DNA from: Starkeya sp. ORNL1
GTDB lineage: Bacteria; Pseudomonadota; Alphaproteobacteria; Rhizobiales; Xanthobacteraceae
Reading direction: 5' to 3'
DNA length: 64,000 nucleotides
Assembly (NCBI RefSeq): GCF_012971745.1
Contig: NZ_CP048834.1
Location: 2,666,001-2,730,000 of the forward strand
Program-made: the position numbers and the translations under genes
Part shown: one piece after another, positions 1 to 64,000 of the stretch
Position numbering within the stretch: position 1 is the stretch's first letter
How the letters are laid out: each line of letters opens with the position of its first letter
The notes under the pieces: generated by a model
Told to the model about the DNA's origin: nothing
The model's database searches: none
The model's input: the letters and a program-made list of their open reading frames with translations, nothing else

Positions 1-144
1 GTCGGTCGAGCCGCCCGGCCCGTAGGGGACGATGACGTCGATGGGGCGCGAGGGATAGGCCGACTGCGCCTGCGCCGAGAACGGCGCGGCGGTGATGCAC
101 AGGGCTGCAAGCAGCCCCATGGTGCGAATGCCCTGAGGCAGCAT
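1..144 (-). CDS. TctC/Bug-type periplasmic binding protein, 5' end only
   Basis: Only the first 48 codons lie in the window; the gene runs off the left edge. The ATG at 144-142 opens a signal peptide (residues 1 to about 26, hydrophobic core LLAALCITAA, ending AQA). It is followed by YPSRPIDVIVPYGPGGSTD, the N-terminal signature of the tripartite tricarboxylate transporter receptor family (TctC/Bug). These proteins capture carboxylates or related small organics in the periplasm; the ligand cannot be read here. The gene is divergent from the LysR-type regulator at 559, the usual arrangement for a regulator and its target. The family call is firm, the substrate unknown. Confidence 0.85.
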   Translation of the reverse strand, partial: MLPQGIRTMGLLAALCITAAPFSAQAQSAYPSRPIDVIVPYGPGGSTD

Positions 145-558
145 GTGTATCCTCCCGAATTATTATTCGCGCGTGCAGCCTATGGCGTCGGCACGCTCAT
201 TGTTGTCGTCCCGGCGTCATTCGCTGACAGGCGTGGCGACGAAGCCGATTGCAGTCATCTTCCCGCTCACGAGACGATGGCGCCAATAGTTTCTCGAAAT
301 GCAAAGCCATCAGCGCCGATGATGCCTGCGCCGTGGTATGCCACCGATCCGGGACGACATCGCATTGATGGCCTTCGATTTTACCGCAACCATCGCGCAT
401 CGGGGTTTTCCGCGGCGGATGCCGAGGAATTCTCCAGACTTCCTTGCCGCTGCGGGCTAACATGCCGGCGAAAAGGCGCCGCCCGCAGCCTATGGGTCCC
501 GCGCCAAAGTGCCCGCGCGGCCATGCAACGACGCGGGGACAAGCAGGGTGGAAGCGAC
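145..558. promoter_or_regulatory. divergent intergenic region between tctC-like gene and LysR gene
   Basis: This 414-bp stretch separates two divergent genes and should hold both promoters and the LysR operator. Its right part stays open in the LysR frame, but the conserved LysR N-terminus only begins at 559. I see no convincing gene, RNA or strong hairpin in it. Confidence 0.45.
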
Positions 559-1575
559 GTGGATTTCAAGCTGGTGGAAACCTTCCTCTGCGTGTTCGAG
601 GAAGGCAATGTCACGCGGGCGGCGGCCAAGCTGAACATCGTCCAGCCCGCCGTGAGCACACAGATCAAGAAGCTCGAAGCCACGCTCAAGCTCGAACTTT
701 TCGAGCGCACGCCGCGCGGCATCTCGCCGACGCCGTCCGGGCGTGCACTGTATCGCCTATTCGCGCCGGTGCTGGAGAGCTTCCGCACCGCCGAGCATCA
801 GGCGCATGCGCTGAGCAGTACGCAGATCCACGAAATGTCCGTCGGCCTCAACCCGTTCGCCAGCGACGCGCTGACCGGCGACGTGCTCCAGGCCTTCCGC
901 ATCCGCTACCCCGAGGTGGAGGTGCATGTGGAGGAGGAACTGAGCGATACGCTGCTGCGCCATGTCGCCGACGGGGCGCTCGATCTCGCCATCGTGCATT
1001 TCGGCACGCAATCGGTGGGCATCCCCGCTGCCGTTGCCGCGGTGCCGCTTGCCGACGAGGAACTCGTCTTCGTCGAGCGCGACACCGGCGCCGGCTCGTC
1101 CGAGCCGCTGCACTTCACCGAGTTGGCGGGCCGGCCGCTGGTGCTGCCGAAGTCGCGCCTCGGCTTCCGGCGTGATCTCGAATACGCCGCCGCCCAGTGC
1201 CAGACCTCGATCAGCCTGGCGCTGGAGATCAATGCGCCCGGTCCGCTGCTTGATATCGTCGCGAACGGCGAACTGGCCACGGTGGTGCCGGAGATCACCG
1301 CGCGGCGGGCGATGGAACATTTGCCGCTTCGCATCAGGCGGCTCATTCAGCCGCAGGTGATCCGCAGTATATTGTGCGTCCATCGCCGGGACCGGCCGCT
1401 GTCGCCGATCCTGGCGCAGTTCGCCGCGATCGTTAAGTCGAAGATCGAGGGCCAGTTGGCCGGGCCGCTCCCCAAGCCGCGGTCGCGTCGCGAGGCCGCC
1501 GACCTCAATGTCTGGTCTTCGGCGGAACCGGTTCCGGACGTCCGGCCGCTGCGCGGCCGGCGCACCCATGGCTAG
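559..1575 (+). CDS. LysR-family transcriptional regulator
   Basis: Predicted DNA-binding regulator of 338 residues. The N-terminal winged HTH is clear (VDFKLVETFLCVFEEGN, then TRAAAKLNIVQPAVSTQIKKLE), followed by a LysR substrate-binding domain to about residue 295. I chose GTG 559 because the LysR consensus starts there and AGGGTGGAAG lies just upstream; ATG 523 is in frame and would add 12 residues. About 35 residues beyond the usual end (basic, Pro/Arg rich) are atypical. It probably controls the divergent TctC-type transporter gene; the inducer is unknown. Its TAG stop overlaps the stop of the convergent LysE gene. Confidence 0.85.
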   Translation: MDFKLVETFLCVFEEGNVTRAAAKLNIVQPAVSTQIKKLEATLKLELFERTPRGISPTPSGRALYRLFAPVLESFRTAEHQAHALSSTQIHEMSVGLNPFASDALTGDVLQAFRIRYPEVEVHVEEELSDTLLRHVADGALDLAIVHFGTQSVGIPAAVAAVPLADEELVFVERDTGAGSSEPLHFTELAGRPLVLPKSRLGFRRDLEYAAAQCQTSISLALEINAPGPLLDIVANGELATVVPEITARRAMEHLPLRIRRLIQPQVIRSILCVHRRDRPLSPILAQFAAIVKSKIEGQLAGPLPKPRSRREAADLNVWSSAEPVPDVRPLRGRRTHG

Positions 1576-2204
1576 CCGGCATGGACCATGCTGGCCGCGA
1601 GCGTGAGCGCCACGGCGGAGAGCACCAGCCCGGAGGCGAGGTCGAACACGCGTACGCTCAAGCCGTTCCTGAGCAGGCTGGAGACTGCGCGCCCGCCGAA
1701 GGCATAGCCGTAGCAGCCGACGATATCCGCCAGCACCAGCCCGGCGACGAAATGCAGCCGCGCCTCGTCCGAGCCCAGCGACTGGCCGATGGCGGCCGGG
1801 ATCAGCAAGAGTTCGAGATAGGCCAGCGGGTTCAGCCACACCACGCCGAGCACGCGCAGCATACAAGAGCGGCCGGTCTCGTTGAGGGCGGCGAGGATGC
1901 CGCCGCCGGGCATCAACGCCGCACGCAAGGCCTGGACGGCGAACCAGCCAATGGCGAGCAGCCCGCCCCACGACAAGGCGAGCCGGAACTGGGCATCGAA
2001 CGTCACCAGCGAAGACGCCATGGCGTAGGAGCCAAGGATCAGCGCGCACTCGCTGACCAGCACCAGGCTCGCCACCAGCAACACCCGCCCGCGCACCAGC
2101 CCCTCGCGGATCATCATCAGATTGTTCGGGCCGATGGAGACAATGGAGGCGACGCCGGCGGCGAGGCCCAGATGGAATGCGCTTGCATCGTCCAGCACCA
2201 GCAT
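1572..2204 (-). CDS. LysE/RhtB-family amino acid exporter
   Basis: Inner-membrane protein of 210 residues, the normal length for LysE-type exporters, with about six hydrophobic segments. The family hallmark SIGPNNLMMIREGL lies in the first helix region (residues about 23-36). Such proteins export amino acids or derivatives; specificity cannot be assigned. The stop codon shares a CTAG palindrome with the stop of the convergent LysR gene, so the two genes abut without spacer. Upstream, 186 bp up to the ClC gene is mostly a palindromic repeat, so the promoter probably lies within 2205-2280. Confidence 0.8.
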   Translation of the reverse strand: MLVLDDASAFHLGLAAGVASIVSIGPNNLMMIREGLVRGRVLLVASLVLVSECALILGSYAMASSLVTFDAQFRLALSWGGLLAIGWFAVQALRAALMPGGGILAALNETGRSCMLRVLGVVWLNPLAYLELLLIPAAIGQSLGSDEARLHFVAGLVLADIVGCYGYAFGGRAVSSLLRNGLSVRVFDLASGLVLSAVALTLAASMVHAG

Positions 2205-2280
2205 ACGATTTCCCCCCGCTGCGGCGAACGGGAAGAACGCCCAGGAGCGTGAGGCCAGCGTGAATCCGGCAATCGTCCGG

Positions 2281-2394
2281 CTGGAGCATGTTCCGCAAAA
2301 GTTGGAAGACCGTTGCGGAACAGGCTCCAGCTTATTGAATCGAGAGCACTATCTTGTCGCTCCGATGATTCCATCCGAACGGATAGGGCTCTAA
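2281..2394. repeat. composite palindromic repeat, GAGCATG/TAGAGC family, copy 1
   Basis: Two adjacent imperfect hairpins: GGAGCATGTTCCGCAAAAG with its partner GGAACAGGCTCC, and GAGAGCACTATCTTGTCG with its partner CGGATAGGGCTCT. The reverse complement matches 17031-17146 along most of its length, including TCCGTTCGGATGGAA and GTGCTCTNGATTCAATA. The TAGAGC end of the repeat supplies the TAG stop codon of the ClC gene. It could act as a terminator between the ClC and LysE genes. Confidence 0.8.
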
Positions 2395-4199
2395 ACGCCC
2401 TGCCGGGCGAGATAGGCCTTCCTGTCGCGCTCGGCGCCGTTGGCGATGGAACGGATGTGCAGGAGATCCTTGCGCGCCACCAGCCCGACCACGCGGCGGC
2501 TGCCGCGTTCGACGATCGGCACGCGGCCGACCTCGTTCGCGACCATGAGATCGGCAATGCGGCCGAGCACCTCGTCGGGGTGGCCAACCGTGACGGCGGC
2601 GTCGGAGATCATCTCACCAAGCGTCTGCCGGTCGTGCGCGCCTTCCGTGCGCCAGCGCAACACATCGGCGCGCGTCACCATGCCGGCGAGCCCACCATCC
2701 GCATCGATCACCGGATAGGCCTTGTGCCGGTGCGCGTCGGCCATGAAGAACGCGACCGCATCGTCGATCGGCATCGCGGCGGGCAAGGTGTCGACGTTCC
2801 GGACCATGACGTCTTCCGCCCGCAGCGCCTCGAACGGATCGACCGAATATTCCCGCAGGATATGCCGGCCGCGTCGCGCGATCTTCTCGGTGAGGATGGA
2901 GCGCTTCAGCAGCAGCACGGTCACGGCGTAGGCGCTTCCGGTGGCGGTCAGCAGCGGCAGCAGCAGGCCGAGATTGCCGGTCAGCTCAATGGCGAACAGC
3001 ACGCCGGTAAGCGGCACGCGCATCGTGCCGCCCATCATCGCGGCCATGCCGATCAGTGCCCAGCACGAGGCGTCGCCGGGCAGCAATTGCCCCTCCAGCC
3101 AACCTGCGGTGCCACCGAGGATGAGCAAAGGCGCAAGCACGCCGCCGGAGGTGCCGGAGGCGAGCGCCAGCAACCAGATGATCGACTTCACCAGCAGCAG
3201 CCGGCTGGCCTCGCTCACCGCCATGTGGCCGGTGAGCAGGTCGCCGATGAGATCATAGCCGACGCCGAGTGCACGCGGCTCGACAAGACCGCCGAGCCCG
3301 ACAATCATCCCTCCGAGCATCGGCCACCACATCCAGTGCACGGGCAGCCGCTCGAACAGGTCTTCGGCGGCATAGAGCAGTCGCGTCATCAGCCCGGATT
3401 GCAGCCCGGCGAGGATGCCGACGCCGACAGCAGCGCCCAGCCCCCACCAGGGCAGGTCCAGCGTGGTCTTGAAGGGGAAGAGCGGTCCGCTGCCGAGCAG
3501 CGCCGGGCGCCAGAGCGCAGCGACCACGACGGCGGTGACGACCGGAATGAAGCTGCGCGGCTTCCACTCGAACAGCAGCAATTCGACGGCGAGCAGCACG
3601 GCGGCGATGGGCGTGCCGAAGATCGCGGTCATGCCCGCCACCGCGCCGGACACCAGCAGGGTCTTGCGCTCGGCCGCGGTGAGATGGAAGCACTGCGCGA
3701 ACAGCGAGCCGATGGCGCCGCCGGTCATGATGATCGGCCCCTCCGCACCGAACGGGCCGCCGGTGCCGATCGAGATGGCGGAGGATAGCGGCTTCAGCAG
3801 CGCCACCTTGAGCTGCATCCGGCTGCCACCGATCAGGATCGCCTCGATCGCTTCCGGAATACCGTGGCCGCGGATCTTCTCCGAGCCGAACCGCGCCATC
3901 AGGCCGATCACCAGCCCGCCCAACGCCGGCACCGCCACCATCCAGAGACCGGGAGCGGTGTCCGCGGGCGAGGCACTGGCGACGCTGAGCCGGCCGAGCC
4001 AGACAATGTTCGTCACCAGCGCGATCAGCTTGAGCAGCACCCAGGCGGCTGCCGCGCCACCGCTGCCGACCACAATGGCCATGCCGATGAGCACGAGCAC
4101 ACGGGCGTCGGTGGTGAAGTCGCCGAGCGGCGGATGAGCCGGCCGGGCAAGGTTCGGCAGGTCGGGTGCAGACTTGACGTTTCGATGCATGATCGCCAT
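2391..4199 (-). CDS. ClC-family chloride channel/transporter with C-terminal CBS pair
   Basis: Polytopic inner-membrane protein of 602 residues: a ClC core (about residues 30-435) and two cytosolic CBS domains (about 450-590). Core motifs are visible: GHGIPE (selectivity region), GPFGAEGP with the gating glutamate, and TSGGVLAPLL for the third anion-binding loop. At the position of the E. coli ClcA internal proton glutamate (…IIEEM) it reads AVELL, so the second Glu is Leu. This suggests channel-like or altered H+ coupling. ATG 4199 and ATG 4190 are both possible starts. The gene is divergent from a MarR regulator across 58 bp holding a palindromic operator, which probably controls both. Confidence 0.88.
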   Translation of the reverse strand: MAIMHRNVKSAPDLPNLARPAHPPLGDFTTDARVLVLIGMAIVVGSGGAAAAWVLLKLIALVTNIVWLGRLSVASASPADTAPGLWMVAVPALGGLVIGLMARFGSEKIRGHGIPEAIEAILIGGSRMQLKVALLKPLSSAISIGTGGPFGAEGPIIMTGGAIGSLFAQCFHLTAAERKTLLVSGAVAGMTAIFGTPIAAVLLAVELLLFEWKPRSFIPVVTAVVVAALWRPALLGSGPLFPFKTTLDLPWWGLGAAVGVGILAGLQSGLMTRLLYAAEDLFERLPVHWMWWPMLGGMIVGLGGLVEPRALGVGYDLIGDLLTGHMAVSEASRLLLVKSIIWLLALASGTSGGVLAPLLILGGTAGWLEGQLLPGDASCWALIGMAAMMGGTMRVPLTGVLFAIELTGNLGLLLPLLTATGSAYAVTVLLLKRSILTEKIARRGRHILREYSVDPFEALRAEDVMVRNVDTLPAAMPIDDAVAFFMADAHRHKAYPVIDADGGLAGMVTRADVLRWRTEGAHDRQTLGEMISDAAVTVGHPDEVLGRIADLMVANEVGRVPIVERGSRRVVGLVARKDLLHIRSIANGAERDRKAYLARQGV

Positions 4200-4222
4200 C
4201 GCCGGGGAAAGTTGGGCATGCG

Positions 4223-4243
4223 ATATATCGTGTCGCGATATAT
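4223..4243. promoter_or_regulatory. inverted-repeat operator, probably for the MarR regulator
   Basis: ATATATCG-N5-CGATATAT is a perfect 8-bp inverted repeat in the 58-bp gap between the divergent ClC and MarR genes. It lies 14 bp upstream of the MarR start. Size, symmetry and position fit a MarR dimer site acting on both promoters. This is an inference from position. Confidence 0.65.
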
Positions 4244-4257
4244 TTCAAGGGGGAGTC

Positions 4258-4692
4258 ATGGACGATCCGTCACGATCCGGGAAGCGTTCCATCCAGCCGG
4301 CGGACTATGCGGCCCTCGCCGCATTCCGCCGGGCGCTACGTGAATTCCTGGCGTTCAGCGAAGCGGCCGCACGGAAGAGTGGCGTCACGGCACAACAGCA
4401 CCAGGCCATACTCGCCATTCGCGGCCACAAGGACGGCGAGCCGCTGACGGTCGGGGAACTCGCCGAGCACCTCACCATCCGCCATCACAGCGCGGTGGAA
4501 CTGGTGGACCGTCTCGCCAAGGCCGGGCTGGTGACGCGGGTGGGCGCGGAGCATGATCGCCGCACCGTGCTGGTCGGGCTGACGCCGAAGTCCGAGGGCA
4601 TCCTGGAAGAGCTCTCGGCCATTCATCTCGACGAACTCAAATCCAGCCGCGAACTGCTGGTGCAGTTGCTGGAGCGTCTGGACCGGGCGTGA
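4258..4692 (+). CDS. MarR-family transcriptional regulator
   Basis: A 144-residue winged-HTH protein of typical MarR length. The recognition region reads LTVGELAEHLTIRHHSAVELVDRLAKAGLV, followed by the wing motif EHDRRTVLVGLT, with dimerisation helices at both ends. ATG 4258 is chosen for its strong upstream site (AAGGGGGAG). It is preceded directly by the ATATATCG-N5-CGATATAT palindrome and is divergent from the ClC transporter, so autoregulation and control of that gene are likely. The ligand is unknown. Confidence 0.88.
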   Translation: MDDPSRSGKRSIQPADYAALAAFRRALREFLAFSEAAARKSGVTAQQHQAILAIRGHKDGEPLTVGELAEHLTIRHHSAVELVDRLAKAGLVTRVGAEHDRRTVLVGLTPKSEGILEELSAIHLDELKSSRELLVQLLERLDRA

Positions 4693-4700
4693 TGCCGCTT

Positions 4701-6707
4701 TCAGCGGCTCACGACCGCCGCCTTGCGCCGCCCGCCCGATGCAGGGTCGGGATGGCCGTCAATGCGCATCTGGAACAGGAAATAGGTCGGCGAGCAGAAG
4801 CCGACCTCGTCAGCGGATTGGCCACCGAGCTTGCCGGCCGGATCCAGCCCCTCGGGCAGCGACTGGCAGATATAGTCCTCGCGGCAGAAGCTATCGCGCC
4901 CGCAGGCCGGGCGCATGCCGCGCACCATGGCCTGCTGCTGGCAGGCGGCGAAATCGCCGGTGGCGACGCAGCGGTCGAAACCCTTGCCGCCGGCAAGGCC
5001 GCAGACCTCCGCCGGCACTTCTCCCGCCTTGATGTGGGCAAAGGCGCGATCCGGGTCGCTGCACTGACGATAGGCCAGCCCGCCAGGGACACCGATGCGG
5101 GACGGCCGGCAGCTATAGGCGCTCAGCGTCGGCCTCTCGGCAAAGGAATTGATCTGGGCGATCTCGCGCCAGCGGTCGAGATAGGGCTCGCGGCCTGACG
5201 AGACCTCGCCTCTCAGACAGGCCAGGCCAGCGGTAACCTCGCTGGCGCGGGCCGGCATGCATTGGCCGATCTCGACGCCGAGCTTGCTGTTGCCACTCAG
5301 GCTCTGGCAGGTCTCGCCATGGCCGCAGCTCCAGCCCTGCGCGAACGCTGCGCCGGATGTGCCGGCGAGGCACGCCATGGCGGTGCCGGCGGGCACGTAG
5401 TGCGGCGCGCCGGCGGTCCAGTCCGCGGCTGGCGCGTAGGAGAGCGGGCGGAAGCGGTTCGGCTCACGCCCGGCGATGACCGCCTCGACATAGGCCGCCC
5501 GGCGCGGTTGTTCGGCGTGATAGTGCGGCGAGATGCCCTGCAGCACGCGATTATAGTCCGACGTCGCGCCGGCATTGTCGGTGCCGAAGAAATGGAACCC
5601 AGCAGTGCCGCCGCCCTGGTGGCAGCCGGCGCAGCTCGCATTGTCGAGGCGCTCGCGCAGCCCGTCGGCGTCGCGTATCAGGCCGAGCCCGGCATAATCG
5701 TGCGTGCCGAGATCGGCGCCTTCCAGCGCTTGGGTGAAGGGGTGGTTGGCGAGACGGGCGCTGCCGAAGGTCGAGAAAGCGATGGCGCGCTTGGCCGACA
5801 ATTCGTCCGGCAGGTGGAACACGCCGGTATCGATGGCCGGCAGGCTGGTCTTCACATAGTCGACCAGCGCCGCCTTCAGCGCCGCGTCCTGCCTGATGCG
5901 GTCGACGTCGGGCGTGTTCTCCAGCGGCTTCTCGCGCAGTTGCGCCGGACCCTCGCCCGGCAATGCAGCGAAGGCGCGCATCAGATAGGCCGCCTGCCCG
6001 CCGAAGCCCGGCTCCTGGCCGGACGGCAGACGCACGATCTGGGCATTGATCTCGATCTGCTTCAGCGTGAGCGCAGAGCGGACGAGCGGGCCGGCCAGCA
6101 GCCAGTCGCGAAACGCCTCCCCGGTAGGCATCGGCTGCGGCGCCAGCCAGCGTGCCGCCACCAGCGCGCAATCGCCGCCCTGCGGGCGCGGCACGGTGAA
6201 GACAACATTGAGGCTCACCGGCAGGCGCGAGGCGCGGATCTCGCCTTTGCGGCCCGGCTCGGCGCGATAAAACAGGCGATAGAGCAGGCGCACCTCGCCG
6301 CAATCATTCATGCCCTCAAGGTTGGAGAAGTCGCGGCGGTCGAGCCGATTGACGATGCCGGAGAGGGCGAAGCCGGCGATGGGCGAAGCGAACCAGCCCA
6401 TGTCGATGACCCGCCCGGTCTCGCCACGCGGCGCGACTTCAAGCGGACGGCCGTCCTGCGCCATCGTCGCCGCGAGTTCGGCGACGTCGGCGGCGACGGT
6501 GTCGCGCAGCGCGCGGAAGCCGGGGCTCTCAGCGGCCAGTGCCTGCGTGGTCACGGCACCAGGCGTGCCGAGCACATCGCCGAGCGACCAGCCCGCCGCC
6601 TCGACAGCGGCGAGCAGCGCCGGATCGCGCACGTCGAGCAGCGGTGCGCCGGCGGCAGGAGCGGCGACGAGGAGAAACAGGGCGGCGACGAGGAAATGGC
6701 GCAACAT
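4701..6707 (-). CDS. exported cysteine-rich protein with one haem c motif, function unknown
   Basis: A 668-residue protein with a clear signal peptide (MLRHFLVAALFLLVAAPAAG). One CxxCH haem-attachment site lies at about residues 359-363 (CAGCH), in a context (LDNASCAGCHQGGGTAGFHFFG) typical of c-type haem domains. The last 230 residues are cysteine rich with spaced pairs (CGHGETCQS, CGRDSFCREDYICQS), suggesting disulfides in the periplasm or outside. No catalytic domain I can name is visible in the first 350 residues. It ends 8 bp beyond the stop of the convergent MarR gene and appears monocistronic. It may be a single-haem redox or electron-transfer protein. Confidence 0.7.
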   Translation of the reverse strand: MLRHFLVAALFLLVAAPAAGAPLLDVRDPALLAAVEAAGWSLGDVLGTPGAVTTQALAAESPGFRALRDTVAADVAELAATMAQDGRPLEVAPRGETGRVIDMGWFASPIAGFALSGIVNRLDRRDFSNLEGMNDCGEVRLLYRLFYRAEPGRKGEIRASRLPVSLNVVFTVPRPQGGDCALVAARWLAPQPMPTGEAFRDWLLAGPLVRSALTLKQIEINAQIVRLPSGQEPGFGGQAAYLMRAFAALPGEGPAQLREKPLENTPDVDRIRQDAALKAALVDYVKTSLPAIDTGVFHLPDELSAKRAIAFSTFGSARLANHPFTQALEGADLGTHDYAGLGLIRDADGLRERLDNASCAGCHQGGGTAGFHFFGTDNAGATSDYNRVLQGISPHYHAEQPRRAAYVEAVIAGREPNRFRPLSYAPAADWTAGAPHYVPAGTAMACLAGTSGAAFAQGWSCGHGETCQSLSGNSKLGVEIGQCMPARASEVTAGLACLRGEVSSGREPYLDRWREIAQINSFAERPTLSAYSCRPSRIGVPGGLAYRQCSDPDRAFAHIKAGEVPAEVCGLAGGKGFDRCVATGDFAACQQQAMVRGMRPACGRDSFCREDYICQSLPEGLDPAGKLGGQSADEVGFCSPTYFLFQMRIDGHPDPASGGRRKAAVVSR

Positions 6708-6798
6708 GGGCGCCGGTTTAGGAGCGGGCGGCTGAACGGCCTTCGAATACGCCGTTCAGCCGGCGTTGGGGTAGCGGGGGTGTCTGCTTCCCCACGTC

Positions 6799-6904
6799 GT
6801 CATCCCGAAACGGCCGCAGGCCGTATCCGGGATCGCGGGAAGGTGTTGATCGGCACCTTCTTGCGATCCCGGCTCTCCGCCCTGCGGGCTCCGGCCGGGA
6901 TGAC
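6799..6904. repeat. CGTCATCCCGG-type palindromic repeat, copy 1
   Basis: Inverted arrangement beginning TCATCCCG, with an internal CCGTATCCGGGATCG, and ending GATCCCGG…GGCCGGGATGAC. It forms a long hairpin between the RND gene end and the upstream gene. The same element recurs at 17158, 25623, 54971 and 62838, with a half copy at 41444. Confidence 0.8.
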
Positions 6905-6934
6905 ATGGTGTGTAGGGCCGAAGAATCAGAGCCC

Positions 6935-9900
6935 TCACTCCGCCGGTGCGTGATGCCCCGCGGCATGTGCGTCCACCACGCTCTCGCGGTGAATGCGGCC
7001 GATCAGCGAATAGACCGTCGGCACCACGAACAGCGTCAGCAGCGTGCCGAGGCTCATGCCGCCGACGATGACCCAGCCGATCTGCGCGCGGCTCTCGGCG
7101 CCGGCGCCGTCGGCGAAGGCCAGCGGCATGGCCCCCAGCACCATGGCACCGGTGGTCATCAGGATCGGACGCAGGCGCAGCACCGCCGCCTCTATCACCG
7201 CGGCGCGCCGGTCGAGCCCGGCCTCCTGCTGCTGGTTGGAGAATTCGACGATCAGGATGCCGTGCTTGGTGATCAGGCCGACCAGCGTGACGAGGCCGAT
7301 CTGCGAATAGACGTTCAGCGTGCCGCCGGAGAAATACAGCGCCGCCAGCGCCCCGGTCATGGAGAGCGGCACCGTCAGCATGATGATGACCGGGTCGCGG
7401 AAGCTCTCGAACTGCGCCGAGAGCACCAGATAGATGAAGCCCAGCGCCAGTATGAACACCAGCACCAGGCTCTGGCCGGCGGAGCGGAATTCGCGCAGTT
7501 GGCCGGAGACGTCGGTCTGCACGGTCTGCGGCAGCACGTCGTGCGCCGCCTGGTCGAGGAAGGCGAGCGCATCGCCCTGGGCATAGCCGGGGGCGAGGTT
7601 GGCGGAGATGGTGGCGGAGCGCAGCTGGTTGAAGCGGCGCAATTCCTGCGGCGCCACGGTCTCGCGTACATTGACGAGGTTGTTGAGCTGCACCATCTGC
7701 CCGCCGCTTGAGCGCAGATAGATGGTGTCGAGCGTGCCGGGCGAGGCGCGGTCGCGGGCGTCGAGCTGCACCATGACGTCATATTGCTCGCCGCCGACCT
7801 CGAAGCGTGTCACCTGCCGGCCGCCGAGCAGGCTCTCCAGCGTGCGGCCAAGCACGGCGACATCGATGCCGAGGTCCGCCGCCTTGGCGCGGTCGATGGT
7901 GATGGAGATTTCCGGCTTGTTCAGCTTGAGGTCGGTCTCGACGCTGGCAAGGCCGGGATAGTCGTGAATGCGCTCCAGGAAGCGGTTCACATATTCGTCG
8001 AGCTGCTCATAGGTGCCGGAGGTCTGCAGCACATATTCGATCGGGCGCGAATTGTTGGAGGCGCCGAGCGAGGGCGGATTGTTGGCATAGGCGTTGACGC
8101 CGGCGATACGGCGCAGGTCCGGCGAGACCTTGCGCACGATCTCCTGCTGGCGGCGCTCGCGGTCGTCCCAATCCTTCAGCCGGCCGATGACGAGGAAGCG
8201 GTGCACCTCGGGCATGCCGTTGATGATGAGGACGCTGTCGATCTCCGGCTCCTTCTCGAGGATGCGCTCGACTTCGTTGGAATAGCGTCCGGTGTAGGCG
8301 ATCGTCGAGCCTTCGGGCGCCGTGCCGTTGACGCGCACGATGCCGCGATCCTCGACCGGCGAGAGTTCCGACGGCAGGATGGAGAGGAAATAGCCGCTGC
8401 CGCCGGCGACGATGAGCGCGATGAGCAGGATCAGCGGCCGCACCCTGAGCACCCCGCCGAGCAGGCGGCGATAGCCGTTCTCCAGCCCTTTCAGCCCGCG
8501 TTCGATGAAGGCGGAGACGCGGCCCGGATTCTCGTCGTGCTTCAGGAGGCGCGAGCACATCATCGGGGTGAGCGAGAGCGCGATGAAGCCGGAGACCACG
8601 ACGGCGCCGGCCAGCGTCAGCGCGAATTCGACGAACAGCCGTCCAGTGCGGCCCGGCGCAAAGGCGACGGGGGCATAGACCGCCGCCAGCGTCATGGTCA
8701 TGGCGACGACGGCAAAGCCGATCTCGCGCGCGCCCCGGATAGCGGCTGGGATCGGCTTCATGCCGTGCTCGATGTGGCGGAAGATGTTCTCCAGCACCAC
8801 GATGGCGTCGTCCACCACGAGGCCGATGGCGAGCACGAAGGCGAGCAGCGTCAGCGTGTTGATGCTGAAGCCGAGCGCGAACATGATCGAGAAGGTGGTG
8901 ATCAGCGAGATCGGGATGGTGACGATCGGGATGATCGAGGCGCGGATCGAGCGCAGGAACACCACGATCACCAGCACCACCAGCACCACGGCTTCGGCGA
9001 TGGTGTGGTAGACCGACTTGATCGAGCGGTCGATGAACACCGCATTGTCGTTGCCGATGGTGGCGCTCATGCCCTGCGGCAGGCTCTCATTCACCGCGGG
9101 CAGCACGGCGCGGACGCCGGCGGAGACGTCGAGCGGATTGGCGACTGCCTGCTTGATGAGGCCGACAATGATGGCCTGGCCGTTATTGAAGCGGCTGGCG
9201 CGGCGCTCGTCGGCGGCGCCAAGCGCGACGCGGGCGACGTCCGACAGATGCACCTGCGCACCCTCGGCGCGCTTCACCACTATGTTGTTGAACTGCTCGA
9301 CGGTAGACAGCGCGGTGCGCGAGAGCACGGTGAATTCGCGGTCGGTGCTCTCGATGCGCCCGGACGGGATCTCGACATTCTGCGCGTTCAGCGCGTCCTC
9401 GATGTCCTGCACGGTGAGGGCATAGGCCGCGAGGCGCTCGCGGTCGATCCACACTCGCATGGCGTAGCGCCGCTCGCCGAAGATCTGCACGTCGGCGACG
9501 CCGGTGAGGTTCTTGAAGCGGTCGACCACATAGCGGTCGATATAGTCGGAGAGCTCCAGCGCCGACATGCGGTCGGAGCGGAACACCACGAACACCACCG
9601 GCTGGGCGTCGGCCTCGACCTTGGAGATCACCGGCTCGTCGATCTCGTCGGGCAGGCGCTGGCGCACCCGGCTGACGCGGTCGCGCACGTCGCTCGCCGC
9701 GTTGTCCGGGTTGATCTCCAGGCGGAAGCGCACGGTGATGCGGCTGGATTCCGAGCGCGAGGTGGATTCCAGGACGTCGATGCCCTCGATGCCGGCGATC
9801 GAGCCTTCCAGCACCTGCGTCACCTGGCTCTCGACGATGCTCGCAGAGGCGCCGGGATAGGTGGTGACGACCGAGACCACCGGCTCGTCGATATTCGGGT

Positions 9901-10009
9901 ATTCACGCACCGTGAGGCGCGAATAAGAGACGATGCCGACCAGCACCATCAGGAGGCTCAGCACGGTGGCGAAGACCGGGCGGCGGATGCAAAGCTCGGA
10001 TATGCCCAT
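6935..10009 (-). CDS. RND efflux pump inner-membrane permease (AcrB/MexF superfamily)
   Basis: Proton-driven trimeric efflux permease of 1,024 residues, the normal length. It has an N-terminal helix (IRRPVFATVLSLLMVLVGI), two large periplasmic loops and twelve predicted helices. TM4 carries GLVVDDAIVVLENI, with the adjacent Asp pair of the proton relay. It follows the membrane-fusion gene by 12 bp, so the two form an operon. No outer-membrane TolC-type gene or local regulator is adjacent, so an unlinked outer-membrane partner is implied. The VREYPNIDEPVVSVVT start resembles multidrug-type (HAE1) rather than heavy-metal RND pumps. Substrates cannot be read. Confidence 0.93.
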   Translation of the reverse strand: MGISELCIRRPVFATVLSLLMVLVGIVSYSRLTVREYPNIDEPVVSVVTTYPGASASIVESQVTQVLEGSIAGIEGIDVLESTSRSESSRITVRFRLEINPDNAASDVRDRVSRVRQRLPDEIDEPVISKVEADAQPVVFVVFRSDRMSALELSDYIDRYVVDRFKNLTGVADVQIFGERRYAMRVWIDRERLAAYALTVQDIEDALNAQNVEIPSGRIESTDREFTVLSRTALSTVEQFNNIVVKRAEGAQVHLSDVARVALGAADERRASRFNNGQAIIVGLIKQAVANPLDVSAGVRAVLPAVNESLPQGMSATIGNDNAVFIDRSIKSVYHTIAEAVVLVVLVIVVFLRSIRASIIPIVTIPISLITTFSIMFALGFSINTLTLLAFVLAIGLVVDDAIVVLENIFRHIEHGMKPIPAAIRGAREIGFAVVAMTMTLAAVYAPVAFAPGRTGRLFVEFALTLAGAVVVSGFIALSLTPMMCSRLLKHDENPGRVSAFIERGLKGLENGYRRLLGGVLRVRPLILLIALIVAGGSGYFLSILPSELSPVEDRGIVRVNGTAPEGSTIAYTGRYSNEVERILEKEPEIDSVLIINGMPEVHRFLVIGRLKDWDDRERRQQEIVRKVSPDLRRIAGVNAYANNPPSLGASNNSRPIEYVLQTSGTYEQLDEYVNRFLERIHDYPGLASVETDLKLNKPEISITIDRAKAADLGIDVAVLGRTLESLLGGRQVTRFEVGGEQYDVMVQLDARDRASPGTLDTIYLRSSGGQMVQLNNLVNVRETVAPQELRRFNQLRSATISANLAPGYAQGDALAFLDQAAHDVLPQTVQTDVSGQLREFRSAGQSLVLVFILALGFIYLVLSAQFESFRDPVIIMLTVPLSMTGALAALYFSGGTLNVYSQIGLVTLVGLITKHGILIVEFSNQQQEAGLDRRAAVIEAAVLRLRPILMTTGAMVLGAMPLAFADGAGAESRAQIGWVIVGGMSLGTLLTLFVVPTVYSLIGRIHRESVVDAHAAGHHAPAE

Positions 10010-10021
10010 GATGTGGCCTAC

Positions 10022-11146
10022 TCAGCTCTGCGGGGCCAGTGGAGTGTCCACCACTTCCACGCTGGCACCGGCGCGCAGCCGGCCATGGCCGGCGGTGACC
10101 ACGGTGGCGCCGGCATTGAGGCCTTCGGCGATCTCGACCTCCCCGGAATGGCGCTCGCCGAGCTTCACCTTGGCTTCCCGCGCCTTGCCGTTCTCGATCA
10201 GCCACACCACGCGGTCCTGGCCGCGCGGCACGATCGCGGCTTCCGGCACGAACAATGCGGTGCGCGACTGCTGGCCCTTCACGGTGACGCGCACGAACAG
10301 TCCCGGCCGCAGCGCCAGGCCCTTGTTCGGCAGGCGGGCGCGGACCGAGAGCGAGCGGCCGTTCACATCCACCATCGGGTCGATGGCATAGATCGCGCCG
10401 GTGAAGCTGCTGCCCGGCATGGCGTCGACCTCGATGGTCACTTCCTGGCCGACAGCGATGCTGCCGAGATGGATTTCGGGGACCTTGAAGTCGACCTTGA
10501 GGGTGTCGATCTTTTCCAGATTCACCAGCGTCGTGCCGACGCCGATATAGGCGCCGACCGAGACCGAGCGCAGCCCGACCACGCCGTCGAACGGCGCGGT
10601 GATGGAGTGCTTGGAGATCTGGACGCGCTGGAGATTGAGCAGCGCGGTCGCGGTGTTGCGCTCCGCCATGGCTTCGTCGAGCGAACGGGCAGTGCCGGAG
10701 CCCGACTTGGAGAGCCGGTCGGCACGATCGAAATTGGAATTGGCGAGCGAAAGGCGGGCTTCCATCTCGGCCTGCGAGGCGCGCACCAAGGCGTCGTCGA
10801 GCTGCACCAGCAGGTCGCCGGCCTTGACGTGCTCGCCTTCCTTGAAGCGGATTTCGGCGATGCGGCCGGCCACCTCGGAGGCGACCTGCACGCTTTCGTC
10901 CGATTGCAGCGAGCCGATGGAGCGGATGTCGGTGGTCGTCTGCACCTGCCGCGCCTTGGCGACTTCGACCGGCAGCATCGGGGTAGCGGCGGCGACGCGG
11001 GGTTCCGGTGCCGCGCTCGCTTCGCCACCCTTCATGTAAGTGGCTGCGCGAACGACGATATCCCTGAACCACGGCTTCTGTTGGACAAATCCGACACCGG
11101 CGATGATGAGCACCGCCAGCAGCAGAAGTCCGATCACGCGTCGCAT
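10022..11146 (-). CDS. RND efflux periplasmic membrane-fusion protein (HlyD/AcrA family)
   Basis: Periplasmic adaptor of about 374 residues that would link the RND permease to an outer-membrane channel. The chosen ATG (11146-11144) follows GAGGGGGT; in-frame starts further upstream lack such a site. An N-terminal membrane anchor (RRVIGLLLLAVLIIAGVGF) is followed by the lipoyl/barrel-sandwich half (VASEVAGRIAEIRFKEGEHV, VQLDDAL), an alpha-hairpin, the second lipoyl half (ITAPFDGVVGLRSVSVGAYI) and beta-barrel domains. The permease follows 12 bp downstream. Confidence 0.9.
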   Translation of the reverse strand: MRRVIGLLLLAVLIIAGVGFVQQKPWFRDIVVRAATYMKGGEASAAPEPRVAAATPMLPVEVAKARQVQTTTDIRSIGSLQSDESVQVASEVAGRIAEIRFKEGEHVKAGDLLVQLDDALVRASQAEMEARLSLANSNFDRADRLSKSGSGTARSLDEAMAERNTATALLNLQRVQISKHSITAPFDGVVGLRSVSVGAYIGVGTTLVNLEKIDTLKVDFKVPEIHLGSIAVGQEVTIEVDAMPGSSFTGAIYAIDPMVDVNGRSLSVRARLPNKGLALRPGLFVRVTVKGQQSRTALFVPEAAIVPRGQDRVVWLIENGKAREAKVKLGERHSGEVEIAEGLNAGATVVTAGHGRLRAGASVEVVDTPLAPQS

Positions 11147-11440
11147 ACGACCCCCTCGTCTCATGACGCAACGCAGCGTCACCTGCGAGACAGCAGATGA
11201 CGCAACGGATTCCAACTTAAATTCTCTCCATGTTTCGCCTCCCGGCCTTCACGAACGCGCTGGGAGCGAGTCATTATACATTGCCACAAAGACGTTGCCG
11301 ATTCCGTGATATTCGCCGGAATTCCAGCGATCGCTGGCTGCGTGCCGTTCCGTATCAAGGACGGTCTAGGGTTGATGACGCGCGCGTAGTATAAGGCCTT
11401 GGTCAGAAGGCTGGTGCGTCTATGCGGGGTAATGCGGGGC
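11147..11440. promoter_or_regulatory. divergent intergenic region, RND operon versus giant coiled-coil gene
   Basis: A 294-bp gap that must hold the promoters of both divergent units. I see no obvious inverted repeat of operator type and no RNA signature. The last 42 bp stay open in the frame of the downstream gene (TTG 11399, ATG 11432, ATG 11441). Confidence 0.4.
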
Positions 11441-14400
11441 ATGTCGCAGAAGTCACGAATCTCCAAGGATGCCACCCTCCTCGCAGTCGAGGAGGCGCTT
11501 AATCTCGGGTCTGCGGCCAACAGCCGCGAGGGCGCCCGAGAAACGCCACGCACCGCACGCCCGGCTGCCGATGGCGAGACCGGGCAGACGCGGCGTCCGG
11601 TCACGGCGCGCGAGACCCGCGCCGCCATGGACGGGCTGCGCGTCGTCGACGAGGCGCTCACCCCGCCGCCGGCCGCCGAACGGGCGCAGCAGCGCCCGCA
11701 GATCCGTGAGCGCGAACAGATCCGTGACCGCGAACCGGTCCGAGAGCCAGAGCCTGCACGTGATCTGGACGAGGATGCGGACCAGGTGCAGCGTTATCTC
11801 GCCAGCTATGAAGATGAAGACGGGCGCGGGCGCGGCGCCCACCCGGGGCAATATGCACCGCAAGGTCAATATGCGCCGCAAGCCCAGTACGCGCCGCAAG
11901 CGCAGTATGCTCCTCAGGCCCACATGGCGCCGGTGCATGTCAGCCAGGGCGGCGGCAATGGCGCGCGGCTGGTTCAGCCCTCACGGGCGAGCCATGGCGG
12001 CTCCCCCAAACACCGCTCGCCGGAAAGCCTCGAAGGCGCCGCCGACCTGATCGCCGGGATGAAGCGCTCGCCCTCCATGCTGCCCTTCGTGATCGCCGGC
12101 ATTGCCGCGCTGATCTGGCTCGCGGTGGCGGGTCTCATCTCCTATGCGAATTTCTGCGACGAGTGCGGCCCGGTGATGGACGCGCTGCGCAGCGGCGGGC
12201 CGTCCCCGCTCGGCACCCTGCTGCTGCTGCTGGCGCCGCCGGCCTTCCTCTTCGTCGTCGCCGCGCTGGTGCGCCGCACCATGGAGATGAGCCGGGTATC
12301 GCGCGCTCTCGCCGAAGTGACCACACGGCTCACCGAGCCGGCCACCATGGCAAACGAATCCATCATCTCGGTCAGCCAGGCCATGCGCTCCGAAGTGGCG
12401 GCGATGGACGTGGCGCTGGAGCGCGCCGTCGGCCGCGCCACCGAGCTCGAAGTGATGGTGCGCACCGAAGTCGGCGCGCTGGAGCGTGCCTATGAGGAGA
12501 ACGAGGCCCGGGTGCGCTCGCTCGTCGAGGAGATGCGCGCCGACCGCAAGAACGTGCTCTCCCATGCCGAGCAGCTGCGCAACGCGATCTCCGGCGCGCA
12601 CGAGATGCTGCAGGGCGAAACCGACCAGGTAAGCGACCGCATCAGCCGCAGCGTGGGCGACGCCGCCGAGCGCATCGCCGAAACCTTCAACGACCAGGGC
12701 CAGCAGATCGCCTTCTCGATCAGCAGCGCCAATGACGTGATGATCGACAGCCTCACCGAACGCAGCGCCAAGCTGCTGGAGCGCTTCGAGAAGACCGGCG
12801 CCGAGCTCGGCGCCCGACTCGGCGACGGCAATGACCGGCTCGTCGCCAAGATGACGGTCAAGGCCTACGAGATCCAGGACCACGTCGCCCGCATCACCGC
12901 CAAGGGTGCCAAGACGCTGGCCGAGCGCGCCGAGGAGATGGCCGAGCACATGCGCCGGACTACCGGCGAAGTGGTCGACCTCGCCGCCAAGCGCTCCGAG
13001 GAACTGCACGTCAAGCTCGCCGCGACCACGACCGAAATCAGCGAGACGCTGCTCGGCACCGGCTCGCGGGTGATCGAGAGCATCGCCGCCAGCGGCAGCG
13101 AAGTTCACCAGGTGCTGCAGACCACCGGTTCCACCGTGAGCGGCGATATCGCCGCGCGCGGCCAGGAACTGGTGACGCAGATGAGCGCCACCGGCACCGG
13201 CTTCATCCAGACGCTGAAGCAGTCGGGCGATGCCGCCATCCTGCGCATGGAAGAGCGCGGCAACGCCTTCTTCGACGCCGTATTGGCGCGCGGCACGGAA
13301 GTCGACCGCCGGCTCGACGACACCGCCGAGCGCATCTCCGCCGCGGTCACCGCTTCCGGCGCCCGCGCGGTGGAAGGGCTGGCGAAATTCCAGTCCTCCG
13401 GCGAGGGGCTCGCCGACACGCTGGCGCGCCGCGGCGAGGCCGTGGTCACGCAGATCGAGGCACAGAGCAACCGGCTGGTCGAGGCGGTCGACGCGCGCAG
13501 CGCACTGATCAACTCGACGTTCGTGGATACCGCCCGCCGGGTCTCCGAAGCGCTGGAGAAGGCCGGCGCGAGCGCGGTCGGCGGCTTCGCCCGCTTCCAG
13601 GTCATTGGCGAGACACTGTCGGAAGCCATCGGCAAGCGCGGCGAGCAGGCGGCCGGCGCGCTCGAAGCGCGCGGCGCCCTGCTGATCGAGGCGGCGGACG
13701 CCCGCAGCGCCAAGATCGGCGCCAAGCTCGACGACACCGCGCGCCGGCTGACCGATGCGCTGGAGAAATCAAGCGGCGAGGCGATGGGCGGCTTCGCGCG
13801 CTTCCTCGGTGCCGGCGAGGCACTATCGGAAGCGATCGGCAAGCGCGGCGAACTGGCCTCAAGCGCGCTGGATGCGCAGGGCACACGGCTGCTGGACGCC
13901 GCCGAGGCGCGCACCGTCAAGATCGACAGCCGGCTCGACGAGACCGCGCGCCGGCTCGCCGAGACGCTGGAAAAGGCGAGCGCCGAGGCGGTGGAGGGCT
14001 TTGCCCGCTTCCATGCGTCCGGACAGACGCTTTCCAAGGCGCTCGGCAAGCGCGCCCATGAGGCCGCCGCCGCCATCGAGGCCCAGGGCAACAAGCTGCT
14101 GGACGCAGCCGATGCCCGCGGTGCCCGGTTCGACACCAAGCTCGACGACACCGCCCGTCGCATCGCCGAGACGCTGGATCAGGCCAGCACCACGGCGGTC
14201 GACGGCTTCGCCCGCTTCCTCGCCTCCGGCGAGGCGCTCTCCGAAGCGCTCGGCAAGCGCGGCCAGGAAGCGGCGGCGAACCTCGAGGCGCATGGCGCCA
14301 AGATCCTGGACGCCGCGGACACCCGCAGCGCCAAGATCGACACCAAGCTCGACGACACCGCCCGCCGTATCGCCGAGACGCTTGAGCACGCCAGCACCGG

Positions 14401-17017
14401 AGCGATCGACGGCTTCGCCCGCTTCCTCGCCTCGGGCGAGGCGCTCTCCGAAGCGCTCGGCAAGCGCGGCCAGGAAGCCGCGGCGAGCCTCGAGGCACAC
14501 GGCGTGAAGATCCTCGACGCCGCGGACACCCGCAGCGCCAAGATCGACACCAAGCTCGAAGACACCGCCCGCCGCATCGCCGAGACGCTGGAGCACGCCA
14601 GCGCCGGGGCGATCGAGGGGTTCTCCCGGTTCCTCGCCAATGGCGAGGTGCTGTCCGATACGCTCGGCAAGCGCGGCCAGGAGGCTGCTGCGGCCATCAC
14701 TGCGCATGGCGCCAAGCTGCTGGAAGCGGTCGAGACCCGCGGCGCCAAGATCGACGCCAAGCTGGAGGACACGGCGAAGCGGCTGTCGGAGGCGTTAGAT
14801 CAGGCCAGCACCGGCGCGGTCGACGGTTTCGCCCGCTTCCTCGCCAATGGCGAAGCGCTCGCCGAGATGCTCGGCAAGCGCGGCGAGGATGTCGCCGCCA
14901 CCATCGAGGCGCACGGCACCCGGCTGCTGGACGCTTCCGAGGTGCGTAGCGCCAAGCTCGACGCCAAGCTCGACGACAATGCCCTCCGCATCGCCGAACT
15001 CATCGAGAAGTCGAGTGCCGAGGCGGCGGAAGGCTTTGCCCGCTTCCACGCTTCCGGCGAAGCGCTCTCCGAGACCCTGCTCACCCGCGGCGAACAGGCC
15101 GCGGCTGCGCTGGAGTCGCGCGGCAACGCCTTCCTCGACGCCGTGCTGGCGCGCAGCAGCGAGGCCGATCGTCGGCTCGACGACACCGCGGTGCGGGTGA
15201 CGCAGGCGATCGACGCCTCCGGCAGCAACGCTGCCTCCGGCTTCGCCGAGATCAAGATCGCCAGCCTGATGCTCTCGGAATCGCTCGCCCGCCGCGGCGG
15301 CGAACTCTCCGAGTCGCTGGCGCAGACGGTGCGCGACGTCACCGACGTGATCCGCACCCACGCCGACAGCATGAATGACCGGCTGTCCGAGAATGGCGGA
15401 CGGGTGTTCGATGCCGTGGTGGCGCGCGGGCTCGAGCTCGACCGCCGCGTCGCCGAGACCGGCGGGCGCGTCACCGCGCGGATCGAGGAGGCCGAGCGTT
15501 CGGTGCAGGCGAGCCTCACCGGCGAGAGCAGCCGGCTGATCTCCGCCATCGAAGGCGGCGCGGCGCGCGCCGGGCAGGCCATCGCCACCGCCGCCACCGA
15601 GAGCGCGGGCCTCGTCGAGCGCACCGGCACCCGCACCGCGGAAGCGCTGCGTCACGCCACCACCGACACGCTGCAATTGCTGGAGCGCACCGGCGGCGAC
15701 GTCGCACAGAGCTTCGCCGGGTTCCGCAGCGCCGGCGAGGCACTCGCCGGCGATCTCGCCAAGCGCAGCGCCGAGGTGATGCGCCAGCTCGACGAGAGCC
15801 ACCGGCAATTCGCCCAGACGCTGGCAGACCAGCAGGTGGTCAGCGCCGCCCGCATCGGCGAGACCGAGAGCCGGCTCGGCGAGACGCTGGGGCGCCATGT
15901 CGATGCCGTGGTGTCGCTGGTCGATGCCGCCGGTGCCCGTGCCGATGCCAATGCCGACGAGACCGCGGCACGGCTGGAGACCCAGGTCGCCCGGCTTGCC
16001 GGCCAATTCGACGAAGCCGGCCGCGCCTTCACGCAGATCAACGCCTCGGCCGCCGAAGGCCTCGGCAAGCAGATCGAATCCCTGGTCGGCATGGTGGACG
16101 AAGCCGGCGGCCGGCTGGCGCGCGAGCTTGCCGCCACCTCGGACGGCTACACGCAATCGCTCGACAAGGTACGGGCCGAAATGGCCGAGGCGCTGGAGAA
16201 GTCCAGCGCCGAGATGGCGGAACGGCTGGAGAGCCGCAGCGAGCAGGCGATGGCGCACATCGTCGCCAGCACCGAACGGCTGAACGACACGCTCAACCAG
16301 TTCAGCCGGCTGGCCAGCGCGCGGCTCGGCCTGCCGCTGCTCACCGCGACGACGCCGGCGCGGCTCGCCACGCCCGGCACTGGCGCCGATCTCTGGCTCA
16401 GCCAGCATCTGACCGATCGCGCCTATGCCGGCGCGGCCGGCACCGCGCTGCATCTGCGCGACAGCAGCGCCGCCGAGCGGCTGCAGCCGGAGCTCGCCCG
16501 CGACGAGCGCCTGCTCTGGGCCGGACGGCCCAGCGCCTCGCGCGTCTTCAAGTCGGAGCTCGCCTGGCTGCTGGTCGCCGGCCTGATGCTGGTGGCGCAG
16601 GCCGTGGCCTATGGCGTGCTGGCCTATCAGGGCTCGCTGCCGATCGAGAATGCCGCGCTGCGGCTCGGCGTCGGCATCGCGGCCGGGCTCGCCGGCCTGG
16701 TCGGCATCGGGCTCATCATCGCCGAACGGGTGCGCGCGGCGCGCTCCAAGGCGACGCTCTATGGCCTCACCACGCAGCGCATCCTCGTGCTGGTCGACCG
16801 CGAGGGACGCCGCGCCGTGGACAGCCTGCCGCTCGCCAGCATCGGGCGGATCGAGAAGCATCTGCATCCCGACACCACGGGCACGCTGATCCTGTCCGGT
16901 CACGGCCGGGAATCGGGCGAGGTGCTGCGCCTCGTCGGCATCGAGGATGCGCCGGCGGTGGACGCCGCGCTGCGGCAAGTGGCCTGCGCGGGGCGCCCCC
17001 TGCTGGGGGCGTTCTGA
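11441..17017 (+). CDS. giant membrane-anchored apolipoprotein-like coiled-coil protein with C-terminal PH-like domain
   Basis: About 1,858 residues from ATG 11441; ATG 11432 and TTG 11399 are alternatives. Order: disordered Arg/Glu/Pro-rich N-terminus, five QYAPQ-type units (about 137-165), two membrane helices (about 213-238 and 257-277) flanking a CDEC motif, about 1,350 residues of amphipathic helix rich in Ala, Glu, Arg and Asp, two more membrane helices (about 1707-1730 and 1740-1764), and a beta-rich tail (TLYGLTTQRILVLVDREGRR…SIGRIEKHL) resembling bacterial PH (bPH/DUF304) domains. Residues about 646-1266 are nine tandem 69-residue repeats. Size and composition recall the growth-pole ring protein (GPR) of Agrobacterium; orthology is a hypothesis. 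It stands alone, divergent from the RND operon. Confidence 0.75.
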   Translation: MSQKSRISKDATLLAVEEALNLGSAANSREGARETPRTARPAADGETGQTRRPVTARETRAAMDGLRVVDEALTPPPAAERAQQRPQIREREQIRDREPVREPEPARDLDEDADQVQRYLASYEDEDGRGRGAHPGQYAPQGQYAPQAQYAPQAQYAPQAHMAPVHVSQGGGNGARLVQPSRASHGGSPKHRSPESLEGAADLIAGMKRSPSMLPFVIAGIAALIWLAVAGLISYANFCDECGPVMDALRSGGPSPLGTLLLLLAPPAFLFVVAALVRRTMEMSRVSRALAEVTTRLTEPATMANESIISVSQAMRSEVAAMDVALERAVGRATELEVMVRTEVGALERAYEENEARVRSLVEEMRADRKNVLSHAEQLRNAISGAHEMLQGETDQVSDRISRSVGDAAERIAETFNDQGQQIAFSISSANDVMIDSLTERSAKLLERFEKTGAELGARLGDGNDRLVAKMTVKAYEIQDHVARITAKGAKTLAERAEEMAEHMRRTTGEVVDLAAKRSEELHVKLAATTTEISETLLGTGSRVIESIAASGSEVHQVLQTTGSTVSGDIAARGQELVTQMSATGTGFIQTLKQSGDAAILRMEERGNAFFDAVLARGTEVDRRLDDTAERISAAVTASGARAVEGLAKFQSSGEGLADTLARRGEAVVTQIEAQSNRLVEAVDARSALINSTFVDTARRVSEALEKAGASAVGGFARFQVIGETLSEAIGKRGEQAAGALEARGALLIEAADARSAKIGAKLDDTARRLTDALEKSSGEAMGGFARFLGAGEALSEAIGKRGELASSALDAQGTRLLDAAEARTVKIDSRLDETARRLAETLEKASAEAVEGFARFHASGQTLSKALGKRAHEAAAAIEAQGNKLLDAADARGARFDTKLDDTARRIAETLDQASTTAVDGFARFLASGEALSEALGKRGQEAAANLEAHGAKILDAADTRSAKIDTKLDDTARRIAETLEHASTGAIDGFARFLASGEALSEALGKRGQEAAASLEAHGVKILDAADTRSAKIDTKLEDTARRIAETLEHASAGAIEGFSRFLANGEVLSDTLGKRGQEAAAAITAHGAKLLEAVETRGAKIDAKLEDTAKRLSEALDQASTGAVDGFARFLANGEALAEMLGKRGEDVAATIEAHGTRLLDASEVRSAKLDAKLDDNALRIAELIEKSSAEAAEGFARFHASGEALSETLLTRGEQAAAALESRGNAFLDAVLARSSEADRRLDDTAVRVTQAIDASGSNAASGFAEIKIASLMLSESLARRGGELSESLAQTVRDVTDVIRTHADSMNDRLSENGGRVFDAVVARGLELDRRVAETGGRVTARIEEAERSVQASLTGESSRLISAIEGGAARAGQAIATAATESAGLVERTGTRTAEALRHATTDTLQLLERTGGDVAQSFAGFRSAGEALAGDLAKRSAEVMRQLDESHRQFAQTLADQQVVSAARIGETESRLGETLGRHVDAVVSLVDAAGARADANADETAARLETQVARLAGQFDEAGRAFTQINASAAEGLGKQIESLVGMVDEAGGRLARELAATSDGYTQSLDKVRAEMAEALEKSSAEMAERLESRSEQAMAHIVASTERLNDTLNQFSRLASARLGLPLLTATTPARLATPGTGADLWLSQHLTDRAYAGAAGTALHLRDSSAAERLQPELARDERLLWAGRPSASRVFKSELAWLLVAGLMLVAQAVAYGVLAYQGSLPIENAALRLGVGIAAGLAGLVGIGLIIAERVRAARSKATLYGLTTQRILVLVDREGRRAVDSLPLASIGRIEKHLHPDTTGTLILSGHGRESGEVLRLVGIEDAPAVDAALRQVACAGRPLLGAF
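13376..15238 (+). repeat. nine tandem 207-bp (69-residue) intragenic repeats
   Basis: The unit (consensus GFARFLASGEALSEALGKRG, then EAHGAKLLDAADTRSAKID, then TKLDDTARRIAETLE) recurs with exact 207-bp spacing; for example GACGGCTTCGCCCGCTTCCT begins at 14201 and at 14408. Units 5 and 6 are near-identical at the nucleotide level, while outer units (1 and 9) have diverged. This implies recent internal duplication. The next 69 residues (FAEIKIASLMLSESLARRGG) are a degenerate tenth unit. Confidence 0.85.
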
Positions 17018-17030
17018 GGGGGCTTCGACT

Positions 17031-17146
17031 AGAGCCCTTTCCGTTCGGATGGAAACATCCGAACGACAAGAAAGTGCTCTAGATTCAATAGACTGGAGCA
17101 ATTCCTCTTCGATCAGATGATTCCATCTGATCGGGAAATGCTCTAG
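17031..17146. repeat. composite palindromic repeat, GAGCATG/TAGAGC family, copy 2
   Basis: TAGAGCCCTTTCCGTTCGGATGG pairs with CATCCGAACGACAAGAAAGTGCTCTA, followed by a second hairpin GGAGCAATTCC…GATGATTCCATCTGATC…GCTCTAG. It is the inverse-orientation counterpart of 2281-2394. It lies just after the giant coiled-coil gene and may serve as its terminator. Confidence 0.8.
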
Positions 17147-17157
17147 CCTTCCACAAG

Positions 17158-17262
17158 TCGTCATCCCGGCCGCGGCGTAGCGAAGAGCCGGGATCGCGCG
17201 AAGTCCCGCGCGACACCTTGCCTAACGATCCCGGATCGGCCTACGGCCGTCCGGGATGACGA
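17158..17262. repeat. CGTCATCCCGG-type palindromic repeat, copy 2
   Basis: Inverted ends TCGTCATCCCGGCCG and CGTCCGGGATGACGA, with GCCGGGATCGCG and CGATCCCGGATCGG inside. Together with the elements on either side it fills the 350-bp gap 17018-17367, in which I see no gene. Confidence 0.8.
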
Positions 17263-17301
17263 TGGTGGGGAGGGAAGAAGGAAGAGGACGCTCGGCTTCA
17301 G

Positions 17302-17346
17302 CATCCTTCGAGGCTCGGGCTACGCCCGAGCACCTCAGGATGAGGT
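17302..17346. repeat. CATCCTTCGAGG…CCTCAGGATGAGG repeat, copy 1
   Basis: A 45-bp single copy: CATCCTTCGAGGCTCGGGC-TAC-GCCCGAGCACCTCAGGATG. The inner stem CTCGGGC/GCCCGAG is perfect. It ends 22 bp before the stop codon of patD. Confidence 0.8.
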
Positions 17347-17367
17347 GGTGCTAGGCGACAGAGGCCC

Positions 17368-18807
17368 CTACCCGTTCTTCACCATCACATGGCGCACCAC
17401 GGTGTAGTCCTCCAGCGCATAGGAGCTGAGGTCCTTGCCGTAGCCGGACTGCTTCAGGCCGCCATGCGGCATCTCGCTGACCAGCATGAAATGGCAGTTC
17501 ACCCAGGTGCAGCCATATTGCAGCCGCGAGGCAGCGGCGAGGCCCTTCGACACGTCCCGGGTCCACACCGACGAGGCCAGCCCATAGTCGCTGTCATTGG
17601 CCCAGGTGACGGCGTCCTCGACATCGGAGAAGCGCGTCACCGAGACCACCGGGCCGAACACTTCGCGGCGCACGATCTCGTCGGATTGCAGCGCGCCGGC
17701 CACCACGGTCGGCTCATAGAAGAAGCCGCGGCCTGAAGCCAGCTTGCCCCCGGTCGCCACCTCGATGTGGTTGAGCTCGCTGGCTCGCTCGACGAAGGAG
17801 GCGACGCGGGCGCGCTGGCGCGCCGAGATGAGGGGGCCGATGTCGTTCTCCTCGTCATTGGCGAGGTTGAACTTGAGCGACGACACCGCGGAGGACAGGT
17901 CCGCCACCAATTTCTCGTAGACGTGGTCCTGCGCATAGATGCGGCAGGCGGCGGTGCAATCCTGGCCGGCATTGTAATAGCCGAACACCTTCACCCCCTC
18001 GACCACCTCAGCGAGGTCGGCATCGTCGAACACGATCACCGGGGCCTTGCCGCCAAGCTCGAGATGGGTGCGCTTCACCGTCTTGGTGGCGGCGGCGAGC
18101 ACCTTCTTGCCGGTGGCGATATCGCCGGTGAGCGAGATCATCGCCACCTTGGGATGGTTGATCAGGGTGTTGCCGACGCTCTCGCCGCGCCCGACCACCA
18201 CATTCACCACCCCTTCGGGGAAGATGTCGGCGATGAGCTTGGCCAGCTTCAGCATGGTGAGCGGGGTCTGCTCGGACGGCTTGATGACCACGGTGTTGCC
18301 GCCGGCCAGCGCCGGGGCGAGCTTCCATGTCGCCATCATCAGCGGGTAGTTCCACGGCGCGATCGAGGCGACGACGCCGATCGGGTCGCGGCGGATCATC
18401 GAGGTGTGGCCGGGCAGGTATTCGCCCGCCAGCATGCCGTGCTGGGTACGCACCGCGCCGGCGAAGAAGCGGAAGCAGTCGACGACGCCGGGGATCTCAT
18501 CGCGCAGCACGGCGTGGCGCGGCTTGCCGCAATTCAGCGCCTCCAGCGTGGCGAAGCTTTCCGCTTCGGCCTCGATGCGATCAGCGAGCTTGAGCAGGAG
18601 GTAGGAGCGCTCCATCGGCGTGGTGCGCGACCAGTTCGTGAAGGCGGCCTCGGCGGCGTTCACCGCAGCGTCGATCTGGTCGGCGGAGGCCTCGGGCAGC
18701 TCGATTAGCGTCTCCTCGGTCTTCGGGTTCAGCACCGTCTCCGGGGTCTCGGTGCCGGCCACGAATTTCGAGCCGATGAGCATGTCGGTGTCAGCGAGAG
18801 CGGTCAT
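17368..18807 (-). CDS. patD: gamma-aminobutyraldehyde dehydrogenase (PatD/YdcW type)
   Basis: NAD-dependent aldehyde dehydrogenase of 479 residues, full length. Catalytic Glu250 ([10 protein letters not shown]) and Cys284 ([10 protein letters not shown]) are present, as is the [17 protein letters not shown] cofactor region. The Cys context QDCTA is the one seen in YdcW-type enzymes rather than the generic GQ.C of most ALDHs. The enzyme would oxidise 4-aminobutanal, formed from putrescine, to GABA. It is the last gene of a putrescine-type ABC operon, 9 bp after ydcV, in the same order as E. coli ydcSTUVW. The matching transaminase is not in the window. Confidence 0.85.
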
Positions 18808-18816
18808 GTGGGCCTC

Positions 18817-19617
18817 CTATTTTCCGCTGCCGGCCACCGCCTCGCCCTCGCGCGTCAGATAGTACGCAGCGAGGATGGGCAGGAAGGTCACGGCGATGAC
18901 GAGCACGGCGACGACATTGGTGACGGGGCGCTGGCGCGGGCGCACCAGTTCGGACAGCATCCAGATCGGCAAGGTCGATTGCTGGCCGGCGGTGAAGGTG
19001 GTGACGATGACCTCATCGAAGCTGAGCGCGAAGGCCAGCATGCCGCCGGCGAGCAGCGCGGTGCCGACATTGGGCAGGATCACCAGTCGGAAGGTCTGGA
19101 AGGCATCGGCGCCGAGATCCATCGAGGCTTCGATCATCGACGGCGACAGCCGGCGCAGCCGCGCCACCGCATTGTTGTAGACGACGACGATGCAGAAGGT
19201 GGCGTGGCCGAGCACGATGGTCCAGAACGAGAAAGGGATGTCCATCAGCCCGAAGGCCTGGCGCAGCGCGATGCCGGTGACGATGCCGGGCAGCGCGATC
19301 GGGAGCACGAACAACAGCGAGATCGGCTCGCGGCCGAAGAAGCGCGCCCTTGCCAGCGCGCCGGCGGCCAGCGTGCCGAGGATCAGCGCGATCAGGGTGG
19401 CGAGCGTCGCCACCTTGAGCGAGAGGCCGACCGCGGCCCAGATGTCGTCACGCTCCCACACCACACCGAACCATTTCAGCGTGAAGCCCGGCGGCGGGAA
19501 GGCGTAGCTGCGCTCCTCGGTGGTGAAGGCATAGAGGATGATGAACAGCAGCGGGATGTGCAGGAAGGCCAGCCCGGCGAGGGCCGCGGCCTTGAGGGAG
19601 AGCGGGGCGCGGGTCAT
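18817..19617 (-). CDS. ydcV: polyamine-type ABC transporter permease (PotC/YdcV family)
   Basis: Inner-membrane permease of 266 residues with six predicted helices and the BPD permease loop ([25 protein letters not shown], with the EA…G motif) that contacts the ATPase. It pairs with the longer permease upstream. The gap to that gene (159 bp) is filled by a repeat of the CCCTCTCCCC type, while the gap to patD is 9 bp. The polyamine assignment comes from operon order and family resemblance. Confidence 0.85.
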
Positions 19618-19635
19618 GGGCCGCTCCCTTTCTCA

Positions 19636-19750
19636 ATCTCTCCCCGACGGGGAGAGGTCGGCCGCGCAGCGGCCGGGTGAGGGGCGTCAGCGCTGACCAA
19701 TTGGCCGTGCGCCCCCTCACCCCAACCCTCTCCCCCGCGGGGAGAGGGGG
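19636..19750. repeat. CTCTCCCC…GGGGAGAGG palindromic repeat inside the ydc operon
   Basis: Two hairpins face each other: CTCTCCCCGACGGGGAGAG near 19637-19656 and CCCTCTCCCCCGCGGGGAGAGGG near 19727-19750, joined by GTGAGGGGCGTCAG and CCCCTCACCCCAACC. It sits between ydcU and ydcV, in transcribed operon DNA, where it could stabilise or attenuate mRNA. Related copies lie at 39778 and, inside a coding sequence, at 51041. Confidence 0.8.
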
Positions 19751-19776
19751 TTTGGCGCGCATATCCACGCCCAACC

Positions 19777-20724
19777 TCACAGCGCATCGAACGCCCCCGT
19801 CTTCTTGGCGAGGGTGAGGAACAGCGCCATGACCAGGATCGGCACCAGCGAGAAGGCCGCCGCCAGCGGGATGTTCCCGGCCGTGCCCTGCAGCGTGTAG
19901 ACAGCCTGGCCGAGCACGAGGGCCGAGGTGCCGATGATCTGCGGCACGATGTAGTCGCCCAGCGTCAGCGAGAAGGTGAAGATGGCGCCGGCCACCACGC
20001 CAGGCATGGCAAGCGGCAGGATCACGGTGCGGAACACCTTGCCCGGCGAGGCACCGAGATCGCCCGCCGCCTCGATCAGGCTGCCGGGCACCCGCTCCAG
20101 CGCCGCCTGGATCGGCAGGATCATGAAGGGCAGCCAGAGATAGGTGAAGACCAGCACCATCCCCGTATAGGAAACCGAGAGCGACGGCCCGCCGACCACG
20201 GGGAGCGCCAGCCACGCCTCCAGTGCGCCGCCGAGCCCGAGGCGCCCGGCGATCCAGCCGATGGCGCCTTCCTTGGCGAGCAGCAGCTTCCAGCCATAGA
20301 CCTTGACCAGATAGCTCGACCACAGCGGCATCATCACCGCGAGATAGAAGCCGGCCTTGGCGCGCGGGCCGGCATAGCGCGCGGCGTAATAGGCGATGGG
20401 AAAGGCGATCAGCGCGGAGAGCAGCGTCACCACCGCGGCGATGCCGACGGTGCGCGTGACGATGTCGAAATTCGCCGGGCTGAACAGCTCGATGAGCGTG
20501 GAGAGCGTGGGCTCGCGGACGATGGTGCCGGAGAACTCGTCGATCGAGAAGATCGACTGCGCCAGGAAGACGAACAGGCTGCCGAGATAGACCACGCCGA
20601 GCCATAGCAGCGGCGGCACCAGCAACAGCAGGACGAGCAGGTTGTGGCGGCGGACGAGGAAATCCGAGAGGCGGCGCAGAGTGCCTTCGGGTGGGTTCGG
20701 AAGGTCGAAGGTGGCGACGCTCAT
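19777..20724 (-). CDS. ydcU: polyamine-type ABC transporter permease (PotB/YdcU family)
   Basis: Permease of 315 residues with an N-terminal cytosolic stretch, a first helix (LLVLLLLVPPLLWLGVVYLGS), five further helices and the EAA loop (LIEAAGDLGASPGKVFRTVILPLAMPG). Its start overlaps the ATPase stop in an ATGA tetranucleotide (20721-20724), so translation is coupled. It is the partner of the shorter permease downstream. Confidence 0.87.
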   Translation of the reverse strand: MSVATFDLPNPPEGTLRRLSDFLVRRHNLLVLLLLVPPLLWLGVVYLGSLFVFLAQSIFSIDEFSGTIVREPTLSTLIELFSPANFDIVTRTVGIAAVVTLLSALIAFPIAYYAARYAGPRAKAGFYLAVMMPLWSSYLVKVYGWKLLLAKEGAIGWIAGRLGLGGALEAWLALPVVGGPSLSVSYTGMVLVFTYLWLPFMILPIQAALERVPGSLIEAAGDLGASPGKVFRTVILPLAMPGVVAGAIFTFSLTLGDYIVPQIIGTSALVLGQAVYTLQGTAGNIPLAAAFSLVPILVMALFLTLAKKTGAFDAL

Positions 20725-21761
20725 GCCTCGCCCTCCATCGGCTGGAGCGCGTCCGGGCGCACGGCGAGCGTCACCTTGCCGCCGCGCTCGACCTCACCGG
20801 CCGAGCCCGCGGGGACGGCAGCGGTAAGCACGAGGCCGGTGGGCGTCCGGGCGGTGATGCGGCGGACCGGGCCCTGATATGAGACGTCGATCACCGTCGC
20901 CTCAACGGTGCGCGCTCCCTCCGGTGGCGCACTGGTGACCAGCGCGATCTTCTCCGGCCGGAGGCTCGATGGCCGCGCCGGCCCCCCCAGCGCCTCGGCC
21001 TCGGCCGCGCTCAGCACATTCGCCGAGCCGACGAAGCCGGCGACGAAGCGCGTCGCGGGCCGCTCATAAACTTCCTCCGGCGGGCCGACCTGGACGATGC
21101 GGCCCTCATTGAAGACGGCGACGCGGTCAGCCATGGACAGCGCTTCACCCTGGTCGTGCGTCACGAACACGAAGGTGAGGCCCAGCGCGCGCTGCAGGCT
21201 CTTCAGTTCGACCTGCATCTCCTCGCGCAGCTTGAGGTCGAGCGCGCCAAGCGGCTCGTCGAGGAGGAGCACCTTCGGTCGTACCACGAGGGCGCGGGCC
21301 AGCGCGACGCGCTGGCGCTGGCCGCCGGAGAGCTGCGCCGGGCGCCGCGCCTCCATGCCGGCGAGCTTGACCATGGCCAGTGCCTCGCGCGCCAGCCGGT
21401 CGCGCTCGGCACGCGCCACGCCGCGCACCCGCAAGCCATAGGCGACATTGTCGCCGACGCTCAGATGCGGGAACAGCGCATAGTCCTGGAACACGGTGTT
21501 GACCGCGCGCCGATAGGGCGGCAGGCCTTCGACCGCCTCGCCGAAGATCTCGATATGGCCGGCGTCCGGTTGCTCGAAGCCGGCGATGAGGCGCAGGCAG
21601 GTGGTCTTGCCGGAGCCGGAGGGCCCGAGCATGGCAAAGAACTCGCCCGGCGCGATGGCAAGGTCGACGCCGTCCACCGCCTTCACCGACCCGAAGTGCC
21701 GGACCACGCCCGCGAAGCGGACGGCCGGAATCGTGAGGGCGGTGTCGAGGGTGGCGTGCAT
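20721..21761 (-). CDS. ydcT: polyamine-type ABC transporter ATP-binding protein (PotA/YdcT family)
   Basis: ATPase of 346 residues. Walker A GPSGSGKT (46-53), signature LSGGQRQRVALARAL, Walker B VLLLDEPLGALD and switch FVTHDQGEAL are intact. A C-terminal TOBE domain (about 260-346) is typical of PotA-like importers. It lies between the binding-protein gene and the permeases and overlaps ydcU by 4 bp. The 134-bp gap upstream to ydcS carries a GGGCTTGACCC hairpin repeat. Confidence 0.9.
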   Translation of the reverse strand: MHATLDTALTIPAVRFAGVVRHFGSVKAVDGVDLAIAPGEFFAMLGPSGSGKTTCLRLIAGFEQPDAGHIEIFGEAVEGLPPYRRAVNTVFQDYALFPHLSVGDNVAYGLRVRGVARAERDRLAREALAMVKLAGMEARRPAQLSGGQRQRVALARALVVRPKVLLLDEPLGALDLKLREEMQVELKSLQRALGLTFVFVTHDQGEALSMADRVAVFNEGRIVQVGPPEEVYERPATRFVAGFVGSANVLSAAEAEALGGPARPSSLRPEKIALVTSAPPEGARTVEATVIDVSYQGPVRRITARTPTGLVLTAAVPAGSAGEVERGGKVTLAVRPDALQPMEGEA

Positions 21762-21790
21762 CGTCAGTATCGACCTCGAATAGGGATCGC

Positions 21791-21880
21791 CCTCATCCCC
21801 GGGCTTGACCCGGGGATCCAGAAGGCCAGGCGTCGCGCTGTCCAGGACTGGATGCCCGGGTCAAGCCCGGGCATGAGGGT
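21791..21880. repeat. CTCATCCCCGGGCTTGACCCGGGGATCCA repeat pair, copy 1
   Basis: Two facing copies: CCCCGGGCTTGACCCGGGG and CCCGGGTCAAGCCCGGGC, about 35 bp apart. Each is itself a GC-rich hairpin. The pair lies between ydcS and ydcT, where it may limit readthrough or protect the ydcS message. The same family recurs at 41343 and 45381. Confidence 0.8.
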
Positions 21881-21895
21881 ACGTCTGTGGAACGG

Positions 21896-23062
21896 CTACC
21901 TTCCGCCGAGCACGGCGATGTAGTCCGACACCCAGCGATAATAGGGCACGCAGCCGGCGGACTGGGTCGGGCACTTGGCGACCGGGGTGCGCCAGAAGTG
22001 GATCTTCTCGAAATTCTCGGCGCCGTTGGTCTTGCAGCCATCATCGGTCAGCAGCGCATTGCCCTTGCAGGCGGCGGGGACCGACGGCACCGAACCGAAC
22101 CAGGAAGCGAGATCGCCCTGCACCTTCGGGTCGATGGAATGCTCCATCCACATATAGGCGCAGTTCGGGTGCTTGGCGTCGACATGCATCATGGTGGTGT
22201 CGGCCCAGCCGGTGGCGCCTTCCTCGGGAAGCGTCGAGGCGATCGGCTTCTTCTGGCTGATGAGCAAATTCACCTGGAACGGCCAGGAGGAAGAGGCGAC
22301 CACGCCTTCATTGGTGAAGTCGTCGACCTGCACCATGGCATCGTGCCAATAGCGCTGCACGATCTTGCGCTGCGCGCGCAACAGCTCGAGCGCTGCCTTG
22401 TACTGATCCTCGTTCAGCTCATAGGGATCCTTGATGCCGAGCTCGGGCTTGTGCTTCATCAGGTACAGCGCGGCATCGGCAATGTAGATCGGGCCGTCAA
22501 AGGCCTGCACGCGGCCCTTGTTGGGCTTGCCGTCCGGCAGGTCCATCGCCTCGAACACCACGTTCCAGCTCTTCGGCGCCTCCTTGAACACCTCGGTGTT
22601 GTACATCAGCACGTTGGAGCCCCACTGATAGGGCACGCCGTAATGCACGCCATTGACCATGTGCCAGGGCGCATTCTGCAAGCGCGGGTCGACGTTGCCC
22701 CAGCTCTTGATCAGCTTGGTATTGACCGGGGCGACCTTCTTGCCGGCGATCAGGCGCAGCGAGGCATCGCCTGAGGCGGTGACGAGGTCGAAGCCGCCTT
22801 CATTCATCAGCGCCACCATCTCGTCCGAGGTGCCGGCGGTCTTCACATTGACCTTGCAGCCGGTCTTCTTCTCGAAATCGGTGACCCAGTCATAGCCCTT
22901 GTCGGTATCGCCGCGCTCGATATAGCCGGGCCACGCGACGATATCGACCGAACCCTCGCCTTTGCCGATGGATGTCTTCTCGGCGGCGAAGGCGGGTTGC
23001 AGGCTGAGCGAGGCAGAGGCGACGAGCGCCAACAAATGCGGGAGGCAGTGGGCGGTGCGCAT
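21896..23062 (-). CDS. ydcS: polyamine-type ABC transporter substrate-binding protein (YdcS-like)
   Basis: Periplasmic binding protein of 388 residues with a signal peptide (cleavage after QPAFA-A, about residue 26) and the PotD/YdcS fold signature IVAWPGYIERGDTDKGYDWV. Cysteines near the C-terminus (CKGNAL, GCKTNG, KCPTQSAGC) probably form disulfides. It would deliver putrescine or a related polyamine to YdcTUV. As first gene of the operon, its promoter should lie in 23063-23254, shared with the divergent methyltransferase-like gene. Confidence 0.87.
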   Translation of the reverse strand: MRTAHCLPHLLALVASASLSLQPAFAAEKTSIGKGEGSVDIVAWPGYIERGDTDKGYDWVTDFEKKTGCKVNVKTAGTSDEMVALMNEGGFDLVTASGDASLRLIAGKKVAPVNTKLIKSWGNVDPRLQNAPWHMVNGVHYGVPYQWGSNVLMYNTEVFKEAPKSWNVVFEAMDLPDGKPNKGRVQAFDGPIYIADAALYLMKHKPELGIKDPYELNEDQYKAALELLRAQRKIVQRYWHDAMVQVDDFTNEGVVASSSWPFQVNLLISQKKPIASTLPEEGATGWADTTMMHVDAKHPNCAYMWMEHSIDPKVQGDLASWFGSVPSVPAACKGNALLTDDGCKTNGAENFEKIHFWRTPVAKCPTQSAGCVPYYRWVSDYIAVLGGR

Positions 23063-23254
23063 GACGGTTCCCTCTGTTCTGCGGGCCTGATCGGCCCTTT
23101 GCGGTGAAGTCTGACCCTACGTTCCGTCACGCGCCACACCAAAGATGAGAAGGGCGCCATCGGAAAAACCGATGAGCAACAGATGGGCATACGGACCTCG
23201 CTTTGGCGCCAGCCGGGCGACGTGCAAAATACGCGTTCGCTGAGAGTGCCCCTC

Positions 23255-23950
23255 GTGATTCCCTGGTTGCAGCTCGATACCGCAAAAGTGCCCGACGGAC
23301 CCGGCGAACTGCGCTTGATGCGGCGCGGCGCCGAATTCTCGATCATGACCGGCTCCACCGAGCTGATGAACAGCCGTCTCAGCGGCTCCGAGCAGGCGCT
23401 GGCCACCACGGTCTGCGCGCGGCTCGTCGGGCGCGCGCGTCCGCAAATGTTGATCGGCGGGCTGGGCATGGGCTTCACGCTGCGCGCCGCGCTGGCCGAA
23501 CTCGGATCGGACGCCGGCATCGTCGTCGCAGAACTGGTGCCGGCCGTCGTGACCTGGGCGCGCGGGCCGATGGCGGAGATTTTCGGCGACAGCCTGAGCG
23601 ATCCGCGCGTGACCATCCGCGAGGAGGATGTCGGCGGCCTGATCCGTGCCGCGCGCACCGCCTATGACGCCATCCTGCTCGACGTCGACAACGGCCCGGA
23701 CGGGCTGACGCGCGCCACCAATGACCGGCTCTACGACACGGCGGGCCTCGGCGCGGCGCGGGCGGCGCTGCGGCCCGGCGGCATGCTCGCGGTGTGGTCG
23801 TCGGGGCCGGACGCCGATTTCACCCGGCGCCTGCGCAAGGCGGGGTTCGGCGTCGAGGAAGTGCGGGTGCGCGCCAATGGCAAGCGCGGCGGAGCACGGC
23901 ACATCATCTGGATCGCGACCAATCCCGGCGCCGGCCAGCCGCGGAACTGA
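23255..23950 (+). CDS. spermidine-synthase-like SAM-dependent methyltransferase fold protein
   Basis: About 231 residues from GTG 23255, where the conserved start (VIPWLQLDTAKVP) begins; ATG 23183 and GTG 23246 are in-frame alternatives. A Rossmann methyltransferase core is visible: motif I LIGGLGMGFTLRAAL, acidic end of strand 2 VVAELVPAVVTWA, and AILLDVDNGPDGL as in spermidine-synthase-like proteins. Typical aminopropyltransferase length is about 280, so this is a shorter relative and the reaction is uncertain. It is divergent from a polyamine-type transporter, a suggestive but unproven link. A DUF2161 gene follows after 15 bp. Confidence 0.7.
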   Translation: MIPWLQLDTAKVPDGPGELRLMRRGAEFSIMTGSTELMNSRLSGSEQALATTVCARLVGRARPQMLIGGLGMGFTLRAALAELGSDAGIVVAELVPAVVTWARGPMAEIFGDSLSDPRVTIREEDVGGLIRAARTAYDAILLDVDNGPDGLTRATNDRLYDTAGLGAARAALRPGGMLAVWSSGPDADFTRRLRKAGFGVEEVRVRANGKRGGARHIIWIATNPGAGQPRN

Positions 23951-23965
23951 CGACGGAGACCAACC

Positions 23966-24640
23966 CTGGAGACGACGCTCTATCTGCCGGTCAAGGCATT
24001 CCTCGAAGGCCTCGGCTTCACCGTGAAAGGCGAGGTCGGCGGCTGCGATCTCCTTGCCATTTCGGCGGACGAGGCGCCGGTCGTGGTCATCGGCGAGTTG
24101 AAGCTCAGCTTCAATCTCGAACTGGTGCTGCAAGCCGTCGACCGCGCCAGCGCCTGCGACGAGGTCTGGCTGGCGGCGCGCATCTCGGCGCGGGGCAAGG
24201 GTCGCGAAGCCGATGCGCGCTTCCGCAATCTGTGCCGCCGGCTCGGCTTCGGCATGCTCGGCGTCTCGCAGGCGGGCGAGGTGTCGATCATCGTCAGCCC
24301 GGTGGCGCCGATGCCGCGCAAGGATCCGCGCCGTCGCTCGCGGCTGGTGGAGGAGCATAAGCGCCGGCAGGGCGACCCGGCGGTGGGCGGTGGCAGGGGA
24401 GCGCCGATCATGACGGCGTATCGGCAGCAGGCACTGGCCTGCGCCGCCGCCATGATCGAGGGCCCGAAGCGGCCGCGCGATCTACGCCCCGCCGCGCCGA
24501 AGGCGGCGGCGATCCTGCACGACAATGTCTATGGCTGGTTCGCCCGCACCGAGCGCGGCGTCTATGCCCTGACGCAAGCCGGCCTGGACGCGCTTGCCCG
24601 CTGGCCGCAGCCGGTGCCCGACACTGAAAGCGCGGGCTGA
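23966..24640 (+). CDS. DUF2161-family nuclease-like protein, apparent CTG start
   Basis: 224 residues if read from CTG 23966. The conserved N-terminus LETTLYLPVKAFLEGLGF precedes the first ATG (24023), and an in-frame TGA at 23948-23950 (the stop of the previous gene) leaves no ATG, GTG or TTG between. GGAGA at 23955-23959 is well spaced for CTG. The core VKGEVGGCDLLAI…VVIGELKLSFNLELVLQAVDR has the D…ExK pattern of PD-(D/E)XK-type folds, and the C-terminus is winged-helix-like. The biological role is unknown. It is probably cotranscribed with the methyltransferase-like gene and ends 1 bp before the convergent LysR stop. Confidence 0.7.
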   Translation: METTLYLPVKAFLEGLGFTVKGEVGGCDLLAISADEAPVVVIGELKLSFNLELVLQAVDRASACDEVWLAARISARGKGREADARFRNLCRRLGFGMLGVSQAGEVSIIVSPVAPMPRKDPRRRSRLVEEHKRRQGDPAVGGGRGAPIMTAYRQQALACAAAMIEGPKRPRDLRPAAPKAAAILHDNVYGWFARTERGVYALTQAGLDALARWPQPVPDTESAG

Positions 24641-24641
24641 C

Positions 24642-25553
24642 CTAGCGCATCCGCCCACCGTGCCGCGTCGCGGCGATCGACACGAAGCCGGACGCCGCCG
24701 CGGAGAGCGGCGAGCCGCGGCGCCAGGCGGTCGCCACCTCGATGGCGGGGAGATCCTCGATGAGCGGACGCGCCTCGATCTTGTCGCCCTCCAGCGACCA
24801 GGGCCGATAGGTGAGGTCCGGCAGCACGGCGACGCCGGCGCCGGTCGCCACCAGGCTGCGTACCGCCTCCACCGAGCGGGTGCGGAACGCCACCGGCGGG
24901 CGGATGCCGAGCCGGCGCCACACCATTTCCGAGGTTTCGGCAATCTCGTCGACGGTGAGCAGCACCTGCGGCTCGCCGGCGAGATCGCGCATGCTGACGC
25001 GGTCCTCGGCACTGAGCGGATGGCCGAGTGGCAGCCAGGCGCGATAGGGCGAGACTTCCACTGTCTCGGTCTGCAAGGCGGAGGAGCGCCGCCCCGGCGG
25101 CAGCACCATCACCGCGACATCGAGCTCGCCGCCGACGAGAAGGTGCTCGAGATAATCCGCTGCGTCTTCCACCGCCTCCACCGCGACATCGGGGAAAGCA
25201 CGGCGGAAACGAGCGGAGAGGTCGGAATAGACATAGCCGGCGACCAGCGGCGTCACCCCAACCGACAGCCGACCCGACAACGCCATGGTCTCGCCGCCGG
25301 ACAGCGCGCGACGGGCATCGGCGACATCCGCCATGATCTTGCGGGCATGGCGCAGGAAATGATGGCCCTTCAGCGTGAGGTCGGCGCCGCGGGCGTGGCG
25401 GTCGAGCAGGCGGAAGCCGAGATCGAGCTCCAGCTCGCGCAGCGCCTCGGTGACGGTCGATTGCGAGATGGACAGCGTGTGCGCAGCCGAGGAGACGGAA
25501 CCGTTCTCCGCCACCGCGACGAAATACTGGAGCTGGCGCAGCGAGAAGGCCAT
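24642..25553 (-). CDS. LysR-family transcriptional regulator
   Basis: A 303-residue LysR protein of standard length. The HTH is at residues about 3-60 (FSLRQLQYFVAVAENGSVSSAA, SISQSTVTEALRELE) and the inducer-binding domain from about 90. It is not divergent from an obvious target: the gene upstream (25736) is in the same direction across 182 bp occupied by a repeat, so its regulon cannot be inferred from context. It converges with the DUF2161 gene, stops 1 bp apart. Confidence 0.88.
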   Translation of the reverse strand: MAFSLRQLQYFVAVAENGSVSSAAHTLSISQSTVTEALRELELDLGFRLLDRHARGADLTLKGHHFLRHARKIMADVADARRALSGGETMALSGRLSVGVTPLVAGYVYSDLSARFRRAFPDVAVEAVEDAADYLEHLLVGGELDVAVMVLPPGRRSSALQTETVEVSPYRAWLPLGHPLSAEDRVSMRDLAGEPQVLLTVDEIAETSEMVWRRLGIRPPVAFRTRSVEAVRSLVATGAGVAVLPDLTYRPWSLEGDKIEARPLIEDLPAIEVATAWRRGSPLSAAASGFVSIAATRHGGRMR

Positions 25554-25622
25554 CGGCGGAACCGGGAGCTAGCGGTTTTGCCACTATGGCGGGTTTCCCG
25601 CCGGGCGTCATCACACCGGGCT

Positions 25623-25727
25623 GTCATCCCGGACGGCCGCATGGCCGATCCGGGATCGTAGCAAGGTGAAGTGCGGGACTTCACGCGATCCCGGCTCTAC
25701 GCCCTGCGGGCTCCGGCCGGGATGACG
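25623..25727. repeat. CGTCATCCCGG-type palindromic repeat, copy 3
   Basis: TGTCATCCCGGACGGCCG…GATCCGGGATCG faces CGATCCCGGCTCTACGCC…CCGGCCGGGATGACG. It fills most of the 182-bp gap between the LysR gene and the reductase gene. Confidence 0.8.
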
Positions 25728-25735
25728 GCTAATGG

Positions 25736-26986
25736 TTAGCGCGCGAGCAGCGCCTTCAGCTCGAACCCCTCGTCCGCCGCCTGTTCCGGCGTCAGCGAGG
25801 ACGGCTTGGCCGGATCGACCAGCAAGCGCCGCCCCAGCATGTGGTCCGCCGGCCGGTTCACGCTTTCGATCGCCGTCAGGCGGCCGTCGCGGAAGCGGAA
25901 CACTGAAAAGCGGCGGCTCGCAGGGTCGCCGCGCAGCACGGCCTCATCCGTCGGGCGCGCCAAACCGACCATCTGCAGCTTCAGGTCCGACTGGTCGCTC
26001 CAGAACCATGGCACCGCAGCATAGGCCGTCGGCCGCCCGGCGAGCCGCGCCGCTATGGTGCGGGCGTGGTCGACGGTGTTCTGCACCGATTCCAGCCGCA
26101 CCATCGCCCCGGCATGCAGGCTCGGATAAGACACCGCGTCGCCGAGCGCGGAGATATTGGGATCGCTGGTGCGCAATTCGGCGTCGACGACGATGCCGTT
26201 CGCCACTTCGAGGCCCGCGGCCGCGGCAAGCTCGGTGTTCGGCACCACGCCGATGCCGACCAGCACGAGGTCGGCCGGATGCAGCACCCCGCCCGGCGGC
26301 TGGAGCGCGCCGTCCGTGGTTTCGACCTGCGCGACCTTCCCGTCATTGCCATGGATCCAGACCACGCCGGCGGCGAGTACGAGGCGCGTGCCCATGGCCC
26401 GATGGGCCTCGGCAAAAAAGGCCGACATGGTCGGCGAGATGGCACGGCCCATCGGATGCTGCGTCGCCTCCAGCACCGTCACCTCATGGCCCAATGCGCG
26501 GGCAACGGCAGCGAATTCGAGGCCGATAAACCCGGCGCCGACGACCACGACGTTGCGGGCCTTGGCAAGCCGGGCCTTGAGATCGTCGGCGTCGGCGAGG
26601 GTGCGCAGATAGAGCACACCGTCGAGATCGGCCCCGGGAACCGGAAGCGGGCGATTGCGCGCACCGGTAGCGAGCACCAGGTGGTCGTAGGGCAGGCTCA
26701 AACCGTCCGACAGCGTCACGCGCCGCGCGGCGCGGTCGATGGCATCCACCCGCGCGGTGACGAGGTCGACCTGATGGTCGGCATAGAAGGCGGCGGGCCG
26801 CAACTCCAGATGCTCGGCATCGGCCTCGCCCTTGAGATAGGCTTTGGACAGCGGCGGGCGCTGATAGGGCAGGCCTGGCTCCTCGCCGACCAGCGTGATC
26901 TTTTCCGCATAGCCGGCTTCACGCAGCGAGGCGGCAAGCTGGAAGCCGCCCTGCCCGCCACCGATGATCACAACGCCGTCACTCAC
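25736..26986 (-). CDS. FAD-dependent NAD(P)H:ferredoxin reductase family protein
   Basis: 416 residues from GTG 26986, which follows GGAG by a normal spacing. Two dinucleotide-binding motifs are visible: GGGQGG (FAD, near residue 10) and GAGFIG (NAD(P)H, near 155). ATGARNRPLPVPGA and ALGDAV mark the FAD region, and the C-terminal reductase domain is present. The family supplies electrons to ferredoxins of Rieske oxygenases or P450s, but no such partner is in the window. Its GTG start overlaps the TGA of the acyltransferase gene (26983-26986), so the two are translationally coupled. Confidence 0.87.
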   Translation of the reverse strand: MSDGVVIIGGGQGGFQLAASLREAGYAEKITLVGEEPGLPYQRPPLSKAYLKGEADAEHLELRPAAFYADHQVDLVTARVDAIDRAARRVTLSDGLSLPYDHLVLATGARNRPLPVPGADLDGVLYLRTLADADDLKARLAKARNVVVVGAGFIGLEFAAVARALGHEVTVLEATQHPMGRAISPTMSAFFAEAHRAMGTRLVLAAGVVWIHGNDGKVAQVETTDGALQPPGGVLHPADLVLVGIGVVPNTELAAAAGLEVANGIVVDAELRTSDPNISALGDAVSYPSLHAGAMVRLESVQNTVDHARTIAARLAGRPTAYAAVPWFWSDQSDLKLQMVGLARPTDEAVLRGDPASRRFSVFRFRDGRLTAIESVNRPADHMLGRRLLVDPAKPSSLTPEQAADEGFELKALLAR

Positions 26987-27708
26987 GCCGATTGCTCCGT
27001 GATGCCGACCAGCCGGTCGCGCTCGGCATAGATAACCTCGCGCACCCTGGTCATGAATTCCTCGTCGGGCAGGCCGGGGGGGATCGCCGGCAGATAGGAC
27101 ACAGTGATTTCGCCGCTCTTTATGGAGAAACTGCGGGCCTTCCAGTAGAGCCCGGCATTGTGCGCCACCGGCACCACCGGCACGCCCAGCGCCTTGTAGA
27201 GCAGCAGCACGCCGCGGTGGAAATCCGCCCGCTCGGTCGGGGCGCGGCGGGTGCCTTCCGGGAAGATCAGCAGGCTGCGCCCCTGCCTGGTGGCCTCGCG
27301 CGCCTCGCGGAACATCTTCTTGAGCGAGGAGGAGCCGCCGGCGCGGTCGATGGCGATCATCGGCGAGCGCTCCAGGAACCAGCCGAAGATCGGGATGCGG
27401 TAAAGCTCCTCCTTCAGCACGATGGCGACCTCCGGCACCAGCACGGCGAAGACGATGGTCTCCCACGCCGACTGGTGGTTGGAGACGTAGAGCGCCGGCG
27501 TCGCCGGCCGGTGCTCGCGGCCGATCTCGCGATAGGACAGCCCGCCGAGCACGCGCATGCCCCGGACGATGCCGCTCGCCCACAGCCGCGAGATGCGGCG
27601 GGTCACGACGGGGTCCTTCTTCCAGGCGAGCCACGGCATGGTGGCGGCGAGGAAGAGCGTCCAGAACAGCAGGAAGACGTTGAAGAAGGCGGAGCGGATG
27701 GGCTGCAT
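26983..27708 (-). CDS. 1-acyl-sn-glycerol-3-phosphate acyltransferase (PlsC family)
   Basis: 241 residues from ATG 27708; an in-frame ATG 60 bp upstream falls in a low-complexity leader. An N-terminal membrane helix (FFNVFLLFWTLFLAATMPWLAW) is followed by the acyltransferase core: block I NHQSAWE (an HX4E variant of the canonical HX4D), block II around the RIPIFGWFL loop, and block III FPEGTRR. It would acylate lysophosphatidate at the inner membrane. The neighbour (reductase) is coupled by a 4-bp GTGA overlap, an unusual pairing. Confidence 0.85.
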   Translation of the reverse strand: MQPIRSAFFNVFLLFWTLFLAATMPWLAWKKDPVVTRRISRLWASGIVRGMRVLGGLSYREIGREHRPATPALYVSNHQSAWETIVFAVLVPEVAIVLKEELYRIPIFGWFLERSPMIAIDRAGGSSSLKKMFREAREATRQGRSLLIFPEGTRRAPTERADFHRGVLLLYKALGVPVVPVAHNAGLYWKARSFSIKSGEITVSYLPAIPPGLPDEEFMTRVREVIYAERDRLVGITEQSA

Positions 27709-27765
27709 GGGGCTTTGGAACGTGGCGGGCGTGGGTGCTCTAGCAGATGCGTGGCTTGGCTTCAG

Positions 27766-27862
27766 CATCCTTCGAGGCTCGCTGCGCTCGCACCTCAGGA
27801 TGACGTTGCTTTTATAACCACGTCATCCTGAGGTGCCCGGCAAAGCCGGGCCTCGAAGGATG
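27766..27862. repeat. CATCCTTCGAGG…CCTCAGGATGA repeat, inverted pair, copy 2
   Basis: Two copies face each other: CATCCTTCGAGGCTCGCTGC… then CATCCTGAGGTGCCCGGC…CTCGAAGGATG, separated by about 20 bp. The element fills most of the gap between ade and plsC and can form a very long hairpin. Confidence 0.8.
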
Positions 27863-27878
27863 CTCACACCGAGCACCC

Positions 27879-29582
27879 TCACTCCACGATCAATTCGAAC
27901 CGATCCACGTCGAACATGCCGAAATCGGTGATCTTCAGATGCGGGATCACCGGCAGCGGCAGGAAGGCGACCTGCAGGAACGGCTCCGCCAGCACCACGC
28001 CCAGCGCCTTCGCCGCGGCGCGCAGCGGGATCAGCGCGTCATGCACCTCCTCGAACGAGGTGTCGGCCATCAGGCCAGCGACCGGGAGCGCCAGCTCGGC
28101 GCGCACCTCGCCCCCCTGCGCCACCACAAACCCGCCGCGCAGCTCGATCAGCCGGTTCACCGCCACCGCCATATCTTCATCGCTCACACCCACCACGCAG
28201 ATATTGTGGCTGTCATGGCCGATCGAGGAGGCGATGGCGCCGCGCTTCATGCCGAAGCCATGGACGAAGCCGCGGCCGATATTGTGGTTCTTGCCGTGGC
28301 GGGCGACGACACAGACCTTCACCGCGTCCTGCTCCAGATCCACCTGCTTGGCGCCGCCGACGACGGCCAAATCCATGGTCAGATGCTCGGTGATGATGCG
28401 GCCGGGCACCACGCCGATCACCGGGGTCGCGGCGCGGTTGGCCGAGGCGCGGAAGGCATCGGCGTCGACGCGCTGCGCCTTCATGGAATCGAGGCCGACC
28501 GCGGCAATGTGTGGGCGCGTCGCGAATAATTCCTCGCTTACCAGCCGCCCGGCGGAGATCACCGCACGCACCGAGCAGCGCTCCAGATCGTCCAGCAGCA
28601 CGATGTCGGCGCGCTTGCCCGGCGCGATCAGGCCCCGATCTCTCAGCCCGAAGGCGTTCGCCGCCGACCAGCTGGCGACGCGATAGACGTGGTGCAGCGG
28701 CGCGCCATGGGCGATGGCTTCCCGGATCATGTAGTCGAGATGGCCTTCCTCGGCGATGTCGAGCGGGTTGCGGTCGTCGGTGCAGAAGGCGAGGAAGGCG
28801 GAGGTGTCGGCATCGATCAGCGGGATCAGCGCGTGCAGGTCTTTCGAGACCGAGCCCTCGCGGATCAGCACGGTCATGCCCTTCTTCAATTTCTCGCGGG
28901 CTTCCCCAAGCGTCGTCGCCTCATGCTCGGTGCGGATGCCCGAGGCGATGTAGCCATTGAGGTCGCGTCCCGACAGCAACGGAGCGTGGCCGTCGATGTG
29001 GCCCTCGCTGAAGGCGACGAGCTTGTCGAGGGCACCCTCGTCCTTGAACAGCACGCCGGGGAAATTCATGAACTCGGCGAGGCCGATGCCGCTGCGATGA
29101 CCGCGCAGCGCCACCAGATCTGCAGCGGTCAGTTCGGCGCCGGAAGTCTCGAACGCGGTCGCGGGCACGCACGAGGAAAGCTGCACCCGCAAATCCATGA
29201 TGGTCGCTTCGGCGCAGGCCTGGAAATAGCGGATGCCGGGCGCGCCCAGCACATTGGCGATCTCGTGCGGATCGCAGATCGCCGTGGTCACGCCGTGCGG
29301 CAGCACGCAACGGTCGAACTCCAGCGGGGTGACCAGCGAGGATTCGACATGCAGGTGGGTGTCGATGAAGCCCGGCACCGCGAACAGGCCGCTTCCATCG
29401 ATCTCGCGCGTGCCCTCATAGGCTTCATAGGTGCCGACGATGCGGTCGCCGCATATGGCGATGTCGGTCTGCGTGATGGCACCAGTGATGACGTCGAGCA
29501 GGCGCACGCCCTTCACCACGAGGTCGGCCGGCACTGTCCCGCGGCCCTGATCGATGATGCGTCCGAGCGTTGCCTTGTCCAT
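27879..29582 (-). CDS. ade: adenine deaminase
   Basis: Metal-dependent amidohydrolase of 567 residues that would convert adenine to hypoxanthine plus ammonia. Family marks: [20 protein letters not shown] (HxH metal ligands), [15 protein letters not shown], and a long C-terminal domain ([31 protein letters not shown]) specific to bacterial Ade. The length is normal. The gene is divergent from gcvT across 369 bp holding a glycine riboswitch, which reads away from it. It is apparently monocistronic. Confidence 0.92.
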
Positions 29583-29719
29583 GTCCGTTCCCTCTCGCCG
29601 CCCTTTGCCGCCGCGGCGACAGATGAGCGGAAAGCGGTGCGCCGGTCCAGTGCAGGCGTGGTCTCAGGGTGACAAAGCGCCTCACGTCGGCTAGTGATTC
29701 CCCGTCTTGGGGCTTTTGC

Positions 29720-29915
29720 CCTGTCCGTTTGCGGGAGAGAGCAGCGCCGCTGCCGCCGAAGGGGAATCGCCCGAAATCTCTCAGGCAAAAGAACCGTGAA
29801 CGGGATAGACACTCTGGAAAGTCGGGGCCAACACCCCGCGCCGAAGGTGTAAGCGTCCGAATCGTTCCGGGCGCGAGTCTCTCAGGCTTCAGACAGAGGG
29901 GCACGAACCGGCCGC
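29720..29915 (+). ncRNA. tandem glycine riboswitch upstream of gcvTHP
   Basis: Two consecutive aptamers. The first (about 29720-29818) contains GCGGGAGAGAG, GCCGAAGGGG and CTCTCAGGCAAAAG, then closes with GAACGGGATAG. The second (about 29819-29910) contains CGCCGAAGGTGTAAG, GAGTCTCTCAGGC and CAGAGGGGCACG. The GCCGAAGG and CTCTCAGG blocks are the core glycine-binding signatures. The short linker and order match the glycine riboswitch that turns on the glycine cleavage operon when glycine is high. gcvT starts about 40 nt downstream. Confidence 0.93.
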
Positions 29916-29951
29916 ATGACGCGGCGGGGGGCGTGCGACTCTGGAGAAGAC

Positions 29952-31082
29952 ATGGCTGACGGGACCGCAGGCACCTCGCAGGACAAGACCCTCCCGCTTC
30001 ACGATCTCCATGCGAGCGCCGGCGCTCGCTTCGGCGGCTTCGCCGGCTGGAACATGCCGCTGACCTATGCGCCCGGCGTGATGAAGGAGCATCTTCATAC
30101 CCGCCAGCAGGCCGGGCTGTTCGACATTTCGCACATGAAGCTGTTCGAGCTGAGCGGACCGGGCGCCGCGGCGCTGCTGAGCCGCGCCTGCCCGCTCGAT
30201 GCCGGTGCGATGGTGGCGCCGCAATCCAAGCTCAGCTTCTTCCTCAACGAGAATGCCGGCATCCTCGACGATCTCATCGTGACGCGGCTGGTCCAGCTCG
30301 AGCGCGGCGCGGACCGCTTCATGGTGGTCGCCAATGCCGGCAATGCGAGCGCCGACGAGGCGCATCTGCGCAAGCTGGCGGCGGATTTCGACTGCCGGGT
30401 CACGCCGCTCGACCGCGTCTTCCTTGCGCTGCAAGGGCCGGAGGCGGCGCGCGTGCTGGAGGATGCCGGCATCGCCACCGCCGGGCTTACCTTCATGCAG
30501 GGCGTCGAGCCGCGCCCCGGCTGGTTCGTCAGCCGCTCCGGCTATACCGGCGAGGACGGCTTCGAGATCGCAGTGCAGGAAGCCGACGCCCGAGCGCTGG
30601 TGACGACGCTGCTGGCCGATCCGCGGGTGATGTGGGTCGGGCTCGCCGCGCGCGACAGCCTGCGGCTGGAGGCCGGGCTTTGCCTGCATGGGCAGGACAT
30701 CACGCCGGAGACCGATCCGCTGAGCGCCGGGCTGATCTGGGCGATCCCGAAGGAGATCCGCGCCGGCGGCCGCTTCATCGGCGCCGATGCGCTGCGCGCC
30801 ATCATCGCGGCCGGCGCGACCCGCCGCCGGGTTGGCCTGAAGCCGGAAGGCCGCCAGCCGGTGCGTGGCGGCGCGGCGCTGTTCGATGCGGAGGGCGTGC
30901 CGGCCGGCACCGTCACCTCCGGCGGCTTCGGCCCCTCGGCCGGCCATCCGGTCGCCATGGGCTATGTGCCCGTCGCGCTCGCACAGGCCGGAACCCGGCT
31001 GTTCGCCGATGTGCGGGGCACCAACGTCCCCGTCACCGTCCACCCCCTGCCCTTCATCCCCCAGCGCTACCACAAAGGGTGA
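29952..31082 (+). CDS. gcvT: glycine cleavage system T protein (aminomethyltransferase)
   Basis: 376 residues from ATG 29952, preceded by GGAGAAGAC. It transfers the methylene group of the H-protein-bound aminomethyl to tetrahydrofolate. Marks: [23 protein letters not shown] at the N-terminus, [13 protein letters not shown], and [13 protein letters not shown] in the folate-binding region. It is first in gcvTHP, 40 bp beyond the riboswitch. Its TGA overlaps a possible GTG start of gcvH (31079-31082). Confidence 0.95.
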
Positions 31083-31087
31083 TTGCC

Positions 31088-31456
31088 TTGTCCAAGACCT
31101 ATTTCACGCCCGACCATGAATGGATCCGCGTCGAGGGTGATGTCGCCACCGTCGGCATCACCGATTACGCGCAGGACCAGCTCGGCGATCTGGTTTTCGT
31201 CCAGCTTCCGGAGAAGGGCGCGGACCTCGCCAAGGGCGACGTCGCCGTGGTGGTCGAGTCCGTCAAGGCGGCGTCCGACGTCTACATGCCGGCGGACGGC
31301 ACCATCCTCAGCGCCAACACCACGCTCTCATCCGACCCGGCTCTGGTGAATTCGGCGCCGACCGCCGAGGGCTGGCTCTGGACGATGACCCTGAAGGACG
31401 CGAGCCAGCTCGACGGCCTGATGGATGAAGCCGGCTACAAAGCCCATATCGGCTGA
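31088..31456 (+). CDS. gcvH: glycine cleavage system H protein (lipoyl carrier)
   Basis: 122 residues from TTG 31088 ([15 protein letters not shown]). AAAGGG at 31074-31079 is correctly spaced for this TTG. An in-frame GTG at 31079 would give a 4-bp GTGA overlap with gcvT and three extra residues. The lipoylation lysine is in [15 protein letters not shown] (about Lys60). The protein shuttles aminomethyl and hydrogen between GcvP, GcvT and dihydrolipoyl dehydrogenase, the last not being encoded here. Confidence 0.95.
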
Positions 31457-31481
31457 CGGCGAGGCAAGAAGAGGCAACACC

Positions 31482-34274
31482 ATGAGCGTCGCATTCTCGT
31501 CCCGCCATATCGGCCCGCGCAGCGAAGATATCCGCACCATGCTGGCGGCGATCGGTGTCCCCTCTGTCGAGACCCTGATCTCGCAGGCGGTGCCGGCCTC
31601 GATCCGGCTCACCCGCCCGCTCGCCTTGCCGGCACCGGCAAGCGAGGCGGAAGCGCTCGCCGAGCTGGCCGCGACGATGGCCGGGAACACGGTGCTGAAG
31701 AGCTTCATCGGCGCCGGCTATCACGGCGTCCATGTTCCTCCGGTGATCCAGCGCAACCTGTTCGAGAACCCGGCCTGGTACACCGCCTATACGCCCTATC
31801 AGGCCGAGATCAGCCAGGGTCGGCTGGAAATGCTGTTCCATTTCCAGACCCTGATCACCGAGCTCACCGGCCTGCCGGTCGCCTCCGCTTCGCTGCTCGA
31901 CGAGGCCACCGCGGTGGCCGAGGCGGTCGGCATCGCCTTCCGCCATCACCGCGAGAAGCGCAACAAGGTGGCGCTTGCCGGCAAGGCGCATCCGCAGACG
32001 CTGGACGTGGTGCGCACCCGCGCCGAGCCGCTCGGCATGATCGTCGATGGCGAGGAGATCGATGCCGACACCGCCGCCCTGCTGGTATCGTGGCCGGACA
32101 CCGAGGGTGTCTATGGCGACCACAAGGCCGCCATCGAGAAGGCCCGCGCGACCGGCGCCGTGGTGGTGTTCATCTGCGATCCGCTCGGCCTGACGCTGAC
32201 CGATGCGCCGGCGAGGCTCGGTGCCGATGTCGCGGTCGGCCCGATGCAGCGGTTCGGCGTGCCGATGGGCTTTGGCGGCCCGCACGCCGCCTATTGCGCG
32301 GTTTCCGACAAGCTCACCCGGCTGATGCCCGGCCGCCTGGTCGGCCAGTCGGTGGATGCCGAGGGGCGGGCGGGCTATCGCCTCGCTTTGCAGACCCGCG
32401 AGCAGCATATCCGCCGCGACAAGGCGACCTCCAATATCTGCACCGCGCAGGCGCTGCTGGCCAATATGGCGGCGGCCTATGCGATCTGGCACGGACCTTC
32501 CGGCCTCCAGGCAATCGCCGGGCGCGTGCACGCGCTGGCGGATCGCCTTGCCCGCGCGCTCGCGGCGGCGGGCCTCTCGGTAATCGGCAGCCAACGCTTC
32601 GACACCGTGACCATCGCCACCGACGGGCAGGCGGCCGCGATTGCCGCCGCGGCCGAGGCTGGTGGCCGGCTGCTGCGGGTGATCGATGCCGATCGCATCA
32701 GCATTGCCTTCGACGAGACCTCGACCGAGGCCGACCTCGAGGCCATCGCCGCGCTGTTCGGCATCGAGGTCGCTCCCGAGGCGTCCGGCTCGATGCCCGG
32801 CTCGCCGCGCGGCCGCGAGTTCCTGACCCAGCCGGTGTTCCATCAGAACCGCTCGGAAACCGAGATGATGCGCTTCCTGCGCCGGCTCGCCGACAAGGAC
32901 CTGGCGCTCGACCGCGCCATGATCCCGCTCGGCTCCTGCACCATGAAGCTCAATGCCGCGGCGGAGATGATGCCGGTGAGCTGGCCGAGCGTCGCGAACC
33001 TGCACCCCTTCGCGCCGGCGGCGCACACCGCCGGCTACCGCGCCATGATCGACGAGCTGGAAGGCTGGCTGGCGGAGATCACCGGCTTCGATGCGGTGAG
33101 CCTGCAGCCAAATGCCGGCAGCCAGGGCGAATATGCCGGCCTGCTCGCTATCCGCCACTATCACGAGGCGCGCGGCGACACGCATCGCACGGTGTGCCTG
33201 ATCCCCTCCTCCGCGCACGGCACCAACCCGGCCAGCGCCTCGATGGCCGGTATGGGCGTGGTCGTGGTCAAATGCACCGAGGATGGCGACATTGACATCG
33301 CCGACCTCAAGGCCAAAGCCGAGCAATATGCCGACCGGCTGGCGGCCTTGATGTTCACCTACCCTTCCACGCACGGCGTGTTCGAGGAAGGCGCCCGGGA
33401 CATCTGCGCCATCGTCCATGCCCATGGCGGGCAGGTCTATTTCGACGGCGCGAATCTCAATGCGCTGGTCGGGCTGGCCCGGCCCGGCGACATCGGCGCC
33501 GATGTCTGCCACATGAATTTGCACAAGACCTTCTGCATTCCCCATGGCGGCGGCGGCCCCGGCATCGGACCGATCGGCGTCAAGGCACACCTCGCGCCCT
33601 ATCTGCCGGGCCATGTCGTGCTGGACTCGGCCCACGCGGTGGCGGCGGCGCCGTTCGGCAGCGCGTCGATCCTGCCCATCACCTGGATGTATATCCGCAT
33701 GATGGGGGCCTCCGGCCTCAAGCAGGCGACGGAGACCGCGATCCTCAGCGCCAATTACATCGCCACCCGGCTGGAGCCGCATTTCCCGGTGCTGTTCAAG
33801 GGCAGCCACGGGCGCGTCGCCCACGAGTGCATTCTCGATGTGCGCGGGTTCAAGGAGGCGGCCGGCATCGGTGTCGAGGATGTCGCCAAGCGGCTGATCG
33901 ATTACGGATTCCATGCGCCGACCATGTCCTGGCCGGTGCCCGGCACGCTGATGGTGGAGCCCACCGAATCCGAGCCGAAGCACGAGCTCGACCGGTTCTG
34001 CGCGGCGATGATCGCCATCGCGCAGGAGGCGGCGAAGGTCTCCGGGGGCGAGTGGCCGCGCGACGACAATCCGCTGGTCAACGCGCCGCACACCGCCGCG
34101 GAGACGCTGGCGAGTGAGTGGCACCATCCCTATTCGCGGCTGGAGGCGGCCTATCCCGCCGGCGATCCTGATGACGGCGCCAAATACTGGCCGCCGGTGT
34201 CGCGCATCGACAATGTCGCCGGCGACCGCAACCTCGTCTGCTCCTGCCCGCCGGTGGAGGCGCTCGCGAGCTGA
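31482..34274 (+). CDS. gcvP: glycine dehydrogenase (decarboxylating), P protein
   Basis: 930 residues from ATG 31482, preceded by AGAGG 8 bp upstream. It is the single-chain form with N-terminal ([17 protein letters not shown]…) and C-terminal halves both present. The pyridoxal-phosphate lysine is near residue 682 in [17 protein letters not shown], with GSCTMKLNA and [12 protein letters not shown] nearby. It decarboxylates glycine and loads the H protein. It is 25 bp after gcvH in the riboswitch-controlled operon; a long inverted repeat beginning 19 bp after its stop may end the transcript. Confidence 0.96.
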
Positions 34275-34292
34275 GGTGTCGTGTTGCATGAG

Positions 34293-34393
34293 CATCCTTC
34301 GAGGCCGGCCTTTGGCCGGCACCTCAGGATGAGGTCGTTCCCTAAAAACGCGACCTCATCCTGAGGTGCGCGCGCAGCGAGCCTCGAAGGATG
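34293..34393. repeat. CATCCTTCGAGG…CCTCAGGATGA repeat, inverted pair, copy 3
   Basis: CATCCTTCGAGGCCGGCC…CCTCAGGATGAGGTCG faces CGACCTCATCCTGAGGTG…CCTCGAAGGATG with about 13 bp between. The two copies are complementary over nearly 45 bp, so the transcript after gcvP can fold into a long hairpin. Confidence 0.8.
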
Positions 34394-34487
34394 CTGAAGC
34401 CACGCGCCTCGCCACACAAGCATTGCCGGCTGCCTCCGCCCCGTCCATCATGACGCGGCGGGCTGCCGCCGGTCGGGAGGATTGTGC

Positions 34488-37253
34488 GTGCGTCTCATGG
34501 CCCTCCTCCTGCTGGCATTCTGCCTCGCCGCACCGGCGCAGGCGGCGCGCGATGCGCGCGTCGGGAAGATGATCGACGCACGCGACGAAGCCCTGAAGTT
34601 CAAGCGCGAAGGCAATCTGCCCAAGGCGCAGGAGGCGATCGAACGCGCCATCGCCATCGGCCGCACCATCCCGCAGCGCACCCCGCTCGCCGAGCCGATG
34701 CTGCGCGAAGACCTCGCAATGATCTATCTCGACCAGGGCCGCTACGACGCAGCGGAGACCGAGCTGCGCGCCTCGCTTGCCGCCCGCGCGCAATATGGCA
34801 AGCCGAACGACCCTTCGCTCAACGTTCCGCTGAACGCGCTCGCCACCTCGCTGCTGCGTCAGGGCAAGAGCGCGGAAGCGGCGCCGATCTTCGAGCAGCT
34901 CGTCGACATGGATGCCAAGGCGCAAGGCCCGCAAAGCGTGCAGGTCGCCTACAGCCTGAACAACCTCGCGGGCGCCTATATGGCCTCGGCGCAGCTCGAC
35001 AAGGCCGAGGCGGCGCTGCTGCGCGCCTATGATCTCGGCGCCAAGGCCGGCAAGAAGGGGCAGGAGGCGGTCGCCAATTCCGCGACCAACCTCGCCGGCC
35101 TCTACAAGCACCTGCAGCGCTACAATGATGCGGAGAAATTCTACCGTATCAGCATGGACACCTGGGGCCGGCTGCGGCCCAAGGATTCGCCCGAAGTGCT
35201 TCTGGCGACCAATAATCTCGGCGTCTATTACCGCGACCGCGGCCGCTACGACCAGGCGCAGCCGCTGCTGGACTTCGTGTTCGATACCCGCCTCGGCCGG
35301 CTCGGGCAGGACAATCCGGACGTCGCGCTCTCCGCCAATAATCTCGGCTGGCTGCATGCCGGCAAGCAGGAATGGGCCTATGCCGCCCAGCTCTTCACCG
35401 CGTCCATGGGCACCTATACCGAATTGCGCCGGCGCCAGGCCGCGGCCGCGCTCGCCGGCAAGGGCACGACCGGCGTCTCGCTGCACGAATTGTCCCGCCC
35501 GGTGAGCGGGCTGGTCGGCACCGCCTATCGCTTCGCGGTCGATGCGCCGGCCGACAAGCAGGCTGCGGTGCGCGACACCGCCTTCATGGCGGCGCAGTGG
35601 CTGTCTCAGGGAGAGGCGGCGACCGCGCTGGCCCGCACCTCGGCGCGCTTTTCCGCCGGTTCCGGCCAGCTGGCCTCCCTGGTGCGCGAGCAGCAGGATC
35701 TCGCTTCGGAATGGGGCAAGCTCGATGGTGCGGTGACGGCCGCGCTGGCCGACCCCAGGGCCCGCAATTCGGTGCAGATGAAGGCGGCGCGCGACCGGCT
35801 CGCCGCTATCGATACCCGCCTCGGCGAAATCGCCGGGCAGATCGCCGGGCGGTTCCCGGACTATGCGACGCTGGCCGACCCGCAGCCGGTGGACCTGGTC
35901 GACATCCAGAAAGTGCTGCAGCCCGACGAGGCGCTGATCGCCTATGCCTTCTTCCCGGAATCGACGCTCGGCAAGAGCTGGATCTGGGTGGTCACCAAGA
36001 ACGACGCCATCTGGGCGGCGTTGCAGATCGCACCGGAGGACATCGCCTTCACCGTGGCCAAGTTGCGCTGCGGGCTCGATTACGGCGCCATCGAAGCCGA
36101 GGCGACGGCGAAATTCTGCGCCGGCTTCGGCGCCGATGCGGACCAGCAGAGACTGGCGCCGTTCGACGCCATGCTGTCCTACCAGCTCTGGCAGAGCATA
36201 CTCGGCCCGGCAGCGGCGCAGCTGAAGGGCAAGAAGCTGCTGCTGGTGACGCCGGAGCCGCTCGCCGCGCTGCCGTTCCAGGTGCTGGTGACCGAGGAGC
36301 CGAAGGTGGCGAAGCCCGAGAGCGGCGCCGACCTGAAAGCCACCGCCTTCCTCGGCCGCAGCAATGCCATCACCGTGCTGCCTTCCATCGCCGCGCTGCG
36401 CACCATGCGCACCAATGCCAAGGCCAGCGCCGCGCCCGACGCCTATCTCGGCTTCGGCGACCCGGTGCTGACAGGAACCCGCAGCTGCCCGCGCATTCCG
36501 GCTCCCGACGCTTGCCCGACGATCGCCTCATCGGCCGGCATCACCCGGCAGGCCCGCGCTGCGCGCGCCGCCGGCGGCATGACGCAAGTGGCGATGGCGG
36601 ACGGGATCGGCCTCGCCGATGCCGATGCGGTGCGCCTGCTCTGCCCGCTCGCCGACACCGCGACCGAGATCAAATGCGTCGGCGCCAGCCTCGGCGCGGC
36701 GCCGGCGACCATGCATATCGGGCCGGACGCCAGCGAGGCCGAGCTGAAGAAGCTGCCGCTCGAGCGCTACCGCGTGCTGCATTTCGCCACCCACGGGCTG
36801 CTCGCTGGCGACACCAGCCAAATGTCCGCCGGCCTCGCCGAGCCGGCTCTGGTGCTGACGCCGCCGGCGCGGGCAAGCGCGCTCGATGACGGCCTGCTGA
36901 CCGCCAGCGAGATCGCCGCGCTGAAGCTCGATGCCGACTGGGTGATCCTCTCGGCCTGCAACACCGCCGCCGGCAACGGCCATGGCGAGACGCTCTCGGG
37001 CCTTGCCCGCGCCTTCCTCTATGCCGGAAGCCGGGCGCTGCTGGTCTCGCACTGGCCGGTGACCTCGTCCGCGGCGGTGGAGCTGACCACCGGCGCCTTC
37101 GACGCCATCAAGGCCGACCCCACGCTCGGCCGCGCCGAGGCGATGCGGCGCTCGATGTCGGCACTGATCGACACCGGCGACGACTTCATGGCGCATCCGA
37201 GCTATTGGGCGCCATTCTCCGTGGTCGGCGAAGGCGACGCGCCGGCGCCATAG
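34488..37253 (+). CDS. exported TPR-repeat CHAT-domain protein (caspase-like fold)
   Basis: 921 residues from GTG 34488, spaced correctly from GGGAGG; TTG 34482 and ATG 34497 are in frame. A signal peptide (LMALLLLAFCLAAPAQA) precedes about seven TPR units (residues about 30-300; e.g. LNNLAGAYMASAQLDKAEAAL), a linker helix region, then a CHAT domain (about 600-915). The catalytic dyad is present: His769 (LHFATHGLL) and Cys824 (ILSACNTAAG). CHAT domains are cysteine peptidases related to separase and caspase; targets vary. The signal peptide places it in the periplasm or outside. It converges on a FecR-like/CHASE2 pair. Confidence 0.85.
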   Translation: MRLMALLLLAFCLAAPAQAARDARVGKMIDARDEALKFKREGNLPKAQEAIERAIAIGRTIPQRTPLAEPMLREDLAMIYLDQGRYDAAETELRASLAARAQYGKPNDPSLNVPLNALATSLLRQGKSAEAAPIFEQLVDMDAKAQGPQSVQVAYSLNNLAGAYMASAQLDKAEAALLRAYDLGAKAGKKGQEAVANSATNLAGLYKHLQRYNDAEKFYRISMDTWGRLRPKDSPEVLLATNNLGVYYRDRGRYDQAQPLLDFVFDTRLGRLGQDNPDVALSANNLGWLHAGKQEWAYAAQLFTASMGTYTELRRRQAAAALAGKGTTGVSLHELSRPVSGLVGTAYRFAVDAPADKQAAVRDTAFMAAQWLSQGEAATALARTSARFSAGSGQLASLVREQQDLASEWGKLDGAVTAALADPRARNSVQMKAARDRLAAIDTRLGEIAGQIAGRFPDYATLADPQPVDLVDIQKVLQPDEALIAYAFFPESTLGKSWIWVVTKNDAIWAALQIAPEDIAFTVAKLRCGLDYGAIEAEATAKFCAGFGADADQQRLAPFDAMLSYQLWQSILGPAAAQLKGKKLLLVTPEPLAALPFQVLVTEEPKVAKPESGADLKATAFLGRSNAITVLPSIAALRTMRTNAKASAAPDAYLGFGDPVLTGTRSCPRIPAPDACPTIASSAGITRQARAARAAGGMTQVAMADGIGLADADAVRLLCPLADTATEIKCVGASLGAAPATMHIGPDASEAELKKLPLERYRVLHFATHGLLAGDTSQMSAGLAEPALVLTPPARASALDDGLLTASEIAALKLDADWVILSACNTAAGNGHGETLSGLARAFLYAGSRALLVSHWPVTSSAAVELTTGAFDAIKADPTLGRAEAMRRSMSALIDTGDDFMAHPSYWAPFSVVGEGDAPAP

Positions 37254-37258
37254 ATCAC

Positions 37259-37360
37259 GATGAGTTGGGATCGGGTCGATCCAAACTCGTCGAGATCGTC
37301 TCTAATAAGTTGAGCATGATGTCGTCCGAAAACCGCTTCGCACTTTTCGGCATAATGCTC
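37259..37360. repeat. composite palindromic repeat, GAGCATG family, copy 3
   Basis: An imperfect hairpin GAGTTGGGATCG/CGATCCAAACTC (about 37262-37290) is followed by GAGCATGATGTCGTCCGAAAA-N8-CACTTTTCGGCATAATGCTC (37312-37360). The second module is the widespread rhizobial GAGCATG…CATGCTC palindrome. It fills the 109-bp gap between convergent genes and may terminate both. Confidence 0.8.
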
Positions 37361-37362
37361 GA

Positions 37363-38241
37363 CTATTTCAGCCCGCCCTCGGCCAGCGTCCAGAACAGCT
37401 TGTCGGCCGGGGCGAAGTCGCGGGTGAAGGGCTCGACGCGCTGGAACGCCTCCAGCCGCCATTCCGGGCCCTTCATGGCGAGGAAGGTGGCCGCACCCAG
37501 CGCGCGCATCGCCGGCGGCAGCGCCTCGCGGGTCAGCTCGGCGGGGATGGCCGGCACCTTGTCGGCGGCGACAACGTGCAGGGTCGCACTCAGCGCCTTG
37601 CCGCCGCGCGGGGTGATCTCGACGGTGTAGTCGCCGGGCACAAGATCGAGCGGCGCCGACGTCCACACTCCTCCGCTACCCTTGGCCTCGCTGACCAGTG
37701 GCGCCCCCTTGGCCGGGCGGATGGTCACGGTCACGCCGAGCCGTTCCGGCAGCCAGCCGAGGGTGAGCGTGCGCTTGCCGGCAACCAGTGTCTGCGGGCT
37801 CGCCAGCAGCGGCACCTTGAGTTCGCCGCCGCCGCTGCGGATGCTGGCGGAAACGCGCGTGCGCTCCGGCGTGTCGAGCAGGTTGAGCGCATCGAGGATG
37901 GAATCCCAGGCGCCGTCGAGCAGGCTGCGTGCCGGCGCCGCCGCCTTGACCACATACTCGCCGCGCGCGGCGGTGATCACCACCGGCTCGGGCCGGTCCA
38001 TCAGCCGCAGCACGACGCGCTCATCCGGCCGCACCAGCAGGATGCGGTCGCCCTGCAGCACCCGCGCGCACAGCCGCAACGGCACGATCTGGTCGCCGCG
38101 CAGGAGCGTCATGGCCGCGCCTTCCGGCGCATAGGCCTCGATGAAGCCGACCTCCTGCTCCTTCACCTGCGTGAAGGCGGGGGCGAGCATGGCGAACAGC
38201 GCAAGGCACGCCCAAAGGCACGTCCTGATCAGCACCGGCAT
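37363..38241 (-). CDS. exported FecR-like beta-rich protein
   Basis: 292 residues from ATG 38241. A signal peptide (LIRTCLWACLALFAMLAPAFTQ) is followed by a region (GAAMTLLRGDQIVPLRLCARVLQGDRILLVRPDERVVLRL, residues about 35-90) with the spacing of FecR-type domains. A second beta-rich part follows (LTLGWLPERLGVTVTI, DLVPGDYTVEI), resembling an Ig-like fold. No membrane anchor is visible after the signal. It follows the CHASE2 gene by 22 bp in the same direction and converges with the TPR-CHAT gene. Function unknown; the FecR resemblance is weak to moderate. Confidence 0.65.
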   Translation of the reverse strand: MPVLIRTCLWACLALFAMLAPAFTQVKEQEVGFIEAYAPEGAAMTLLRGDQIVPLRLCARVLQGDRILLVRPDERVVLRLMDRPEPVVITAARGEYVVKAAAPARSLLDGAWDSILDALNLLDTPERTRVSASIRSGGGELKVPLLASPQTLVAGKRTLTLGWLPERLGVTVTIRPAKGAPLVSEAKGSGGVWTSAPLDLVPGDYTVEITPRGGKALSATLHVVAADKVPAIPAELTREALPPAMRALGAATFLAMKGPEWRLEAFQRVEPFTRDFAPADKLFWTLAEGGLK

Positions 38242-38263
38242 GGCCGCTCGCCTCCCTCTGCCG

Positions 38264-39697
38264 TCATTTGCCCTCGCCATGGTCGGCCAGCAGGGCACGG
38301 AAACCCTTGCTGCGCACCAGTTCGACCCGCTCGATGATCTCCAGCAGGAATTTATGCGCGAAGACGCCGAACGACGGCACCGCAAGATCCAGCATCACCC
38401 CGGATTTGAACAGCAGCGCGGAAGGGATGGTCAGCAGCACCAGGAAGAGGCTGGCGGCGATGCTGGCGCCGAACGGCCGGAGCACCGCGAACAGCCAGGC
38501 CACCACGATGATGATGCCGAGCGCGATCGGCAGGCGCTGCCACCAGGGCGGCTCGTGCGGCGTGCCGTATTGCGCCAATGCGTGCGCGGCATTGACCACC
38601 AGCAGCGCGCCGGGCATGGCGCCAAGCGGGGTGTTGTGCCAGTCGCCGCTGTCGCGGAAGCTGCCGCCGATGACGACGAGACGGCCCTCCAGCCCGTCGA
38701 TCGCCTCGCCGGCCGAGGCGGCAAGCACGATGCGGGCGGGGCGCACCGCCACCAGCGGCCGGCTGGAGCCGTTCTCGACCGCCGTCGGCCCGAGGCCAAC
38801 GGCGCCCGTGCGCCAGGCAATGGTGTAGATGACGCGGACCGAACTCTCCTTCAGCGAGAGTTCGATCTCCGGATGCTCAGAGACGCGCCTGGCCGGTGCC
38901 GCGCGCGCAGCCGCACCGCAGCGGTCCGGGATGAACTGTGCCAGTGTGGAGGTGACGGCCTCGGCGACCTCCGGGCGGTCCTTCCGGGCATCGATGGCCT
39001 GCGCCGCCAGCATCAGCTGGGCGGCCGGCAGTGCCGCCGGTGCCTCGCCGTCGCAGACGAAGTCGAACAGCCGCGCATAGCGCACGACACCGTCGGCATC
39101 GCGCTCGAACAGCGGCGACACCCAGCGATAGCCAGGCCGCGTGGCAGTGGATACGCCCACGCCGGCCGATGGCGGTGCCTGCACGGCCGCTGCGAAGGGA
39201 GTGCTCTGCAGCCGCGGCCATTGGTCGGGATCTTTAGGCGCGCGGCTGACCAGGCTGCGCACCATGAGGACCGGCGGGCCATTGGCATTGTCGCGCTTGA
39301 GCACATCGGCGAGCGCGCTTTGCCCTGAGGTGTCCGGCCAGGCGAGATCGACGTCGAGCAGCACGGCGAGCGGCTTCGAGGCCATCACCCGGTCGAGGAG
39401 GCCGGCCAGCTTGTCGCGTGGGGCAACCAGCGGATAGCCCCAGTCGCGCCAGGTCTCGTCGTCGATATCGACGAACACATAGGGCGTCGCGTGCTCCACC
39501 GTGCCGGTGAGGCGCTCATGGATGCGGATGGCATCGTCCACCAACCCATCGCCGAGATCGCGCAGCAGGCGGGTGTCGCTGAAGAGCAGCGGCACGGCGA
39601 CGAACTCGACGATCAGGCCGAACACGATGCCGATGGCGACGTCAGTGAGTATCTTGTGACGCTCGGCAAACCCCGCGACAGCCGACCACCAGCGCAT
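38264..39697 (-). CDS. CHASE2-domain membrane sensor without an output domain
   Basis: 477 residues. One N-terminal helix (KILTDVAIGIVFGLIVEFVAV), then a large extracytoplasmic CHASE2 domain (about 50-385), shown by VFVDIDDETWRDWGYP…AVLLDVDLAWPD near the start and GRLVVIGGSFRDSGDWHNTPLGAMPG near the end. Two closing helices (LGIIIVVAWLFAVL, SIAASLFLVLLTIPSALLF) follow. CHASE2 normally senses signals for kinases or cyclases. Here only about 45 residues follow the last helices, with no catalytic domain, so any output must be a partner protein. It is probably cotranscribed with the FecR-like gene. Confidence 0.82.
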   Translation of the reverse strand: MRWWSAVAGFAERHKILTDVAIGIVFGLIVEFVAVPLLFSDTRLLRDLGDGLVDDAIRIHERLTGTVEHATPYVFVDIDDETWRDWGYPLVAPRDKLAGLLDRVMASKPLAVLLDVDLAWPDTSGQSALADVLKRDNANGPPVLMVRSLVSRAPKDPDQWPRLQSTPFAAAVQAPPSAGVGVSTATRPGYRWVSPLFERDADGVVRYARLFDFVCDGEAPAALPAAQLMLAAQAIDARKDRPEVAEAVTSTLAQFIPDRCGAAARAAPARRVSEHPEIELSLKESSVRVIYTIAWRTGAVGLGPTAVENGSSRPLVAVRPARIVLAASAGEAIDGLEGRLVVIGGSFRDSGDWHNTPLGAMPGALLVVNAAHALAQYGTPHEPPWWQRLPIALGIIIVVAWLFAVLRPFGASIAASLFLVLLTIPSALLFKSGVMLDLAVPSFGVFAHKFLLEIIERVELVRSKGFRALLADHGEGK

Positions 39698-39777
39698 GCC
39701 CGTCCCCTGCCCGCTACCGCCCGGAGGAGACTGTTGCAGCGAGCGGCGGTTCGCAACGGTTTTCGGGTGGAAGGTCT

Positions 39778-39802
39778 CCCTCTCCCCATCGGGGAGAGGG
39801 AA
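39778..39802. repeat. CCCTCTCCCC-ATC-GGGGAGAGGG hairpin
   Basis: A 10-bp perfect stem with a 3-nt loop in the 126-bp gap between glpK (stop 39824) and the CHASE2 gene start (39697). It is the minimal form of the CCCTCTCCCC repeat family. It may be the terminator of the glp operon, though no T-run follows. Confidence 0.7.
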
Positions 39803-39823
39803 ACAACTGTGCCTCGAAGTCCG

Positions 39824-41323
<1,500 letters not shown>

Positions 41324-41342
41324 GCGGGAACCCCAATTCGTC

Positions 41343-41430
41343 CCTCATCCCCGGGCTTGACCCGGGGATCCAGAACCGCTTGAGCCTCGTCTAGAAGTCT
41401 GGGTGGCCGGGTCAAGCCCGGCCATGAGGT
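41343..41430. repeat. CTCATCCCCGGGCTTGACCCGGGGATCCA repeat pair, copy 2
   Basis: CCTCATCCCCGGGCTTGACC opens the element and GGCCGGGTCAAGCCCGGCC closes it, in the glpK-glpV gap of the glp operon. Same family as 21791 and 45381. Confidence 0.8.
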
Positions 41431-41443
41431 CGGAAAGGGGGCA

Positions 41444-41482
41444 CGTCATCCCGGATCGCGCTTGCGCGCGTCCGGGATGCGT
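41444..41482. repeat. CGTCATCCCGG half-copy
   Basis: CGTCATCCCGGATCGCGCTT and GCGCGCGTCCGGGATGCGTC form a single short hairpin next to the previous repeat. It is a reduced copy of the 6799-type family, and lies between glpV and glpK. Confidence 0.7.
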
Positions 41483-41501
41483 CGTCAGCGAGCGCTTGCG
41501 C

Positions 41502-43262
41502 TCAGTTCACCTTCTTCGGCGGGGTGGCGGGCCAGCTCTTGATGAGGGTGTCGTAGTCCACCGTCTCGCCTTGCGGCTTCTCATTGGCGAGCTTGGGCTG
41601 CGGGGCCAGCGTGCCGTTCTTCTTGGCCTGCTCGACCCAGTACGCCATGCTCTCCTTCTTGTTCAGCTTCGGCCCGCACTCACCCTGCACGCCGGAACGC
41701 TCGATCCGCTCCATCACCGATTCCTGCGCCGCGGCGAGGCTGTCCATGGCGGCCTGCGGGGTCTTGGCGCCCGACGAGGCGTCGCCGATGTTCTGCCACC
41801 ACAGCTGCGCCAGCTTCGGATAGTCCGGCACGTTGGAGCCGGTCGGCGACCACTGCACGCGCGCCGGCGAGCGGTAGAACTCGACCAGGCCGCCGAGCTT
41901 CGGCGCACGCTCGGTCATGGTCTTGTCCCAGATGTCGCTCTCGCGGATGAAGGTGAGGCCGACATGGCTCTTCTTCAGCGAGACCGACTTCGAGGTCACG
42001 AACTGGGCGTAGAGCCACGCCGCCTTGCGCCGCTCCAGCGGGGTCGACTTCAACAAGGTCCAGGAACCCACGTCCTGGTAGCCGAGCTTCATGCCGTCCT
42101 TCCAGTACGAGCCGTGCGGAGACGGCGCCATGCGCCACTTCGGGGTGCCGTCGGCATTCATCACCGGCAGGCCGGGCTTCACCATGTCGGCGGTGAAGGC
42201 GGTGTACCAGAACATCTGCTGGGCGATGTTGCCCTGCGCCGGCACCGGGCCGGCCTCCGAGAAGGTCATGCCGCCAGCCTGGGCCGGCGTGTATTTCTTC
42301 AGCCACTCGATGTACTTGGTGATGGCATAGACCGAGGCCGGGCCGTTGGTGTCGCCGCCGCGGTCGACCGAGGAGCCGGTCGGCCGGCAGCCTTCCATGC
42401 GGATGCCCCATTCGTCCACCGGCAGGCCGTTCGGCAGGCCGCGATCACCATTGCCGGCCATGGACAGCCAGGCATCGGTGAAGCGCCAGCCGAGCGAGGG
42501 GTCCTTCTTGCCGTAGTCCATGTTGCCATAGACCTTCACGCCGTCGATGGTGCCGACATCGTTGGTGAAGAACTCGGCGATGTCCTCATAGGCCGACCAG
42601 TTCACCGGCACGCCGAGCTCGTAGCCGTACTTGGCCTTGAACTTGGCCTTGTAGTCGGCGTTGGTGAACCAGTCGTAACGGAACCAGTACAGGTTGGCGA
42701 ACTGCTGGTCCGGCAGCTGGTAGAGCTTCTTGTCCGGAGCCGTGGTGAAGCTGAGGCCGATGAAATCCGGCAGGTCCAGCGTCGGCGAGGTGACGTCCTT
42801 GCCCTCGCCCGCCATCCAGTCGGTGAGGTTGATCGCCTGCTTGTAGCGGAAATGGGTGCCGATCAGGTCCGAGTCGTTCACCCACGCATCGTAGATGTTC
42901 TTGCCCGACTGCATCTGCGTCTGGATCTTCTCCACCACGTCGCCCTCCTGGATGAGGTCGTGGGTGAGCTTGATCCCGGTGATCTCGGAGAACGCCTTGG
43001 CCAGGGTCTTGGCCTCGTACTCATGGGTGGTGATGGTCTCGGAGACGACATTGATCTCCATGCCGGCATAGGGCTTGGCGGCATTGATGAACCACTGCAT
43101 CTCCTTCATCTGGTCTTCCTTCGACAGCGTCGAAGGCTGGAACTCAGAATCGACCCATTTCTTCGCGGCGGCCTCGTCGGCCCGCGCCGCGCCCGCGCAG
43201 GCGAGGAGCGCCATGGCGCTCGCCGCCAGCATCAGCCGCATTCTCGATCGTGACTGCAACAT
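41502..43262 (-). CDS. glpV: glycerol ABC transporter substrate-binding protein
   Basis: 586-residue periplasmic binding protein, long for the type-1 extracellular solute-binding family but matching the rhizobial GlpV size. A signal peptide (LMLAASAMALLACAGAARA) is followed by the mature start DEAAAKKWVDSEFQPSTLS. Its place between the small membrane protein GlpU and glpK, in the order D-S-T-P-Q-U-V-K, identifies it as the glycerol receptor. Cys in EGCRPTG and GECGPKL may form a disulfide. Confidence 0.9.
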   Translation of the reverse strand: MLQSRSRMRLMLAASAMALLACAGAARADEAAAKKWVDSEFQPSTLSKEDQMKEMQWFINAAKPYAGMEINVVSETITTHEYEAKTLAKAFSEITGIKLTHDLIQEGDVVEKIQTQMQSGKNIYDAWVNDSDLIGTHFRYKQAINLTDWMAGEGKDVTSPTLDLPDFIGLSFTTAPDKKLYQLPDQQFANLYWFRYDWFTNADYKAKFKAKYGYELGVPVNWSAYEDIAEFFTNDVGTIDGVKVYGNMDYGKKDPSLGWRFTDAWLSMAGNGDRGLPNGLPVDEWGIRMEGCRPTGSSVDRGGDTNGPASVYAITKYIEWLKKYTPAQAGGMTFSEAGPVPAQGNIAQQMFWYTAFTADMVKPGLPVMNADGTPKWRMAPSPHGSYWKDGMKLGYQDVGSWTLLKSTPLERRKAAWLYAQFVTSKSVSLKKSHVGLTFIRESDIWDKTMTERAPKLGGLVEFYRSPARVQWSPTGSNVPDYPKLAQLWWQNIGDASSGAKTPQAAMDSLAAAQESVMERIERSGVQGECGPKLNKKESMAYWVEQAKKNGTLAPQPKLANEKPQGETVDYDTLIKSWPATPPKKVN

Positions 43263-43335
43263 GGTCTTCCTCCCGTTTCTAATGACTTGTCGTCACTGAT
43301 ATTGGCCCCGACGCGCGCAGACGCGGCGGGGGTAT

Positions 43336-43629
43336 TCACACGAGGCGGAACACCGCCAGCGCGTAGACAAGGCACACGGCGAGCGCCCAGGTCAGGTCGG
43401 GACCGGCGAGGCCGATCCAGCCGAGACAGATGAAGGCGCTGCCGAGCAGGCTGATGAAGAGCCGGTCGCCGCGCGTGGTCGGGATGCGCAGCACGCCGAC
43501 CCGCTCGCGCTCCGGGAACCAGACCGCGAGCAGCGTGAAGACGGTGAGCAGGCCGGCAATGGCGGCGAAGAACAGCCCGGTCTGCCAGGTCCAGGCCATC
43601 CAGGCGAAGCTCTCGGAGAGGTGTTCCAT
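43336..43629 (-). CDS. glpU: small integral membrane protein of the glycerol ABC system (DUF2160/GlpU)
   Basis: 97 residues with three predicted helices (GLFFAAIAGLLTVFTLLAVWF, LFISLLGSAFICLGWIGLA, TWALAVCLVYALAVF). It has no catalytic motif. It is consistently found with GlpPQ-type permeases and is annotated DUF2160. Its role in glycerol uptake is unassigned; accessory subunit of the membrane complex is a reasonable inference. It follows glpQ by 12 bp. Confidence 0.88.
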   Translation of the reverse strand: MEHLSESFAWMAWTWQTGLFFAAIAGLLTVFTLLAVWFPERERVGVLRIPTTRGDRLFISLLGSAFICLGWIGLAGPDLTWALAVCLVYALAVFRLV

Positions 43630-43641
43630 GTCCCGCCCTCC

Positions 43642-44444
43642 TCACACCCGCCCGAGGGCGAAGCCCTTGGCGATGTAGTTGCGCACGAACCAGATCACCA
43701 GCGCACCGGGAATGATGGTCAGCACACCGGCGGCGGCCAGCAGGCCCCAATCCATGCCGGCGGCGGAGACGGTGCGGGTCATGGTCACCGCGATCGGCTT
43801 GGCGTTGGCGGCGGTCAGCGTGCGCGCCAGCAGCAGTTCCACCCAGGAGAACATGAAGCAGAAGAAGGCGGCGACGCCGATGCCGGAGGCGATCAGCGGC
43901 ATGAAGATCTTGATGAAGAAGCGCGGGAACGAGTAGCCGTCGATCGCCGCGGTCTCGTCGATCTCGCGCGGCACGCCGGACATGAAGCCTTCCAGGATCC
44001 ACACCGCCAGCGGCACGTTGAACAGGCAGTGTGCCAGCGCCACCGCCCACGGCGTGTCGAACAGGCCGATGGCCGAATAGAGATTGAAGAACGGCAGTGC
44101 GAACACCGCCGGCGGCGCCATGCGGTTCGACAGCAGCCAGAAGAACAGATGTTTGTCGCCGACGAAGCGATAGCGCGAGAAAGCGTAGGCGGCGGGCAAG
44201 GCCAGCGTGATCGAGATGATGGTGTTCAGCACCACATAGGTCAGCGAGTTGATGTAGCCCGAATACCAGCTCCGATCGGTAAAGATCTTCACATAATGCT
44301 CGAACGTCACCTCGCGCGGCCACAGCGTGAGCGTGGTGTTGATCTCGAAATTGGTCTTCAGGCTCATGTTCACGAGCCAGTAGATCGGCAGCATCAGGAA
44401 CAGGAGATACAGCACCATGACGAAGGCGCCGGCGCGGGACTGGG

Positions 44445-44448
<4 letters not shown>
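43642..44448 (-). CDS. glpQ: glycerol ABC transporter permease
   Basis: 268-residue MalG/UgpE-type permease with six helices and the EAA-type loop FMSGVPREIDETAAIDGYSFPRFFIKIFMPL. Its start overlaps the glpP stop in ATGA (44445-44448). It pairs with GlpP to form the glycerol channel. The name follows the rhizobial glpSTPQUV scheme, not the E. coli phosphodiesterase glpQ. Confidence 0.9.
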
Positions 44449-45350
<902 letters not shown>

Positions 45351-45380
45351 GGATCAGGCCCCCGTTTCCATCGAGTGCGC

Positions 45381-45469
45381 CCTCATCCCCGGGCTTGACC
45401 CGGGGATCCAGGCTTTGGGGGCCGCACCTGGTCCTCTGGATCCCCGGGTCAAGCCCGGGGATGAGGGGG
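45381..45469. repeat. CTCATCCCCGGGCTTGACCCGGGGATCCA repeat pair, copy 3
   Basis: CCTCATCCCCGGGCTTGACC faces GGATCCCCGGGTCAAGCCCG, the tightest copy of this family in the window. It lies inside the glp operon between glpT and glpP, where it could reduce downstream expression or protect the upstream mRNA. Confidence 0.8.
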
Positions 45470-45490
45470 TGTGCTGGAGCGGGAAAGTGT

Positions 45491-46582
<1,092 letters not shown>

Positions 46583-46592
46583 GTCGCCCTCC

Positions 46593-47726
46593 TCATGCCG
46601 CCGCGTCGAGCACGCGGCCGGCGCTGCGGCCGTCCGGGTCGAACAGCAGCACGTGGCGCGGATCGATCAGCACATCGACATAGGCGCCCGGCTCCAGCCG
46701 CCGCACCCCGGGCACCAGCGCAATCAGCCGCTCGGTGCCGACATCCATGTGCACGAAGCTCTCGGAGCCGGTGATCTCGGAGACCGAGACCGAGGCACTG
46801 AGACGAATGAGGTCGCCACTCGCCTCGCCGGGTGACGCGGACGCTCCGCTGGCATCACCCATGAAGACGGTCTCGTCGACGCCGAGATGATGGGCACGCA
46901 CGCCCATGGTGTAGCTACCGTCCGGCACGGTGGCGAAGACGCCGGTCGCGGGCGCGGTGATGCCGCTCTCCAGCCGGATGCGCGGGCCGATCTTCGCGAC
47001 CCGCAGCGTGTTGAGCGGCGGATCGGAGAACACGCCCGCCGTGGCGAGATCCTGCGGGTGGCGATAGACCGACGGCGTCGGGCCGAATTGCGTCAGCGCG
47101 CCTTCCAGCAGGGTCGCGGTGTTGCCGCCCAGCAGCAGCGCCTCGGTCGGCTCGGTGGTGGCATAAACGAAGATGGCGCCGCTCTCGGCGAAGATGCGCG
47201 GCAATTCCTCGCGCAATTCCTCGCGCAGCTTGTAATCGAGATTGGCCAGCGGCTCGTCGAGCAGCACCAGGTCGGCCCCCTTCACCAGAGCGCGGGCAAT
47301 GGCGGTACGCTGCTGCTGGCCGCCGGAGAGCTCCAGCGGGCGGCGCTGCAGATAGGGCTCGAGCTTCAGCAGGCCCGCCGCCTCGCGCACCTTCCGGTCG
47401 ATCTCGGCCCGCGGGAGGCCGGCAACGCGCAAGGGGGACGCGATGTTCTCATAGACGCTGAGCGCGGGGTAATTGATGAATTGCTGGTAGACCATGGCGA
47501 CGCTGCGTTTCTTCACCGGCAGGCCAGTGACGTCGCGCCCCTCCACCACCACGCGGCCGGAGGTCGGCACGTCGAGCCCGGCCATCAGCCGCATCAAGGT
47601 GGTCTTGCCGGCGAGCGTGGCGCCGAGCAGGACGTTGAGCGAGCCGCGCGCCAGTTCCAGCGACACGTCCCGGATATGGACATGTCCGGCGACCTCGCGA
47701 TGCACGTGATCAAGGACGAGGCTCAT
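46593..47726 (-). CDS. glpS: glycerol ABC transporter ATPase lacking the switch histidine
   Basis: 377 residues. Walker A is GATLAGKT, the Q-loop VYQQFINYP, the signature canonical [15 protein letters not shown], and Walker [13 protein letters not shown]. The H-loop reads [11 protein letters not shown] where most ATPases have V-T-H-D, so the switch His is replaced by Thr. It is the partner of GlpT. Its start overlaps the glpD stop in a 4-bp ATGA (47723-47726). A TOBE-like tail ends near residue 370. Confidence 0.9.
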
Positions 47727-49303
47727 CGCGCCACGCTCCCGACTGCTGCCGCAGCCGCACTATGGCCGTTGCCGATGCTGCGCATATAGGCATCGAGCGC
47801 CTGCGCTTCATCCGCGCTCAGCCGGAGGCCGAGCTTGGAGCGGCGCCAGAGCACGTCCGACGCGGTGCGCGCCCATTCCTCGCGCATCAGATAAAGCACC
47901 TCCGCCTCGGTGAGGTCGGCGCCGAAGACGCGGCCGAGATCAGCCGTGCTGCGTGCGCTGCCGAGCAGGCGCAACGCTCGCGTACCGTAAGCTACCACAA
48001 GGCGGCGGGCGAGGCCGGCATCGAGGAAGGGATAGGCCCGCAGCACCTGCGCCACCACCCGCGGCTGGTCGGTCACCGCGAAATCGCCGCCGGGCAGTGG
48101 CGTCTCGCCAGTCCAGGACGCCTTATCAGTGCCGGGGAGATAATCCTTGAGCTTCTGGATGGCGTGCTCGGCGAGGCGGCGATAGGTGGTGATCTTGCCG
48201 CCGAACACCGAAAGGATAGCCGGCTTGCCCTCGTCGGCATCGAGCTCCAGCACATAGTCGCGGGTGGCTTCCTGCGCCTTGGAGGCACCGTCATCATAGA
48301 GCGGGCGCACGCCGGAATAGGTCCACACCACATCCGCCGGGGTGACCGGCTTCTTCAGATATTCGCTGGCCGCGGCGCAGAGATAGGCGATCTCCTCGCC
48401 GCTCGCCGCCACCTTGTCGGGCGCGCCCTGATAGTCGCGGTCGGTGGTACCGATCAGGGTGAAATCATGCTCATAGGGGATGGCGAAGATGATGCGGCCA
48501 TCGGCATTCTGGAAGATGTAGGCGCGGTCGTGCTCAAACAGCCGGCGCACGACGATATGGCTGCCCTGGACCAGCCTGACCCCGGCCAGCTCATCGGCGC
48601 GCACGATGCTCGCCAGCACCTGGTGCACCCAGGGCCCGGCCGCATTCACCAGTACCCGCGCCCGCACCGTCTCGCGCGCGCCGTCCTCGGTGCGCACGAC
48701 GTCGACGGTCCAATACTCCGGCCCGCGCTCGGCGGAGACGACGCGATAGCCGGGCCGGATATCGGCGCCGCGCTCGGCGGCATCGAGCGCATTCAGGACG
48801 ACGAGCCGGCTATCCTCCACCCAGCAGTCGGAATATTCGAAGGCGCGGGTGAAATCGGGCCTGAGTGGGGCGCCGGCGGAATCGCGGGTCAGGTCGAGCG
48901 TGCGGGTGGCGGGCAGCAGCTTGCGGCCACCGAGATGGTCATAGAGGAACAGGCCGAGGCGCAGCAGCCAGGCCGGGCGCAGGCCGGCATGGTGTGGCAG
49001 CACGAAGCGCAGCGGGCGGATGATGTGCGGGGCGATGCTCCACAGCACCTCGCGCTCCATCAGCGCCTCGCGCACCAGCCGGAACTCGTAATGCTCCAGA
49101 TAGCGCAGGCCGCCATGAATCAGCTTGGTGGAGGCGGACGAGGTGGCGCCGGCGAGATCGCCCTGCTCGAACAGCACGACGGAGGCGCCGCGGCCGGCGG
49201 CATCGCGGGCAATGCCGCAACCATTCACGCCCCCGCCAATGACGGCGAGATCATAGACGGCATCGAGGCTTCGCGCGGCCAAAGCTCTACTCCCACGGCG
49301 CAT
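47723..49303 (-). CDS. glpD: FAD-dependent glycerol-3-phosphate dehydrogenase
   Basis: 526 residues from ATG 49303; an in-frame TTG 7 codons later, better spaced from GGGAG, would give MAARSLDAVYDLAVIGGG. FAD motif VIGGGVNGCGIARDAAGRG, then STKLIHGGLRYLEHYEFRLVREAL, and C-terminal DUF4139-like DAO_C region (YLMREEWARTASDVLWRRSKLGL). It oxidises glycerol 3-phosphate to dihydroxyacetone phosphate, passing electrons to the quinone pool. First gene of glpDSTPQUVK; TTTCGTTT operators lie 20-102 bp upstream. Confidence 0.94.
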   Translation of the reverse strand: MRRGSRALAARSLDAVYDLAVIGGGVNGCGIARDAAGRGASVVLFEQGDLAGATSSASTKLIHGGLRYLEHYEFRLVREALMEREVLWSIAPHIIRPLRFVLPHHAGLRPAWLLRLGLFLYDHLGGRKLLPATRTLDLTRDSAGAPLRPDFTRAFEYSDCWVEDSRLVVLNALDAAERGADIRPGYRVVSAERGPEYWTVDVVRTEDGARETVRARVLVNAAGPWVHQVLASIVRADELAGVRLVQGSHIVVRRLFEHDRAYIFQNADGRIIFAIPYEHDFTLIGTTDRDYQGAPDKVAASGEEIAYLCAAASEYLKKPVTPADVVWTYSGVRPLYDDGASKAQEATRDYVLELDADEGKPAILSVFGGKITTYRRLAEHAIQKLKDYLPGTDKASWTGETPLPGGDFAVTDQPRVVAQVLRAYPFLDAGLARRLVVAYGTRALRLLGSARSTADLGRVFGADLTEAEVLYLMREEWARTASDVLWRRSKLGLRLSADEAQALDAYMRSIGNGHSAAAAAVGSVAR

Positions 49304-49322
49304 TCCCTTAAGACAGGAATGC

Positions 49323-49405
49323 TTTCGTTTTTATCTTCACATGGAGGTTAAGCGAAGGAATCCGAGCGCGCAATAGGCCAAAACGAAAGTATGAAAGTTT
49401 CGTTT
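49323..49405 (-). promoter_or_regulatory. GlpR operator cluster upstream of glpD
   Basis: TTTCGTTT occurs at 49323-49330 and at 49398-49405; the reverse complement AAACGAAA is at 49381-49388. The last two form a perfect inverted repeat with a 9-bp spacer. TTTCG-type repeats are the known binding pattern of DeoR-family GlpR repressors. The cluster spans the region expected for the glpD promoter. Confidence 0.7.
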
Positions 49406-49435
49406 GAATGCAATGCAGCAAAAATGCGGCACGAG

Positions 49436-49551
49436 CATCCTTCGAGGCTCGGGCTACGCCCGAGCACCTCAGGATGAGGTGGTTCTTCCGTGGATAAAGA
49501 AATTCGCGTCATGCTGGAGGTGCCCGCCAAGGGCGGGCCTCGAAGCACGCA
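49436..49551. repeat. CATCCTTCGAGG…CCTCAGGATGAGG repeat with a decayed partner, copy 4
   Basis: An intact copy at 49436-49478 is followed by a decayed inverted partner, CATGCTGGAGGTGCCCGCCA with GGGCCTCGAAGCACG (about 49510-49551). It lies just beyond the glpR stop, between glpR and the glpD promoter region. I see no gene in it. Confidence 0.75.
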
Positions 49552-49575
49552 GGCCGCTACCCGCCTGTGGAAGGC

Positions 49576-50361
49576 TCAGAACCCCTCATCCTCGGCGCCG
49601 CCGACCTCGATCAGCTCGACGCCGTGGCGGGAGCAGACCTCGCGCAGGCCGGATGAGGGCACCATGTCAGTGACGAAGGTGTCGATCTCGCTCATGTCGC
49701 CGATACGCACCGGCGCGGTGCGCTCCAGCTTGGAGCGGTCGGCGACCAGGATGACCTGGCGCGCATTGTCGATGATGGCGCGGGCGACCTGCACCTCGCG
49801 ATAATCGAAATCGAGCAGCGTGCCGTCTTCCTCGATGGCGGAGGCGCCGATCACCGCGTAATCGACCCGGAACTGGCGGACGAAATCCACCGCCGCCGAG
49901 CCGATCACCGCGCCGTCGGCATGGCGCACCGGCCCGCCGGCCATGATCAGCTCGATCTTGGGATGGCGGTAGAGCAGCGTCGCGACATTGAGGTTGTTGG
50001 TGATGACCAGCAGGTCCTCATGGTCACCGAGTGCGCGGGCCACCTCCTCGGTGGTGGTGCCGATATTGATGAACAGCGAGGCGCGGTTCGGCACCATGCG
50101 CGCGGCGGCGTCGCCAATGGCGCGCTTCGCCCCATGGGCGATGATGCGGCGGGCCTCATAGGCGACATTCTCGACGCCTGAGGCGACCACGGCGCCGCCA
50201 TGCACGCGCGACATCAGCCGGCGCACGCACAGATCGTTCAGGTCCTTGCGGATGGTCTGCGGCGAGACCTCGAAGCGGGCCGCGAGATCATCGACGCTGA
50301 CCCGCCCCTGGGCGCGCGCCAGGACCAGTATGTCCTGTTGGCGGGAAGAGATGGCGTTCAT
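49576..50361 (-). CDS. glpR: DeoR-family glycerol regulon repressor
   Basis: 261 residues from ATG 50361 (MNAISSRQQDILVLARAQGRVSVDDLAARFEVSPQ), where the DeoR HTH begins; upstream in-frame ATGs are less likely. The C-terminal DeoRC sensor domain carries NIGTTTEEVARAL, TNNLNVATLL and GGPVRHADGAVIG, the sugar-phosphate isomerase-like fold that binds glycerol 3-phosphate in GlpR. It lies upstream of the glp operon in the same orientation with its own promoter; its operators are the TTTCGTTT sites before glpD. Confidence 0.92.
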   Translation of the reverse strand: MNAISSRQQDILVLARAQGRVSVDDLAARFEVSPQTIRKDLNDLCVRRLMSRVHGGAVVASGVENVAYEARRIIAHGAKRAIGDAAARMVPNRASLFINIGTTTEEVARALGDHEDLLVITNNLNVATLLYRHPKIELIMAGGPVRHADGAVIGSAAVDFVRQFRVDYAVIGASAIEEDGTLLDFDYREVQVARAIIDNARQVILVADRSKLERTAPVRIGDMSEIDTFVTDMVPSSGLREVCSRHGVELIEVGGAEDEGF

Positions 50362-50440
50362 GATGATCGGCCGGCCGACGGAATGTCGAATGATAAGGAT
50401 TCGACGTTCCATCCTGCACAATCACGCCCGGCGGGCAAAT

Positions 50441-51697
50441 TTACTCGTTGCTGCGCAGCAACATGGCGGTGGCGAGCCCACCCGCGGCAGCGATGGCGGC
50501 GAGGCCGGTCTTCGCACCGGGCGCTGATCGCATCTCGTGGAACAGCCGCACCGCGAGGATGGCGCCGGAAGCGCCGACCGGATGGCCGCGCGAGAGTGCG
50601 CCGCCGCCTGGATTGACCCGAGCGGGGTCGAGGCCGAGATGCGCGATATTCGCCAGCGCCTGCACGGCGAAGGCTTCCATCAGTTCGACATGGTCGAGGA
50701 GGGCCGCGTCGAGGTCATTGCGGGCGAGGACCCGGCACACCGCTGGCACGATCGCCATCGCCGGCTGCTCCGGCGCGCTGCCGAGGGCAAGCGCATCGAG
50801 GATTTCGAGCGGGTGCACGATAGCGCGGGCAATGTCCTCGGCGACGACGAGCACCGCGGCGGCGGCGTCCGCCTCGACGGCGACGGTGGCGGCATCGATG
50901 GCGTATTCGTCCGTCCCGGCAAGGATCGGCGCGCGGGCACAGAGACGCGGGGTGAGGTTGCGCGCGAAGGCGTCATGCGCGAGTGGCGCTTCGGGTAGGA
51001 GGACGATCTCTTCTTGTCGAACGCCCTCGCCGCCAGAGCGTGAAGTCCTCTCCCTGAGGGAGAGGGCTGGGTGAGGGGTTGCGCGGGTAATCGTTGCGGT
51101 GGCTCCCCTCACCCCATCCCTCTCCCCCTCGGGGAGAGGGGGCTCTAGGCGTACCAGGGCTTTCCGATGGCTCTCAACAGCGAATGCGTCCTGTGCCGCA
51201 CGGGTGATCCCTTCCGTCCGCGCCAACTCCGCCGCCGCCTCGACCATGTCCGGATCGCGCTCCGGCCAGGGCGAGAAAGGCGGCGTGTCGTAGAAGTCCG
51301 GCGCCTCCCCTTCCCGGCGCGGGCGATGGGCGCGGATGGCGGAGCGGCTCCAGCTCTCGGTGCCGCCGGCAAGCACGACGCGCGCCGCGCCGGCCTCGAT
51401 GAGGCGCGCCGCCAGCATGATGGCATCGAGCCCGGAGCAGCATTGCCGGTCGATGCTCAGTGCCGACACGCGCTCCGGCAAACCGGCAGCCAGCGCGGCG
51501 AGCCGGGCGACATTGCCGCCGCCGGACAACGCATTGCCGAGAATGACCTCGTCGACCTCATCAACGTTGACGCCGGCATCCGCCAGGCACGCCTGCAGCA
51601 CCGGCGCCGCGAGTTGCCAGGCCTCCAGCTTGGCAAGCGCCCCGCGCCGCGGCGCAACGGCGGTGCGGCGGGCGGCGATGATGAAGGCGCGGCTCAT
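50441..51697 (-). CDS. thiolase-family protein with altered active site and repeat-derived insertion
   Basis: 418 residues, about 25-30 more than usual. The nucleophile region RQCCSGLDA (Cys near 90) and GGGALSRGHPVGASGA (His) are intact. But the NEAF motif is MEAF (HVELMEAFAVQA), and the final catalytic Cys of the usual CIGGG is Ala (GLAAIAAAGGLATAM). A repeat-derived segment (PPLPEGERDGVRG, then HPALSLRERTSR) sits between SHRKALV and EEIVLLP. Its start overlaps the ligase stop by 4 bp. The gene order bioY, ligase, thiolase matches B. subtilis yhfUTS. The reaction is unknown; loss of Claisen activity is possible. Confidence 0.8.
   Translation of the reverse strand: MSRAFIIAARRTAVAPRRGALAKLEAWQLAAPVLQACLADAGVNVDEVDEVILGNALSGGGNVARLAALAAGLPERVSALSIDRQCCSGLDAIMLAARLIEAGAARVVLAGGTESWSRSAIRAHRPRREGEAPDFYDTPPFSPWPERDPDMVEAAAELARTEGITRAAQDAFAVESHRKALVRLEPPLPEGERDGVRGATATITRATPHPALSLRERTSRSGGEGVRQEEIVLLPEAPLAHDAFARNLTPRLCARAPILAGTDEYAIDAATVAVEADAAAAVLVVAEDIARAIVHPLEILDALALGSAPEQPAMAIVPAVCRVLARNDLDAALLDHVELMEAFAVQALANIAHLGLDPARVNPGGGALSRGHPVGASGAILAVRLFHEMRSAPGAKTGLAAIAAAGGLATAMLLRSNE
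51041..51149. repeat. CCCTCTCCCC-family repeat inside the thiolase coding sequence
   Basis: Facing hairpins CTCTCCCTGAGGGAGAG and CCCTCTCCCCCTCGGGGAGAGG, with CTGGGTGAGGGG and CCCCTCACCCCATCC between, as in the intergenic copy at 19636. The thiolase frame stays open through it (translated PLPEGERDGVRG…), adding about 36-40 residues. Confidence 0.85.
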
Positions 51698-53106
51698 GAC
51701 GGCGCCAGCCTTTCCTCGGCGAGGCGGCGCAGCGCGATGAGGTCCGCCTTGCCGCCGGCAGTGCGCGGCCAGTCATCGAGAATGAGGAAGCGCCGCGGCA
51801 GCTTCGCCGCCGGCAGATGCGCGCGGCAATGCGCGCGTAACGCGGCCTCGTCCGGATAGTCGGCGCGCAGCACCGCGACAAGCTCGGTGCCGCGCAGCGG
51901 ATCGGCGAGGCCGAACACCGCGGCCTCATGGATCCCGGGCATCGCCACCAGCACCCGCTCCACCTCCTCCGGATAGACATTAAGCCCTGAGGTGACGAGC
52001 ATACGCTTCTCGCGGCCATGCAGAGTGAGGAAGCCCGCCTCGTCCAGAGCGCCATGGTCGCCGACCGTCATCCATGCGCCCTCGTGGCGGATCTCCTCGC
52101 CGCCGCCGCAGGCATAATCATCGAATATCATGCCGCTCTTCACCCAGATCGCGCCGATCTCGCCCGCCGACAGGTCGCGGCCGTCAGCGTCGCGGATGCG
52201 CAGCGACACGCCATGGGCGGCGCGGCCGACCGAGCCGGCCGGCACATTCTCGCTGGCATGGCCGATGGTGACGAAGCTCAGTTCCGAGGCGCCATAGAAT
52301 TCGGCGAGCTTCGCATTGGGGAACAGCCGGGCGGTGGCCGCACGGGTCTCCGGCTGCCATTTAGCACCGCTGATCATGAGTGTGCGGAGCGACGGACAGA
52401 TCCCCCCGTCCGCGGCGTCGAGCAGCAATTGCAGCTGGGTCGGCGTCACATAGAGCGCGGTCACCGCCCGCTCCACGATCAGCGCCAGTGCACGGCGCGG
52501 GTGGAAGCGGCGCATCATCACCGCCTCGGCGCCAATGTGCAGCGCATGGACGACGCCATAGAGATGCAGCGAGGCGGCGAGCCCGCCGGGCGCCATGATG
52601 ACGTCGTCTTCGTTGATGCCGAACTCGATGCGGCTGACCTCGAAGCTCTCGATCCAGGAGCGGTGCGAGCGGCGATAGCCCTTGGGCAGGCCGGTCGAGC
52701 CAGAGGTGAAGCCGACATAGAACGGCGCATCCGGCGAGGGCGACGGCGGGGTGGTGTCGGCGCCTTCGAACGCGCGGTGCAGCCACGGCTCGCTGCCGTC
52801 CATCGTCAGCGGCGGCGCCAGCGCGGCATCGATGGCGGCACGGTAGGGCGCCGGCCAGCCGGGATCATAGACCAGCGCCTGCCGCCCGCTCATCGCGGCG
52901 GCAAAGAACAGCGCGACCAGTTCTGCATTGTTTGGCAATGCCAGAGCAATGCTTGAGCCGGGCGGTAGTCGGGCTTCAAGCTCGGCTATCAGCGCCAGCA
53001 CCGCCCGGGTAAAGGTCCGGCAGTCCAGCACATCGTGGTCGCAGACCAGCGCCGGCCTGCCCGGCTCCGCGCCGGCCAGCGCCGGCAGGGCGGCGCCGAT
53101 GGTCAT
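51694..53106 (-). CDS. AMP-dependent acyl-CoA ligase (YhfT-like)
   Basis: ANL-superfamily enzyme of 470 residues, shorter than typical 540-residue fatty-acyl ligases. The P-loop FYVGFTSGSTGLPKGYRRS, the adenine region FYGASELSFVTIG, and the hinge HGREKRMLVTSGLNVYPEEVERVL are present. It ends with the catalytic-lysine region TAGGKADLIALRRL. It would activate a carboxylic acid to its CoA thioester. It is 3 bp after bioY and overlaps the thiolase start by 4 bp. The location suggests a biotin-related or acyl substrate; the latter is an inference. Confidence 0.85.
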   Translation of the reverse strand: MTIGAALPALAGAEPGRPALVCDHDVLDCRTFTRAVLALIAELEARLPPGSSIALALPNNAELVALFFAAAMSGRQALVYDPGWPAPYRAAIDAALAPPLTMDGSEPWLHRAFEGADTTPPSPSPDAPFYVGFTSGSTGLPKGYRRSHRSWIESFEVSRIEFGINEDDVIMAPGGLAASLHLYGVVHALHIGAEAVMMRRFHPRRALALIVERAVTALYVTPTQLQLLLDAADGGICPSLRTLMISGAKWQPETRAATARLFPNAKLAEFYGASELSFVTIGHASENVPAGSVGRAAHGVSLRIRDADGRDLSAGEIGAIWVKSGMIFDDYACGGGEEIRHEGAWMTVGDHGALDEAGFLTLHGREKRMLVTSGLNVYPEEVERVLVAMPGIHEAAVFGLADPLRGTELVAVLRADYPDEAALRAHCRAHLPAAKLPRRFLILDDWPRTAGGKADLIALRRLAEERLAPS

Positions 53107-53109
53107 GGC

Positions 53110-53670
53110 TCAGGAAGCGCGGGAGATCAGCGCATCGGGCAGGCCGCGCGCCACGGTCTGGGCGACGAGAGCGACCAGCACCGCCTTGATGGTGTCGCCC
53201 GGGATGAAGATCAGGGACGCCTTCGCCGCGTCGAGCGGGGAAAGGCTGCCAAGCGCCGACATGCCGACAATGCCGAGCGGGTAGAGCACGAGGATGCCGC
53301 CGACCACGGCGGCCACCAGCGCCACCGGCAGCACCGGCTGGTTCTTCAGCGTCTGCATGATGAAGCCGGCAACGAACGCCGCCACCGGATAGCCGAGCAG
53401 GAAGCCGGCCGAGGGGCCGAAGAACACGCCGAGACCGCCGCGTCCGCCGGCCAGCAGCGGCGCGCCGAGCGCCACCACCAGCAGGAACAGCGACACCGCG
53501 GCCGCTCCGCGCCAGGCGCCGAGCATCACGCCGGCCAGCATGATGCCCATGCTCTGCGCGGTGATCGGCACGCCGCCGGCGAGCGGCAGGTCGAATTTCG
53601 GCATCAGCCCGAGCACTGCGATGATCGCGGCATAGAGCGCGATCTGGACGAGCGTGCGTTCCCTGGTCAT
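53110..53670 (-). CDS. bioY: biotin ECF transporter S component
   Basis: 186 residues from ATG 53670 with six predicted helices. The BioY signature is clear: GVPITAQSMGIMLAGVMLG near the N-terminus and FGPSAGFLLGYPVAAFVAGF in the middle. It binds biotin in the membrane and can act alone or with BioMN. The start overlaps the bioN stop in ATGA (53667-53670). The acyl-CoA ligase gene follows after 3 bp. Confidence 0.93.
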   Translation of the reverse strand: MTRERTLVQIALYAAIIAVLGLMPKFDLPLAGGVPITAQSMGIMLAGVMLGAWRGAAAVSLFLLVVALGAPLLAGGRGGLGVFFGPSAGFLLGYPVAAFVAGFIMQTLKNQPVLPVALVAAVVGGILVLYPLGIVGMSALGSLSPLDAAKASLIFIPGDTIKAVLVALVAQTVARGLPDALISRAS

Positions 53671-54278
53671 CGGCGTGTTCCTCGCGGCGCGCCGCCGCGC
53701 GCGGACAGCGCCTCGGCGGTGTGATGGGACAATCTCAGTGTCTGGATACAGAACGGCGCCAGCAAGCGCCAGCCGCCGCGCTTTCCGGTCCGCGCGCGAA
53801 AACTCTCGTTGAGCGCCTCCCACAGCGCGAACAGCAGCGGCACGAAGCGGATCATCATCGCCACCGCCAGCGCCACCATGCGCGGCGAGACGCCGAACCA
53901 GGCGAGCGGCTTCAGCAGGGGCTCGATGACATCCATCATCTCGTCCATGCGGGTGGTCATGGTCACGGCGTTCGCCAGCAGCATCATGCCGACGAGGCGC
54001 AGCACCGCGATGAGGCCGAGGCGGGGATCGCCGTTCCACCAATGGATTGCGAAGAGAATGGCGAGCAGCGGCACGATCGGGCGCAGCAGCGCGACCTGCC
54101 GGATCGCCTCGCGGCCGAGCGAGGCATAGAGCGCCAGCACGCAAGCCACCATCGCCGCCATCGCCGGCAGGTTGTCGAACGGGGTGACGAGCAGGCTGAG
54201 CAGCGCCAGCACGGCGAGCTTCCAGCCCGCCGGCACCTCGTGCATCCAGGTGCGCTCAGCGAGATAGAGCGAGATCAT
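53667..54278 (-). CDS. bioN: biotin ECF transporter T component
   Basis: 203 residues from ATG 54278 (MISLYLAERTWMHEVPAGWK). Five or so helices and the C-terminal coupling region (FRARTGKRGG, EALSARGG) with the ARG motif of CbiQ/EcfT proteins. It links the ATPase BioM to the S component BioY. Overlaps both neighbours by 4 bp. Confidence 0.9.
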   Translation of the reverse strand: MISLYLAERTWMHEVPAGWKLAVLALLSLLVTPFDNLPAMAAMVACVLALYASLGREAIRQVALLRPIVPLLAILFAIHWWNGDPRLGLIAVLRLVGMMLLANAVTMTTRMDEMMDVIEPLLKPLAWFGVSPRMVALAVAMMIRFVPLLFALWEALNESFRARTGKRGGWRLLAPFCIQTLRLSHHTAEALSARGGAPRGTRR

Positions 54279-54970
54279 CCGCCCTCCTCCACCGCACGGC
54301 GATAGGCGGCGATGACGTCGCCCGGCGCGCCGTCCATGCGCACGCGGCCGGCCTCCAGCCACAGCACGCGGTCATAGGTTTTGAACGCGTCGAGCTCATG
54401 GGCGATCAGGATCACCTGCTGCCGAAGCGTCGCGATCAGTGCCTCCAGCCGGCGCCGGGTCGGCAGGTCGAGCGCCGAGAACGGCTCGTCGAGCACCAGC
54501 ACCGCGGGCTGCATCACCAGCACGGCGATGATGCACAGCAACTGCTTCTCGCCCTCGGAAAGCGCATGCACCGGGCGATCCGCCCAATGCGCGCGATCGA
54601 AGCGGGCCAGTGCCGCCTTGGCCTCGGTGGCGGCCTCGCGGCGGGAGAGCCCGGTCTGCTCGAGGCTGAAGGCGACCTCCTCGATCACCGTCGGGAAGAT
54701 GATCTGGTGGTCCGGGTTCTGGAAGATGAAGCCGACCTTGCGTGGCAGCTCGGACGCATCCTTGCCGGCATCGAGGCCGTGGACCGTGATGCTGCCGGTA
54801 TCCGCGCTCAAGAGGCCATTGAGCAGGCGGACCAGCGAGCTCTTGCCCGAGCCATTATTGCCGATCAGCCCGATGCGGCGCTCGGTGAGGGCGACGGAGA
54901 TGGCGGAGAGCACCTCCCGCCCGCCGCGGCGCAGGGTGACGTTGTCGAGGCGGATGGTGGGACTACTCAA
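54275..54970 (-). CDS. bioM: biotin ECF transporter ATPase
   Basis: 231 residues from TTG 54970 (MSSPTIRLDNVTLRRGG). Walker A GNNGSGKS, Q-loop FIFQNPDHQIIFPTV (EcfA-like), signature LSEGEKQLLCIIAVL and Walker B VLVLDEPFSALD are intact. The start abuts a CGTCATCCCGG-type repeat, so the promoter and ribosome site must lie in or beyond it. No BioR-type TTATCTATAA box was seen. First gene of bioMNY-ligase-thiolase. Confidence 0.9.
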   Translation of the reverse strand: MSSPTIRLDNVTLRRGGREVLSAISVALTERRIGLIGNNGSGKSSLVRLLNGLLSADTGSITVHGLDAGKDASELPRKVGFIFQNPDHQIIFPTVIEEVAFSLEQTGLSRREAATEAKAALARFDRAHWADRPVHALSEGEKQLLCIIAVLVMQPAVLVLDEPFSALDLPTRRRLEALIATLRQQVILIAHELDAFKTYDRVLWLEAGRVRMDGAPGDVIAAYRRAVEEGG

Positions 54971-55084
54971 GTGTCGCCATCCCGGCCGTAGCGAAGCGGA
55001 GAGCCGGGATCGTTCGCCGGTTTGCTCTCCTTCCGGATGACGATCCCGGCTCTGCGCGGCTTCGCCGCTCCGGCCGGGATGACA
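54971..55084. repeat. CGTCATCCCGG-type palindromic repeat, copy 4
   Basis: GCCATCCCGGCCGTAGCG…CCGGGATCG faces CGATCCCGGCTCTGCGCG…GGCCGGGATGACA. It fills nearly all of the 130-bp gap between bioM and the aldo/keto reductase gene, touching the bioM start codon. Confidence 0.8.
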
Positions 55085-55100
55085 TCTGTGCAATTGGACG

Positions 55101-55943
55101 TCACAGCATCTCCAGCGAGCGCTTGCGGCTCGGCGGGGGGAAGGCGCGGTCGAGGGCGGCGAGGTCGGCGGCGTCGAGCACGATGTCCGCCGCGCCGCGA
55201 TTGTCGCGCATGTGCGCCACCTTCGAGGCCTTGGGGATGACGATGTTGTTCTTGTTGCGCAGCACCCAGGCAAGCGCCACCTGGAACGGCTTCGCCTTGT
55301 GCCTCAAAGCGATCTCGGCAAGCGCACCGCCAACGGGAATACGCCCCTGCTCGATCGGGCTATAGGCCATCAGCGGCATCTCGTGCTGCTCAAGCCATGG
55401 CAGCAGATCCCATTCCGCGCCGCGTCGCGTGAGGTTGTAGAGCACCTGGTTGACGGCGCAGGCCTCGCCGCCCGGCGTCTCCCAAAGCTCCTCCATGTCG
55501 TCGGTGTCGAAATTGCTGACGCCCCAATGCCTTATCTTGCCCTGCGACTTCAGTTGCTCGAAGCCGAGAACCGTATCTTCCAGCGGAACGCCGCCGCGCC
55601 AGTGCAGCAGATAGAGATCGAGCCGGTCGGTCTTGAGTCGGCGCAGGCTGCGCTCGCAGGCACTGATGACACCGGCGCGGCTCGCATTGTGCGGATAGAC
55701 CTTGGAGACCAGGAACACCTCGTCGCGCAGCCCGGCGAGCGCATCGCCCAGGAACGTCTCGCACTTGCCGTCGCCATACATCTCGGCGGTATCGACGAGG
55801 CGCATGCCGAGCTCGATGCCGGTGCGCACCGATTCCGCCTCTTCCTTCAGGCTGGCCGCACGCTCGCCCATCATCCAGGTGCCGATGCCGAGTTGCGGCA
55901 CCTGTTCGCCGCCGGGCAGCACCACGGGGTCGATGATCGCCAT
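55101..55943 (-). CDS. aldo/keto reductase
   Basis: 280 residues from ATG 55943, which follows GGAGGCGAGG; an in-frame ATG 57 bp upstream is less likely. The (beta/alpha)8 AKR fold is seen with catalytic Asp and Tyr in DTAEMYGDGKCE, Lys in FLVSKVYPHNAS and His in DLYLLHWRGG. The cofactor region IPKASKVAHMRDN is NADPH-type. Substrate unknown. It is divergent from nadQ (109 bp apart), and downstream of it lies the bioM repeat. Confidence 0.88.
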   Translation of the reverse strand: MAIIDPVVLPGGEQVPQLGIGTWMMGERAASLKEEAESVRTGIELGMRLVDTAEMYGDGKCETFLGDALAGLRDEVFLVSKVYPHNASRAGVISACERSLRRLKTDRLDLYLLHWRGGVPLEDTVLGFEQLKSQGKIRHWGVSNFDTDDMEELWETPGGEACAVNQVLYNLTRRGAEWDLLPWLEQHEMPLMAYSPIEQGRIPVGGALAEIALRHKAKPFQVALAWVLRNKNNIVIPKASKVAHMRDNRGAADIVLDAADLAALDRAFPPPSRKRSLEML

Positions 55944-56052
55944 CCTCGCCTCCATTCCAAGCTTCATGACGCGCATGCCATCCCGGCGCGGATCACGCAA
56001 GCATGCTAGATTGACGCGTCCTTCATCGATTGCGAATCCTGCCCTTCAGACC

Positions 56053-57087
56053 ATGGCCGCCTCCACCCAGCCCGACCGCCTGTCCCCAATCGGTATCAGC
56101 GACGCCGAGAGCCGGCTTTCGATCGGCCTCAGCGCGGTGATCGTCGCGGTGACCGGGGACGATCCGAAGGTGCTCGCCGTGCGACACTCTGCACGCGAAG
56201 GTTCGGGCCGCGAAGGTTCGGGCGGACGCGAGGCGCTGCCCTCCGGCCCGCTGGAGCGCGGCCACCGCACGCTGGAAGCCGGCCTGCGCAACTGGGTGGA
56301 ACGGCAGACCCACCAGATACTCGGCCATGTCGAGCAGCTCTACACCTTCGGCGACCGCGACCGCCGCGAGACCGACGGCGAAGCGGCCGGCCACGCGCTC
56401 TCGGTCGCCTATCTCGCGCTCGTGCGCGAAGCCCGCCCGGCCGGCGATGCCGATGCCGCCTGGGAGAGCTGGTATCGCTATTTCCCGTGGGAGGATTGGC
56501 GCGACGGCCGCCCGGCGGTGCTCGATGCACTGGAGCCGGGGCTGCGCGCCTGGGCGGCTTCCGCGCCGAGCGCGGCGGTCGGTGCGATGCGGGCGGAGCG
56601 GCTCTCACTCGCCTTCGGCTTCAGCCAGGGTCGCGACGAGGAACGCGTGCTGGAGCGCTACGAACTACTCTATGAGGCCGGCATGGTGGCGGAAGCGTTG
56701 CGCGAACGCGGCCTGCCGGAAGGCGCCGCGCGCACCGCGACCTTCCTGCCCGGCGTCGAGATGGGGGGCGACCATCGCCGCATGCTGGCGCTCGCCATCG
56801 CCCGGCTGCGCGGCAAGATCAAATACCGCCCGGTGGTGTTCGAGCTGATGCCGCCGACCTTCACCCTCGGCCAGCTCCAGCGCACGGTGGAGGCGCTGTC
56901 CGGAGTGCGGCTGCACAAGCAGAATTTCCGCCGGCTGATAGAACAGCAGCGCCTGGTCGAGGAGACCGGCGAGGCGACCAGCGAAACCGGCGGCCGCCCG
57001 GCCCGCCTGGTCCGCTTCCGCCGTGAGGTGCTGCTGGAGCGCCCGGCGCCCGGGGTGCGCCTGCCGAGCGGCGGGATACGGCGTTAA
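56053..57087 (+). CDS. nadQ: NAD biosynthesis regulator, NUDIX-like domain plus winged helix (NadQ)
   Basis: 344 residues from ATG 56053. The N-terminal part resembles a NUDIX hydrolase fold, but the Nudix box is degenerate (ERGHRTLEAGLRNWVERQT lacks REUxEE), so it should bind, not hydrolyse, a nucleotide. The C-terminus is a winged-helix domain (TLGQLQRTVEALSGVRLHKQNFRRLIEQQRLVEETG). This is the NadQ/COG4111 regulator known to repress nadABC in alphaproteobacteria. It stands just upstream of nadABC in the same direction. A 15-bp tandem duplication inserts REGSGREGSG in a loop. Targets: operators at 57280 and 57342. Confidence 0.85.
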   Translation: MAASTQPDRLSPIGISDAESRLSIGLSAVIVAVTGDDPKVLAVRHSAREGSGREGSGGREALPSGPLERGHRTLEAGLRNWVERQTHQILGHVEQLYTFGDRDRRETDGEAAGHALSVAYLALVREARPAGDADAAWESWYRYFPWEDWRDGRPAVLDALEPGLRAWAASAPSAAVGAMRAERLSLAFGFSQGRDEERVLERYELLYEAGMVAEALRERGLPEGAARTATFLPGVEMGGDHRRMLALAIARLRGKIKYRPVVFELMPPTFTLGQLQRTVEALSGVRLHKQNFRRLIEQQRLVEETGEATSETGGRPARLVRFRREVLLERPAPGVRLPSGGIRR

Positions 57088-57105
57088 GAGCTCGCTCTGC
57101 TTCAG

Positions 57106-57232
57106 CATCCTTCGAGGCCCGGCCAAGCCGGGCACCCCCGCAGTTGGCCATTTGGCCAACTGCGGGGGATGAGGCCGCTGTTGCAGAACCACCTCATCGT
57201 GAGGTGCTCGCGCCAGCGAGCCTCGAAGGATG
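57106..57232. repeat. CATCCTTCGAGG repeat pair interrupted by a perfect palindrome, copy 5
   Basis: CATCCTTCGAGGCCCGGCCAAGCCGGGCACC opens the element, which closes with CACCTCATCGTGAGGTGC…CCTCGAAGGATG. The usual CTCAGGATG of the left copy is replaced by a 34-bp palindrome (57135-57168). It separates nadQ from the nadA promoter. Confidence 0.85.
57135..57168. repeat. 34-bp perfect palindrome (16-bp stem, 2-nt loop)
   Basis: CCCCCGCAGTTGGCCA-TT-TGGCCAACTGCGGGGG. Every arm base pairs, giving a cruciform-prone or hairpin-forming element. It sits exactly inside the left half of the surrounding repeat, as if inserted. Confidence 0.9.
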
Positions 57233-57268
57233 CTCAAACGGAGCGCCATCACTCTTTATGACGTCCCG

Positions 57269-57298
57269 TTGACAAGCCCTTATACTCAGTCCTAGCAT
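57269..57298 (+). promoter_or_regulatory. nadABC promoter
   Basis: TTGACA (57269-57274) and TAGCAT (57293-57298) are 18 bp apart, a good sigma70-type match. The first NadQ operator (57280-57300) overlaps the spacer and the -10 element. Confidence 0.6.
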
Positions 57299-57300
57299 AA
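57280..57300 (+). promoter_or_regulatory. NadQ operator 1
   Basis: TTATACTC-N5-TAGCATAA, an imperfect inverted repeat with the same 8-5-8 layout as operator 2. It covers the -10 region of the nadA promoter, which suits repression by blocking polymerase. Confidence 0.7.
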
Positions 57301-57336
57301 GTCCGACGCCGGGTCTTGAACCCGGATTTTTCGGAC
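57301..57336 (+). promoter_or_regulatory. nadA leader hairpin, terminator-like
   Basis: An inner stem CCGGGT/ACCCGG (57309-57314 with 57320-57325) is followed by ATTTTT, and is enclosed by GTCCGA/TCGGAC. The 6-bp GC stem plus T-run resembles an intrinsic terminator in the nadA leader between the two operators. Its role as attenuator is inferred. Confidence 0.5.
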
Positions 57337-57341
57337 CCTAT

Positions 57342-57362
57342 TTATGCTCAGATAGAGCATAA
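57342..57362 (+). promoter_or_regulatory. NadQ operator 2
   Basis: TTATGCTC-N5-GAGCATAA is a perfect inverted repeat, 62 bp downstream of operator 1, ending 11 bp before nadA. The placement around the leader and start codon and the presence of nadQ upstream support this assignment. Confidence 0.75.
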
Positions 57363-57373
57363 GGGAGAATGGA

Positions 57374-58435
57374 ATGTTCGACGCCAATCTCGCCGTCCGC
57401 GAGGACATCACCGCCCGCCCTGGCTTCCTGCCGGCGAGCGCCCGCGCCATCGAAGCCCTGCCGCTGCCGCATCTCTATGCCCGCGTCGCCAAGCACATCA
57501 CGCCGGCAGAATGGCCGCTGATCGCCCGCGAGGTCGAGGCGATCGAGGCGCTGAAGCGCGAGCGCAATGCGGTGATCCTCGGCCACAATTACCAGGCGGC
57601 GGAAATCTTCAACACCGTGGCTGACATCGTCGGCGACAGCCTGGCGCTTGCCCGCGAGGCCGAGAAGGTCGATGCCGACGTCATCGTCATGGCCGGCGTG
57701 CACTTCATGGCCGAGACGGCGAAGCTGCTGAACCCCGCCAAGACCATTCTCATCCCCGATCCGAAGGCGGGCTGCTCGCTCGCCGAATCCATCACCGCCG
57801 CCGATATCCGCCTGCTGCGCCAGCATTATCCGGGCGTGCCGGTGGTCTCCTATGTCAACACCTCGGCCGAGGTGAAGGCGGAGAGCGACTATTGCTGCAC
57901 ATCAGGCAATGCGGTGAAGGTGGTGCGCCACGTTGCGAAGGAATGGGGCGTCAACCGCATCCTCATGCTGCCGGACGAATATCTGGCGCAAAACGTCCAG
58001 AAGGAAGTTCCCGAGATCGAGCTGATCGCCTGGAAGGGCCATTGCGAGGTGCATGAGCGCTTCTCGCCGCAGGATATTCGTGACCTGCGCGAAGCCCATC
58101 CCGGCGTCGTGGTGCTGGCGCATCCGGAATGCCCGCCGGAAGTGGTGGCGGAGGCCGACTTCGCCGGCTCCACCGCGGCGATGGCGGATTACGTCGGCGA
58201 CCACAAGCCGGGCCGTGTCGTGCTCATCACCGAATGCTCGATGGCCGACAATGTCGCCGTGCATCATCCCGACATCGAGTTCGTGCGGCCGTGCAATCTC
58301 TGCCCGCACATGCGGCGCATCACGCTGCCGAAGATCCGGCACGCGCTGGAGACCATGACCGTCGCGGTCGAGATCGACCCGGCCATCGCCGAGCGCGCCC
58401 GCGCGCCCATCACCCGCATGCTCGCCATTCGCTGA
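57374..58435 (+). CDS. nadA: quinolinate synthase
   Basis: 353 residues. The [4Fe-4S] cluster cysteines appear in AGCSLAES, the SDYCCTSGN stretch and PCNLCPHM. It condenses iminoaspartate with dihydroxyacetone phosphate to give quinolinate. ATG 57374 follows GGGAGAATGGA. It is the first gene of nadABC, behind two NadQ operators. Confidence 0.96.
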   Translation: MFDANLAVREDITARPGFLPASARAIEALPLPHLYARVAKHITPAEWPLIAREVEAIEALKRERNAVILGHNYQAAEIFNTVADIVGDSLALAREAEKVDADVIVMAGVHFMAETAKLLNPAKTILIPDPKAGCSLAESITAADIRLLRQHYPGVPVVSYVNTSAEVKAESDYCCTSGNAVKVVRHVAKEWGVNRILMLPDEYLAQNVQKEVPEIELIAWKGHCEVHERFSPQDIRDLREAHPGVVVLAHPECPPEVVAEADFAGSTAAMADYVGDHKPGRVVLITECSMADNVAVHHPDIEFVRPCNLCPHMRRITLPKIRHALETMTVAVEIDPAIAERARAPITRMLAIR

Positions 58436-58446
58436 AGGCTTTTAGG

Positions 58447-59979
58447 ATGGAACGCCTCATCGGCCACAGGCCGGATCATGTGGTGGTAATCGGCGGCGGC
58501 GTCGCCGGGCTTGCCACCGCGCTGCGCCTCGCTCCCCTGCCGGTCACGCTGCTCGCCAAGGCCGATCTCGGCCTGGAGGCAGCCACCGCCTGGGCGCAGG
58601 GCGGCATCGCCGCAGCCATTGGCGAAGACGACCAGCCGGAATTCCACGCCGTCGATACCTTGAGCGCCGGTGTCGGGTTGTGCGATCCGCTCGTTGCCCG
58701 CCGCGTGACCGCGGCGGCGCCGGCGGCGATCGACTGGCTTGCCGGCCTCGATGCGCCGTTCGACCGCGACACTGAGGGCCGCGTCGCGCTCGGGCTGGAG
58801 GCCGCGCATTCGCGCCGGCGCATCGTCCATGCCGGCGGCGATGCCACCGGCCGCGCCGTGCTGGAAACGTTGGCCAAGGCCGTGCGCGCCTGCCCATCCA
58901 TCCATCTGATGGAAGGCGTGCGGGCGACCGCGCTGCTGCGCGATACGAACGGTGTCGTCACCGGCATTGCCGGGGTCAGCGCGTCCGGTGCGGTGGTGCT
59001 GCCGGCCCGCGCGGTTGTGCTGGCGACGGGCGGGCTCGGCGGCCTCTATGCCTCCACCACCAATCCGCTTGGCGCGGTCGGTTCGGGTCTTGCTCTCGCC
59101 GCCCGCGCCGGCGCGGTGCTGCGCGACATGGAGTTCGTGCAGTTCCACCCGACCGCGATCGCCGCGGGCGCTGACCCGATGCCGCTGGCGACCGAGGCGC
59201 TGCGGGGCGAAGGCGCGATCCTGGTGAACGATCGTGGCGAGCGCTTCATGGCCGATGTCCCCGGCCGCGAGTTGGCGCCGCGCGACGTGGTGGCGCGCGC
59301 CATCTTCGCCGAGATCGCGGCTGGGCGCAGCGTGGTGCTCGACGCCCGGCTGGAGCGCATCGAGCAGCGTTTCCCCGGCGTCGTCGCGCTGTGCCGGGCC
59401 AATGGCATCGACCCGGTGCACCAGCCGATCCCGGTGCGCCCGGCGGCGCATTATCATATGGGCGGCATCGAGGTTGATGCGGCCGGGCGCTCGTCGCTGG
59501 ATCGGCTCTGGGCTTGCGGCGAAGTCGCCTCGACGGGGCTGCACGGCGCCAACCGGCTCGCCAGCAATTCGCTGCTGGAGGCGCTGGCCTATGCCGAATG
59601 GATCGCGGCGGACATTGCCGGGCGCGCAGCTGGCGGCCGTGACGGCGTGGCGGATGCTGCGCCTGCGCCCTCGGCGTTCCGGAGCGAGATCCGCACCTTG
59701 ATGGATCGCCGTGTCGGCGTGGTGCGCGAGGCCGCCGGGCTGGACGCCGCGGTGCGCCGGCTCGACGCGCTGGCGAGCGATGGCAACGACGACATGGCTC
59801 TGGTCGCGCTGATGGTGGCGAGCCAGGCGCTCAAGCGCGAGGAGAGCCGCGGCGGGCATTTCCGGGCCGACTTCCCGCTCACTGCGACGATAGCCGTGCA
59901 TTCCCGCACCGCGCTCGACGACACGCTGGCCTTCGCTGAAGGCCTGCGCGAGGCGCCGTTCGTGCGGCGGGTGGCTTAG
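58447..59979 (+). CDS. nadB: L-aspartate oxidase
   Basis: 510 residues from ATG 58447, preceded by AGG only, 11 bp after nadA. FAD motif VVVIGGGVAGLATAL, ALAAAGGLG-type strand (VVLATGGLGGLYASTTNP), and active-site region HYHMGGIEVDAAGRSS with LWACGEVASTGLHGANRLASNSLLE. It oxidises L-aspartate to iminoaspartate for NadA. Length is normal. Confidence 0.95.
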   Translation: MERLIGHRPDHVVVIGGGVAGLATALRLAPLPVTLLAKADLGLEAATAWAQGGIAAAIGEDDQPEFHAVDTLSAGVGLCDPLVARRVTAAAPAAIDWLAGLDAPFDRDTEGRVALGLEAAHSRRRIVHAGGDATGRAVLETLAKAVRACPSIHLMEGVRATALLRDTNGVVTGIAGVSASGAVVLPARAVVLATGGLGGLYASTTNPLGAVGSGLALAARAGAVLRDMEFVQFHPTAIAAGADPMPLATEALRGEGAILVNDRGERFMADVPGRELAPRDVVARAIFAEIAAGRSVVLDARLERIEQRFPGVVALCRANGIDPVHQPIPVRPAAHYHMGGIEVDAAGRSSLDRLWACGEVASTGLHGANRLASNSLLEALAYAEWIAADIAGRAAGGRDGVADAAPAPSAFRSEIRTLMDRRVGVVREAAGLDAAVRRLDALASDGNDDMALVALMVASQALKREESRGGHFRADFPLTATIAVHSRTALDDTLAFAEGLREAPFVRRVA

Positions 59980-59997
59980 TTCGTTCCATCGGAACGT

Positions 59998-60102
59998 CAT
60001 CCTGAGGTGCCGCGAAGCGGCCTCGAAGGATGCCCGTCCCCGATGACCATCTTCTGCTTGAGCATCCTTCGAGGCTCGCTAACGCTCGCACCTCAGGATG
60101 AC
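59998..60102. repeat. CATCCTTCGAGG…CCTCAGGATGA repeat, inverted pair, copy 6
   Basis: TCATCCTGAGGTGCCGCGAA…CCTCGAAGGATG then CATCCTTCGAGGCTCGCTAA…CCTCAGGATGA. It lies between nadB and nadC, in transcribed operon DNA. Confidence 0.8.
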
Positions 60103-60130
60103 GTGGTTCGTTTCCCCAGGGATCATCGCT

Positions 60131-60994
60131 ATGAACGCCCTCTCCCCCCTGCCCCGCCTGCTGATCGAGCCGATCGTCCGTGCCGCGCTGCTGGAGGATC
60201 TCGGGCGTGCCGGCGATGTCACCACCGATGCGGTGGTGCCGGCCGATGCGCGCTTCTCCGCGGTGATCGCCAGCCGGCAGACCGGAGTGATCGCCGGCGT
60301 CGACGCCGCCGAGATCGCCTTCCATCTCATCGACCCGTCCCTCGAGGTCACGCTGGAGCGGCTCGACGGCACCCATGTCACCGCCGGCGACGTCGTGCTC
60401 CGGCTGGAGGGCTCGGCGCGGGCCATCCTCACCGCCGAGCGGGTGGCGCTGAACCTCGCCTGCCGGCTCTCCGGCGTCGCCACCGCGACCCACGCGCTGG
60501 TGGAGGTCGCCCGCACCCACGGCAAGGCGCATGTGGTGTGCACCCGCAAGACCACGCCCGGCCTCAGGGCGCTGGAGAAGCACGCGGTGAAGGCCGGCGG
60601 CGGTTCCAATCACCGCTTCGGGCTCGATGACGCCGTGCTGATCAAGGACAACCACATCGCCGTCGCCGGCGGCGTCGCCATCGCCATCACGCGGGCCAAG
60701 GCTGGCGCCGGCCACATGGTGAAGATCGAGGTCGAGGTCGACACGCTGGAGCAGCTCGAGGAAGCCATGGCGGCCGGTGTCGATGCGGTGCTGCTCGATA
60801 ATATGGACCCGGACACGCTGCGCCGTGCCGTCGAAATCGTCGGCGGGCGGGCGCTTACCGAAGCCTCCGGCCGCATCAATCGCGAGACCATCGGCGCGGT
60901 GGCGGCGAGCGGGGTCGATCTGATCTCGGTCGGCTGGATCACCCACTCGGCGCCGATCCTGGATCTGGGGCTGGATGCAGTGAAGTCGATTTGA
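60131..60994 (+). CDS. nadC: nicotinate-nucleotide diphosphorylase (carboxylating), quinolinate phosphoribosyltransferase
   Basis: 287 residues from ATG 60131 (MNALSPLPRLLIEPIVRAAL); an in-frame ATG at 60098 lies in the repeat. Marks: LLEDLGRAGDVTTDA, CTRKTTPGLRALEKHAVKAGGGSNHRFGL, LIKDNHI, and the phosphate-binding GVDLISVGWITHS. It converts quinolinate plus PRPP to nicotinate mononucleotide. Last gene of nadABC, followed by an inverted repeat that may terminate it. Confidence 0.95.
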   Translation: MNALSPLPRLLIEPIVRAALLEDLGRAGDVTTDAVVPADARFSAVIASRQTGVIAGVDAAEIAFHLIDPSLEVTLERLDGTHVTAGDVVLRLEGSARAILTAERVALNLACRLSGVATATHALVEVARTHGKAHVVCTRKTTPGLRALEKHAVKAGGGSNHRFGLDDAVLIKDNHIAVAGGVAIAITRAKAGAGHMVKIEVEVDTLEQLEEAMAAGVDAVLLDNMDPDTLRRAVEIVGGRALTEASGRINRETIGAVAASGVDLISVGWITHSAPILDLGLDAVKSI

Positions 60995-61010
60995 GGGCGC
61001 TTCGTTTCAA

Positions 61011-61111
61011 CATCCTTCGAGGCTCGCTGTGCTCGCACCTCAGGATGACGTTGCTTTGAAGAACCACGTCATCCTGAGGTGCTCGGGCGACAGCCCGAGC
61101 CTCGAAGGATG
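61011..61111. repeat. CATCCTTCGAGG…CCTCAGGATGA repeat, inverted pair, copy 7
   Basis: CATCCTTCGAGGCTCGCTG…CCTCAGGATGACG faces CACGTCATCCTGAGGTGC…CCTCGAAGGATG. It lies just after nadC and before the second glycine riboswitch. Confidence 0.8.
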
Positions 61112-61235
61112 CTGAAGCAAAGCACTCCTCCCATCCCGCCAGCGCATCCCCACCTACCCTCCCATGCGCCCATTGCATGCCGTTACCCTTGAATTCGGCA
61201 TGCCTTTGTGCGATGCATCAAGGGTCCAATATCGA

Positions 61236-61470
61236 GTGTGCGGGAGAGACCGACAGCCTCTTCCGGGACGTGTCGGCGCCGACGGAGCAACCCCCCAGGA
61301 AACTCTCAGGCACCAGGGACCGCACATTTCAGGACGATCTGGAGAGAGGTGTCCGTGAGGCCATAGGCCGGACGAGACATCCACCGAAGGGGAAGCCCGA
61401 GGCGAATGTCTCGGGGCGAGCTCTCAGGTACCGCGACAGATTTGGGGACAGCCGGAACGGACCTGATGGT
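61236..61470 (+). ncRNA. tandem glycine riboswitch upstream of a DadA-like flavoprotein
   Basis: The first aptamer (about 61236-61328) has GTGTGCGGGAGAGACC, GCGCCGACGGAGCAA and AACTCTCAGGCACC, closed by CCGCACAT. The second (about 61340-61456) has CTGGAGAGAGGTG, CACCGAAGGGGAAG and GAGCTCTCAGGTACC. The GCCGA/ACCGAAGG and CTCTCAGG cores mark glycine aptamers. A GGACC-TGAT-GGTCC hairpin and the ribosome site GGGAGAG follow, 35 nt before the gene. Confidence 0.9.
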
Positions 61471-61505
61471 CCGGTCCATGTCCTTCGATCCTGCGGGAGA
61501 GTCCC

Positions 61506-62819
61506 ATGCTCCAGAGCGTTTCCAGCTTCAAGAACGGCGCCGCCCCCCACATCGCCATCATCGGTGCCGGCATCACCGGCATCACCACCGCCTATGCGCT
61601 CTCCGACAAGGGCTATGCGGTCACGGTCATCGATCGCCAGCGCTATGCGGCGATGGAGACCTCGTTCGCCAATGGCGGCCAGCTCTCCGCCAGCAATGCC
61701 GAAGTGTGGAATAGCTGGGCGACCGTGCTCAAGGGCATCAAATGGATGCTCAAGGCCGACGCGCCGCTGCTGATGAACCCGATGCCGTCCTGGCACAAAT
61801 ATTCGTGGATGGCGGAGTTCCTCGGCAACATCACGAACTATCGCGCCAACACCATCGAGACCACCCGCCTCGCCATCAAGGCGCGGGACTATCTGTTCGA
61901 CATCGCCCGGCGCGAGGGGATCGACTTCAATCACGAGACCCGCGGCATCCTGCACATCTATCGCGACAAGGCCTCGTTCGACGGCGCCGCCAAGCTCGGC
62001 AGGCTCTATGCGGAAGGTGGTCTCGAGCGCCGCGCGGTGACGCCAGACGAGATGCGCGCCATCGAGCCGACGCTGCATGGCGACTATCATGGCGGCTTCT
62101 ACACTCCGTCCGATTCCACCGGCGACATCCACAAATTCACCCGCGGCCTTGCGGAGGCCTGCACGCGCCGTGGCGTGCGCTTCATCCATGAGGCCAGCGT
62201 CGAGAGCGTGAAGCACACCGGCAGTGGTGTCGACATCGCCTATGCGCAGCCCGCCGACGACGAGAACAGCGCGCCGACCCGCGACGTGCTGCATGCCGAC
62301 GGCGTGGTGGTGTGCGCCGGCATCGGCTCGCGCGATATCGCGGCTGAGCTCGGCGACCGGGTGAACATCTATCCGGTGAAGGGCTATTCCATCACCGTGA
62401 TGCTCGACGACGAGGCCAGCCAGAAGGCGGCGCCCTGGGTCAGCCTGCTCGACGACAAGACCAAGATCGTCACCAGCCGCCTCGGCGCGGACCGCTTCCG
62501 CGTCGCCGGCACCGCCGAGTTCAATGGCGAGAACCGCGACATCCGCGCCGACCGCATCCGCCCACTGGTGGACTGGACCCGGCACTTGTTCCCGGGCGTC
62601 TCGACCAGCCGTGTCGTGCCGTGGGCGGGCCTGCGGCCGATGCTGCCTTCGATGATGCCGCGGGTCGGCGCCGGCAAGCTGCCCGGCGTGTTCTACAATA
62701 CCGGCCACGGCCATCTCGGCTGGACGCTTTCCGCCGCCACTGCGCAGATGGTGGCGGAAACGGTGGGCGCGGCGATGCCGGTGGAGGCCGCGGGCGAGGT
62801 CGCACGCAGCGCGGCCTGA
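61506..62819 (+). CDS. DadA-type FAD-dependent amino acid (D-amino acid) dehydrogenase
   Basis: 437 residues from ATG 61506, after GGGAGAGTCCC. FAD motif IAIIGAGITGITTAYALSDKG; family marks SFANGGQLSASNAEVWN and the substrate region HKFTRGLAEAC, VVPWAGLRPMLPSMMPRVG and NTGHGHLGWTLSA. It resembles the small subunit of D-amino acid dehydrogenase, which oxidatively deaminates D-amino acids to the quinone pool. Direct control by a glycine riboswitch suggests the physiological substrate is glycine itself or a compound whose use raises glycine. Confidence 0.85.
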   Translation: MLQSVSSFKNGAAPHIAIIGAGITGITTAYALSDKGYAVTVIDRQRYAAMETSFANGGQLSASNAEVWNSWATVLKGIKWMLKADAPLLMNPMPSWHKYSWMAEFLGNITNYRANTIETTRLAIKARDYLFDIARREGIDFNHETRGILHIYRDKASFDGAAKLGRLYAEGGLERRAVTPDEMRAIEPTLHGDYHGGFYTPSDSTGDIHKFTRGLAEACTRRGVRFIHEASVESVKHTGSGVDIAYAQPADDENSAPTRDVLHADGVVVCAGIGSRDIAAELGDRVNIYPVKGYSITVMLDDEASQKAAPWVSLLDDKTKIVTSRLGADRFRVAGTAEFNGENRDIRADRIRPLVDWTRHLFPGVSTSRVVPWAGLRPMLPSMMPRVGAGKLPGVFYNTGHGHLGWTLSAATAQMVAETVGAAMPVEAAGEVARSAA

Positions 62820-62837
62820 GCAGAGCTTCCTCACAGT

Positions 62838-62936
62838 GTCATCCCGGAACGGCCGCAAGGCCGTATCCGGGATCGCGCAAACGCTCTTTGCCTGGACGCG
62901 ATCCCGGCTCTCCGCCTCGCTTCGGCCGGGATAACG
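62838..62936. repeat. CGTCATCCCGG-type palindromic repeat, copy 5
   Basis: GTCATCCCGGAACGGCCG…CCGTATCCGGGATCGCG faces CGATCCCGGCTCTCCGCC…GGCCGGGATAAC. It occupies the first third of the 367-bp gap 62820-63186; the rest has no gene I can support. Confidence 0.8.
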
Positions 62937-63125
62937 CAAATTGGTGGCAAGTCCCTGCGCGTCCGCTCGACTGAACTCCGGTGCGGTGAAAATCGGCAGC
63001 GGGTTGCCCAAACGCCGCGCGAGCTGCCCTTGCCCCTCAGCAAAAACCTTTTCCTGGCAATGATCTGACCACTACCGGCGGTGGCGATTCAATCGCCTTT
63101 ACCGGGCCGTCTCGGCGTCGCAAGC

Positions 63126-63147
63126 TAATTAATCATGTGATTAGTTA
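63126..63147. promoter_or_regulatory. AT-rich inverted repeat, probable operator of the amidohydrolase gene
   Basis: TAATTAATCA-TG-TGATTAGTTA: ten-base arms with one mismatch and a 2-bp centre, the only AT-rich block in a GC-rich intergenic region. It lies 39 bp before the TTG start of the downstream gene. The pattern suits a dimeric regulator such as a GntR or LysR type; the regulator is not in the window. Confidence 0.55.
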
Positions 63148-63186
63148 CGCGTCCGACCCGGCTCGATCATTGGCAGGAGATACCCC

Positions 63187-64000
63187 TTGGACCTGATTGT
63201 CAGGAATGCCCGCCTGCCGGCGGATGGCGAACGCACCGTCGACATCGGGATCCAGCACGGACGCATCGTCGCCATCGAGAGCACGCTTGCCGCGGAGGGC
63301 GAGGAGCTCGATGTCCGCGGCCGGCTGGTCGCGCCAGGCTTCGTCGAGACCCATATCCATCTCGACAAATCCTGCATCCTCGACCGCTGCCACGCCCAGC
63401 GCGGCGACCTGCCGGAGGCGATCGCCGAGGTCGCCAAGGCCAAGCAGGGCTTCACGCCGGAAGACGTCTATGAGCGCGGCCGGCGTACGCTGGAGAAATG
63501 CATCCTCAACGGCACCACCCGCATGCGCACCCAGCTGGAGGTCGATCCCGGCATCGGCCTGCGCGGACTGGAGGGCGTGCTGCCGCTGATCGAGGAATAT
63601 CGCTGGGCCATCGATATCGAGATCTGCGTGTTCCCGCAGGAAGGCCTGCTCAATAATCCCGGCACCGACGAACTGATGGTCGAGGCCTTGAAGCGTGGCG
63701 CGCGCGTAGTCGGCGCCGCGCCCTATACCGACAGCGACCCGCACGGCCAGATCGACCGCGTCTTCGCGATGGCCCGCGAGTTCGATGTCGATATCGACAT
63801 GCATCTCGATTTCGGGCCGGTCGCCGACCGGCTCGACCTCGACTATGTCTGCGAGCTGGCGGACCGCTATCGCTGGGGTGGGCGCACCGCCATCGGCCAT
63901 GTGACCAAGCTCGCCGGCGCCAGCCCCGAGCAGTTCGAGGCCGCGGCGCGGCGGATGCGCGATGCCGGCGTGGCGCTGACCGTGCTGCCCTCGACCGACC
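63187..64000 (+). CDS. amidohydrolase, cytosine-deaminase type, 3' part beyond the window
   Basis: The first 271 codons are visible from TTG 63187, which follows AGGAGA by 8 bp; the gene runs off the right edge. The metal-binding HxH is in GFVETHIHLDKSCILDR, with further motifs FPQEGLLNNPGTDELM, DIDMHLDF and GHVTKL, the last two of the cytosine-deaminase metal and catalytic pattern. It would hydrolyse a C-N bond in a pyrimidine or similar ring. CodA-like proteins also include guanidine- or melamine-derived amine deaminases, so the substrate is open. An AT-rich inverted repeat lies upstream. Confidence 0.8.
   Translation, partial: MDLIVRNARLPADGERTVDIGIQHGRIVAIESTLAAEGEELDVRGRLVAPGFVETHIHLDKSCILDRCHAQRGDLPEAIAEVAKAKQGFTPEDVYERGRRTLEKCILNGTTRMRTQLEVDPGIGLRGLEGVLPLIEEYRWAIDIEICVFPQEGLLNNPGTDELMVEALKRGARVVGAAPYTDSDPHGQIDRVFAMAREFDVDIDMHLDFGPVADRLDLDYVCELADRYRWGGRTAIGHVTKLAGASPEQFEAAARRMRDAGVALTVLPSTD

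Follow-up and report, generated by a model that had tools for sequence, protein, structure and literature searches.

The window analyzed here is a 64,000-nucleotide stretch of the Starkeya sp. ORNL1 genome (contig NZ_CP048834.1). The three open reading frames that an earlier, sequence-only reading had singled out, encoding a CHAT-TPR protein, a FecR-like protein and a CHASE2 protein, were all found where it had placed them:

34488..37253, plus strand: exported CHAT-TPR peptidase by Pfam and hydropathy, 921 aa when started at GTG; clan-CD peptidase of the module
36183..37229, plus strand: CHAT domain (Pfam), residues 568-916 counted from TTG 34482
36792..36794, plus strand: codon of His769, predicted catalytic (GTG 34488 as residue 1); His kept in 10/10 module CHAT proteins
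36957..36959, plus strand: codon of Cys824, predicted catalytic (GTG 34488 as residue 1); Cys kept in 10/10 module CHAT proteins
37363..38241, minus strand: exported FecR-like protein, 292 aa from ATG, with an N-terminal beta domain, an Ig-like beta-sandwich and three C-terminal helices
38264..39697, minus strand: CHASE2 membrane protein of 477 aa that stands alone, lacking an output domain (Pfam, clade, hydropathy)

The CHASE2 and FecR-like genes share a strand and are separated by 22 bp. The CHAT-TPR gene lies on the opposite strand, convergent to the FecR-like gene and 109 bp from it, and was correctly described as standing outside their operon. Adjacent genes encode, by Pfam, a P-protein of glycine cleavage and a kinase of the FGGY type.

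The CHAT-TPR frame runs from GTG 34488 to a stop ending at 37253, with TTG 34482 and ATG 34497 as in-frame alternative starts. The CHAT domain (PF12770) scores far above its curated cut-off (E 9.1e-49; 166.9 bits against 24), and TPR_12 is matched at E 2.2e-38. The His769/Cys824 dyad that had been called intact is present in GTG numbering, with the histidine within ATHG and the cysteine within SACNT. By its domain score and His-Cys dyad the protein is a member of the CHAT peptidase family and a predicted protease. The proposed signal peptide agrees with hydropathy, by which the N-terminus MALLLLAFCLAAPAQA is signal-peptide-like. When the protein was searched against PDB with phmmer, the 18 sequences matched were kinesin light chains, bacterial relatives and designed or TPR-like repeats, with no CHAT protein among them.

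In the CHASE2 protein, Pfam detects CHASE2 (PF05226) at E 5.7e-22 (79 bits, cut-off 26.3). As the sequence-only reading held, there is no output domain: no further Pfam domain exceeds its cut-off in any of the three module members scanned (window, L074 and L161). The three helices also ascribed to it are plausible: two C-terminal helices are clear by hydropathy (389-407 and 412-430), in addition to one N-terminal helix (20-38), and a third C-terminal one falls below the threshold used. Its conserved Cys215 and Cys260 might form a disulphide. The same layout of one N-terminal and at least two C-terminal helices was found in 22/22 module CHASE2 proteins by hydropathy, predicting that the domain lies outside. 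These sequences stop soon after the helices, except for L074, L075 and L077, which have longer tails. A CHASE2 profile matched no PDB sequence below E 0.28, and plasmid searches with the window, L161 and L148 proteins gave no match.

The FecR-like protein has a hydrophobic N-terminus and zero Pfam matches at E<=1, and Pfam FecR (PF04773) is absent from all five members scanned (window, L074, L079, L158 and L148). The name is therefore a remote call, backed only by profiles and by the arrangement of the structure model. Two Pfam-confirmed FecR proteins, L217 and L218, are picked up by the FecR-like profile (genome E 1.3e-5 and 1.2e-4), hhalign gives probabilities of 7 and 45% between FecR-like and FecR, and the structure model can be matched over 138 residues to MtxA's Ig-TPR part. 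For the FecR-like region that had been claimed, an MtxA-like, FecR-Ig-helical protein is a better description than the plain FecR label. A family search of the phylum matched 4/289 genomes, including the genome of the window. The other matches were to classic FecR (G1095; L217/L218) or were short matches within frames of 4,873 and 7,792 codons, and the stretches examined around L217 and L218 contain no CHASE2, C14 or CHAT.

Conserved linkage among relatives had been named in advance as the test that could refute the grouping, and its outcome depends on phylogenetic distance. The module was not found in the 29 same-genus genomes searched. CHASE2 was matched in only one of them, G021, where the 758-codon frame concerned groups with output-domain CHASE2 proteins. 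For the synteny test, a GcvP match was sought in five same-genus genomes and found in none. A two-sequence alignment search of genome contigs returned one locus, L111. Beyond the genus, CHASE2 of the window type was found in 23 genomes from six families, and all 23 carry a FecR-like gene with a C14 or CHAT gene within 3 kb of it. The nearest clan-CD peptidase is a caspase-domain C14 in 17 of these genomes and a CHAT in six, and the C14 or CHAT assignment is Pfam-confirmed in 22 of the 23. Among loci fetched on CHASE2 alone, both partners occur in 16/16 of the window type as opposed to 0/39 with other CHASE2 (Fisher p ~3e-14). CHASE2 and FecR-like share a strand in 23/23 module loci and are adjacent in 19, at spacings of -23 to 67 bp by the start calls used. 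The linkage of CHASE2, FecR-like and clan-CD peptidase genes is not due to chance. The sequence-only reading is therefore partly supported: its "unclassified envelope module", and its view that this CHASE2 must act through a partner, fit the linkage across 23 genomes, with a peptidase that is more often C14 than the CHAT it described. We rejected the broader proposition that every stand-alone CHASE2 is of the module kind because six short CHASE2 frames (L186, L187, L198, L200, L202 and L203) have no partners in view.

The module CHASE2 proteins form one clade of 22 rows with support of 100/99, in a tree that left out matches spanning <250 residues, L177 (no profile match) and L204/L205, a single gene split between two contigs. 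Profile score alone was discarded as a test of module membership: with the first profile, L158-L161 scored no better than the controls L162 and L163, from which they were separated by the tree built on the extended alignment and by their neighbours. The module CHATs are not one group. Their tree has three label changes, at least two of them forced; they come from separate lineages, and C14 occupies the same place in other genomes. Repeated recruitment of CHAT was not retained as a firm result, because the tree warns of long branches and the changes may include losses; the claim is limited accordingly to the CHATs not forming one group. The dyad is as well preserved in the module C14 proteins (His 21/21, Cys 22/22, with the L155 fragment at a contig end counted for Cys and not for His) as in the CHATs (10/10 for each residue). 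Export was assessed on gene models, available for 47 of the 55 module FecR-like, C14 and CHAT proteins. At a hydropathy threshold of 2.0, 45/47 have a hydrophobic N-terminus, compared with 77/185 other genes of the same loci, and at 2.6 the numbers are 26/47 and 33/185. Five CHATs carry a lipobox.

Our preferred reading, to which we give a probability of roughly one half, is that these genes encode a trans-envelope FecR/CHASE2 sensing module whose output, provided in trans, is an exported caspase-fold peptidase acting outside the inner membrane. It rests on the gene content, the export-type N-termini, the intact dyads, the linkage, the CHASE2 clade and the occupation of one position by peptidases from separate lineages. 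The CHASE2 protein would be anchored in the inner membrane, its sensory domain facing outward. Its periplasmic partner would be the exported FecR-like protein, just as CHASE2 cyclases and kinases have FecR- or MtxA-type proteins beside them. As output, the fused cytoplasmic kinase or cyclase would be replaced by a separate exported peptidase of the caspase fold, a CHAT protein here and a C14 protein in most relatives. The CHASE2/FecR-like pair would hold or switch this peptidase in the periplasm, and docking may occur through its TPR domain or other repeats. We infer that the three proteins meet, that the peptidase receives the signal from CHASE2/FecR-like and that it acts on an envelope protein; the flow would then take the direction proposed by the sequence-only reading, from sensor through mediator to protease.

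The flow could also be reversed, with the exported peptidase upstream and CHASE2/FecR-like either serving it as membrane receptor, inhibiting it or being cleaved by it, in regulated proteolysis or self-protection. The linkage data and intact dyads serve this equally well, and FecR proteins of iron systems are themselves subject to regulated proteolysis. We nevertheless consider it unlikely, as a FecR partner also stands beside CHASE2 receptors that have no such peptidase in their surveyed surroundings. Among 22 control loci with ordinary CHASE2 receptors, 15 have a classic FecR gene within ~3 kb of CHASE2 (by a profile built from L213-L215, of which two belong to control locus L173; Pfam confirmed FecR in 8/8 proteins tested). 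Twenty of the 22 have no C14, CHAT or FecR-like family match, the exceptions being a C14 in L171 and a weak FecR-like match in L175. FecR beside CHASE2 with no peptidase in view is more in keeping with a pair that senses than with a dedicated inhibitor.

That the peptidases are instead secreted or surface enzymes for nutrition, adhesin processing or competition, in a wider protease locus which CHASE2/FecR-like regulates or anchors, seems to us quite unlikely. A neighbour-gene survey that covered L151-L154 in part did find other exported proteases: trypsin-like neighbours in L148-L150 and L205 (motif 4/4; Pfam Trypsin E 2e-47 in L149, the one scanned), and astacin-like neighbours by motif in L078, L154, L156 and L157, with Pfam Astacin reaching or narrowly missing its cut-off in the first three. 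In L160 a gene for a TPS-domain exoprotein lies directly upstream of CHAT. However, among the genes from 29.9 to 46.6 kb, the surroundings of the window module showed neither a trypsin nor an astacin motif, and across loci it is CHASE2 and FecR-like, rather than the extra proteases, that form the constant pair. It is improbable that the CHAT of the window lies by chance beside a CHASE2/FecR-like pair that has some other working partner: the gene is convergent, its family is common and the module was not found elsewhere in the genus, but five further genomes from two other families (L158-L161 and L197) repeat the tail-to-tail CHAT at 15-37 bp from FecR-like, a clan-CD peptidase is encoded within 3 kb of FecR-like in each genome found with the window-type CHASE2, and no C14 takes this place in the window, the two C14 matches of its own genome lying ~180 kb away.

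If the sensing-module reading holds, a clade with export-type, dyad-intact clan-CD peptidases beside a membrane sensor pair in all the genomes found would put caspase-type signalling outside the inner membrane. Published models of bacterial caspase homologues, in the passages considered, assign the acting domain to the cytoplasm, also when CHASE2 is attached (PMC3501461, PMC7475262). The module names testable partners for such signalling, and CHASE2/FecR receptors, whose known outputs are kinases and cyclases, gain a possible third kind of output. Its recurrence in several related families points to a protease beyond the cell membrane as the substitute for the sensor's usual inner signal. More tentatively, periplasmic caspase-type proteolysis under FecR/CHASE2 receptor control might serve Alphaproteobacteria as a "second messenger", and the larger exported set of some genomes (C14, CHAT, trypsin, astacin) could form an extracytoplasmic protease cascade.

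Several known systems share parts of this arrangement. A defence system was considered and set aside, as a PADLOC scan of the three proteins gave no convincing match (only BovA, E 0.0076, 12.9 bits). The FecR-like protein has remote N-terminal profile similarity to the FecR anti-sigma/iron sensor (PF04773), from which it differs by its lack of a Pfam match, by an export-type N-terminus and by the Ig-like and helical parts that come after. TPR-CHAT of type III-E CRISPR (Craspase) joins TPR and CHAT in one protein, as the window protein does; it is cytoplasmic and encoded beside a gRAMP effector, and the window protein differs in its signal-peptide-like N-terminus by hydropathy. We found no description of the three-gene set of CHASE2, FecR-like and CHAT/C14 in the open-licence literature, although the supplementary operon table of PMC3501461 could list some of these operons.

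A caspase-fold domain is tied to CHASE2 in the Trichodesmium erythraeum caspase-CHASE2 fusion protein (PMC3501461, PMC2853523), whose caspase domain is placed in the cytoplasm (PMC3501461), and in EACC2-caspase proteins, which have variable C-termini with CHASE2 among them (PMC8195603). As far as these passages describe them, the module differs in having a separate peptidase with an export-type N-terminus and a third partner. Possibly exported caspase-domain proteins have been noted before, as bacterial metacaspases with an N-terminal helix that is possibly a signal peptide; of 671 caspase-domain proteins, 98 were assigned to the membrane (mostly with such a helix), 30 were extracellular, 7 intracellular and 529 without information, and the sections concerned do not describe CHASE2/FecR-like partners (PMC3501461). 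The closest parallels in gene arrangement are CHASE2 cyclase and kinase systems: the Burkholderia BiofilmReg operon with a CHASE2 kinase and LysM-FecR (PMC5192318), a Campylobacterota cluster uniting a CHASE2 cyclase, FecR and TPR (PMC9239204), and mtxA followed by a CHASE2-cyclase gene (PMC4439547). From what these reports describe, they share with the module a cluster in which a helix-flanked CHASE2 is joined by a FecR or Ig-TPR partner that is exported, and the modelled FecR-like structure resembles the Ig-TPR part of MtxA. In contrast to them, CHASE2 has no cytoplasmic output domain here, the FecR-like proteins are a separate family in sequence, and every locus found encodes a clan-CD peptidase within 3 kb.

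The three open reading frames that the sequence-only reading had placed in the window are present where it had located them:

34488-37253, plus strand: CHAT-TPR gene, with Pfam CHAT and TPR matches
37363-38241, minus strand: FecR-like gene, an open reading frame with no match in the Pfam scan
38264-39697, minus strand: CHASE2 gene, with a Pfam CHASE2 match

The dyad of the CHAT protein is H769/C824. Judged by Pfam, this module is flanked by genes for a glycine cleavage P-protein and an FGGY carbohydrate kinase; the former (31425-34274) has no matches in five same-genus genomes (G010, G011, G015, G016 and G019).

That the three proteins work together had been proposed from their adjacency. The linkage is preserved in other families of the order and class, but the module was not found in the same-genus genomes searched. 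Of 29 examined, the single one with a CHASE2 match (G021) has the output-domain type, and the module profile produced no matches in 11 listed same-genus genomes. Using the window CHASE2 as query, 12 of 297 genomes in the order were matched, the source genome included. In the six other genomes with strong matches (E about 1e-20 or better; G047, G095, G131, G163, G282 and G324), a caspase-type protein and a member of the same FecR-like family are found beside CHASE2. Profiles were built from these six loci and the window, and further loci were then fetched by CHASE2 alone. Among the 16 loci of this second round (L148-L163), 14 encode a FecR-like protein (E of at most 2.1e-14) together with C14 or CHAT, while L162 and L163, with longer CHASE2 frames, have neither partner. 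Twenty control loci (in 19 the profile picked up a CHASE2 frame 619-863 codons long; L177 was recognised by Pfam only) contain no FecR-like family member, apart from a lone 8-bit match in a 1,019-codon frame (L175); CHAT occurs in none, and C14 in one, about 4 kb away (L171). Another 20 loci selected for short frames include the module in L197 and in L204/L205 (two halves from one genome), with the remaining 17 lacking it. In one of these 17, L196 (7696-12310), which is outside the module clade, C14 genes start 1.2 kb from a CHASE2-cyclase. Overall, both partners are present in 16 of 16 genomes with the module CHASE2 type, compared with 0 of 39 loci of other types (Fisher p 3e-14). Relatedness among the loci means that this p-value overstates independence; L158-L161 were chosen by frame length, and in 10 of the 39 the available sequence extends less than 3 kb from CHASE2 on one side.

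In a tree of 52 CHASE2 regions, the 22 module proteins group together (support 100/99), separate from 24 output-domain proteins and six other short ones. The window CHASE2 forms a long branch, with a best identity of 27%. With the addition of G823 (L204/L205), which was left off the tree, module CHASE2 proteins occur in six families: f1, f2, f12 and f23 in the order, and f61 and f172 elsewhere in the class. The module surroundings appear to differ between families, as seen by ORF inspection with genes listed for part of the loci. In all 23 genomes CHASE2 and FecR-like are encoded on the same strand, and in 19 they are direct neighbours (our start calls give gaps of -23 to 67); in the four f12 loci CHASE2 follows FecR-like and C14. 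The closest peptidase gene, C14 in 17 and CHAT in six, is always within 3 kb of FecR-like. CHAT lies tail-to-tail with FecR-like in the window (109 bp), L158-L161 and L197 (15-37 bp), as does C14 in L155-L157 (3-363 bp). In the outside domain of the window CHASE2 (38264-39697), Cys215 is invariant and Cys260 nearly so among module CHASE2 proteins (alignment A6), and the two could possibly form a disulphide.

In 22 of 23 genomes the CHAT or C14 assignment is confirmed by Pfam, in L078 via the more distant of two C14 genes and in L151 only with the domain scanned alone. The L079 peptidase has no Pfam match and was called by our profile, of which it is a seed, and by GHG/DTCHSG motifs. The dyad is intact in C14 (His 21/21, Cys 22/22) and CHAT (His 10/10, Cys 10/10), in contrast to the figure of 75% in the available text on alphaproteobacterial metacaspases (PMC3501461). 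Peptidase N-termini are signal-peptide-like, and five CHATs have a lipobox. Since our start choice favours hydrophobic N-termini, it was also applied to further genes from these loci for comparison. A threshold of 2.0 is passed by 45 of 47 FecR-like, C14 and CHAT gene models versus 77 of 185 other genes, and one of 2.6 by 26 of 47 versus 33 of 185. Module CHATs do not group together in a CHAT tree of 39, with three changes, at least two of them forced, and long branches flagged. The nearest relative of the window CHAT (G045) has neither CHASE2 nor FecR-like in the 4.1 kb seen on one contig side. Two neighbouring C14 frames lie about 180 kb from the module in the source genome (G000:C1:2887401-2889024).

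Some loci carry further protease or secretion genes. In L148-L150, CHAT and a TPR-like protein, which has a weak Pfam TPR match in L149, are encoded by separate neighbouring genes, and a C14 and a trypsin-like gene are also present; L205 looks similar, with an unsure gene model. In these four loci, from a genus in the window's family, several genes for proteases whose N-termini are of export type thus cluster together (L149:13628-17739). In one family, astacin-like metalloprotease genes with an HExxHxxGxxHE motif lie directly upstream of CHASE2 (L078:9881-12095, L154:10494-11519, L156:10054-11058, L157:8169-9317), with Pfam Astacin at or just under cut-off in the three scanned (L078, L154 and L156). 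A TPS-domain (two-partner secretion) exoprotein gene of 1,434 aa (L160:177-4478) ends at the start of the CHAT lipoprotein gene; L161 has a long frame without a Pfam hit in that position.

We propose that CHASE2 and FecR-like would together receive an envelope signal. As this CHASE2 has no recognised cytoplasmic output domain, it would relay the signal outside the membrane, where the only further partner common to every module genome is a peptidase of the caspase fold whose N-terminus is of export type. The pair may gate the peptidase, to which we give a probability of roughly 0.5; the main rival, flow in the reverse direction, seems unlikely.

CHASE2/FecR pairs are already known, and available portions of the literature describe CHASE2-caspase fusions and caspase-domain proteins with possible signal peptides (PMC3501461). 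An arrangement of all three genes in which the peptidase is encoded in trans did not come up among the open-licence papers listed in searches on CHASE2, FecR, CHAT and caspase. Classic FecR profile matches lie within about 3 kb of CHASE2 in 15 of 22 control loci, those in L170 and L181 being in overlapping stop-free frames and L173 having supplied two of three profile seeds; Pfam FecR agrees for all eight control proteins tested. A second CHASE2 of output-domain length adjoins two classic FecR genes in the source genome (G000:C1:373383-377863). According to the sections available, a CHASE2 kinase occurs with a LysM-FecR protein in Burkholderia (PMC5192318), CHASE2 cyclases with FecR and TPR in Campylobacterota (PMC9239204), and in S. 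meliloti a CyaD1 lacking CHASE2 produces cAMP constitutively (PMC5498481), while CHASE2 cyclases react to a plant protein via an outer-membrane protein (PMC13001267). Together with the control-locus pairs, this makes FecR/CHASE2 look like a receptor pair that works across the envelope and whose outputs can be exchanged.
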